From positions 1 through 33,735 of IMG/VR virus record IMGVR_UViG_3300036846_000637: a DNA stretch of 33,735 bases, one strand, 5' to 3'. Positions 1 to 33,735 of this stretch are shown here, piece after piece; within the stretch, counting starts at the first letter, position 1; each line of letters begins with the position of its first letter. This DNA comes from a virus. Position numbers and translations under genes: made by a program. The notes under the pieces are model-generated. The model did not search any database. It was not told where the DNA came from and was given only the letters and a program-made list of their open reading frames with translations.

Positions 1-1
1 C

Positions 2-379
2 CAAAACTGGACCGATCCCTGGGGCGAGTGGACCATGATCGGCGGCCAGATGCTGTTCTGGCCTATTCTCGGGCCAGGCATCACCGCGACCTTCGCCTAT
101 CTCGACAAGAATTGCGTCGCGCTCAATAGCGGCGGCGTCAGTGCTGCCTTCCATGCTGATACCGACACCTTCCTGCTCGACGAGCGCCTCCTCAAGCTCG
201 GGGCAATCTGGCAGTGGAAGGCGCAGAAGGGGAGCCCGTACAACGAGGACCTCGGCACCTATGGCGACGCGCTCGCGGTCGCTTCGGGCCACGACAGCCC
301 GGCCCCGATCCTGATCGATCGCAAGGCGATCTCGAGGACCGCCGCGATCGCCTACCCCTGGCCGGTGCCGACGTCATGA
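2..379 (+). CDS. Phage virion protein, 5'-truncated by the window
   Basis: The reading frame is open from base 2, so the first 125 residues seen are the C-terminal part of a longer protein whose start lies outside. It begins QNWTDPWGEWTMIGG, is rich in Trp, Gly and Ala, and ends with the stop overlapping the next start (ATGA at 376-379), so the two genes are translationally coupled. I do not recognise the family. Its place just before a large connector-like protein, and downstream of where capsid genes would lie, suggests a head-completion or head-to-tail protein. An in-frame ATG at 35 exists, but coding continues upstream of it and I see no ribosome site there, so truncation is the better reading. 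Confidence 0.7.
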   Translation, partial: QNWTDPWGEWTMIGGQMLFWPILGPGITATFAYLDKNCVALNSGGVSAAFHADTDTFLLDERLLKLGAIWQWKAQKGSPYNEDLGTYGDALAVASGHDSPAPILIDRKAISRTAAIAYPWPVPTS

Positions 380-2226
380 GTACTTATCAGGCCTTCCGCC
401 GCGCCGCCGTACCGCCCCAGGCCGCGCAGCAGCTCGAGACCACGACGATCCCGGCGCCGACCCGCGGCATCATCATGGACGAGAACGAGACCTTCATGCA
501 GCCGGGCGCGGCCGTGGTCTGCGACAACTGGAAGCCGACGCTGCGCGGCGTCTCGCTGCGCGGCGGCTGCATCCGGTGGTGCGTGCTGCCGGAGACCACG
601 CCGGTGATTTCGGCCTTTCGCTATGCCAGCGGCAACAACCAGAATATGTACGCGGGCAATGCGACCAAGCTTTACGACGTCACGACTTCGGCTCCCACTG
701 TGGTGAAGTCCGGGCAGACATCCGGCAATTACTGCGCCTCGCAGATGGCGAACCAAGGCGGCGACTGGATGGTTGTCGTCAACGACAATGGCGACGCGCC
801 GCTGCGGTTCAACGGCTCGACGTGGGCGACCCTGAACTTTACCACGCCCGCAAACTGGGCGAACAGCACCGCTTACGCCGTCAATGCCCGGGCGAAAGAC
901 ACGGCGGACGGCTCGCTGTGGAAATGCGCCGTAGCGCATACCAGCGCCACTTCAGGGACGTTTCTTGCCGACCGCACTGCGCATCCAAGCTACTGGATAA
1001 CGGATGTGGCGTCGGACGGCGTCAGCTGGATCACCGGGCCGACCGGATCCACCGTCATCAACGGCGGCAACCTCACCTATGTCTGCAAATACAGGGGCCG
1101 ATTGTTCTTCATCGAGGGCTCATCGATGAACGCCTGGTACCTTCCGCTCAATGCGGTCGGCGGGCTACTCGCGATGATCCCGCTGTCGGGCGCGGCGACC
1201 AAGGGCGGCAAGCTGCTGTTCTGCGCGTCGTGGTCGATCGACGCCGGCGACGGCATCGATGACAAGCTGGTGTTCTGCACGGATCTCGGCGAGCTCCTGA
1301 TTTTCACCGGATCCGATCCCTCCAACGCCTCGAACTGGCGCCAGGAGGGCCGCTACCAAATTCCGCCGCCGATGGGCATGAACGCGCATCTGGCGCTCGG
1401 CGGCGAACTGTTGATCGCCACCACGCAGGGCATCGTGCCGTGCTCGGCCGCCATCACCAAGTCGCCGGAAGATCTCGAACTCGCGAACATCACCCGGGCG
1501 ATCAAGCCGATGTGGCGCGACGAGGTCAACGCCAAGCGGCAGTGGTCCTGGACCATGTTCAACTGGGAAATCTACGGCGGCATCTTCGTGACCTGGCCGG
1601 GATCTGTGCCCGGCTACTGTGCCGTCGTCAACGCCTCGACCGGGGCCTGGGCGCGCTTCGTCGGCTACGACGCGACCTGCTTCATCCAGCTGCGCGACGA
1701 CATGTTTTTCGGGACCCAGAACGGCATCATCATGCAAGCCGACCGCACCGGCTACGACGACGGCTTGCCCTACACCGCGGTCCTGGTCGGTGGCTGGGAA
1801 ATGTTTCAGGCGCCGTCGCAGACCATCACCTGGCGCCAGGCGCGGGCCTCGTTCGCGGCGACGCAGGGCCAGCCGTTCCAGCCGCAACTCGCCGCCACAA
1901 CCGATTACGTCGTCACGCTGCCGCCGCCGCCGCCGGCCGGTCCCGACCCCGGCATCCCCGACGCCTGGGACGAGGGGCTGTGGGGACCGGACATGGGCCC
2001 TCCGCCGCCGCCAGTGCCGACGCCGGCGGAGCGGACGGCCTACGCGCAGTGGGACCAGACCGTCGTAAGCCGCGGCATCGTGCGCAACACCGGCTGGGTC
2101 TCGATCGGCGTCACCGGATTTTCGCATGCGCCCGTGGTGCAGGTGACGGTGGCGCAGCAGGCCAAGCCCAATGTCGATTTGATCTCGATCGCCGCGACCT
2201 TCGAGCGGGCCGGCATCAACGTGTAG
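376..2226 (+). CDS. Large tail-hub / DNA-stabilisation-like phage protein
   Basis: A 616-residue protein starting MSTYQAFRRAAVPPQ; the ATG overlaps the previous stop. The N-terminal third (residues about 30-90) has the pattern of a protein that lists its parameters and then reads out an array (MDENETFMQPGAAVVCDNW, followed by LRGGCIRW). The middle is beta-rich with repeated Gly, Trp and Tyr, and a proline-rich linker (PPPPPAGPDPG and PPPPPVPTP) lies at about residues 515-550. This layout and its position resemble the gp10-type packaged-DNA stabilisation/tail-hub proteins of P22-like phages, although at 616 residues it is longer than P22 gp10. No signal peptide or membrane segment is visible. 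The role is inferred from position and composition; the gene itself is secure. Confidence 0.8.
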   Translation: MSTYQAFRRAAVPPQAAQQLETTTIPAPTRGIIMDENETFMQPGAAVVCDNWKPTLRGVSLRGGCIRWCVLPETTPVISAFRYASGNNQNMYAGNATKLYDVTTSAPTVVKSGQTSGNYCASQMANQGGDWMVVVNDNGDAPLRFNGSTWATLNFTTPANWANSTAYAVNARAKDTADGSLWKCAVAHTSATSGTFLADRTAHPSYWITDVASDGVSWITGPTGSTVINGGNLTYVCKYRGRLFFIEGSSMNAWYLPLNAVGGLLAMIPLSGAATKGGKLLFCASWSIDAGDGIDDKLVFCTDLGELLIFTGSDPSNASNWRQEGRYQIPPPMGMNAHLALGGELLIATTQGIVPCSAAITKSPEDLELANITRAIKPMWRDEVNAKRQWSWTMFNWEIYGGIFVTWPGSVPGYCAVVNASTGAWARFVGYDATCFIQLRDDMFFGTQNGIIMQADRTGYDDGLPYTAVLVGGWEMFQAPSQTITWRQARASFAATQGQPFQPQLAATTDYVVTLPPPPPAGPDPGIPDAWDEGLWGPDMGPPPPPVPTPAERTAYAQWDQTVVSRGIVRNTGWVSIGVTGFSHAPVVQVTVAQQAKPNVDLISIAATFERAGINV

Positions 2227-2237
2227 GAGAGCATCCG

Positions 2238-3341
2238 ATGGCAGGTTTTAGTCGTGGCGGCGGCGGTGGCCAACCCAGCAATCAAGCGTGGCCGTGGGCG
2301 AACCAGCAGCAGACCAGCCAGCCAGCACCAAGCCCAGCGATTTCGCCGGACCTCCTGGCCGGATCCGAGTGGCAATATTTGCAAGCCAATCCCGATGTCA
2401 ATCAGGCCGCCACTGCGGCGGGTGGGGACCCCCTGCAATTCGCGCTTAGCCATTACAATCAGTATGGCGCCAACGAGGGCCGCCAGGGCTTTGGGCTCGG
2501 CACGGCAGCGCCGCAGGCGTATCTGCAAGCCAACCCGGACGTAGCTGCAGCTGCCGCGACCTCGGGGATGGATCCTAATCTGTTCGCCGAGCAGCATTAC
2601 CAGCAGTTTGGCATCAATGAAGGCCGCGACCCGCATGGGCTGTCGCCAAGCGCGGCAGAACTCTATCTGCAAGCCAACCCGGATGTGGCCGCTGCCGCGC
2701 AGACGGCGGGCGGCAACATGGCGCAATTCGCGCTTCAGCATTACCAGCAATTCGGCAAGAACGAAGGGCGTCTCTCTTACGGGCTCCCGAGCGCGGCCCC
2801 ACCGGCGGCCAATCCGGCGGACGCGCAACGCAACGCGATCGCGGCGTTCTTAGTGAGCAGAGGGTGGTCCCCCAGCATGCTCGGCTTGTTCAACGTCGGT
2901 GGCGGCGATGGCGGTGGCGGAGGAGGTGGCGCTGGCGCTGGCGCTGGCGGCACAGGAGGAGGTGGCGCTGGAGGCGGCACAGGAGGCGGCGGAGGTGGCG
3001 GCGGAGGTGGCGGCGGTGGTGGTGGCGGCGGTGGTGGCACCACTGGCGGCGTCACTGGCGGCGGCATTACCAGCGGGACAGGATTGGAAGGACAAGCAGG
3101 TGTAGCCGCGCCGGGCGTTCCTGGCGTGTTTGGTGGCCCCGAAGGCATGGGGATGAGCCCCGGCTATGGCGGCTTTGGTCTGGGATATGGCGATACGGGG
3201 TTTTCCTCCAGCCCGTTTGGAGGAGGCTTCTCTGCTCCCGGATACGGCGGCTTTGACGGACAGGCCGCTGCAGCGGCTCAAGCCGCCGCTGATGCCGCCG
3301 CCGCTGCGGGCGCCGGTGTCACAGCGGCGGGTGAAGCATGA
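2238..3341 (+). CDS. Repeat protein with YLQANPDV repeats and a poly-glycine tract (virion-associated)
   Basis: A 367-residue protein; TAGGAGAG lies 7 bases before the ATG. Three near-identical units (residues about 47-82, 95-130, 143-178) follow the pattern YLQANPDV..A...G.....FA..HY.Q(F/Y)G.NEGR with an exact 48-residue period. The unit resembles the Y-L-x-x-NPDV-HY-x-x-G-x-x-EGR repeats I know from alphaproteobacterial exported and calcium-binding proteins. Residues about 221-285 are almost pure glycine, followed by a Gly/Phe/Tyr/Pro-rich stretch and an Ala-rich C-terminus. The stop overlaps the start of the CofE-like gene (ATGA at 3338). I do not know its function. It may be a flexible virion or adhesion protein, and it is a candidate substrate of the neighbouring ligase. 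Trinucleotide slippage in the Gly tract should make its length variable. Confidence 0.75.
   Translation: MAGFSRGGGGGQPSNQAWPWANQQQTSQPAPSPAISPDLLAGSEWQYLQANPDVNQAATAAGGDPLQFALSHYNQYGANEGRQGFGLGTAAPQAYLQANPDVAAAAATSGMDPNLFAEQHYQQFGINEGRDPHGLSPSAAELYLQANPDVAAAAQTAGGNMAQFALQHYQQFGKNEGRLSYGLPSAAPPAANPADAQRNAIAAFLVSRGWSPSMLGLFNVGGGDGGGGGGGAGAGAGGTGGGGAGGGTGGGGGGGGGGGGGGGGGGGTTGGVTGGGITSGTGLEGQAGVAAPGVPGVFGGPEGMGMSPGYGGFGLGYGDTGFSSSPFGGGFSAPGYGGFDGQAAAAAQAAADAAAAAGAGVTAAGEA
2376..2771 (+). repeat. Three 144-bp coding repeats (YLQANPDV units)
   Basis: Direct repeats inside the preceding gene start at about 2376, 2520 and 2664, with a constant 144-bp period. The best conserved part encodes YLQANPDV and is nearly identical at DNA level (for example caagccaacccgga in units two and three). 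Unit one is the most diverged. Confidence 0.85.
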
Positions 3342-4120
3342 CAGTCGAGCTTTTTACCCTCCTTGGTATTCCCCTGGTACGGCAGGACGACGATCTTGTC
3401 GCCCTGATCGCCGAAGGACTGGCGCGCGGTGGCGTCACCCCGCGCGATGGCGACGTTTTCGTGCTGGCTCAGAAGATCGTCTCCAAGGCGGAGGGCCGAA
3501 CCGTCGATCTCGCGACTGTCACGCCATCGGCCAGAGCACTACAACTCGCAGCTGTGATCGAGAAAGATCCCCGGCTCGTCGAGCTTGTTCTATCGGAGTC
3601 GGCTAGTATCGTATTCGCGCAACGTGGTTATGCCCTGGTGGTCGAACATCGGCTGGGCTTCGTCGTGCCGATGGCGGGCATCGATCAATCCAACGTGGCA
3701 TCGCCCTTTGGTCCTGAAAAGGTGTTGCTGTTGCCGGTCAATTCCGACGCCAGCGCGGAGACGCTGCGAAAGCGGCTCAATGATAAGTTCGGCGTGCAGA
3801 TCGCGGTCGTCATCAACGACAGCGTGAGCCGCCCGTGGCGCGCCGGCACGTGCGGCATCGCGATCGGCTCCGCCGGCCTGCCGGTGCTCAACGATCTGCG
3901 CGGCGCGCCCGATTTGTTCGGCCGCGAAATGCGCTTCAGCGTCACGGGATTTGCCGATGAGATCGCTGCGGCGGCGTCGCTGGTAATGGGGCAGTGCGAT
4001 GAGGGTACGCCCGTTGTGGTGGTGCGCGGCCTTAAATGGGACGGCATGAAGACTGGGGAAGACTTAAAAGCGCTCACTCGACCCAGTGAGCTTACGCCCG
4101 AGTTGGTCGTCAGACTGTAA
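3338..4120 (+). CDS. cofE: CofE-like coenzyme F420-0:L-glutamate (gamma-glutamyl) ligase homologue
   Basis: A 260-residue protein, the usual length of a stand-alone CofE. Family members join L-glutamate to F420-0 with GTP and a divalent metal, forming an amide on an activated carboxylate. The conserved blocks appear in order: IPLV..DDDL (11-20), DGDVFVLAQKIVSKAEGR (37-54), KDPRLVELVL (76-85), MAGIDQSN (112-119), SASAETLR-like LLP segment (130-143), NDSVSRPWRAG (160-170), GIAIGSAGL (173-181), FGREM (194-198), ADEIAAAASLVMGQ (206-219) and PVVVVRG (225-231). The Asp residues expected to bind metal (D116, D161) are present, so the enzyme looks intact. It overlaps the poly-Gly gene by four bases and is followed 12 bases later by another repeat protein, inside the virion operon. 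No other F420 biosynthesis or F420-dependent gene is visible, so the substrate may be a host cofactor or a protein. The family call is strong; the role is unknown. Confidence 0.93.
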   Translation: MTVELFTLLGIPLVRQDDDLVALIAEGLARGGVTPRDGDVFVLAQKIVSKAEGRTVDLATVTPSARALQLAAVIEKDPRLVELVLSESASIVFAQRGYALVVEHRLGFVVPMAGIDQSNVASPFGPEKVLLLPVNSDASAETLRKRLNDKFGVQIAVVINDSVSRPWRAGTCGIAIGSAGLPVLNDLRGAPDLFGREMRFSVTGFADEIAAAASLVMGQCDEGTPVVVVRGLKWDGMKTGEDLKALTRPSELTPELVVRL

Positions 4121-4132
4121 GGAAGCAAACCC

Positions 4133-5230
4133 ATGGTGGATTTTACCGGCGGCGGCGGCGTTGTCGGGATGCCCGCGTTCCCGTGGGCGCAGCCTGACAC
4201 CGCCGCGCAGAACGCGGCCTATTTCAACAATATCGCCAACGTCGGCGCAATCAACCAGGCCGCCCTGAACCCGACGACGCTGTATGGCGCGGGCGGCTTC
4301 GGCGGCATGACGGACGCCTATTCGGCGGCCGGCGCAGCCTACGGCCGCGCCACTGGCGGCTTTCAATCGCCCTCGGCGTGGCCCCAGGGTGATCCGGTCG
4401 TGGCCGCGATGCGGAGCAATCCCGCGGTCAGCGATCCAAATTCGTTCTATAACCAATCGCTGCTCACGGGCGAGAACGCGGCTGTCAGCGATCCCAATTC
4501 GGCTTACAATCAATCGCTTCGCGGCGGTGGCAGCGTTTTTGATGTAGGTACGTCGGGATATGACGCTTACGGCAACCCGACGCAGGCCTGGGGCGGAGGT
4601 AGTTCTTCCAGCGGGCTCGGCGGAGTCGCCGATGAGGTCATTCGACAACTAGGGTACAATCCGTGGGACCCGGCGCCGCCGATGCCGCAGTTTCAGACGC
4701 CGCAAGCGGCGCTGGATGCTCGCCAAACGTTTGGCGGAATGAGCCCCAGCCAATATTTTAGCGGCCTAACATCACCTCAGAAGCCGGCGTATAATTTGGG
4801 GTCGCCGAGCTGGTATCCGCAAGGAGGTGGAGGAAGCGGAGGAGACGTAGGAGGTGTGGATCCATCCATTGCGGCCGAAATGACCAGGCAGATCAGGCAG
4901 CTGGGCTACAATCCATGGGCAGGTCAACAGGCTTCCGCGCCTGCGGATCCATGGGGAGGCCAGCCCTATGGCACGGCGGCAGCTCAAATTCCGATTGGCC
5001 CTCCCAGCACGCCGTCTGATTTTTCGAACCGCTTCGGCAATTTTCCCATCGGTTCGACCTATAATCAGAGCGATCTCAATACCGGCATTCGCAGCATGCA
5101 GGATACGCTGCAGCTGCTGAACGACGCTCTGGGCACGCCGAGAGACGTACCGACCAGTTCTGACACGCTGAACCAGCAAGACAGAAGTGTGCCCTACTGG
5201 CAGCCTCCTCCCGTTAGCCCAGGTGGATGA
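4133..5230 (+). CDS. Low-complexity repeat protein following the CofE-like ligase
   Basis: A 365-residue protein starting MVDFTGGGG, with AAGGAAG 7 bases before the ATG. It is rich in Gly, Ser, Pro, Asn, Gln and Tyr and has no membrane segment. Internal repeats are AVSDPNS.YNQSL (twice, near residues 98-135) and RQLGYNPW (twice, about 83 residues apart). It ends in a Pro-rich tail, PPPVSPGG. The stop overlaps the next start (ATGA at 5227). The composition is like that of neighbouring virion genes. I do not recognise a family. It shares flexible, repetitive character with the gene before the ligase, so both flank it as possible partners or substrates. Confidence 0.75.
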   Translation: MVDFTGGGGVVGMPAFPWAQPDTAAQNAAYFNNIANVGAINQAALNPTTLYGAGGFGGMTDAYSAAGAAYGRATGGFQSPSAWPQGDPVVAAMRSNPAVSDPNSFYNQSLLTGENAAVSDPNSAYNQSLRGGGSVFDVGTSGYDAYGNPTQAWGGGSSSSGLGGVADEVIRQLGYNPWDPAPPMPQFQTPQAALDARQTFGGMSPSQYFSGLTSPQKPAYNLGSPSWYPQGGGGSGGDVGGVDPSIAAEMTRQIRQLGYNPWAGQQASAPADPWGGQPYGTAAAQIPIGPPSTPSDFSNRFGNFPIGSTYNQSDLNTGIRSMQDTLQLLNDALGTPRDVPTSSDTLNQQDRSVPYWQPPPVSPGG

Positions 5231-5709
5231 TGCTCGACTATATCTATGGCCACGATCAGGCCGTGGCGGATTTCGTTGCGTCGCTGATCCCGCATTGTCG
5301 CCGCGGCTTCGGGCCCAACGCCAAGGCGATCGGCGTAGTCGATGAGCATGGGCGCCTGATTGCGGGCATGGTCTATCACAATTGGGATCCGGACGCCGGC
5401 ATCATTGAGATGTCCGGCGCGGCGCTGCCGGGGACCTATTGGCTGACGCGCGGCACGCTGGCGCGCATGTATCAGTATCCGTTCCACCAGTGCCGCTGCC
5501 AGATGGTGGTGATGCGAGTGGTGGCCGACGATCTGCGCCTCTTGGGAATACTCGCCGCCTATGGCTACAGCTTCGTCACCTTGCCGCGACTATTCGGGCG
5601 TGACCGCGACGGCGTGATCTGCGCGCTGACGAAAGAGGCGTGGGGCTCGAATAAATTCAACCGGCGGCTCCGACATCATCTCGAGCCGCCCCTCGAGGAG
5701 GCTGCCTGA
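5227..5709 (+). CDS. GNAT-like acyltransferase-fold phage protein
   Basis: A 160-residue protein starting MMLDYIYGHDQAVADFVASLIP. The order of segments fits a GNAT-type fold: an N-terminal helix, a strand AIGVVDEHGRLIAGMVYHNWDP (34-55), a strand IIEMSGAAL (59-67), a helical part, a strand CQMVVMRVVADDLR (88-101), and a late helix LLGILAAYGYSFV ending in a PRLFGRDRDGVICALTKE strand. Similar small proteins occur in phage structural operons and are usually annotated as GNAT-family acetyltransferases. The classic Q/R-x-x-G-x-G/A acetyl-CoA loop is not obvious, so activity is uncertain. It overlaps both neighbours (ATGA upstream, TGATG downstream), tying its expression to the virion genes. Confidence 0.65.
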   Translation: MMLDYIYGHDQAVADFVASLIPHCRRGFGPNAKAIGVVDEHGRLIAGMVYHNWDPDAGIIEMSGAALPGTYWLTRGTLARMYQYPFHQCRCQMVVMRVVADDLRLLGILAAYGYSFVTLPRLFGRDRDGVICALTKEAWGSNKFNRRLRHHLEPPLEEAA

Positions 5710-6089
5710 TGCCACCGCTCAACCCCGCCGCCAACGGCCAGCGCAACAACATCACGAGTGCGCTGATGAACATCGCGCGGCCGCCGCCGCGGCCGCCAAT
5801 GGCGCAGCAGATGCCGTCGGCGCCGTCGATGGGACTGCCGCAGATGTCGCCGCCGGGCTCGCCGCCGCTGGGCGCGCCGCTGCCGCAGATGCCGCCGCCC
5901 AACGTGCCGCTGTCGGCAGGCGTTCCGGTGCAACAACCAATGCCGCAAGCGCCGGTGCCGCAGGCGATGCCGCAGCCGGCCATGGGAAGTGCGATGGCGA
6001 ACCCGGGCATTGCAACGGCAAGCCCGGGAATGCCAGCGCAACCGAACCCGATGCAACAAGCAATGTCGCAGACACCGCAGGGATACTGA
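5709..6089 (+). CDS. Small Pro/Met/Gln-rich virion-operon protein
   Basis: A 126-residue protein starting MPPLNPAANGQRNNI, with its ATG overlapping the previous stop (TGATG). After about 20 residues it becomes a low-complexity chain of Pro, Met, Gln, Ala and Ser with no predicted domain, ending SQTPQGY. Such linkers occur beside ejection-protein genes. I do not recognise it. The coding call rests on coupling to both neighbours and consistent GC-rich third positions. Confidence 0.65.
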   Translation: MPPLNPAANGQRNNITSALMNIARPPPRPPMAQQMPSAPSMGLPQMSPPGSPPLGAPLPQMPPPNVPLSAGVPVQQPMPQAPVPQAMPQPAMGSAMANPGIATASPGMPAQPNPMQQAMSQTPQGY

Positions 6090-6090
6090 C

Positions 6091-7533
6091 ATGGGCAAGC
6101 CAGAGGCGCCCACCCCGCCCAATCCGATCGCGACCGCAGGCGCGCAAACCGGCACCAACGTCTCGACCGCGATTGCCAACGCCAACCTCGGCAACGTCAA
6201 CCAGGTTACGCCGACCGGCTCGCTGAACTACAACCAGACCGGCAGTTACAGCTGGACCGACCCGACCACGGGATCGAATTACACGGTGCCGCAGTTCACG
6301 GCGACGCAGACGCTGACGCCGCAGGGCCAGGCGATCCAGGCCCAGCAGCTGGGCGCGCAGCAAAATCTCGCCGGCATGGCCAATCAGCAGTCGGCCTCGA
6401 TCGCGAGCCTGCTGTCGAGCGGCATGAACCTCTCGGGCGCGCCGACACCTGGATCCTCGTCGTGGCTCTCGGGCGTGCCGCAGGCCGCCACCTCGTTTAG
6501 TCCCGGCGGCCCAATCCAGACCAGCCTCCCAGCCGCGGGCGCCATCCAGACGACCTATGGCCCCGGCGACAATTTCTCCGCCGACCGGCAGAACGTCCAG
6601 GACGCGCTGATGGCGCGGATGAACCCGCAATTGCAGATCCAGCAGCAGCAACTGCAGCAGCAACTGGCGGACCAGGGCATCCGCTACGGCTCGGACGCCT
6701 ACAACAACGCGATGCTGCAAAATAGCCAGCAGGCCAATGATGCGCGCTGGGGCGCCATTCAGCAGGCCGGTGCCGAGCAGCAGCGCATGGTGGGCGAGGC
6801 GCAGCAGCTCGCCTCCTTCCAGAACGCGGCGCAGCAGCAGGGCTACGAGCAGGCGCTGGGTGCCGGCGGCTTCGCCAACCAGGCGCAGGCGCAGCAGTTC
6901 CAGCAGAATGCAAGTTTGGGCGCCTTCCAGAACGCCGGGCTCGCCCAGCAACTGCAGCAGCAGCAGGGCGCCTTCAATGCCGCCCAGGCCCAGCGCAACC
7001 AGTACATGCAGGAGCAGTACGCCCAGCGCAACCAGCCGATCAACGAGATCACCTCGCTGCTATCGGGCTCGCAGGTTCAGCAGCCGAATTTCATCAACAC
7101 GCCGGGGGCGCAGATCCCGACCACCGACATCGCCGGCCTCGTCAACCAGAATTTCAACCAGCAGCTCGGCATCTACCAGCAGCAGAACCAGAACTACAAT
7201 TCGCTGATCGGCGGCATCCTGGGCCTCGGCGCCGGCGCCCTGAAGGGCGGCTACGTTTCGGACGAGCGCGCCAAGGAAAACATCGATCGCATCGGCACGG
7301 TACTCGCCACCAACGTCGACGATGCGCCGCCAGGTAAGATCCTGAGCGACGACGAGAGAACGGAACTGCCGATCTATCGCTACAGCTACAAGGGCGATCC
7401 CGCCGAAGTCAGGCACATCGGCCCGATGGCGCAGGATGTCGAGAAGATCGATCGTGGCGCGGTCCATAGCATCGGCGGCACCAAATACATCGATCCGCGC
7501 CGCGTCATGGGCAACATTTTGAGGACAGCCTAG
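6091..7533 (+). CDS. Gln-rich virion protein with C-terminal S74 (intramolecular chaperone-like) domain
   Basis: A 480-residue protein from the ATG at 6091, one base after the previous stop; the open frame extends further upstream, but that part overlaps the preceding gene. Residues about 170-330 are long Gln/Ala-rich helices (QQQQLQQQLADQG and similar) likely to form coiled coils. A Gly-rich hydrophobic patch (LIGGILGLGAGALKGG) precedes the C-terminal 90 residues. These begin SDERAKENI at residue 390 and continue with YRYSYKGDP, HIGPMAQDVEK and KYIDPR, the pattern of Peptidase_S74 / endosialidase-type intramolecular chaperones. In such proteins the domain assists trimer folding and may be self-cleaved at the Ser before Asp. 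The protein body looks like an internal or ejection protein rather than a fibre, so the exact role is uncertain. Confidence 0.8.
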   Translation: MGKPEAPTPPNPIATAGAQTGTNVSTAIANANLGNVNQVTPTGSLNYNQTGSYSWTDPTTGSNYTVPQFTATQTLTPQGQAIQAQQLGAQQNLAGMANQQSASIASLLSSGMNLSGAPTPGSSSWLSGVPQAATSFSPGGPIQTSLPAAGAIQTTYGPGDNFSADRQNVQDALMARMNPQLQIQQQQLQQQLADQGIRYGSDAYNNAMLQNSQQANDARWGAIQQAGAEQQRMVGEAQQLASFQNAAQQQGYEQALGAGGFANQAQAQQFQQNASLGAFQNAGLAQQLQQQQGAFNAAQAQRNQYMQEQYAQRNQPINEITSLLSGSQVQQPNFINTPGAQIPTTDIAGLVNQNFNQQLGIYQQQNQNYNSLIGGILGLGAGALKGGYVSDERAKENIDRIGTVLATNVDDAPPGKILSDDERTELPIYRYSYKGDPAEVRHIGPMAQDVEKIDRGAVHSIGGTKYIDPRRVMGNILRTA

Positions 7534-7800
7534 ATGCTATACGTTCCACAGGGCGCGACGCCACTGAACTACCAGCAGCAGCAGATGCGCAAGCAGATCG
7601 CCATGCAACTGATGGCGCAGCGCCAGGCGCGGGCCGCGCAGCAACAGGCGTTGCAGCTGCAACAACAACAGGCTCTGCAGGCCCAGCAGGGCGCCGCGGT
7701 TGATCCTCGGCTGCTGCAACAGCAACAACAGCAAGCGCAGGACGAGGAGGAGCGCCGAGATGCCATGCTCGGCCTGCTCGATCAGAAAGGTGGTGCATGA
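7534..7800 (+). CDS. Small glutamine-rich helical protein
   Basis: An 88-residue protein starting MLYVPQGATPLNYQQQQ, immediately after the previous stop. More than a third of it is Gln, in a helical Arg/Ala/Leu/Gln context, ending EEERRDAMLGLLDQKGGA. It overlaps the next gene (ATGA at 7797-7800). Its composition matches the coiled-coil part of the preceding protein, suggesting a partner in the same virion substructure. No domain is recognised. Confidence 0.65.
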   Translation: MLYVPQGATPLNYQQQQMRKQIAMQLMAQRQARAAQQQALQLQQQQALQAQQGAAVDPRLLQQQQQQAQDEEERRDAMLGLLDQKGGA

Positions 7801-9839
7801 TGGATAATCCGCTTCCCGGCCTCTACTCGTGGTTCGCAGGTCCCGACACGACAGGGCCGTCCAATCGTGATGCGATGGAGGCGCGGCGCAGGATCGCGCT
7901 GAACTTGATGGTCGCCAACGCCAGGAAGGGCTATCCAAAGACGCTCGGCGAGGGCCTGACCGCGATCGGCGACGCCATCGGCGAGCGCGGCATCATGAAC
8001 CAGCTGGCACAGCAGGAGAACGCCTATCAGGGAGCGATCAATGCCGAGGCCGCGAAATCCATTCCGGCCGAGGCGCGCACTGCGCCGGACACCAGCGTCG
8101 TGCCGGAGCGAAAGACGTCCTCTTATGCTCCGGTTGACGACACGGTAGAGGAGGAGCCTGCCGTTCGGGCGATCGATAATGCCGTCGTATCGCCGGTGCG
8201 GGCGCCGGCGCCCCCGCCCAACGCGCCGATCCAGATGACCAAGGACAATAAGGTTTCCGGCAATCTCACGGCCCCGATCGTGCCACCCGACGATCAACCT
8301 GATGATCTCGTCAATCCGAACCCGGTGACAGGCGTGCCGCTGCCGATGGCGCGTCCATCAGGGGCACCGGCCGCCCCGGCGCCGTCACTGTCGCCGGCGG
8401 AACTATTGCGCAACAGCGCGCTGCAACACTTGCAAGGCGGCAGCGTGCAGGTGCCGCAGGGCGTGCCAGTACCGCCGTCGTTGCAGCCGGTGCCGCAGGA
8501 GGTGCCAGCACCGCCGTCGTTGCAGCCGGGGCCGCAGCTAGGACCTCGGTCTGAAGATACGACGACGTCCCCGGATGATCTGCGCAACAGGATAACCGCG
8601 CTTGCGATGCTGACGGGCCGGGGGGTGCCGCAACAAAACCCTATTCTGGCTGGGTCAATCCCAGCCTCCCTCCAACCGGCTACCCCAGCTACCAGCCCGT
8701 CGATTGGTATCCCACCTCCTGACCAGCGGCTCGCGCTGACGAGCTACGCGCCCGGCAGCGGCACCGTCTCCGACATCCAGCCGGCGCCGCCGCTGCCGTC
8801 GCAGTTGCGCCCTGCACCGCAGCAGGTCGCGCAAGCTACTAAGTTGCCGCAGCCTTCGACAGAACCCATGGCGCCAGCGCCGCTCGCCCAGCTGCCGCCG
8901 CGTGTCGAGCCGCGCCTGCCAGATCCGAAAAATATTCCAATGACCGATGACGAGAAGCGCGGCTGGAACATTCGCGCCCGCGGCATGGCGATGGGCGATC
9001 CCAACATCCAGGCGATGGGCGATGCGCTGGTCAAACAAGGTCAGCAACAGCACGATCAATTGTACAACGCGATGATGCAAAAATATCAGGACGATAAGCA
9101 GTCCTACGACCAGTATAAGGCTGCCGAGGAGACGTGGCGGCGCGGCGGAGGCCCGGCGGAGGCCGATATTCTGGCGCGCACCGGCGGTGTGCCGGGATCG
9201 GTATTCTTCCCGCGCATGGATCTCCGCAAGAGCGAGATCGACAAGACCGTGCAGGCGCAAGACGCGCAGCGAATAGCGCGCGATGCGATCCGTTCCGGGG
9301 TCATCACCGGCTATGGCGCCGACTTCAAGCTGGCCGCGGCCAAGTTTGCCAATTTTGCGCTCAAAAACCAGATGAGCGGCGATCTCGCGACCAACACCGA
9401 AACCTTGAAGGCGATGCTTACCTCGGGCCTGTCGCAGGCGATCCATGCCGTCAACGGCAGCGGGCAAAACGTTTCCGATAGAGACGTCAAAGTGGCAATG
9501 GGAATGACCGGCACTCCCGAGCAGCAGAAGGCCACCATTCTCAACATCATGGACCGGGCGTCGGCGATCAATAACGCCAGCGTCAATCAATATGAAGGCG
9601 ATGTCGAACGCTTCCTCAGCGGTCACCTCCAGGAAGGAACCTACCGTACCAACGCGCGTCCGGTGGCGCCGGACGATCACCTCAAGACGCTGCTCGACAG
9701 CCAGAAAAGCGATCCCCAGCAGGCAGCGTCCATACGCGCGTATTTCGATCGCACCTACGGGCCGGGCTCGGCCGATTTAGAAATTTCACGCGCTGCGCGG
9801 GCCGAGCGCGCCCGGCAGCGGCAGCAGAACGCGAGGTGA
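7797..9839 (+). CDS. Large internal/ejection-type virion protein
   Basis: A 680-residue protein starting MMDNPLPGLYSWFAGPDT; either ATG (7797 or 7800) could be used. Residues 25-90 form an amphipathic region (LGEGLTAIGDAIGERGIMNQL). Residues about 130-380 are a Pro-rich disordered linker with a 13-residue tandem duplication (VPQ.VP.PPSLQP). The C-terminal 300 residues are helical, charged and well ordered (MTDDEKRGWNIRARGMAMGDPNIQAM, then DRDVKVAMGMTGTPEQQ and NQYEGDVERFL). Size, position before the fibre gene and architecture fit the ejected proteins of short-tailed phages, but no family motif proves it. Confidence 0.72.
   Translation: MMDNPLPGLYSWFAGPDTTGPSNRDAMEARRRIALNLMVANARKGYPKTLGEGLTAIGDAIGERGIMNQLAQQENAYQGAINAEAAKSIPAEARTAPDTSVVPERKTSSYAPVDDTVEEEPAVRAIDNAVVSPVRAPAPPPNAPIQMTKDNKVSGNLTAPIVPPDDQPDDLVNPNPVTGVPLPMARPSGAPAAPAPSLSPAELLRNSALQHLQGGSVQVPQGVPVPPSLQPVPQEVPAPPSLQPGPQLGPRSEDTTTSPDDLRNRITALAMLTGRGVPQQNPILAGSIPASLQPATPATSPSIGIPPPDQRLALTSYAPGSGTVSDIQPAPPLPSQLRPAPQQVAQATKLPQPSTEPMAPAPLAQLPPRVEPRLPDPKNIPMTDDEKRGWNIRARGMAMGDPNIQAMGDALVKQGQQQHDQLYNAMMQKYQDDKQSYDQYKAAEETWRRGGGPAEADILARTGGVPGSVFFPRMDLRKSEIDKTVQAQDAQRIARDAIRSGVITGYGADFKLAAAKFANFALKNQMSGDLATNTETLKAMLTSGLSQAIHAVNGSGQNVSDRDVKVAMGMTGTPEQQKATILNIMDRASAINNASVNQYEGDVERFLSGHLQEGTYRTNARPVAPDDHLKTLLDSQKSDPQQAASIRAYFDRTYGPGSADLEISRAARAERARQRQQNAR
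8451..8528 (+). repeat. 39-bp coding tandem duplication
   Basis: Two adjacent 39-bp units (8451-8489 and 8490-8528) differ at only a few positions and encode VPQ(G/E)VP(V/A)PPSLQP in the proline-rich linker of the ejection-type protein. This looks like a recent slippage or unequal-recombination event. Confidence 0.85.
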
Positions 9840-9843
9840 GCCC

Positions 9844-11454
9844 ATGGCCAAGGGCGACAATCCGTTCGATCCGACTGATGAAGGGCCGTATGTGCCGCCG
9901 ACGCGCATGCCTGGGCCTCCGCAGCCCCCGGTGTCGGGTAACCCCTTTGATCCGGCGCCGGTCGATTATCCGGCGCCAGCAACCCTGGCCGGCAACGTGG
10001 CCGACGTTCTCAAGCCAGCCTCCAATGTATTTTCGGTAGGGATGCGCGACCGGCTCGGCGGCGCCTATCGCTGGGCGACCGGAGAGGCGCCAAGCTACGG
10101 TGCAGGCGTCGAGCAGGAGCTCGCGGACACCGCAGCGCGGCGCGAGCGCAGTCCCTACCTTTCAGTCGCTGGCGACATCGCCGGCGGCACCGCGCAGGCC
10201 TTCGTCCCCGGCATCGGCGCGGTGGGGCGCAACATATCGCTGGCGCTCGGTGGCGCCGGAACGGGCATTCGTCCAGCGCTTGCACGTATAGCCGGCTATG
10301 GCGTCGAGGGCGGCGCGCTTGGCGCGGCCCAGGCGGCCGGGCAGACCTACACTGGGAACCCGCAGGACTACGCCCGCAACGCTATGGTCGGGGGCGTGCT
10401 CGGCAGCGCGCTGGGCGCGCCATTTGGCGTGTCTGCCGATGTTGCGCCGCGCTCGCTGGCCGTCGTCCCTAATTCTACGGAGTTGAAACAGTCGGCCAGG
10501 GATAGTTATACTGCAACCCACAACATTCCTATCGCCTACGATGCCAATCATTACGGGAATTTTCTCGATGCCGCGCAACAGTACATCGCGACCCCAGGAC
10601 CTAATCGGCAACCCACGAACGTATACAAATCCCCGACCGTCTTTGGCAGCCTCGATAATGCTCGACAAGATCTGCAGGGAAACACCCTTGTCACTCCGTT
10701 CACCATCGACACCCTCAGACAGCAACTTACCGGCGTCAACGAGCCCGGCGCGGGGAATATTCGCAACTTGCTTGATGCGTATATGGCGCATCCTGCGGGG
10801 CAGGTCAGAGGCACCGATGCCAATCGGGCAGAGGTCACAAGGCTACTCGGCGACGCCCGCGGCGACTACCGCGCCGGCAAGCGCACCCAGACCATCGAAG
10901 AGGCTAATCAGTACGCGGCCGACAGCGCCGCGGTTGCCGACTCCGGGCTCAACGTCGCGAACACCTACGGTCAAAAACTAAAAAATCTGCTCAATCCACG
11001 CAGCGCCGAAGGGCGCTGGTATACGCCCGAGGAAAAGCAGGACATCCGCAGCACGGCGCGGCGCGACACCTTCGCCAATGTCGGGCGTGCCGCCGGCAAC
11101 CTCTTGGGCGGCGGCCTCGGGGCCTACGGCGGCATGTTGGGAGTCAGTGGCGCCCATGCCGCCTTCATGACCGGCGACGTCAAGCCGCTCGTTGCCGGTG
11201 TCGCCGCCCCGGCGCTCGGTTACGCGATCAAGAATGCCAGCAATCGCGCCATGGCCAACGAGGCCAACGCGCTCGCGGATCGCATGGCGATGAACTCGCC
11301 GCTGTATCGCGAGCGCGTCGCCAACGCGCCCACGGTAGCTGGGCCGGGCCTCAGCAACACCAAGGAAGCCGTACGCAACGCCGCGACGATCGAGCTGCTC
11401 AACCAGGCGAGATTGCGCGGCGGCATGGCGCCCTACGCAGAGGATCGGCAGTAA
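9844..11454 (+). CDS. Large Gly/Ala-rich protein, probable membrane-penetrating ejection protein
   Basis: A 536-residue protein starting MAKGDNPFDPTDEGPYVPP, with GAGGTGAG just before the ATG. A repeated NPFDP motif lies at the N-terminus. Residues about 110-200 hold several Gly/Ala-rich weakly hydrophobic stretches (VAGDIAGGTAQAFVPGIGAVG, LARIAGYGVEGGALGAAQAAG, NAMVGGVLGSALGAPFGV). Residues about 415-465 hold another set (AAGNLLGGGLGAYGGMLGVSG). These glycine-zipper-like segments are typical of phage DNA-ejection proteins that insert into the envelope. The rest is soluble and helical. No lysozyme or protease motif was seen. It ends 41 bases before the fibre gene. Confidence 0.75.
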   Translation: MAKGDNPFDPTDEGPYVPPTRMPGPPQPPVSGNPFDPAPVDYPAPATLAGNVADVLKPASNVFSVGMRDRLGGAYRWATGEAPSYGAGVEQELADTAARRERSPYLSVAGDIAGGTAQAFVPGIGAVGRNISLALGGAGTGIRPALARIAGYGVEGGALGAAQAAGQTYTGNPQDYARNAMVGGVLGSALGAPFGVSADVAPRSLAVVPNSTELKQSARDSYTATHNIPIAYDANHYGNFLDAAQQYIATPGPNRQPTNVYKSPTVFGSLDNARQDLQGNTLVTPFTIDTLRQQLTGVNEPGAGNIRNLLDAYMAHPAGQVRGTDANRAEVTRLLGDARGDYRAGKRTQTIEEANQYAADSAAVADSGLNVANTYGQKLKNLLNPRSAEGRWYTPEEKQDIRSTARRDTFANVGRAAGNLLGGGLGAYGGMLGVSGAHAAFMTGDVKPLVAGVAAPALGYAIKNASNRAMANEANALADRMAMNSPLYRERVANAPTVAGPGLSNTKEAVRNAATIELLNQARLRGGMAPYAEDRQ

Positions 11455-11495
11455 TGAGCCTCAATCAAAGGGCGATAAAGTAATAGGAGGCAACC

Positions 11496-12968
11496 TTGCC
11501 GCGAGACGGTTCAAACATCTATCACCGGCCGCCAGGCACCGATGCGGTCACCGACACGACCATCGAGAGCACGAAATACAACGCCAACGTCGCCGACGTC
11601 GAGCAGGACCTCAACACGCCGCGGCCGATCGTGGCCGGCGGCACGGGGGCCACAACTGGCCCTGCCGCGCTGATCGCACTGGGCGGCGAACAGGCCAAGC
11701 AGGTCATCACCAATTTCGACAGCGCGACATTCGTGCCGGGCTCGTTCTATGCGGCAGCGGGCGCTACCAGCGCGCCGGTCGCGGGTCATGCCTTCGCGGG
11801 CATCGCCTACTACGCCGATGCCACCAACATGGTCATTCAGGCTCGCGACATCACCGACCCCGCGCACCTGGTCTACACTCGCATCATGAGCGGCGGCGTT
11901 TGGGGCACCTTCGGCACCGAGGGCTACGTGCAGAAGGCCGGCGACACCATGACTGGGCCGCTGACGGTCAACGGCGTGATTACCGGCACCACCAATGTCT
12001 TGAGCGACGGTTATTACGTGTCGACAATAACACCGACGACCGGCAGCTACTATTTCGGTAACAGCGGCACCAAATATCTAAGTTACGACGGTACCAATTT
12101 TACGCTGAACGGCGGCACTCTCAATGTCGGTAACGTCGATAGCAGCGGTTACTACGTGTCGTCGATTACACCGACGACCGGCAGCTACTATTTCGGCAGC
12201 AGCGGCACCAAGTACCTGAATTACGATGGCACGAATTTTAACTTTCTCGGCGCCGGGCTCACTGTCAGCGGCACGATTACCGGCAATGCTAATATCTTAA
12301 GCAACGGTTATTACGTGTCAGTGATAACACCGACGACCGGCACCTATTACTTCGGCAACACCAGCACCAAGTATCTGAACTATGACGGCACCAAGTTTAA
12401 TCTCGTTGGCGGGCAATTTTATGCCACGGCTCCCGGTGTGCACGGCTTTGGAGACGATGCGACCAATACTCAAGTAGCGATTAAAGGAGGCAATAGCGGC
12501 GGTGTGTTCTCGGTGCAAAGCGCGGGAGCGATTGTATCTGCTGTTGGCAATGAATTGGGAATTGTGGGGACCGGCAGCTTTAGCAAAACGACTTTATACT
12601 CATCCACCAATGCCTTCAGATTTTATGGTCTCTCCGCCGGGACCATGACGACAGATGCTGCCGGCAATGTGGTGATCAGCTCCGATGAGAGGCTAAAGAA
12701 CATCGAGGGGTTCTTTATGCGTGGGCTCGCCGATCTCAAAAACATCAAGCCGATCTTGTACAAATGGACCGACAAGAGTGGCTACGACACCGAAGCTGTT
12801 TATGCCGGTGTTTCGGCGCAGAATGTGCAGGCATCCATTCCGGAAGCGATCGGGCAGAACAGTGACGGCTTATTATCGATCTCTGATTGTCCGCTCATTG
12901 CAGCGCTAATCAATGCGGTTAACGAGCTTGCAGTCAAGGTCATGGCGCTGGAAGCGATGCGGCGATGA
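11496..12968 (+). CDS. Tail fibre protein with triple repeat and C-terminal S74 domain
   Basis: A 490-residue protein. The start is TTG at 11496, placed by an excellent AGGAGG (11485-11490) five bases upstream; the first residues read MPRDGSNIYHRPPGTDAVTDTTIESTKYN, a common fibre N-terminus. GGTGATT and KAGDTMTGPLTVNG (fibre repeat motif) follow. Three repeats of GYYVS.ITPTTG.YYFG...TKYL.YDGT.F start near residues 172, 218 and 270. The C-terminal 95 residues start SSDERLKNIEGF (395-) and include YKWTDKSGYDTEAVYAGVSAQNVQASIPEAI, a Peptidase_S74 chaperone domain expected to trimerise the fibre and perhaps cleave itself. It probably recognises the host surface. The stop is at 12966-12968. Confidence 0.9.
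   Translation: MPRDGSNIYHRPPGTDAVTDTTIESTKYNANVADVEQDLNTPRPIVAGGTGATTGPAALIALGGEQAKQVITNFDSATFVPGSFYAAAGATSAPVAGHAFAGIAYYADATNMVIQARDITDPAHLVYTRIMSGGVWGTFGTEGYVQKAGDTMTGPLTVNGVITGTTNVLSDGYYVSTITPTTGSYYFGNSGTKYLSYDGTNFTLNGGTLNVGNVDSSGYYVSSITPTTGSYYFGSSGTKYLNYDGTNFNFLGAGLTVSGTITGNANILSNGYYVSVITPTTGTYYFGNTSTKYLNYDGTKFNLVGGQFYATAPGVHGFGDDATNTQVAIKGGNSGGVFSVQSAGAIVSAVGNELGIVGTGSFSKTTLYSSTNAFRFYGLSAGTMTTDAAGNVVISSDERLKNIEGFFMRGLADLKNIKPILYKWTDKSGYDTEAVYAGVSAQNVQASIPEAIGQNSDGLLSISDCPLIAALINAVNELAVKVMALEAMRR
12006..12413 (+). repeat. Three tail-fibre coding repeats
   Basis: Units starting at about 12006, 12144 and 12300 encode GYYVS-ITPTTG-YYFG-TKYL-YDGT. The stretch around acaccgacgaccggca is identical at DNA level in all three, so unequal recombination could change fibre length. 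Confidence 0.85.
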
Positions 12969-13005
12969 TGAAGCGGGAGCCAATGTGTGGGGGTTGCTCA
13001 TCGTA

Positions 13006-13227
13006 ATGCTACTGGATGGACGCGAGGCGCATGTGAACCCGCGCCAGATCGTCAGCATCACCGACGCCAAGGACGCCGACGATGTGGGTAAGCATTACAC
13101 CGAAAAGGTCAAGTGCGTGGTCTCGATGACGGACGGGAAAATGTTCACCACCGCTGAGGACTGCGACGACATCGAGAAGCGACTGCACGAGATGGTCGAA
13201 CAACGCATCAAGGAATTACGACAATGA
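13006..13227 (+). CDS. Small conserved-looking acidic protein before the endolysin
   Basis: A 73-residue protein from ATG 13006 (MLLDGREAHVNPRQIVSITDAKDADD...). Upstream alternatives are GTG 12985, which has GGGAG five bases before it and adds VWGLLIV. The sequence reads as a compact alpha/beta protein with a strand (IVSITD), a strand (KCVVSMTDGKMFTT) and a C-terminal helix (CDDIEKRLHEMVEQRIKELRQ). The stop overlaps the amidase start (ATGA at 13224), so it is probably co-translated with the lysis genes. I do not recognise the family. Confidence 0.6.
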   Translation: MLLDGREAHVNPRQIVSITDAKDADDVGKHYTEKVKCVVSMTDGKMFTTAEDCDDIEKRLHEMVEQRIKELRQ

Positions 13228-14183
13228 GCAGCATCGTGATCTCCTCTGGCCACGGCAAGTACGTGCGCGGCGCAAGTGGCATCCTCGACGAGGTGGACGA
13301 GGCGCGGAAGGTGGTCGATCTGGTCGCCGCCGAACTGCGCGCGCGGGACGTGGACGTGAAGGTGTTTCACGACGACACCAGCACCAGCCAGGATGAAAAC
13401 CTCAACACCATCGTGAACTACCACAATGCACAGGTGCGCGACCTCGATGTGTCGGTGCACTTCAACGCCTATGAGCAGGTCTCAAAGCCGATGGGCACGG
13501 AGGTGCTGTATGTGACGCAGGCGGGGCTCGCCAGTGATGTCTGCGTTGCCATCTGCGATGCAAGTCAGCTGATCAATCGAGGAGCCAAGAAGCGCGATCT
13601 GTTCTTTCTCAACAACACCGAGATGCCAGCGATCCTGATCGAGGTATGCTTCGTCGACAGCGAGGCCGATGCACGCCTGTATGAAATGAACTTCGGCCCG
13701 ATCTGCGCCAGCATTGCGAATGTGCTGGGCGGGACTGAGGGCCTCTCGCCACCGGAGCCGGACGTGGCGTTCCGGGTCACCGGCAGGGTGTCGCAGTTCG
13801 GCGGACCCGACGATACCGGCGTGGCGCCGGACGAGGGGCTGGCCTTCATGGACGAGGTCGAGGATGCGCCGCAGCTGTTTCTGCCATTCCAGCCGGAAGG
13901 TACCACCGGGCTCGCGCGCCGGCTCAACCCCTACATTCACTACATCGCCTGCCGCTGGGACTACGACGAGACGCCGCGGTCGATGCTGCAGGAGAATGTC
14001 GCGCTGGTCCGCGCCACCGGCACCGGCATCGAACTGACAGCGTTCCCGGCCGATTGGGGCCCGCATGAGGACACCGGCCGCGTCGCCGACGTCAGTCCCG
14101 GGCTGATGGCCGATCTTGGCATCGAGACCGACGACGAGGTCGAGGTCATCTTTCCATACGCGGAGATCAGAAAAGTCGCATAA
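13224..14183 (+). CDS. Endolysin: N-acetylmuramoyl-L-alanine amidase with C-terminal barrel-like domain
   Basis: A 319-residue protein. Residues 1-170 form an Amidase_3 domain that cuts the bond between N-acetylmuramic acid and the peptide stem of peptidoglycan. The zinc and catalytic positions are visible: H10 in SSGHG, E26 in LDEVDEAR, H79 in SVHFNA and E140 in LIEVCFVDS. No signal peptide is present, so it needs the holin-like protein encoded next. Residues about 181-319 form a separate domain (FRVTGRVSQFGGPDDTGVAP, IACRWDY, AFPADWGPHEDTGRVADVSPGLMADLGI, DEVEVIFP) that looks like a double-psi beta-barrel of the RlpA/expansin type, probably for wall binding or a second activity. The amidase call is strong; the barrel assignment is moderate. 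Confidence 0.9.
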   Translation: MSSIVISSGHGKYVRGASGILDEVDEARKVVDLVAAELRARDVDVKVFHDDTSTSQDENLNTIVNYHNAQVRDLDVSVHFNAYEQVSKPMGTEVLYVTQAGLASDVCVAICDASQLINRGAKKRDLFFLNNTEMPAILIEVCFVDSEADARLYEMNFGPICASIANVLGGTEGLSPPEPDVAFRVTGRVSQFGGPDDTGVAPDEGLAFMDEVEDAPQLFLPFQPEGTTGLARRLNPYIHYIACRWDYDETPRSMLQENVALVRATGTGIELTAFPADWGPHEDTGRVADVSPGLMADLGIETDDEVEVIFPYAEIRKVA

Positions 14184-14192
14184 GGGAGAACC

Positions 14193-14441
14193 ATGATGTG
14201 CTTCTCGCTCGCCTGGCTCGAGCAGGTCATCGTCTGGCTGATCATCATTGCCGCGATCATTGCCGTGATCAAACTCTTGGTCCCGCTGCTTACCAGCCTG
14301 ACCGGCATGCCGATCATCGGACAGATCCTGATGATCATCCTGTGGACCATCGTCGCCATCGCGATCGTCATCATTATTTTCGGGCTGCTCTCTTGCTTGC
14401 TTGGAGGGAGCGGCACGCTCGGGTTTCCCCGGATCAAATAG
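14193..14441 (+). CDS. Holin-like small membrane protein
   Basis: An 82-residue protein starting MMCFSLAWLEQVIVWLIIIAA, with AAGGGAG eight bases before the ATG. It has two hydrophobic segments, residues about 9-34 and 43-70, separated by a short LTSLTGMPIIG loop, and a short basic tail (FPRIK). Position directly after the endolysin and the two-segment topology fit a class II-like holin that permeabilises the inner membrane. The function is inferred from context; the membrane nature is plain in the sequence. Confidence 0.65.
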   Translation: MMCFSLAWLEQVIVWLIIIAAIIAVIKLLVPLLTSLTGMPIIGQILMIILWTIVAIAIVIIIFGLLSCLLGGSGTLGFPRIK

Positions 14442-14475
14442 CCAGATCGAGGATCTGCCGCCCTACCCGCCGGCT

Positions 14476-14496
14476 CCCCCGGACATTTGCCGGGGG
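14476..14496 (+). terminator. Hairpin between convergent lysis genes and gcrA block
   Basis: CCCCCGG, a 7-base loop ACATTTG, and CCGGGGG form a perfect 7-bp GC stem 34 bases after the holin-like stop and just before the stop of the leftward gene. No U-tract follows on the plus strand. Its place between convergent genes suggests a bidirectional terminator. Confidence 0.6.
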
Positions 14497-14502
14497 TGCT
14501 GA

Positions 14503-14679
14503 TTATCGGCGATAACGCTGGCGATCATCGCGCGGCGGCGGATGTTGTGCCTCGACGAACGCTTGCAATTCGTTTGAGAGCGCGGACAAAACTCGCCGCT
14601 CGATAGAAGCCGGCGTCGGCTGCGTTGGCGTCAGGTGCTCGAACGGGTTCGGCAGGAACAGGCGATCGCGCTCGGTCAT
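14503..14679 (-). CDS. Small protein overlapping the 3' part of gcrA
   Basis: A 58-residue reading frame, MTERDRLFLPNPFEHLTP ... VLSALSNELQAFVEAQ ... RQRYRR, with AGGAAAA about six bases before its ATG. It overlaps the last 155 bases of the gcrA frame in another phase. Its sequence looks more protein-like than the gcrA frame over the same bases, which after the last GcrA-like residue turns into a basic, low-complexity string. It is therefore probably a real gene, with the gcrA extension being either a genuine overlap or the result of a frameshift. Function unknown. Confidence 0.5.
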   Translation of the reverse strand: MTERDRLFLPNPFEHLTPTQPTPASIERRVLSALSNELQAFVEAQHPPPRDDRQRYRR

Positions 14680-15112
14680 GGTGGTTTTCCTTTTCCTCTT
14701 TGCGGTGCGCCAGGCGGGCATGCACCGGACAATAGGGCGGTTTAGAGCCCTCCGGCACGAAGGCGCCGCAGAAAAAGAAATCGGCCTCGCGCGGGTCGCC
14801 GATCGGCCATTTGCAATTGTTGCATCCCAACTCCGTCACCTGGCAAGGGCAACGGATCGCGACATTGCGCGGCTCGCGGCGCTGGCGCAGGGGCTTGGGA
14901 GGCGGCCTGATGGTGATCTTGCGATCGGGGACCGCGCGCGGCGCTGGCGTTCGCGCCTCGATTTTCAAGACGTGACCCTTTGCCCGCAGGCGGTAGATTT
15001 TCCCCACGACCGCGTTGCGGCTGACATGCAGCTGTCGGCCGATTTCGGTGGCGGATTGGGTCGACCAAAGCACGGTGAGCAGATCGATATTGTCCGGCGT
15101 CCAATAAGGCAT
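14525..15112 (-). CDS. gcrA: GcrA-family cell-cycle transcription regulator
   Basis: The frame encodes 195 residues. The N-terminus (YWTPDNIDLLTVLWSTQSATEIG, then LHVSRNAVVGKIYRL, residues 3-42) is the GcrA DNA-binding helix-turn-helix. Residues about 97-134 hold the conserved C-terminal block CNNCKWPIGDP, FFFCGAF and PYCPVHARLA. In Alphaproteobacteria GcrA binds sigma-70 holoenzyme and activates cell-cycle promoters, many at GANTC sites methylated by CcrM. A phage copy could redirect host transcription or phage genes. Similarity to GcrA stops near residue 138; the last 55 or so residues overlap the small ORF in another phase. The gene diverges from the recombination operon across a 232-base AT-richer region. 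Confidence 0.88.
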   Translation of the reverse strand: MPYWTPDNIDLLTVLWSTQSATEIGRQLHVSRNAVVGKIYRLRAKGHVLKIEARTPAPRAVPDRKITIRPPPKPLRQRREPRNVAIRCPCQVTELGCNNCKWPIGDPREADFFFCGAFVPEGSKPPYCPVHARLAHRKEEKENHHDRARSPVPAEPVRAPDANAADAGFYRAASFVRALKRIASVRRGTTSAAAR

Positions 15113-15344
15113 TTGCGTTTCCCCGTCATTTTCTGGTTTCCCTTTGTGGTTTGCGGCGGTTTTTTGCCTCTCGCCCTGTTCCTCTCACCCTCCTTTCACA
15201 AAATGTTACTTGGTAGATTTTTTCGCTTGCCAAAATAAAACGAACGCCATCCCATAAGAACGCTCGAACGAAATGCGCGGCATAAATTCGAGTGAACTCA
15301 CCGAAAGACAATTCACGAAATGTGTCACCGCAAAAGGTGCTCGC
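15113..15344. promoter_or_regulatory. Divergent promoter region between gcrA and the exonuclease gene
   Basis: This is the 232-base gap between leftward gcrA and the rightward YqaJ-type gene. It is clearly richer in A/T than the flanks, especially 15196-15240 (cacaaaatgttacttggtagattttttcgc ... ccaaaataaaacg when read in parts), and contains short repeated words (CGAAATG at about 15270 and 15318). No perfect promoter hexamer pair or GANTC site was found. The presence of promoters is inferred from orientation and base composition. Confidence 0.45.
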
Positions 15345-16277
15345 ATGACAGTTTCAATTGTGCCTGTCGTCAATGACGAGCAATGGCACGCGCTGCGCAA
15401 GGTGGTAGTGGGCGCGTCGGAGGCCGCGGCGCTGCTCGGCGAGCACGAGTATCTGACCTACTACGCGCTCTGGGCGCGCAAGGCCGGCAAGCTGCCGCCG
15501 GAGGTGGGCAACGCGGCGATGGAGCGCGGGCGCCGGCTCGAGCCTGTTGCCGTCGACGTGATCCGCGATCGCTTTCCTGACATGGAGGTCAGAAATCCGC
15601 GCGCGCATTATTCGGATCCCGATTGCGGGCTCGGCGCGACGCCGGACCTGATCGGCAGCGATGACCGCGGCGAGGGCATCATCCAGATCAAGTCAGTCGC
15701 GCCTTCGATCTTTCGCCAGATCTGGCTCGGCGAAACCGACGCGCCGAGGCCGCCGAACTGGATCGTGATCCAGGCGCTGCTCGAGGCGCATTTGACTGGT
15801 GGCAAGTGGGCCAAGGTGGCGGCGCTGGTAGTCGACCACGAGATCGACCTGCACTTGATCGAGGTTCCGCTGCATGCCGGCATCATCGACGCGCTGAAGA
15901 AAGAGGCGATCGTGTTCTGGGAACTCGTCACTTCGGGGCGCGAGCCGGATCCTGATTTCAAACGCGATGCCGAGCTGGTCCGCGCGGTGCTCAAGCAGGA
16001 CGACGGCAGCGAAATCGATCTTTCCGACAAAAATGAATTGCCCGGCCTGATCGCCTCGCTCGAGGCCGCGCAGACGCTTGCCAAGCAATACGAGGGTGAG
16101 ATCAAGGCGATCAATGCCCAGCTTCTGCACGAACTCGGCCACGCCACGTTGGCGCGTTTCAAGGGCGGCTATATCTCCGCCAAGACCATCAACCGCGCGT
16201 CGTATGAAGTGAAGGCGACGAGCTACCGGCAACTGCGGGTGGTGAAGAAGGACGTGCCGAGGGAAAAGACCTCATGA
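15345..16277 (+). CDS. YqaJ-type viral recombinase (alkaline exonuclease)
   Basis: A 310-residue protein from ATG 15345, preceded by AAAGGTG. An earlier in-frame ATG at 15273 would add 24 residues lacking family similarity. Motifs of the lambda-exonuclease/YqaJ nuclease fold are visible: GASEAAALLG (23-32), ERGRRLEP (60-67), GATPDLIG (97-104, with the metal-binding Asp) and IQIKS (113-117, with the catalytic Gln/Lys type residues). A helix-rich C-terminus follows. It should degrade one strand of linear DNA from ends to load the RecT annealase encoded next (ATGA overlap), forming a phage recombination pair. Confidence 0.88.
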   Translation: MTVSIVPVVNDEQWHALRKVVVGASEAAALLGEHEYLTYYALWARKAGKLPPEVGNAAMERGRRLEPVAVDVIRDRFPDMEVRNPRAHYSDPDCGLGATPDLIGSDDRGEGIIQIKSVAPSIFRQIWLGETDAPRPPNWIVIQALLEAHLTGGKWAKVAALVVDHEIDLHLIEVPLHAGIIDALKKEAIVFWELVTSGREPDPDFKRDAELVRAVLKQDDGSEIDLSDKNELPGLIASLEAAQTLAKQYEGEIKAINAQLLHELGHATLARFKGGYISAKTINRASYEVKATSYRQLRVVKKDVPREKTS

Positions 16278-17176
16278 GCAATATCACGCGCCCTATCAGT
16301 GCGCTGCCTGAAGTGCGGCTGCAACTCGAAAAGATGGAGCCCGAGTTCGCCAAGATGCTGCCTCAGCACATCAGCCCGGACAAATTCGTGCGCGTGGTGC
16401 TGACCGCGATCCAGGACAACCCCGACCTGCTCGCGGTCGAGCGCCGCTCGCTGTTCAACGCCTGCATGCGCGCGGCGACCGACGGCCTCATTCCCGACGG
16501 CAAGCGCGGCGCTATCGTGGTCTACAGAGACAAGAAGCGCGGCACCAAGATGGCGCAATGGGTGCCGATGATCGCGGGCCTGCGCGAAATGGTACGCAAC
16601 TCCGGCGAGATCGTGACCTGGGACGCTCACGTGGTGTGCGAGCACGATCAGTGGGAGTACGAGGAGGGCGACCACGCGCGCATTCTGCACAAGCCGGTGC
16701 GCGGCGACCGTGGGCCGGTGATCGCGGCCTACTCAATCGCGCGCTTGCGCAATGGCGAGATCAGCCGCGAGTGGATGTGGATCGAGGAGCTCGACAAGGT
16801 GCGCGCCGCTTCGCGCGCAGAGGGCGGCCCGTGGACGTTCTGGTTCGACGAGATGTGCAAGAAAACCGTCGCCAAGCGGCATGCCAAGGTGCTGCCGATG
16901 TCGACCGACATCGAGGGCATGTTCGAGCGCGAGGATGCGGAGGCGCGTCCACCGCCGGTGCGGAAGGAGGACGACCCGACGCGCAGCGCCACCGTGCGCG
17001 CGCTCGACCGCCTCGCCAAGGGGAGCAACGCCGCAGGGCCAGACGCATGGACGGACAATCCCGGCGAGCAGGCGGAAATCGACGAGGGCGACCCCGACCA
17101 GGACGAAATCGTCGACGAGGGCGAGTATGCGGAGAGCGATGACGAGCAATTGCCGGAACAGGAGCAGCGCAGATGA
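16274..17176 (+). CDS. recT: RecT-family single-strand annealing protein
   Basis: A 300-residue protein. The core (residues 1-210) matches RecT: SPDKFVRVVLTAIQDNPDLL, SLFNACMRAATDGLIPDGKRGAIVVY, WVPMIAGLREMVRNSGEI, the paired DHARILHKPV and FDEMCKKTVAKRHAKVLPMS. The last 90 residues are an acidic disordered tail (DEGDPDQDEIVDEGEY) typical of these proteins. It anneals complementary single strands made by the upstream exonuclease. The start overlaps the exonuclease stop and its stop overlaps the next start. Confidence 0.93.
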   Translation: MSNITRPISALPEVRLQLEKMEPEFAKMLPQHISPDKFVRVVLTAIQDNPDLLAVERRSLFNACMRAATDGLIPDGKRGAIVVYRDKKRGTKMAQWVPMIAGLREMVRNSGEIVTWDAHVVCEHDQWEYEEGDHARILHKPVRGDRGPVIAAYSIARLRNGEISREWMWIEELDKVRAASRAEGGPWTFWFDEMCKKTVAKRHAKVLPMSTDIEGMFEREDAEARPPPVRKEDDPTRSATVRALDRLAKGSNAAGPDAWTDNPGEQAEIDEGDPDQDEIVDEGEYAESDDEQLPEQEQRR

Positions 17177-17424
17177 CGCAGATTGAAATGACTGAACCAC
17201 CGCGGTCGGGCCGACCGAAGGGCACGCGCGACGCCAGGCCTCGGAGGCCTCGGATCTACCAGCCGTCGCGCGGCTTCGATGGCCTGGCGCGGCTGATGCG
17301 GACGGCCGCACGCGCCGGCTTTGAACTGGACGACATGAAGGTCGACAAGTCAGGACGGATTACCCTGGTGCTGCAGGGAACCGCCACGAGGAGCACTGAT
17401 GAACAAAAAGCGGAAATCGCCTGA
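17173..17424 (+). CDS. Small basic protein between recT and the excisionase-like gene
   Basis: An 83-residue protein starting MTQIEMTEPPRSGRPKGTRDARPRRP. The N-terminal 35 residues are Arg/Pro-rich, with a GRPKG motif resembling an AT-hook. The rest (GFDGLARLMRTAARAGFELDDMKVDKSGRITLVLQG) looks like a compact alpha/beta unit. It overlaps recT by four bases and the next gene by 26. Possibly DNA-binding; family not recognised. Confidence 0.65.
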   Translation: MTQIEMTEPPRSGRPKGTRDARPRRPRIYQPSRGFDGLARLMRTAARAGFELDDMKVDKSGRITLVLQGTATRSTDEQKAEIA

Positions 17425-17605
17425 CGCGCCGCCGCCTGAGGCCTTGGTGCTGACGATTGCCGAGGCGCGGACGCTGGCGCGATTGAGCCGCGCCAGCCTC
17501 TACCGGGCGATGGATACCAAGCAGCTGCGCTACCTCAAATACGGATCGCGCCGGTTGATTGCCAAGGAAGATCTCAATGCGTTCATTGCCAGCTTGCGGG
17601 TATGA
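17399..17605 (+). CDS. Excisionase-like helix-turn-helix protein
   Basis: A 68-residue protein, MNKKRKSPDAPPPEALVLTIAEARTLARLSRASLYRAMDTKQLRYLKYGSRRLIAKEDLNAFIASLRV (given here in parts: TIAEARTLARLSRASLYRAM, then KYGSRRLIAKEDLNAFI). This is the winged HTH_17/MerR-type excisionase pattern: recognition helix, then a hairpin with basic residues, then the EDL-helix. It is basic and sits seven bases from the convergent integrase stop, so it likely controls integrase directionality. It could instead be a plain regulator. Confidence 0.75.
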   Translation: MNKKRKSPDAPPPEALVLTIAEARTLARLSRASLYRAMDTKQLRYLKYGSRRLIAKEDLNAFIASLRV

Positions 17606-17612
17606 GGGTGGC

Positions 17613-18845
17613 CTAGGCCGCCACCACGGCCAGCCGCGGGCGCGGCTTGAACGTGCTGTAGCAATAATTCTCCCAGTCGCGCATCAGCACAGCGCGCTTC
17701 TGCAAGGCGGTGCGCCGGCGGTAGGCGGCCTTGGTTTCGTTGCCCTCGGCGTGGTGAAGCGCAAAGTCGATGGTGTCGGCGTCGTGCGCGGTTTCATCCC
17801 CGGCCCAATCCTGGAACGTCGAGCGCATGCCGTGCACGGTGGCCGGCGGCGCTGCATCGCCGAGCACGGTCTTCAGCATCCTGTCCATCGTCTGGGTCGA
17901 CATGGTCTGTTCGCTGGTGCGGCTCGCCATCGCGCGGCCCGGAAACACATAGCGGCCGTGGCCGGTGAGCACGCGCATGGCGCGCAGGATCTCGATGGCA
18001 CGGTCGCCCAGCGGCACCACGTGCTCGATTTCCTTGTTCTTCATCCTTGTGCCTCTCGGAATGGTCCAAAGGCCGGCGTCGAGATCGATCTCGCTCCACT
18101 CCATGCCGAGCATTTCGCCGGTGCGCACGGCTGTCAGGATCGTGAGCTCGAGGGCGCGGGCGGAGGCGGCGTCGACGTCGCGCAGCTTCGCCATGAAGGC
18201 CGGGAGTTTTTCGTAGGGCAGGGCGGGATGATGCTCGACGATCTTCTTGCCGCGCTGCTGGCCGAGCACGGCCTTGACGGCATCGAGCTCGGCCGGATTG
18301 TCGCCGCTGCGCAGGCCGGCGTGCTTGGCGGCCTTGAAGATGCGCTCCAGCCGGCCGCGCAGGCGGCGGGCGGTTTCTTCCTTGCTGTACCAGATCGGGC
18401 GCAGCGCGGCGACCACGTCGGCGGTGGTGATGGCGTCGATCCGTTTATTGTGCAGCGGCTCGGCGTAGACGCTGATGGTCATGAGCCATTGGCTGGTGTG
18501 CTTTTTGTTGACCCATCCGGGGGTCCATTCCCGGACGCAGTCGAGCGCGAATTTGAGGAACGGCGGCCTGGCGTCCGGAGTGTTGCGGTCGCGCTCTGCC
18601 TTGGGATCGATCGGCGGGTTCTGGGCCAGCTTGCGTTTCTGGTCGACGGCCCAGTCGCGGGCCATGGCGAGGGTGATGTTGGCGGTCGAGCCGGGATGGA
18701 ACATCTTCTTCTGCTTGCCCTGCCAGAGGTAGCGGAACAGCCAGTAGGAGCCGTTTTTGCGAACCTCGAGGTAGAGGCCATTGCCGTCGCCGTGAAGGCC
18801 TTCCGAGGTGGGCAATCGGGCCGGATGGAGGAAATGAATGGGCAT
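17613..18845 (-). CDS. int: Tyrosine-family phage integrase (P4-type)
   Basis: A 410-residue integrase. The N-terminal DUF4102-like part (residues 1-75, DGNGLYLEVRKNGSYWLFRYLWQGKQKK) is followed by a SAM-like core-binding region (about 95-195) and the catalytic domain. Catalytic residues are visible: R241 (AVRTGEMLGMEW), H338 and R341 (HGMR), H365 (LHHAEGNET) and the nucleophile Y375 (AAYRR). It should join attP to a host attB and integrate the genome. The excisionase-like gene faces it, and the gap behind its start (18846-19262) is full of repeats suited to arm or accessory sites. It appears intact. Confidence 0.95.
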   Translation of the reverse strand: MPIHFLHPARLPTSEGLHGDGNGLYLEVRKNGSYWLFRYLWQGKQKKMFHPGSTANITLAMARDWAVDQKRKLAQNPPIDPKAERDRNTPDARPPFLKFALDCVREWTPGWVNKKHTSQWLMTISVYAEPLHNKRIDAITTADVVAALRPIWYSKEETARRLRGRLERIFKAAKHAGLRSGDNPAELDAVKAVLGQQRGKKIVEHHPALPYEKLPAFMAKLRDVDAASARALELTILTAVRTGEMLGMEWSEIDLDAGLWTIPRGTRMKNKEIEHVVPLGDRAIEILRAMRVLTGHGRYVFPGRAMASRTSEQTMSTQTMDRMLKTVLGDAAPPATVHGMRSTFQDWAGDETAHDADTIDFALHHAEGNETKAAYRRRTALQKRAVLMRDWENYCYSTFKPRPRLAVVAA

Positions 18846-18911
18846 GTTTTTCTCAGCCTTTTCGGGAAAAATGAGGGCTACTGGGATTTTTAAACTCGGT
18901 TTCTGACCCGA

Positions 18912-19113
18912 GGTGGGACCCTAACTCACGCGGGGGTACTGCGCAAGGTACAATTTGGAGCTGAGATACACCGGAATAGGGGGAGACAAAGTGAGACGAT
19001 CAGAGACAGAAAAGCAACCAGAAACCCTGTGAAATGAAGGGAATATTGAGATGGCGGGAGACAGCGGGAGACAGGCGGAGACGTGCCACGAGTGGAAGGG
19101 GTGGGACCCTAAC
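18912..19113 (+). repeat. 14-bp direct repeat GGTGGGACCCTAAC
   Basis: Two identical copies at 18912-18925 and 19100-19113 bracket the phased GAGAC clusters; both are followed by a short C/G-rich word ending CGCG. Bracketing of the array suggests a functional unit such as an attachment site or operator set. Confidence 0.7.
18963..19083 (+). repeat. Two clusters of GAGAC-type motifs phased at 10 bp
   Basis: A GAGA core occurs at 18963, 18983, 18993 and 19003 (with a degenerate GGAA at 18973), and again at 19048, 19058, 19068 and 19078. Best units are GGGAGACA (18981, 19056, 19066). Within each cluster the spacing is one DNA helical turn, so a protein could bind on one face. The clusters are offset from each other by 45 bp. 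Candidates are integrase arm or Xis sites, or iterons for replication. Confidence 0.75.
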
Positions 19114-19262
19114 CCGCGTCAAAACCCTATAAAAATAGCGGTTCGCGCGCATCGGCAGGGGGGGGCGAGGGTACTATTTAGGGTACTTTGCTTCGAGTTC
19201 CCGCCAAACTCAAAAAAAATCAGACGTAAAAACAATGACTTACAGCCTAGGGTACTCGACCC

Positions 19263-19874
19263 ATGACCCTCGCTTTCGTCGCTTTTCATATGCGCGACTA
19301 CCAACGCGACACCCAGCATTTATCGCTGGAGGCCCACGGCGCCTACTTCCTGCTGCTGCAGCACTGCTGGACCCACGGCCGCATTCCCTTGGACGAGACC
19401 TCGCGCGCGGCGATCTGCAAGGTTACGGTGGCGCGCTGGCGCCGGCAGCTGGCGCCGCTGGTCGCGCCCTTCTTCGACGCCAACGGCGAGAACAAGCGCG
19501 CCAGCGCCGAGATCGCCAAGGTCGAGAAGATGCGTTTGCAACGCGCCATGGCCGGGCACAATGGCGGGCTCCGAGCGCAGCAGCAGAAGGCCATTCGTCA
19601 AGCGGTCGCTCAAGCTACCGCTCAAGCTACCGCTAGACGACCGCTAAGCGAGAGCTCAAGCGGCCGTGAAGCAATAAAGAAAGATATAATAAATACTTCC
19701 TTTGGAACTGCGCGCGCGCGAGATCCAACACCGGAGGAAAATCCAACAATTTCAACGGAGCAAGAGGAGGCAAAGAGGTTGGCCGAGGAAGCAAGGGCCC
19801 GCATTCGAGCCACGACCAGCGTCGCCAGCGGTGAGTTAGAAGTGGTCTTGCGAGAGAAGGGTTGGGCGCGATGA
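19263..19874 (+). CDS. DUF1376 (YdaU-like) phage replication-type protein
   Basis: A 203-residue protein. Residues 1-95 match the DUF1376 pattern: FVAFHMRDYQRDTQHLSLEAHGAYFLLLQHCW, then a helix pair and PFFDAN. Members are found in phage replication modules and are thought to act with primosome functions. The C-terminal half is Gln/Ala/Glu-rich and probably disordered, with a tandem repeat encoding AQAT. AGGG lies ten bases before the ATG. The stop overlaps the next start (ATGA at 19871). Confidence 0.75.
   Translation: MTLAFVAFHMRDYQRDTQHLSLEAHGAYFLLLQHCWTHGRIPLDETSRAAICKVTVARWRRQLAPLVAPFFDANGENKRASAEIAKVEKMRLQRAMAGHNGGLRAQQQKAIRQAVAQATAQATARRPLSESSSGREAIKKDIINTSFGTARARDPTPEENPTISTEQEEAKRLAEEARARIRATTSVASGELEVVLREKGWAR
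19608..19631 (+). repeat. 12-bp tandem repeat in the DUF1376-type gene
   Basis: Two exact copies of GCTCAAGCTACC (19608-19619, 19620-19631) are followed by a diverged third (GCTAGACGACC). They encode the Ala-Gln-Ala-Thr stretch at the domain-tail boundary. Confidence 0.85.
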
Positions 19875-20077
19875 AGCGAGCCCGAAAATCAGATCCCAGA
19901 GTGCGCTGCTGCTGGGTGTGCGGCAAGGTCGGCGGCGAGGGCGCCACGACCGCGCTGGCGTGGGCCGGCTATCTGGTCCCGCCCGGCGAAGTCGCTCATG
20001 CGCATCCAGGTTGCCTCGAGCGATTGCGGCGGCGGCAATCCGCACCGGCCGAAAATGCCAGCGAGGCTGACCGATGA
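19871..20077 (+). CDS. Small zinc-finger-like protein
   Basis: A 68-residue protein from ATG 19871, which overlaps the previous stop. CCWVCGKVGGEG near residues 13-24 and HAHPGCLERLRRRQ near 44-57 give a C-x2-C ... H-x4-C pattern suited to one zinc ion. Basic residues at the N-terminus (MKRARKSDPRVR) suggest nucleic-acid contact. It lies in a run of overlapping early genes. Family not recognised. Confidence 0.6.
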   Translation: MKRARKSDPRVRCCWVCGKVGGEGATTALAWAGYLVPPGEVAHAHPGCLERLRRRQSAPAENASEADR

Positions 20078-20304
20078 CGACACCCCGCGAGCGGCGCTGC
20101 CTGGATCTGATCTTTGCGGCGCTCGAGGGCCTGACGGTCGGCCTCGACGGCGTGAAGGCGCACGCGAAGAAACTCTCCGTCGTGCTCGGGCTGGCCGTCT
20201 ATCTCGCCGAGGAAATCGGGCTCGACCTGGACGACGTGATCGAGGTGCTGCAGTGTCGTTTTGCCGAGTATCCTGCAGAGGTGACGATGAAGGCGGACGG
20301 CTGA
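20074..20304 (+). CDS. Small helical early protein
   Basis: A 76-residue protein starting MTTPRERRCLDLIFAALEGLT, overlapping the zinc-finger-like gene by four bases. It is mostly helix, with a leucine/valine-rich centre (LSVVLGLAVYLAEEIGLDLDDVIEVL) that is amphipathic rather than a clear membrane span. Unknown function. Confidence 0.6.
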   Translation: MTTPRERRCLDLIFAALEGLTVGLDGVKAHAKKLSVVLGLAVYLAEEIGLDLDDVIEVLQCRFAEYPAEVTMKADG

Positions 20305-20306
20305 CC

Positions 20307-20522
20307 ATGTCGCGCGTATCAGAAAAATTGCCAAAGCGGATATTCACCTACGGCGATCTTGCCACCTGCGCCGAGCGCGAAACCAACATGCGGCGCCAGG
20401 TCTATCGCAACCGCATTCTGACCCGCCGCATGACGCAGCAGCAGGCCAACCGCGAGATCGACATGATGCGCGAAATCGGCGAAGTGTTGCGCTCTCTCGC
20501 GGTGAGCGAGAGGCTGCTGTGA
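20307..20522 (+). CDS. Small basic helical early protein
   Basis: A 71-residue protein starting MSRVSEKLPKRIFTYGDLATCAERETNMRRQVYRNRILTRRM. The ATG at 20307 follows the preceding stop by two bases, and its stop overlaps the GTG of the methyltransferase (GTGA at 20519). The sequence is a charged helical bundle; the C-terminal part (QQANREIDMMREIGEVLRSL) fits the coiled-coil small proteins seen in alphaproteobacterial phages. Unknown function. Confidence 0.65.
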   Translation: MSRVSEKLPKRIFTYGDLATCAERETNMRRQVYRNRILTRRMTQQQANREIDMMREIGEVLRSLAVSERLL

Positions 20523-21457
20523 CTGTGACATTGCTCATCGGCGACTGCAGGGATGTGCTGATCACGCTGCCGGCACAGTCGATGCATTGCTGCGTGACGT
20601 CGCCGCCGTATTTCGGGCTGCGCGATTATGGTGCGGCTGGACAGATCGGGCTTGAGCCGACGCCGGCCGGTTACGTCGCCGAGTTGGTCGCAGTGTTCCG
20701 CGAGGTGCGGCGGGTGCTGCGCGACGACGCAACGCTGTGGCTTAATTTGGGGGATAGCTATGCGAACGATGGAAAGTCCGGCGGCAAGACGGGGGGAAAG
20801 CAGGCCTACCTCGATGAGGCGAGCCTGCTGCGCAACGGTCGCGAGAAGCGTGTCACCGGGCTAAAACCCAAAGACCTGATCGGCATCCCTTGGCGCGTTG
20901 CGTTCGCACTGCAAGCTGATGGCTGGTATCTGCGCCAAGACATCATCTGGTCGAAGCCTAACCCGATGCCGGAAAGCGTCACCGACCGCTGCACCAAGGC
21001 GCATGAATACATTTTTCTGATGAGCAAGTCGGCGCGGTATTTTTACGATGCGCAGGCGATCGCGGAAACCGTAGTAGACAGCACGGTTGAGCGGCTGGCG
21101 CAGGATCTTGAAAAACAGGCCGGATCAAATCGCGTGCCGGGCAAAACCAACGGCAATATGAAGGCGGTTGGTTATGAGAAGCGCAACAAGCGCAGCGTTT
21201 GGGAAGTCACCACCCAACCGTTTACCGACGCGCACTTTGCCACATTCCCACCAGATCTGATCGAGCCTTGCATCAAGGCTGGTTGTCCGGCTGGTGGCAC
21301 GGTGCTCGACCCATTCGCCGGCGCCGGCACGACAGGCCTTGTGGCCGATCGGCTGCAGCGCCATGCGCTCTTGATCGAGTTGAACCCTGACTATGCAGGG
21401 ATGGCGGGCCAGCGGACTACCGACGATGCGCCGCTGTTTGCCGGTGTGGTGATGTGA
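20519..21457 (+). CDS. DNA methyltransferase, beta-class (TSPPY; N4-cytosine or N6-adenine)
   Basis: A 312-residue protein starting at GTG 20519. The catalytic motif IV is TSPPY (27-31), near the N-terminus; the AdoMet-binding motif I, DPFAGAGTTG (264-273), is near the C-terminus, the permuted order of beta-class enzymes. The centre holds LWLNLGDSY, GIPWRVAFALQADGWYLRQDIIWSKPNPMP (a target-recognition and motif VIII region) and a variable stretch. TSPPY is commonest in N4-cytosine enzymes but also occurs in adenine ones, so the modified base is not settled. No restriction enzyme is adjacent, so self-protection or gene control is likelier than a restriction-modification pair. Confidence 0.9.
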   Translation: MTVTLLIGDCRDVLITLPAQSMHCCVTSPPYFGLRDYGAAGQIGLEPTPAGYVAELVAVFREVRRVLRDDATLWLNLGDSYANDGKSGGKTGGKQAYLDEASLLRNGREKRVTGLKPKDLIGIPWRVAFALQADGWYLRQDIIWSKPNPMPESVTDRCTKAHEYIFLMSKSARYFYDAQAIAETVVDSTVERLAQDLEKQAGSNRVPGKTNGNMKAVGYEKRNKRSVWEVTTQPFTDAHFATFPPDLIEPCIKAGCPAGGTVLDPFAGAGTTGLVADRLQRHALLIELNPDYAGMAGQRTTDDAPLFAGVVM

Positions 21458-21458
21458 C

Positions 21459-21932
21459 ATGCATACCATGCTCGATCGCGACACTCGGCCGGCATCATCC
21501 GCCATCTGGTCGCCCGACCATGTCAAGGCGCGCCTGGTCGATGCATTCGACCTCGAGCGCCGGCTGCCTGACAACGAGCGTCCGCATGGCGTCGGTTCTT
21601 CCTGGCCGGCCGCGGTGTGGCACGAGTTCGGCGACCTGATTGGCCGCTCGGACGAGGCCCGCGCCGAGGTGTGGCGGATCTGGGAGCGCGCCTACGGCCC
21701 CCGCGAGGTCAGCCTGATGTGGGAGGCGCTCGACTGGCTGAAGCTGATCAGGGACTTTCCCCGCGAGCAGCGCGACCTCAAGGCCTGGGCGTTTCTGAAG
21801 GCCCGCGGAATATCGGTGCGGGACGCGCTCGATCGCCGCGGCCTGTCGCGCGCGACGTTCTATCGCCAGCGCGACCGCGGCGCGGTGAGGATCGCCGAGC
21901 AGCTCGAGCGAACCGGCGTGGTGGTGCGGTAA
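21459..21932 (+). CDS. DUF6362-like phage protein
   Basis: A 157-residue protein starting MHTMLDRDTRPASSAIWSPDHVKARLVDAFDLERRLP, one base after the methyltransferase stop. A pattern seen in Rhizobiales phages and assigned by me to DUF6362 is visible: an N-terminal W...V..RL..AF......LP, GSSWPAAVWHEF, SLMWEALDWL and a C-terminal recognition-like helix (GLSRATFYRQRDRGAVRIAEQL). The last part resembles a helix-turn-helix, so DNA binding is plausible. The stop abuts the stop of the convergent XRE gene with no gap. Confidence 0.65.
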   Translation: MHTMLDRDTRPASSAIWSPDHVKARLVDAFDLERRLPDNERPHGVGSSWPAAVWHEFGDLIGRSDEARAEVWRIWERAYGPREVSLMWEALDWLKLIRDFPREQRDLKAWAFLKARGISVRDALDRRGLSRATFYRQRDRGAVRIAEQLERTGVVVR

Positions 21933-22187
21933 TCATCGCTTGCGCTTGTGTGCTTTCGACGGTTTTGGTTCCGCGCGAGGCCTGCTCACGCCGGGCGGAT
22001 CGTCGGTGAAATGCATTCCGGCCGCCTCGAGGGCGCGGCGAAGTGCCGCAAGGTTGTTCGGATGCGGCACGCGGTGGCCGCCTTCGAAATCCCTGATGGT
22101 GCTATCGGACACTTGCGCCTTGGCCGCCAGCTCAGTCTGGGACCAATTCAGCCATGCGCGCGCCGCCCTGCATTGTTCCGGTAACAT
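21933..22187 (-). CDS. XRE-family helix-turn-helix repressor-like protein
   Basis: An 84-residue protein. Residues 5-57 form the XRE fold: CRAARAWLNWSQTELAAKAQVSDSTIRDFEGGHRVP and NNLAALRRALEAAG. A proline- and lysine-rich tail follows. It diverges from the early rightward genes starting at 22466 over a 278-base gap with operator-like half sites, a layout expected for a lysogeny or early-gene repressor. A longer C-terminal dimer or cleavage domain (CI-type) is absent. Confidence 0.8.
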   Translation of the reverse strand: MLPEQCRAARAWLNWSQTELAAKAQVSDSTIRDFEGGHRVPHPNNLAALRRALEAAGMHFTDDPPGVSRPRAEPKPSKAHKRKR

Positions 22188-22465
22188 GCGCGCTTCGTAC
22201 TAAGGCTTTGTAATTACGTCAAAAGTAGCGATTTTTGTTAACGTGTTCTGAAACTGGGAACATTGCGGTTTTTAGGTGACTGCGTTGACGTGGATCAAAT
22301 GGTTCGCAGCCGTGCCACATTGTGTTCACTTTGAAACAATTCGCGACTGGAATAATTCTTTCACGCGAGTTTTATGGTTCTGTCACAACCGCAATCGCAA
22401 GCAGCAACACCGCAAAACGTCACAAGCGACAACGCGCCGCAACAAAAACGGCGGAGGGCGAAGCT
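22188..22465. promoter_or_regulatory. Divergent control region between XRE gene and early genes
   Basis: This 278-base gap is markedly A/T-rich compared with the rest of the window. TGTTC and GAACA half sites (22244-22248 and 22258-22262) form an imperfect dyad, ATTGT/ACAAT half sites lie around 22319-22340, and TTGACG at about 22285 could be a -35 element. GGAGGG before the next ATG (22466) is a good ribosome site. Operators for the XRE protein are likely here, but which site it binds is not visible. Confidence 0.5.
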
Positions 22466-22750
22466 ATGCCTCTCACAATGATCGATCCAACGAGCGACGA
22501 TGCCGCCGACAGCACCGACAACAAGGTCACCGAGGTGTTCGCGTTGCTTTCGAGCGACGACGACGGCGAGGGCATCGTCTCGCTGTTCAATCCAACGAAG
22601 GGCGCGTGGGACTGCATGGTGACGCCGCGGCGCAAGACCGTCGAGAGCCTGCGGCGGCTCGCCGGCCTGCTCGCCACGGCCAATGGCGTGCCGGTGCGCC
22701 TCGTGCGGTTCACGGTCCGCGAAGATCTGGAAACATGGCTCGAGCACTGA
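22466..22750 (+). CDS. Small early protein of unknown function
   Basis: A 94-residue protein starting MPLTMIDPTSDDAADSTD. The ATG at 22466 is chosen because GGAGGG lies six to eight bases upstream; the frame is open further back to 22322, but that part is A/T-rich and not protein-like. The sequence reads as an acidic N-terminus, a strand pair (EGIVSLFNPTKGAWDCMVTP) and two helices (ESLRRLAGLLATANG, REDLETWLEH). It is the first gene of the early rightward run. No family recognised. Confidence 0.65.
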   Translation: MPLTMIDPTSDDAADSTDNKVTEVFALLSSDDDGEGIVSLFNPTKGAWDCMVTPRRKTVESLRRLAGLLATANGVPVRLVRFTVREDLETWLEH

Positions 22751-22765
22751 TGATGGGCCAGGACC

Positions 22766-22987
22766 ATGATTGCCTGGGCGGTCTACCACGACCTCGAATG
22801 TTCCGGCACCTATATCGTGCGCCGGCTCGAGTTCGGCGACGACATGCTGTCGGGCGACGTCGAGTTTCGCGCGCGCGACATCAACGCGGTGCACGCCATT
22901 CTTGCGAAGCGCGGGCTGCACCGGCAATGGACGGGGCAATGGACCGATGGCCTGCTGGTCGACAGCCTCGTCGAATTGTGGATGTGA
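22766..22987 (+). CDS. Small early protein of unknown function
   Basis: A 73-residue protein starting MIAWAVYHDLECSGTYIVRRLEFGDD, with AGGA before the ATG. It has two clear strands and a helix (INAVHAILAKRGLHRQW), ending TDGLLVDSLVELWM. It lies between other small early genes. Not recognised. Confidence 0.6.
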   Translation: MIAWAVYHDLECSGTYIVRRLEFGDDMLSGDVEFRARDINAVHAILAKRGLHRQWTGQWTDGLLVDSLVELWM

Positions 22988-23012
22988 GCGATATTGCAAG
23001 GGCAAACCGGAC

Positions 23013-23231
23013 ATGCGGGACAACGAGTATTCCGTGTATCAGTTCTTCCCCGACGACAGCTGTGAGCGGGTCAAGCACTTCGTCGGGCCCAAGGAGGCGG
23101 TCGAGACGGCGAAACGACTGACCGAGAGCGTGGGCGGCAGGATCGGCACTACGACGAGGATCATCATCACCGATGGCGAGGATTTCACGTGCTTCGAATG
23201 GAAGTTCGGGCGGGGAGTGACGTTCAAATGA
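23013..23231 (+). CDS. Small early protein, parent of a downstream duplication remnant
   Basis: A 72-residue protein starting MRDNEYSVYQFFPDDSCERVKHFVG, with AAGGG upstream. The C-terminus reads LTESVGGRIG, a central block TTTRIIITDGEDFTCFEWKFG, then RGVTFK. The last six codons and the ATGA overlap with the next gene recur 250 bases downstream (see remnant). It looks like a compact alpha/beta domain (two strands, helix, two strands). Unknown function. Confidence 0.6.
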   Translation: MRDNEYSVYQFFPDDSCERVKHFVGPKEAVETAKRLTESVGGRIGTTTRIIITDGEDFTCFEWKFGRGVTFK

Positions 23232-23434
23232 GAATGCAGACGCATTGGAAGGTCGAGGTGTTCACAATAAACCGTCGCTGGCTACAGATAGGCTTTCCCG
23301 ACAACGAAGCCGAAGCCATCGAAATTTTCGAGCGCGCGGTCCACGACTACCCCGGCGAGAGAATGATCCGGATCAGAGAGGGCGAGGCCGTCCGCGCGTT
23401 TCGACCCGCAGAAGGGCAACGCCGCACCGTCTGA
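23228..23434 (+). CDS. Small early protein of unknown function
   Basis: A 68-residue protein from ATG 23228, overlapping the stop of the previous gene. MRMQTHWKVEVFTINRRWLQIGFPDNEAEAIEIFERAVHDY: strands followed by a helix, then a strand MIRIREGEAVRAF. It resembles its upstream neighbour in size and style (strand, helix pattern EAVE/EAIE) and may be a distant paralogue. Not recognised. Confidence 0.6.
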   Translation: MRMQTHWKVEVFTINRRWLQIGFPDNEAEAIEIFERAVHDYPGERMIRIREGEAVRAFRPAEGQRRTV

Positions 23435-23481
23435 CCCAGAGTGTGGGCGGGCGGATCGGCCAGGGAGTGACGTTCAAATGA
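23435..23481 (+). pseudogene. Remnant of a duplicated gene end
   Basis: Bases 23435-23481 encode, in one frame, QSVGGRIGQGVTFK-stop, matching the ends of the 23013-23231 gene (ESVGGRIG...RGVTFK) with the middle block missing. GGGAGTGACGTTCAAATGA is identical at 23213-23231 and 23463-23481. The copy now serves as the leader and start-codon context of the next gene. Confidence 0.7.
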
Positions 23482-23756
23482 CGACGTTCTTCATGACGGT
23501 GGCGAGGAAACGCGCCTTACGCGCGGTTGAGCGCGGCTTGGTGAAATGCCGCCATACCGGCAATGGCAACGTCATGATTTGCCGGACCAGCGGCGCCAAT
23601 CCTCGCGTGCTGCTGGATCTATTCTATGCACGCCTGATCGAGACCGGGCCGAGCCGCGGCGATGTCGCCTCGCTGGTGTTGACGGAGGTCGGCAGGGGCG
23701 TGCTCGAGGAGGGGCGCCGTCCAGGCCCCTGGGACCGGCCAGGACCATCGCCGTAG
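23478..23756 (+). CDS. Small early protein, possibly winged-helix
   Basis: A 92-residue protein starting MTTFFMTVARKRALRAVERGLVKCR. The start lies inside the duplicated ATGA context. The pattern of helices with a hairpin (RTSGANPRVLLDLFYARLIETG, VASLVLTEVGRGVLEEG) is like a small winged-helix protein. Convergent to an HTH gene across a structured 176-base gap. Function not recognised. Confidence 0.6.
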   Translation: MTTFFMTVARKRALRAVERGLVKCRHTGNGNVMICRTSGANPRVLLDLFYARLIETGPSRGDVASLVLTEVGRGVLEEGRRPGPWDRPGPSP

Positions 23757-23800
23757 AAAAATCGCTTGACCTGTGAAACCATTGAGACCATTTTCCGCGT

Positions 23801-23924
23801 GCAAACCGGGTAGCGTGGTCAGGTGCGCTTGTCGCGCCTCCCCTGGTAAGACCCCCACATCTGACAGCAACGCCCCCGCTCCCCTGCACTGGTGATGCGT
23901 GCAGGGTCACGCTACGCGGTTTGC
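23801..23924. ncRNA. 17-bp inverted repeat enclosing hairpins (structured RNA or terminator candidate)
   Basis: GCAAACCGGGTAGCGTG (23801-23817) pairs with the far arm CACGCTACGCGGTTTGC (23908-23924), 16 of 17 positions complementary. Inside it are a short GCGC stem with a 5-base loop (23825-23837) and a perfect 8-bp stem, CCCTGCAC (23882-23889) with GTGCAGGG (23899-23906) and a 9-base loop. The region is non-coding and lies between convergent genes (stops at 23756 and 23933). It could be a multibranched RNA, a large bidirectional terminator, or a DNA site. No known RNA family was recognised. Confidence 0.45.
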
Positions 23925-23932
23925 GCCTGGGA

Positions 23933-24163
23933 TTATCGGGTGCGAAGGTCTTTCGCGGTCGAGCCGGTATCGAGCATCAGGTTGAGCAGCAGCGCGACGT
24001 GAATCGGCACCGGCCAGCGGCCGGCAGCCCAGTTGCGGACCATGCGAGGCGAGACGTCGAGCAGGTTGGCGAGCTCGGTCTGGCCCAGCGATGGGCGGCC
24101 ATCGGCGCCGCTGGAAGCGAAGCCGAGGGCGACCAGGGCGGCATTGAATTTGTTGGCGGTCAT
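23933..24163 (-). CDS. HTH DNA-binding protein (XRE-like, short)
   Basis: A 76-residue protein, MTANKFNAALVALGFASSGADGRPSLGQTELANLLDVSPRMVRNWAAGRWPVPIHVALLLNLML (in parts: LGQTELANLLDVSPRMVRNWAAG is the helix-turn-helix at residues 26-48). The size and AAGRWPVP turn are typical of phage Cro-like or antitoxin-type regulators. It is the last gene of the leftward recombinase block, three bases after the membrane-protein stop. A role in the lysogeny switch is plausible but unproven. Confidence 0.75.
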   Translation of the reverse strand: MTANKFNAALVALGFASSGADGRPSLGQTELANLLDVSPRMVRNWAAGRWPVPIHVALLLNLMLDTGSTAKDLRTR

Positions 24164-24166
24164 GCT

Positions 24167-24394
24167 TCAGGCTCCCGGCGGGAGCGGCGGCGGGAATTTA
24201 TTTTTCTTGATCCACTCGAGCTGTTCCTCGGCCCGCTTTCTGTCAGCCTGCTGCCTTTTGGCCTCGGCAATTTTCTCATCGTACTCGGAAGGTGCGGTAA
24301 GATCGTCCCATATGACGGCGCCGAGAAATGAGAGCAGAGGAATGATCAGACAAATCGCACCGATGACGAAGATGACGGACACAGAGATGCCCAT
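24167..24394 (-). CDS. Single-span membrane protein with charged coiled tail
   Basis: A 75-residue protein from the ATG at 24394, which shares one base with the upstream stop (TAATG) and has AGGAGG seven bases before it. A longer frame with no such site begins 18 codons earlier inside the recombinase gene. Residues 5-28 (SVIFVIGAICLIIPLLSFLGAVIW) form one membrane segment, followed by an acidic/basic helix (EYDEKIAEAKRQQADRKRAEEQLEWIKK) and a proline-rich end. Function unknown; it may be a lysogenic-conversion or spanin-like protein, but no lipoprotein partner is seen. Confidence 0.7.
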   Translation of the reverse strand: MGISVSVIFVIGAICLIIPLLSFLGAVIWDDLTAPSEYDEKIAEAKRQQADRKRAEEQLEWIKKNKFPPPLPPGA

Positions 24395-25041
24395 TACGCG
24401 GCCTCCTGCAGCCGGGCCAGCAGCCGCAGCACGGTCACCGACGACCATGCGGCGCCGGTCGCGCTCGGAACGCTGGAGGCGTTGAGATGGGCGGCAATGG
24501 CGCGGGACGACAGATGCATGACGGGCTCAAGGATGGCCCGCAGTGACTCAGCGAAGGCGCAGGAGCGGTTTTGCAGGATGGCCGCTGTGGTGGGGCTGCC
24601 GAGCCTGACGCCGCGCTCCTTGGCCGCCGCAAGGGCGTGGCGCGTCCTGGTCGAGATCATGCGGCGCTCCTGCTCGGCCAAAGCGGCGTAGATGTGCAGC
24701 ATGAAGGGATCAGCGTTAGACCCGAGCTCGGCCACGATGAACGGCACGCGGTTAGACATCAGGCCGGCAATGAAGGCGACGTCACGCGACAGCCGATCGA
24801 GCTTGGCGACGATGACGGGGCAGCTGTTAGACTTGGCGCATTCGAGCGCGACCTTGAGCTGCGGCCGCTTGTCGAGGGCGTCAGCGCCTTTGCCGGTCTC
24901 GACCTCCTTGTAGGTGTGCAGCAGATGGAAACCCTCGGCCGCACAGAAGCGCGCGATCGCTTCCTGCTGCGCCTCGAGGCCAAGGCCGCTCCGGCCTTGT
25001 TTTTGCGTGCTGACGCGGATGTAAGCGACGGCGGGCTTCAT
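24394..25041 (-). CDS. Serine recombinase (resolvase/invertase family)
   Basis: A 215-residue protein from ATG 25041 ([12 protein letters not shown]); the upstream open frame lacks family similarity. The catalytic serine is in YIRVST (Ser10), followed by [12 protein letters not shown], then [17 protein letters not shown] (the LDRLSRD motif), and the helical [31 protein letters not shown] (helix E). The C-terminus (residues about 150-215) holds an HTH-like part ([17 protein letters not shown]). Its start is followed by a dyad and a 10-bp iteron array. This is the second recombinase in the phage besides the tyrosine integrase. It is likely an inversion or resolution enzyme or regulator rather than the integrase. 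Confidence 0.9.
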
Positions 25042-25075
25042 GGTATTGATGTTCCCCTGGTTGAACACGTCAGTT

Positions 25076-25094
25076 ATAGGAAATGGTTTCCTAT
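25076..25094. promoter_or_regulatory. Perfect 8-bp dyad upstream of the serine recombinase gene
   Basis: ATAGGAAA-TGG-TTTCCTAT is an inverted repeat with a 3-base centre, 35 bases before the recombinase start codon, in an A/T-richer gap. This is the size of an operator or of a recombinase half-site pair. Between it and the next gene lies the 10-bp iteron array. Confidence 0.7.
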
Positions 25095-25110
25095 TGGTCA
25101 AGTGAGGAAA

Positions 25111-25170
25111 CGACAGATTGCGACAATCCGCGACAAATGACGACAAATGACGACAAATCGCGACAGAGCA
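25111..25170 (+). repeat. Six tandem 10-bp repeats CGACAAAT-like
   Basis: Six contiguous units at 25111, 25121, 25131, 25141, 25151 and 25161 all start CGACA (CGACAGATTG, CGACAATCCG, CGACAAATGA twice, CGACAAATCG, CGACAGAGCA). The period equals one helical turn. The ATG of the following small gene lies inside unit three. Plausible as iterons for a replication protein or as binding sites for a regulator. Confidence 0.85.
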
Positions 25171-25319
25171 GGGCGGAGCTGACGCAGTTGCTCTATGGCG
25201 ACGAGATCCCGTGGAGCGAGCGCTCGCTGGCATTCAAATGTCGCTGGGTTTTCGATCGCACCTGGCAGCGCATTGCTGATGCCTGGCTGGTGCTGACCGG
25301 ACGCGCCGACATTGGCTAG
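25137..25319 (+). CDS. Small protein beginning inside the iteron array
   Basis: A 60-residue protein from ATG 25137 ([21 protein letters not shown]). The array encodes its first ten residues; an upstream ATG at 25083 has no good ribosome site. Good codon choice begins at about residue 12: [47 protein letters not shown]. It ends over the stop of the convergent small ORF. Unknown function; existence moderately supported. Confidence 0.5.
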
Positions 25320-25420
25320 GCCGGCTTGATCCAGTACCACGCCACCACGTGCATGCAGTGATCGGCGGGCCGCTCGCTTCGTTCCATCGCCAGCGCGAGG
25401 TAGCGGGTCCAGGTCCACAT
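25316..25420 (-). CDS. Short leftward ORF (34 residues)
   Basis: Reads [34 protein letters not shown] in parts: MWTWTRYLALAMERSERPAD then [14 protein letters not shown]. The stop overlaps that of the convergent forward gene (CTAG). It starts seven bases after the stop of the exported protein upstream. Trp-rich, and the sequence reads like a real small protein, but no family or strong ribosome site supports it. Confidence 0.4.
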   Translation of the reverse strand: MWTWTRYLALAMERSERPADHCMHVVAWYWIKPA

Positions 25421-25427
25421 GATATGG

Positions 25428-25739
25428 TCAGACCGACCATTCGCGCGGCTTCGGCACCGGGCGCGGCGATGGCTTGTTCACTACGCCGGGGACAGTGCCG
25501 ACTAAGCGACCGCTAATGCTCGGAACCCACTTGCCGGGGCAAGGCGGCGCCGGCCAGACGATCGCAGGCCGCCGCAACGAGATCGCCGGCGGATGGTTGA
25601 CCTGGTCGAGGTATCTTTCGAACTTGCTCTTTGTGTTGCTCTCGCGTCCAGGCTTGCCCGCTGCCTCCGCCCGGCACGGGACGATCGCAGCGAGAGCAAT
25701 CGCTGAAAGCAACGCTGCGGTGATGACGATCTTGATCAT
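25428..25739 (-). CDS. Small exported protein
   Basis: A 103-residue protein. The N-terminus MIKIVITAALLSAIALAAIVPCRAEA is a typical signal peptide with a likely cleavage site after AEA, so the mature part of about 77 residues would be in the periplasm. It is basic and proline-rich (RRPAIVWPAPPCPGKWVPSISG, KPSPRPVPKPREW). Promoted divergently from the coiled-coil gene across the triple-palindrome gap. A lysogeny-expressed gene affecting the host envelope is possible. Not recognised. Confidence 0.65.
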   Translation of the reverse strand: MIKIVITAALLSAIALAAIVPCRAEAAGKPGRESNTKSKFERYLDQVNHPPAISLRRPAIVWPAPPCPGKWVPSISGRLVGTVPGVVNKPSPRPVPKPREWSV

Positions 25740-25761
25740 GTCAGTAAGTTTCCCCCGCTGT

Positions 25762-25805
25762 GGTTAGTCTAACCGCGACGCTACCGTAGCAGGTTTCACG
25801 TGAAA
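25762..25805. promoter_or_regulatory. Three adjacent palindromes in a divergent promoter
   Basis: GGTTAGTCTAACC (25762-25774, centre GTC), GCTACCGTAGC (25780-25790, one-base centre) and TTTCACGTGAAA (25794-25805, perfect 12-mer) sit side by side between the exported protein gene and the coiled-coil gene starting at 25828. Such packing suggests operators for two or three dimeric regulators controlling both promoters. Confidence 0.65.
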
Positions 25806-25827
25806 TCGAGAGGCCGTAGGAATACCG

Positions 25828-26148
25828 ATGTCTAACATGAAAACGGTTTCGCTGATCGACAACGAGATCAAGCAGGCGAAACGCGAAGTCGCAGTCGAGG
25901 ATGCTCAACTGCTGGCCGGCGCGCTCGATATGCTGAACGCCAAACTCAATGCGGAAATCAAGCGCGTCGAGGCCGACACTGAACGCGAGATCGACATCGC
26001 CAGTGAAGCCACACTCTCGACGCTGATGGAAGTGATCGAGCCGATGCAGAAGCAGCTCGAGATCCTGCGAGAGGTCGTCGAGAAATTGCGAGCCGATGTC
26101 AAGGAATTGCAGGATGATTTCGAGCGAATGATGCAACGCGGAAACTGA
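25828..26148 (+). CDS. Coiled-coil protein of unknown function
   Basis: A 106-residue protein starting MSNMKTVSLIDNEIKQAKREVAVED, with TAGGAA eight bases upstream. Nearly all of it is heptad helix (LDMLNAKLNAEIKRVEAD, LMEVIEPMQKQLEILREVVEKLRADVKELQDDFERMM), so it should form a coiled coil. It begins the rightward block leading towards packaging genes. No family recognised. Confidence 0.65.
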   Translation: MSNMKTVSLIDNEIKQAKREVAVEDAQLLAGALDMLNAKLNAEIKRVEADTEREIDIASEATLSTLMEVIEPMQKQLEILREVVEKLRADVKELQDDFERMMQRGN

Positions 26149-26180
26149 GTAATAAAATTAGGGGTACCGAAGGATTGTAA

Positions 26181-26453
26181 ATGGCTGGCCTGCCAACGGA
26201 TCTCAAATCTAAGGCTCGAGCTCACACCGACATGGCGCTCAACGTGCTGTCGAGCATCGCCAGGCAGGCGAAATGCCCACCATCAGCCCGCGTAGCAGCA
26301 GCTCAAACGCTGCTCGATCGCGGCTGGGGCAAGGCGCCGCAAGAGCACACTGGCCCAGATGGTGGTGACATCAAGGTCACCATCCGTCAGATCATTGAAA
26401 GTGTTGGACAATCCAGCGCTGAGCCGAAGACCGACGAGAGCAGCAGCGAGTAG
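26181..26453 (+). CDS. Small phage protein, terminase-small-subunit-like in style
   Basis: A 90-residue protein starting MAGLPTDLKSKARAHTDMALNVLSSIARQAKCPPSARVAAAQTLLDRGWGKAPQ, with AAGGA before the ATG. The ARAHT ... SARVAAAQTLLDRGWGKA pattern is common in alphaproteobacterial phage proteins near packaging genes. The N-terminal two-helix segment could be DNA-binding, and the C-terminus is acidic. It might be a terminase small subunit or a regulator; TerL lies 2.3 kb further on, so this is not firm. A hairpin follows the stop. Confidence 0.55.
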   Translation: MAGLPTDLKSKARAHTDMALNVLSSIARQAKCPPSARVAAAQTLLDRGWGKAPQEHTGPDGGDIKVTIRQIIESVGQSSAEPKTDESSSE

Positions 26454-26455
26454 AC

Positions 26456-26487
26456 TGCGACACTCATACGAGCGTTTAGGTGTCGCA
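26456..26487 (+). terminator. 8-bp hairpin after the 26181 gene
   Basis: TGCGACAC (26456-26463) pairs perfectly with GTGTCGCA (26480-26487) with a 16-base loop, three bases after the stop codon. No U-run follows, so a rho-type or bidirectional terminator is more likely than an intrinsic one. Confidence 0.55.
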
Positions 26488-26491
26488 ACCG

Positions 26492-26725
26492 CTACGCTAA
26501 GCCATTGATATCATTGAGTAGACGCTTCCAGCTGCCACCAGCTGGGTTCCAAGGCCCCGGGGGTCCTCCGGGTGGTATGTCGGGATCAATACCGACCAGG
26601 TACTGGTACCAGTAACGTCCGTTTCCTCGCTCCAAGACAGAACCAAGTCTATCCACGCGGGGGATGCCGCGCGACGCGGAGCATAGGAATGTCTCCCTGT
26701 CAAGGGGGTTTGTTAGTCCTTGCAC
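26492..26725 (-). CDS. Doubtful leftward ORF downstream of the HNH gene
   Basis: A 77-residue frame from a GTG at 26725, without an obvious ribosome site, ending KRLLNDINGLA. The centre (GRYWYQYLVGIDPDIPPGGPPGPWNPAGGSW) is protein-like, but the N-terminus is not, and a second frame is also open here. The 353-base stretch 26454-26806 otherwise has no supported gene. It is less GC-rich than the flanks and may have arrived with the HNH gene. Confidence 0.25.
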   Translation of the reverse strand: MQGLTNPLDRETFLCSASRGIPRVDRLGSVLERGNGRYWYQYLVGIDPDIPPGGPPGPWNPAGGSWKRLLNDINGLA

Positions 26726-26806
26726 CGACTTGTGTATTTCGCCTGTCGCGATCCACTTCCATGCAAATGCATGGACCAGAACTGTGGCAACTGCTTCGTG
26801 TTCCGA

Positions 26807-27355
26807 CTATCCGAAGGGGATCTCCCGCTGATAGCATGCTGTGCATTTTCCGTAGCCTACGTGCTTGCGGGCAACGGTGCCGCAAACAACGCAACTATCG
26901 AAGTGTTTGGCCCAACGATCCATTTTGCCATGGAACGCGCTGTGCTCGGAATGCGTAAGCAATTCCAAGTTTTCTATGCGGTTATCCAGCGTATCTTCAT
27001 TACGGTGGTGCACATGTTCGCTGCTGGTAAGGGCACGCTTCAAGTGCTGTGCCATTACGTGGCGATGTTCGAATACCCAGCCTTTTCTACCCGGGCCTGC
27101 TTTAACTTTCCGATAAATCAGTGTCGGTCTGGCGCTATGCAGCTGGATAGCACCGATTTCACAACGATCCGTTGTCCCGAGCGGCAAAGCTTTCCGTCGT
27201 CTACCCCAGTCCTTGTTGCCATGTCCGGGGATAAAAATCGCATAGCCTTTTACCTGACCTTCGCGGCGACCACTTTTACACAACCGTACTGGAGCGAAAG
27301 CTTCACAGCCGCAACCGCACAGGTTTGGCAATCGTGTTCTTTGGCCTTTTCTCAT
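26807..27355 (-). CDS. HNH endonuclease (free-standing, homing type)
   Basis: A 182-residue protein. The HNH core is [48 protein letters not shown] (in parts: [20 protein letters not shown]), with the catalytic His pair and metal-binding Asn/His. The N-terminus carries CGCGCEAF and the C-terminus [22 protein letters not shown], giving zinc-ribbon cysteines. It makes a DNA cut and is probably a homing endonuclease. It runs against its neighbours and lies in a visibly lower-GC patch, both signs of later insertion. Being near terminase genes, a packaging role is also possible. Confidence 0.88.
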
Positions 27356-27389
27356 GTCCTTAACATTCCACCAAAATCGGAGAAGTCAA

Positions 27390-27545
27390 TTGCCTATGGC
27401 ATCTGAGAAGCAGCGACGTGCGATGTATGCGGCCGCCTCCGGCAAGTCGACGCTCGGCATCCCGAAGAAGGTCGGCAAGGAATATGTCGCGGCCGACAAG
27501 GGCGGCAAGCTGCCGAAGCGGAAACTGCAAACGAGGCGCAAATGA
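27390..27545 (+). CDS. Small basic phage protein ([14 protein letters not shown] type)
   Basis: A 51-residue protein. TTG at 27390 is preferred because GGAG lies seven bases before it; the alternative ATG at 27396 would be 13 bases away. It reads [21 protein letters not shown], then [22 protein letters not shown]. This short SEKQRRAM...[11 protein letters not shown] type recurs in many phage and phage-like genomes. Function unknown; possibly DNA-binding. It overlaps the next gene by four bases. Confidence 0.75.
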
Positions 27546-27727
27546 AGCTGACATCCAAGGGCCGTTCGAGGATCCCGTCCTCCAAATTTGCCGGGCCTTC
27601 GCGTTCTTTCCCGATCGAGAACAAGGATCACGCCAGGGCGGCATTGGCCGATGTGAACAGAGCCAAGGGATTGAGTTCGGCGGAGAAGGCCAGGATCCGC
27701 AGCAAGGCTCGCGCTGTTCTGCGTTGA
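27542..27727 (+). CDS. Small phage protein, DUF6582-like
   Basis: A 61-residue protein starting [61 protein letters not shown]; the [20 protein letters not shown] and [10 protein letters not shown] parts match the small DUF6582-type proteins common in phages. Strongly basic and helical at the C-terminus. ATGA overlap with the previous gene. Function unknown. Confidence 0.75.
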
Positions 27728-27783
27728 AGCACACCAGGCGAGAGCCGCTGCGGCATTCATCGGGGAAGCGAAACCGGCGCAAG

Positions 27784-27921
27784 ATGTTGCATCATGTCAC
27801 CTGCCTCGAGGAAGAACTGGCCTTCATCGATGTCTTGGCCGGCGAACTATTCGACAAGCTGCGCTATGCCAGGGGCCGTACCAGGCGCCTCCGCAACCGG
27901 CTCCGCTCGGAATTGCGCTGA
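27784..27921 (+). CDS. Very small helical protein
   Basis: A 45-residue frame starting MLHHVTCLEEELAFIDVLAGELFDKLRYARGRTRRLRNRLRSELR, in parts: LEEELAFIDVLAGELFDKL and RGRTRRLRNRL. Acidic helix followed by a very basic helix. The stop overlaps an ATG (27921) of the next open frame. Short and unrecognised; modest support. Confidence 0.45.
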   Translation: MLHHVTCLEEELAFIDVLAGELFDKLRYARGRTRRLRNRLRSELR

Positions 27922-27972
27922 TGTACTACCCGCCGCCGCCCGCTCCGATACCGCCGAGAGAGAGGACAACTC

Positions 27973-28155
27973 ATGCCGCGCAAGAACGGATCGACGGACA
28001 AGCCGCTGCAACAACGCGAGGCGACACGGCTGACCAAGAAGCTGCAGGCCCAGGCTCCGCTCCTCTTGCGCAAGACCAGGGGCGTGCGCTTCCCCGGCCT
28101 GCCCAAGGTCCGCGCCCGGCCTTTGACAGGGTCGCGTATCAAAGGGAATACATGA
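27973..28155 (+). CDS. Small basic protein, possibly frameshifted at its end
   Basis: A 60-residue frame starting MPRKNGSTDKPLQQREATRLTKKLQAQAP with AGAGAGGA nine bases upstream and GC-rich third positions. After residue about 49 the frame continues as LTGSRIKGNT, while the neighbouring frame (27921-28199) gives FDRVAYQREYMRKRRARARG, a motif I know at the end of such phage proteins. So the ancestral protein probably ended in that motif, and a single-base slip near 28120 separates them. Both frames are listed here; the longer 27921 frame (92 residues) starts MYYPPPPAPIPP. Confidence 0.5.
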   Translation: MPRKNGSTDKPLQQREATRLTKKLQAQAPLLLRKTRGVRFPGLPKVRARPLTGSRIKGNT

Positions 28156-28201
28156 GGAAGCGGCGGGCGAGGGCTCGAGGTGCTGAGGCTCGTAGCTGAA
28201 C

Positions 28202-28426
28202 CTATTTTTCTTTTGGAAACTCCGGAAACTCTCGCATCACGTCTTCGCGGCGGAGCATCACCATCAGCCGTTTCGGTGGCGGACCCTGTCGGTCCATCAT
28301 GCGCCACAGCCGTCGGCACAGTCTGGCGTTCAGATAGCCGGTCTCTGCGACTTGCTGCCACTCATCCTCGCGCAATTTCTGCCAGAAGGGCGGCGGGATG
28401 TCGTTGACAAGGATTTCGTCGCTCAT
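28202..28426 (-). CDS. Small leftward protein of unknown function
   Basis: A 74-residue protein, MSDEILVNDIPPPFWQKLREDEWQQVAETGYLNARLCRRLWRMMDRQGPPPKRLM (in parts: PPPFWQKLREDEWQQV, YLNARLCRRLWRMM), ending EFPEFPKEK. Helical, charged and Trp-rich. It follows the next leftward gene by 12 bases and shares its unit. Not recognised. Confidence 0.6.
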   Translation of the reverse strand: MSDEILVNDIPPPFWQKLREDEWQQVAETGYLNARLCRRLWRMMDRQGPPPKRLMVMLRREDVMREFPEFPKEK

Positions 28427-28438
28427 GATGCGTGCCGA

Positions 28439-28732
28439 TCATTCCGGCGTTTCTTGGTACCGCCTGTCCCTGTCGATGCGCAATCTCACCGAGCGGCCGG
28501 CGTCCTCCTCGGAAAGCCGCTGCAGGCTCAGCTTGACCCGCAGGAGGGTGGCATAGAGTTCGAACTGCGCTTTGCGGTAGGCTTCGCCCCCATCGTCTTG
28601 AGGTATCGGGGTGGCTTGGGTGGACCAGCTGAGGCCGGCCCAGAACGCGATGGTGGCGGCGAACCATTTCCGGGTTCGCCGTTGCGATACCAGGCGCGGT
28701 CGAGGCAGCCGGTGACGAATGTTGGTGATCAT
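28439..28732 (-). CDS. Small leftward protein with one possible membrane segment
   Basis: A 97-residue protein starting MITNIRHRLPRPRLVSQRRTRKWFAATIAFWAGLSWSTQATP. Residues 22-38 are a short hydrophobic segment after a very basic N-terminus, then an acidic helix (EAYRKAQFELYATLLRVKLSLQRLSEE) and an Arg-rich end. It diverges from the terminase gene over 59 bases. Unknown; a small inner-membrane protein is plausible. Confidence 0.55.
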   Translation of the reverse strand: MITNIRHRLPRPRLVSQRRTRKWFAATIAFWAGLSWSTQATPIPQDDGGEAYRKAQFELYATLLRVKLSLQRLSEEDAGRSVRLRIDRDRRYQETPE

Positions 28733-28791
28733 GGTTTTGTTAGTTCCTCCCCCCAGGCTCGCCGTTGCGATGCCTTAACTGATCGACCCTA

Positions 28792-30150
28792 ATGGACATT
28801 CTGCTGCCGCACAACGGTTGGCTGCCGCGGCCGCACCAGATGGCGCTGTGGCAGTACCTGCAGGGCGGCGGCGAGCGCGCCATGGCGGTATGGCATCGCC
28901 GCGCCGGCAAGGACGAGATCTGCCTGCACCATGCCGCGGTGTCCGCGTGGAAGCGGCGCGGCAACTACTGGCACTGCCTGCCCGAATACAACCAGGGCCG
29001 CCGCGCGATCTGGCACGCCGTCAATGCCCACACCGGCAAGCGCCGCATCGACGAGGCGTTTCCGCCGTTCATAAGAGACACCACCAACGACAACGAGATG
29101 TTCATCCGCTTCAAGAATGGATCGACATGGCAGGTCATTGGCTCCGACAGATACGACGCCACGGTCGGTGCGGGTGTGGCCGGGATTACCTACAGCGAGT
29201 GGGCGTTGTCGAACCCTTCGGCGTGGGCCTACCACCGCCCGATGCTGGCGGAGAACAAGGGCTGGGCCGCCTTCATCACGACCCCGAGGGGCCACAACCA
29301 CGCCAAGGCCCTGTTCGACCACGCCAGCGCGTCGAAGGAGTGGTTCTGCGAGCTCCAGACCGCGCGTGACACCCATGCGCTGTCCTCCGATGAGCTGGAG
29401 GAGGCCGAGGCGGAGTATCGCGCGCTGTATGGCGAGGACGTCGGCCGGGCGCACTTTCAGCAGGAGTATTTGTGTTCATGGAATGCCGCGATTTTGGGAG
29501 CCTTTTATTCGCTGGAGATGGCCGCGGTGCGAAGCGAAGACCGCATCGCCGAGGTCGAGGCCATCCCTGACTTGCCCGTGCATCGCGCCTGGGATCTCGG
29601 CATCAGGGACGATACTGCGATCTGGTGGTTCCAGAATGTGGGCGCCCAGGTGTTCATCCTTGATCACTACGCGGCCTCGGGCGTCGGCCTCGAGCACTAC
29701 GCGCAGGTGATCCGCGAGCGCGCGCAGGCGCACGGCTGGCGCAGTGGCACCGACTACGTGCCGCACGATGCCCGCATCAAGGAGTGGGGAAGCGGCAAGA
29801 CTCGGGTCGAGACCATGCTGAGCGAAGGCCTCCACCCCGAGCTGGTGCCGCTCGCGACCATCGCCGACGGCATCAATGCGGTGCGGCGGCTACTGCCGCT
29901 CTGCGTGTTTCATCCGAGGTGCGAGGACGGCATTGCCGCGCTCGAGCAGTACGCGCGGGAGTGGGATGACGACAAGAAGGCGTTCCGGGCCAGCGCGGTG
30001 CACAACTGGACTTCGCATTCGAGTGACGCATTTCGTTATTTGTCACTGGCAAGGCAGCGCGGCCGCCGCGTGATGCCCAAAGAGAGGATCGCCAGTGGTT
30101 TCATCATTCCGCCGCCCGAGGAAGTGCGGCGTGGAGGCATTGTGCTGTGA
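28792..30150 (+). CDS. terL: Terminase large subunit
   Basis: A 452-residue packaging motor. ATPase part: WHRRAGKD (34-41, a Walker A variant of the R-x-x-GK type), GITYSEWA (131-138, Walker B with E136) and TTPRG (163-167, coupling motif). Nuclease part (RNase H fold): D268 in AWDLGIRDD, D326 in VPHDARIKEWGSGKTR and D412 in HSSDAFRYL. It cuts and translocates DNA into the head through the portal encoded next. The start at ATG 28792 is fixed by an in-frame stop 12 bases upstream; no Shine-Dalgarno is evident. The GTGA at its end couples it to the next gene. Confidence 0.95.
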   Translation: MDILLPHNGWLPRPHQMALWQYLQGGGERAMAVWHRRAGKDEICLHHAAVSAWKRRGNYWHCLPEYNQGRRAIWHAVNAHTGKRRIDEAFPPFIRDTTNDNEMFIRFKNGSTWQVIGSDRYDATVGAGVAGITYSEWALSNPSAWAYHRPMLAENKGWAAFITTPRGHNHAKALFDHASASKEWFCELQTARDTHALSSDELEEAEAEYRALYGEDVGRAHFQQEYLCSWNAAILGAFYSLEMAAVRSEDRIAEVEAIPDLPVHRAWDLGIRDDTAIWWFQNVGAQVFILDHYAASGVGLEHYAQVIRERAQAHGWRSGTDYVPHDARIKEWGSGKTRVETMLSEGLHPELVPLATIADGINAVRRLLPLCVFHPRCEDGIAALEQYAREWDDDKKAFRASAVHNWTSHSSDAFRYLSLARQRGRRVMPKERIASGFIIPPPEEVRRGGIVL

Positions 30151-30704
30151 GCTCCGATTATGAGCAACGCTGGTGGGATTGGTACAACCAGCTGCCGCTG
30201 CACCACCCGGCCCGCATCGCGCGTGGTGATGCAGCGATCAAGACGGCCCTCAAGAAGCTCGCACGCGAGAAGGAGATCGAGGCGGAGCGGCGGCTTGCGT
30301 TCGAGCAAGTCCGCCAGGCGCGAGAGGCAAGCATGCTCGGCGGCGAAAAACAGCGCCGCTCCCGCGTCGATTGGCTGGCGCTGACCGGCGACGCTTCGGT
30401 CGCGGTGCGCCAGATGGCCTACGAGCGCTGCACCACTGCGTTTCGGATGCGCCAGGCCGGAATGTCATTGCTGGAAATCGGCCGGCATTTCGGCGTCAGC
30501 AGGGAACGTGCGCGGCAACTCGCGTGGCGCGGAGAGGCGTGGCAGGCCCCGCGGCTATCGCCGGTCGAGTGGTGGATGAAGGAAGAAGCCGCGCCAATGA
30601 GGGAAATGGGGCCAGGGACCAAAACGCGGATGTCCGCTTTGCTGGAGACGTTCTCCCGATCGACGCCGCGCGATTGGCTGCTGGTGGCAAGCGCCCATGG
30701 CTGA
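30147..30704 (+). CDS. HTH protein with a sigma-70 region-4-like helix pair
   Basis: A 185-residue protein starting at GTG 30147 (SSDYEQRWWDWYNQLPLHHPARIARG). A charged coiled-coil part (LKKLAREKEIEAERRLAFEQVRQ) precedes SLLEIGRHFGVSRERARQLAWRGEA (about 106-130), a helix-turn-helix like those of sigma-70 region 4 or LuxR-type regulators. The C-terminus is loosely structured. It lies between terminase and portal with an eight-base overlap to the HNH gene. A DNA-binding packaging helper (small-terminase-like) or a late regulator are both possible. Confidence 0.65.
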   Translation: MSSDYEQRWWDWYNQLPLHHPARIARGDAAIKTALKKLAREKEIEAERRLAFEQVRQAREASMLGGEKQRRSRVDWLALTGDASVAVRQMAYERCTTAFRMRQAGMSLLEIGRHFGVSRERARQLAWRGEAWQAPRLSPVEWWMKEEAAPMREMGPGTKTRMSALLETFSRSTPRDWLLVASAHG

Positions 30705-31236
30705 CGACACCAGGCCGATCGTCGAGACGACAGATGTCGAGCGTTTGCGCGAGTGCCTTTCTTACGACGCCGACACCGGAGAATTGCGCTGGAAAGTCCA
30801 CCCCTCGGCCCATGTCAGCATCGGAGACATTGCGGGCTGCATTGATCATCGCGGCTATCGATTTGTAAGGCTCGATCGGCGGCTGCTCTTGGCACATCGC
30901 ATTGCCTGGGCATTGCATTATGGCGCCTGGCCGGAAGGCGATATTGATCATCAAAATATGAATAAGAGCGACAATCGGATTATCAATCTGCGGTTAGCCC
31001 CTCGATCAAGCAATAACGCGAACAGTTCATCACGGAGCCATAAGGGGCTGCCCAAAGGCTGCTATCAGCTCAAAGGCCGGCAGCGTTGGTATTCTCAAAT
31101 CAAGGTCAGCAACAATGTTAAGCGCCTTGGAACGTTCACCACGGCTGAAGAAGCTGCGGCAGCGTTCCGGCGCGAACACGCACAAGTTCACGGTGATTTC
31201 TCCCGCTGTGAAGCGAGGGTAGATCATGGCCGATGA
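30697..31236 (+). CDS. HNH endonuclease with C-terminal AP2-type DNA-binding domain
   Basis: A 179-residue protein. An HNH motif follows LAHRIAWALHYGAWPEGDIDHQNMNKSDNRIINLRL (in parts: GDIDHQNMNKSDNRIINL). The C-terminal GCYQLKGRQRWYSQIKVSNNVKRLGTFTTAEEAAAAFRREHAQVHG has the AP2-like GTF.TAEEAAAAF pattern typical of phage homing endonucleases. It begins MADDT, as the portal does, and overlaps both neighbours (8 bases upstream, 11 bases with portal). It looks like an insertion into the terminase-portal junction using the portal's translation start signals. Confidence 0.88.
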   Translation: MADDTRPIVETTDVERLRECLSYDADTGELRWKVHPSAHVSIGDIAGCIDHRGYRFVRLDRRLLLAHRIAWALHYGAWPEGDIDHQNMNKSDNRIINLRLAPRSSNNANSSSRSHKGLPKGCYQLKGRQRWYSQIKVSNNVKRLGTFTTAEEAAAAFRREHAQVHGDFSRCEARVDHGR

Positions 31237-33538
31237 CACACCTGTGGGTGCTCCGGTCGAGGAAGATCTGCGGGCTGATGATCAGAATTTTAATCCCTCG
31301 CTCGAGCCCAAGAAGGCCAAGGCCTGGCTCAACCTGTTGCAGGAGAGCGAGGACGCCTTCCAGTCCTACAACGAGCACTGCGACAACATCGACAAGCAGT
31401 ACGCCTCGCTGGAACGGCTCTCCAACATGCTCCGCGACAAGGAGTTCCAGATGTTCTGGGCCAACGCGGAGGTGATCAAGCCCAGTATCTACGCCTCGCC
31501 GCCGATCCCGGTGGTGGTGCCGAAGTTCAAGGACCGCCGTCCGGTCTATGACGCGGCAAGTGAGCTGCTGGAGCGCTGCGCCATCGTCGCCTTCGATCTC
31601 GCCAATATCGACGAACTGATGAAGCTGGTGCGCGACGATCTCGCCCTGATCGACCGCGGCGTCGCCTGGTGCCGCTACGAGAGCGCCGGAGATGATGACA
31701 GCTCTACCTACGACTACGAGAAGGTCTGCATCGACTTCAAGAACCGAAGGGATTTTCTGCACTCGATTTCCAGAAACTGGCGCGAGGTGACCTGGGTCGC
31801 CGGCGCTTCCTATCTGACAAGGAGCGAGGCCCGCGCGCGCTTCCAAAAGCATTCCGGCGATGAGTACCAGAACGCCGAATACAAGGTCGACAAAGAGAGT
31901 AAGGAAGTCGGCGGCGCCGACAACAGAGAGCGCGCCAAGTTCTGGGAAATCTGGAGCAAGGCCGATCGCCGCGTGGTCTGGGTCAGCGAGGGCTGCGAGA
32001 ACATTCTCGACGAGGACGACCCGCACCTCGACCTCAGAGAGTTTTTCCCGTGCCCGAAGCCGGCCTACGGCACCGTGCAGCGCGGCTCGCTGGTGCCGGT
32101 TCCTGACGTCTTGCAGTACAAGGACCAGCTCGACGAGATCAACTTACTTACCGGCCGCATCCACGCCATATCAGAGGCGATCGAGGCCAAGGGCTTCTAC
32201 CCGGCCGGCGGCTCAGAGATCGGCGATGCCGTGCAGGCCGCCATAGCGGTCAAGACGCCGGGCCGCGTTCTCGTTCCCATCAGCAACTGGGCCGCGTTCG
32301 GCGGCTCCAGCGAAGTCATCATCTGGCTGCCGATCGACATGCTGGCGCAGACCATCACCGGCCTGGTGCAGCTGCGCCAGCAGATCGTCCAGGACATCTA
32401 CCAGATCATGGGCCTTTCCGACATCATGCGCGGATCCACGGATCCACAGGAGACGCTCGGGGCGCAGCAGCTCAAGACCGACTACGGCTCGGTGCGCATT
32501 TCTGACAAGCAGGACGAATTGGCGCGCATCGCCCGCGACCTCGTCGAGATCACCTGCGAGATCATCACCGAGAAGTTCGACAAGGTGACCATGATCGAGA
32601 TGAGCCAGACCCAACTGCCGACCAATCAAATGGTCGCGGCCAAGACCGCGCAGATCCAGGCTCAGCTGCGCATCCAGCAGCAGCAGGTGCAGCAGGTGCA
32701 ATTGAACCCGCAGGCGCAGCAGATGGCGCAGCAGAACCCGGACCAGGCCGGCCAGATCGCGAGCCAGGCCCAACTGCAGATCCAGCAAGGCTTCGACGCG
32801 CTCTATAAACTACAGGATACGCCGACCATCGACCAGGTGTTCGACCTCTTCAAGAATAACCGGGTCAAGAGCTTCGTTTTGGACATCGAGACCGACTCTA
32901 CCATCCGGCCCGACGAGACCGCCGAGAAGCAGCGCCGCTCTGAGTTCATCGGCATGCTCAGCCAATTGATGCCGCAGCTGGCGCAGATGATCACGTCCGA
33001 GCCGAAGACCGCGCCGTTCTGCGGCGAACTCTTGAAGTTCGCGGTGGCGCCGTTCCGTGCCGGCCGCTCGCTCGACGGCGCCATCGACGACCTGGTCGAG
33101 CAGATGAAGCAGAAGGGCGACCAGCCCAGGGGCGACGACCCCGTCACCGCGCAGAACAAGACCGCTCTGCAGATCGAGCAGATGAAGGTGCAGGCGCAGC
33201 AGCAGAGCGACAACGCGAAACTGCAACTGCAGGCTAGGGAATTGCAGATGAAGGACCAGCATAAGCAGGCCGAGCTCGCCAACGAGCGCGCCATCGCGCT
33301 GGCGAAGCTGCAGCAGGCGCAGAGCGAGGATGCCACCGACGCCCAGGTGCAGAACCAGAAGCTGATGGAGAGCCGCGAGGCGCACCAGAGCCAGATGATC
33401 AGGAACACCCAGGAAATGCAGCTCGACCAGCGCAAGGCCGACCTCGAACTCGCCCAGCACCAACTAAACGCCAACCAGGCCACTCAGCGCGCCGCCGCGG
33501 CGCCGCAATTCAACATGGCGCCGCGGGGCAGACCGTGA
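31226..33538 (+). CDS. P22-like portal protein
   Basis: A 770-residue portal that forms the dodecameric channel at the capsid vertex for DNA entry and exit. Visible portions: AWLNLLQESEDAFQSYNEHCDNIDKQY and NMLRDKEFQMFWANAEVIKPSIYASPPIPVV (N-terminus), then RGSLVPVPDVLQYKDQLDEINLL, and the long C-terminal half that is Gln-rich helical (RIQQQQVQQVQLNPQAQQMAQQNPDQAGQI and many KLQLQARELQMK repeats) typical of the P22-type barrel and coiled coil. The ATG at 31226 lies inside the end of the HNH gene. Good family match and full length, so a complete virion connector is expected. Confidence 0.9.
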   Translation: MADDTPVGAPVEEDLRADDQNFNPSLEPKKAKAWLNLLQESEDAFQSYNEHCDNIDKQYASLERLSNMLRDKEFQMFWANAEVIKPSIYASPPIPVVVPKFKDRRPVYDAASELLERCAIVAFDLANIDELMKLVRDDLALIDRGVAWCRYESAGDDDSSTYDYEKVCIDFKNRRDFLHSISRNWREVTWVAGASYLTRSEARARFQKHSGDEYQNAEYKVDKESKEVGGADNRERAKFWEIWSKADRRVVWVSEGCENILDEDDPHLDLREFFPCPKPAYGTVQRGSLVPVPDVLQYKDQLDEINLLTGRIHAISEAIEAKGFYPAGGSEIGDAVQAAIAVKTPGRVLVPISNWAAFGGSSEVIIWLPIDMLAQTITGLVQLRQQIVQDIYQIMGLSDIMRGSTDPQETLGAQQLKTDYGSVRISDKQDELARIARDLVEITCEIITEKFDKVTMIEMSQTQLPTNQMVAAKTAQIQAQLRIQQQQVQQVQLNPQAQQMAQQNPDQAGQIASQAQLQIQQGFDALYKLQDTPTIDQVFDLFKNNRVKSFVLDIETDSTIRPDETAEKQRRSEFIGMLSQLMPQLAQMITSEPKTAPFCGELLKFAVAPFRAGRSLDGAIDDLVEQMKQKGDQPRGDDPVTAQNKTALQIEQMKVQAQQQSDNAKLQLQARELQMKDQHKQAELANERAIALAKLQQAQSEDATDAQVQNQKLMESREAHQSQMIRNTQEMQLDQRKADLELAQHQLNANQATQRAAAAPQFNMAPRGRP

Positions 33539-33735
33539 CCAAGGAAACCCAGGCCGAGGCCAATTACCGCGGCGGCAACCCGACCACCCATTGCGGCATC
33601 TGCACCTATTACCAGGGCCACCACCGCTGCTCCAAGGTATCGGGCGATATCTCCCCCTACGGCCTCTGCGATATCTTTGAGGCCGACAAGAACCCCTTCG
33701 GCGCGGCGCTGCAGGGTATCGCAACGGCGAACCCG
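33535..33735 (+). CDS. Cys-rich small protein after portal, 3'-truncated by window
   Basis: The frame opens at GTG 33535, overlapping the portal stop (GTGA), and is still open at the window end after 67 residues: NPTTHCGICTYYQGHHRCSKVSGDISPYGLCDIFEADKNP. The Cys spacing (C-x2-C ... C ... C) with YY and GHH nearby resembles a small iron-sulfur or zinc-binding protein of the kind found after portal genes in alphaproteobacterial phages. Further genes (scaffold, capsid) must follow outside the window. Confidence 0.7.
   Translation, partial: MTKETQAEANYRGGNPTTHCGICTYYQGHHRCSKVSGDISPYGLCDIFEADKNPFGAALQGIATANP

Follow-up and report, generated by a model that had tools for sequence, protein, structure and literature searches.

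The 417-bp noncoding gap between a leftward integrase gene and a rightward DUF1376 gene in this virus is very probably, to judge from its sequence, the attP of a temperate phage, and the GTCTC decamers that sit in it would be cooperative sites for an excisionase-like protein encoded at 17399–17605. The layout is most likely of a kind already known, in which the attP of a P4-type integrase holds excisionase sites in two clusters, and many related mobile elements share it. The window, by which we mean the whole stretch of DNA analysed, comprises 33,735 bp and is an entire virus record of IMG/VR. Its integrase gene (17613–18845, minus strand) encodes a tyrosine integrase of P4 type, in which the arm-binding, core-binding and catalytic domains (Arm-DNA-bind_3, PF13356; Phage_int_M, PF22022; Phage_integrase, PF00589) all exceed the cut-offs. 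The excisionase-like gene (plus strand) is convergent with the integrase gene across a 7-bp gap and leaves no room for an attP on the 3′ side of the latter, so the attP is expected in the gap that bears the decamers. Phage genes lie on both sides of this gap, as expected for an unintegrated phage genome. A consensus scan found no promoter, including a σ70-like one for the integrase gene, and no terminator. The same phage encodes, beside the tyrosine integrase, another site-specific recombinase, from the serine resolvase/invertase family (24394–25233, minus strand), as well as a DNA methyltransferase (N6_N4_Mtase) and an HNH endonuclease (20519–21457 and 26807–27355).

The gap contains eight GAGA cores, at 18963, 18983, 18993 and 19003 and at 19048, 19058, 19068 and 19078, exactly where an earlier note on this DNA had placed them. 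Six are GAGAC, and those at 18963 and 19048 are GAGAT. Read towards the integrase gene, the word is GTCTC (GAGAC on the plus strand), and the units, putative excisionase sites, form an integrase-proximal cluster B (18963–19008, minus strand; GTCTC at 19003, 18993 and 18983, ATCTC at 18963) and a core-proximal cluster A (19048–19083, minus strand; GTCTC at 19078, 19068 and 19058, ATCTC at 19048). The claim that units within a cluster are spaced by exactly one turn holds at 10 bp for most steps, but not between 18963 and 18983, which are 20 bp apart with no unit at 18973. The decamer layout is real and far beyond chance. In the comparison with shuffled sequence that the earlier note had proposed, there are five GAGA pairs and four GAGAC pairs at a lag of 10, and none of 5000 dinucleotide-preserving shuffles of 18841–19262 gave values as high (p < 2e-4). 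When any 5-mer at any spacing of 8–12 is allowed, the observed maximum is 4, versus a maximum of 2 in 3000 shuffles. Furthermore, a list of all GAGAC positions contains no second phased cluster elsewhere in the 33.7 kb. The spacer between the clusters (19009–19047) has ~40% GC and a weak IHF-like sequence with two mismatches, and AT content across the integrase family peaks in the matching interval; a host-induced DNA bend may therefore be placed here.

The predicted binder of the decamers is the 68-aa winged helix-turn-helix protein encoded at 17399–17605. It matches HTH_17 above the cut-off, scores 28.3 bits with TIGR01764, just below the cut-off of 28.8, and weakly matches phrog_66 ‘excisionase and transcriptional regulator’ (E = 0.002). 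A structure prediction with 28 family members as input gives a confident winged helix-turn-helix fold (pLDDT 89.5). A family profile compared with the PDB retrieves AlpA, BldC, Pukovnik Xis (4j2n) and TorI (1z4h), and weakly RdfS, while a Foldseek search with the model places BldC-DNA, Tn916 Xis and RdfS in the top six, with modest E-values. In addition, a similar excisionase-like ORF lies downstream of the integrase gene in 103 of the 111 relatives’ loci where one was found. The earlier note had listed this protein among the candidate binders, which is plausible, together with the DUF1376 protein (gene at 19263–19874, rightward), which is unlikely to be the binder because it resembles phage primosomal proteins. 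No array comparable to the GAGAC array is present upstream of the DUF1376 relatives; at one locus (L003), the sequence upstream of 2351, a DUF1376 gene, contains GTAAGACG/GTGGGACG repeats ~12 bp apart.

Integrase relatives were gathered from phage, viral and bacterial genome collections, and exact hexamer repeats were counted in 131 regions upstream of the integrase genes. At lag 12 there are 124 repeats, versus 14.4 in shuffled sequence and 25 downstream of the integrase genes, and at lag 10 there are 75, versus 20.6 and 16; the excess is weaker at lags 20, 24 and 30, and little or none is seen at other lags. In the 121 non-redundant regions, the lag-12 words (including GGGTA, GGACC and TTAGG) lie mostly within about 100 bp of the integrase start, while the lag-10 words (including GTTCG, TGTCC, GTCCG and TCTAC) lie farther from it. 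We read these as two periodic classes, of which the 12-bp repeats would be integrase arm sites and the 10-bp repeats would form two clusters between the core and the arms. Individual relatives’ loci have the full order of core, cluster A, AT-rich spacer, cluster B, arm repeats and integrase gene. In the window, the order towards the integrase gene is GGTAC at 19251, a GGTAC pair at 19187–19170, a core-like sequence at 19118–19100, cluster A at 19083–19048, the spacer, cluster B at 19008–18963, a GGTAC pair at 18952–18935, and the integrase start at 18845. Cluster A matches the relatives’ cluster A, and cluster B matches the relatives’ cluster B as well as TorI sites I3–I5.

The predicted attP core (19100–19118) is a 6-7-6 imperfect inverted repeat, CGCGGG-TTAGGGT-CCCACC on the minus strand, and is the best core-like match in the gap, with 9 of 12 consensus positions. 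A recognisable core, GGYGGA-N6-8-TCCRCC, is found in 26 relatives’ loci, and in six of these the first decamer lies 37 bp (or 27 bp) from the core start, versus 36 bp from the candidate core start in the window. The 14-bp direct repeat said to bracket the clusters is indeed present, as 14 exact bases, GGTGGGACCCTAAC, at 18912–18925 and 19100–19113. Its second copy belongs to a core-like sequence near the integrase start (18912–18930), and both sequences, at 18912–18930 and 19100–19118, are imperfect inverted repeats with a 7-bp spacer. Among the 26 relatives whose core can be recognised, none has a counterpart of the integrase-adjacent copy; the copy at 18912–18925 may serve the integrase as a core-like site over the integrase promoter, or be the operator of another regulator. 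A search with the pattern of the 14-bp repeat gave seven viral matches, none of which has a match to the integrase or the DUF1376 protein of the window. No tRNA-derived core, common among the relatives, was recognised by eye in the window, no tRNA gene is present there, and no DNA relative of the gap was found in the phage collection. For attB, a pattern search of 10 genomes and a DNA search of 199 genomes from one order gave only weak matches, mostly in the GC-rich stretch past the predicted core and none convincing.

Direct repeats of arm type flank the candidate core on both sides. On the P′ side, GGTACT and GGTACA lie 12 bp apart (18935–18952; starts at 18935 and 18947), while on the P side two copies of GGTACT lie 12 bp apart (19170–19187; starts at 19170 and 19182), with a possible fifth site, GGTACT, at 19251–19256. 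We infer that these GGTAC pairs are integrase arm sites; lag-12 repeats are the strongest feature of the integrase family near the integrase start. The decamers themselves might instead be the arm-type sites, given their place within the attP and the arm-binding domain of the integrase. This assignment is very improbable, since the integrase-proximal repeats of the family are spaced by 12 bp, have another sequence and flank the decamers, since the window carries, apart from the decamers, a GGTAC pair with 12-bp spacing at either end, and since the 10-bp sites of KplE1 bind TorI and not IntS (PMC2951348).

The earlier note had described the two clusters as half a turn out of phase, which is correct only if a turn takes 10.0 bp. 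With 10.5 bp per turn, the 75 bp between the cluster starts make 7.14 turns and the 45 bp between the facing edges make 4.29. The register was counted in loci where one 5-mer occurs in both clusters, and the inter-cluster offset is 1–5 mod 10 in all 40 such loci, with 27 at 3 or 4. The shuffled set yields about four such two-cluster loci, with residues roughly even. The register of 1–5 is kept in all 33 loci that remain once similar integrases are thinned out and in all 22 loci when 6-mer words are used, and is looser with 4-mer words (68 of 80). With an offset residue of 5, the window lies at the margin of the family range. Offsets of 43 or 63 bp correspond to 4.1 or 6.0 turns at 10.5 bp per turn, so that the clusters face roughly the same way; the window, with 45 or 75 bp (4.3 or 7.1 turns), is again at the margin, and the half-turn reading is thus unsupported. 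It is conceivable, although we lean towards doubting it, that this integrase family obeys a geometric rule, in which two head-to-tail clusters are offset by ~10n+3 bp, near whole 10.5-bp turns, because excisionase filaments flanking a bent spacer must face alike in the excisive complex; the window would then be one instance. If the rule is true, excisionase sites, arm sites and att cores would be predictable from sequence alone.

A DNA-only pattern scan of all viral contigs for two GTCTC pairs, each 10 bp apart and with 30–60 bp between them, gave 23 loci, mostly tandem repeats. In four of these (L231, L233, L234 and L248), an integrase of the window’s family starts 120–190 bp downstream and is oriented as predicted. 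In two others (L244 and L247), the array lies at the very end of the available sequence. The decamer word tracks excisionase similarity weakly (Mantel p = 0.017, uncorrected), and this link is not strengthened by the loci selected with GTCTC, since their excisionases rank 32, 37 and 47 of 113 by nearness to that of the window and are not the nearest. As a diagnostic motif, the GGAGACN4 triple was rejected: it has 37 viral contig matches with no recognised integrase of the window’s family nearby, and the motif alone is thus not diagnostic. Phased GGAGAC decamer arrays without a recognised same-family integrase are present at L013, L014, L028, L033, L035, L040, L047 and L048, several of which are noncoding tandem arrays. 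The 37 matches would suit a neutral, microsatellite-like tandem repeat that has no function. For the window, such an origin is extremely improbable, because the units share only a 5–6 bp core, have diverged spacers and form two clusters as in relatives with unrelated words, and because the register is kept in all 40 loci counted with 5-mer words.

If the decamers are excisionase sites, the order towards the integrase gene would be P-arm sites, crossover core, cluster A, AT-rich spacer, cluster B, P′-arm sites and integrase gene. The 68-aa winged helix-turn-helix protein would then bind the decamers as head-to-tail sites spaced by one helical turn and, when cooperatively bound, would bend or wrap attL DNA. 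The bound excisionase would help the integrase to bridge core and arm sites, and would thereby drive excision and disfavour reintegration. Since the decamers lie just upstream of the integrase gene, the excisionase probably also modulates integrase transcription, as TorI does. The sequences themselves show the repeats and their spacings, the conservation across the family of both repeat classes and of the inter-cluster register, and the excisionase-like gene; the pairing of protein with repeats, the position of the core, the bending and the regulation are what we infer here. Operators of an early or lysogeny regulator, serving divergent integrase and DUF1376 promoters and unrelated to recombination, could also account for clusters between divergent genes, and excisionases can double as regulators, as described for 186 Apl (PMC7498355). 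A purely regulatory role is nevertheless very improbable, given that the layout accompanies integrases in many genetic contexts and stands at a constant distance from the att core.

The excisionase-site reading identifies a likely attachment site and a likely excisionase for a phage not characterised before, and makes an ordinary module of what had seemed odd. With the 10-bp and 12-bp repeat classes and the register kept across divergent integrases, excisionase and arm sites can be proposed by a simple rule from sequence. As a generalisation, the conserved register is modestly useful, and it places on the excisive complex a constraint that can be tested.

Comparison with known systems upholds the suggestion that the array consists of protein-binding sites beside the integrase gene, with the excisionase-like protein as a candidate binder, as likely, but contradicts the claim that the layout is unusual for an attP. 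Excisionase sites in general have as their standard layout direct repeats spaced by one helical turn (PMC7498355). A pair of clusters upstream of a P4-type integrase is the mapped layout of KplE1, where TorI, the excisionase, binds two blocks of sites, five in all, upstream of intS (PMC2951348). On the MG1655 sequence, the TorI sites lie at relative positions 28, 48 | 91, 101 and 111, with steps of 20, 43, 10 and 10 bp. The attL of KplE1 (CPS-53), with IntS and TorI, resembles the window in having a related integrase, a winged helix-turn-helix excisionase and two blocks of sites upstream of the integrase gene. Both have 10-bp and 20-bp steps (10, 10 and 20 in cluster B of the window), and the gap is 45 bp in the window and 43 bp in KplE1. 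TorI has five sites, GTTCG/GTCCG/GATCG, whereas the window has eight candidate sites, GTCTC/ATCTC; unlike the window, KplE1 uses the argW tRNA and has no exact 12-bp-spaced 5-mer repeat. The two-cluster layout of TorI and the winged helix-turn-helix gene just beyond the integrase gene make cooperative excisionase sites the most likely identity of the clusters.

The attP of coliphage 186, bound by Apl, also has direct repeats, with five sites spaced by 10–11 bp and with cooperative binding and bending (PMC7498355); no two-cluster layout is noted there in the passages on these five sites, and, unlike the window, 186 is a P2-like phage whose Apl stands apart in sequence from other excisionases. 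The attP of ICEMlSymR7A, with IntS and RdfS, has five arm sites, and its HTH_17 excisionase binds attP upstream of intS (PMC11963761), but RdfS has no apparent consensus motif and its gene lies in a conjugation operon. The best annotated match to the integrase of the window is that of Caulobacter phage DMCA, which differs in having GTCGC decamers and an excisionase-like gene upstream, not downstream, of the integrase gene. DMCA has a tRNA-like core and, like the window, two clusters of 10-bp decamers and 12-bp arm repeats (CTTAGG) in the same order.
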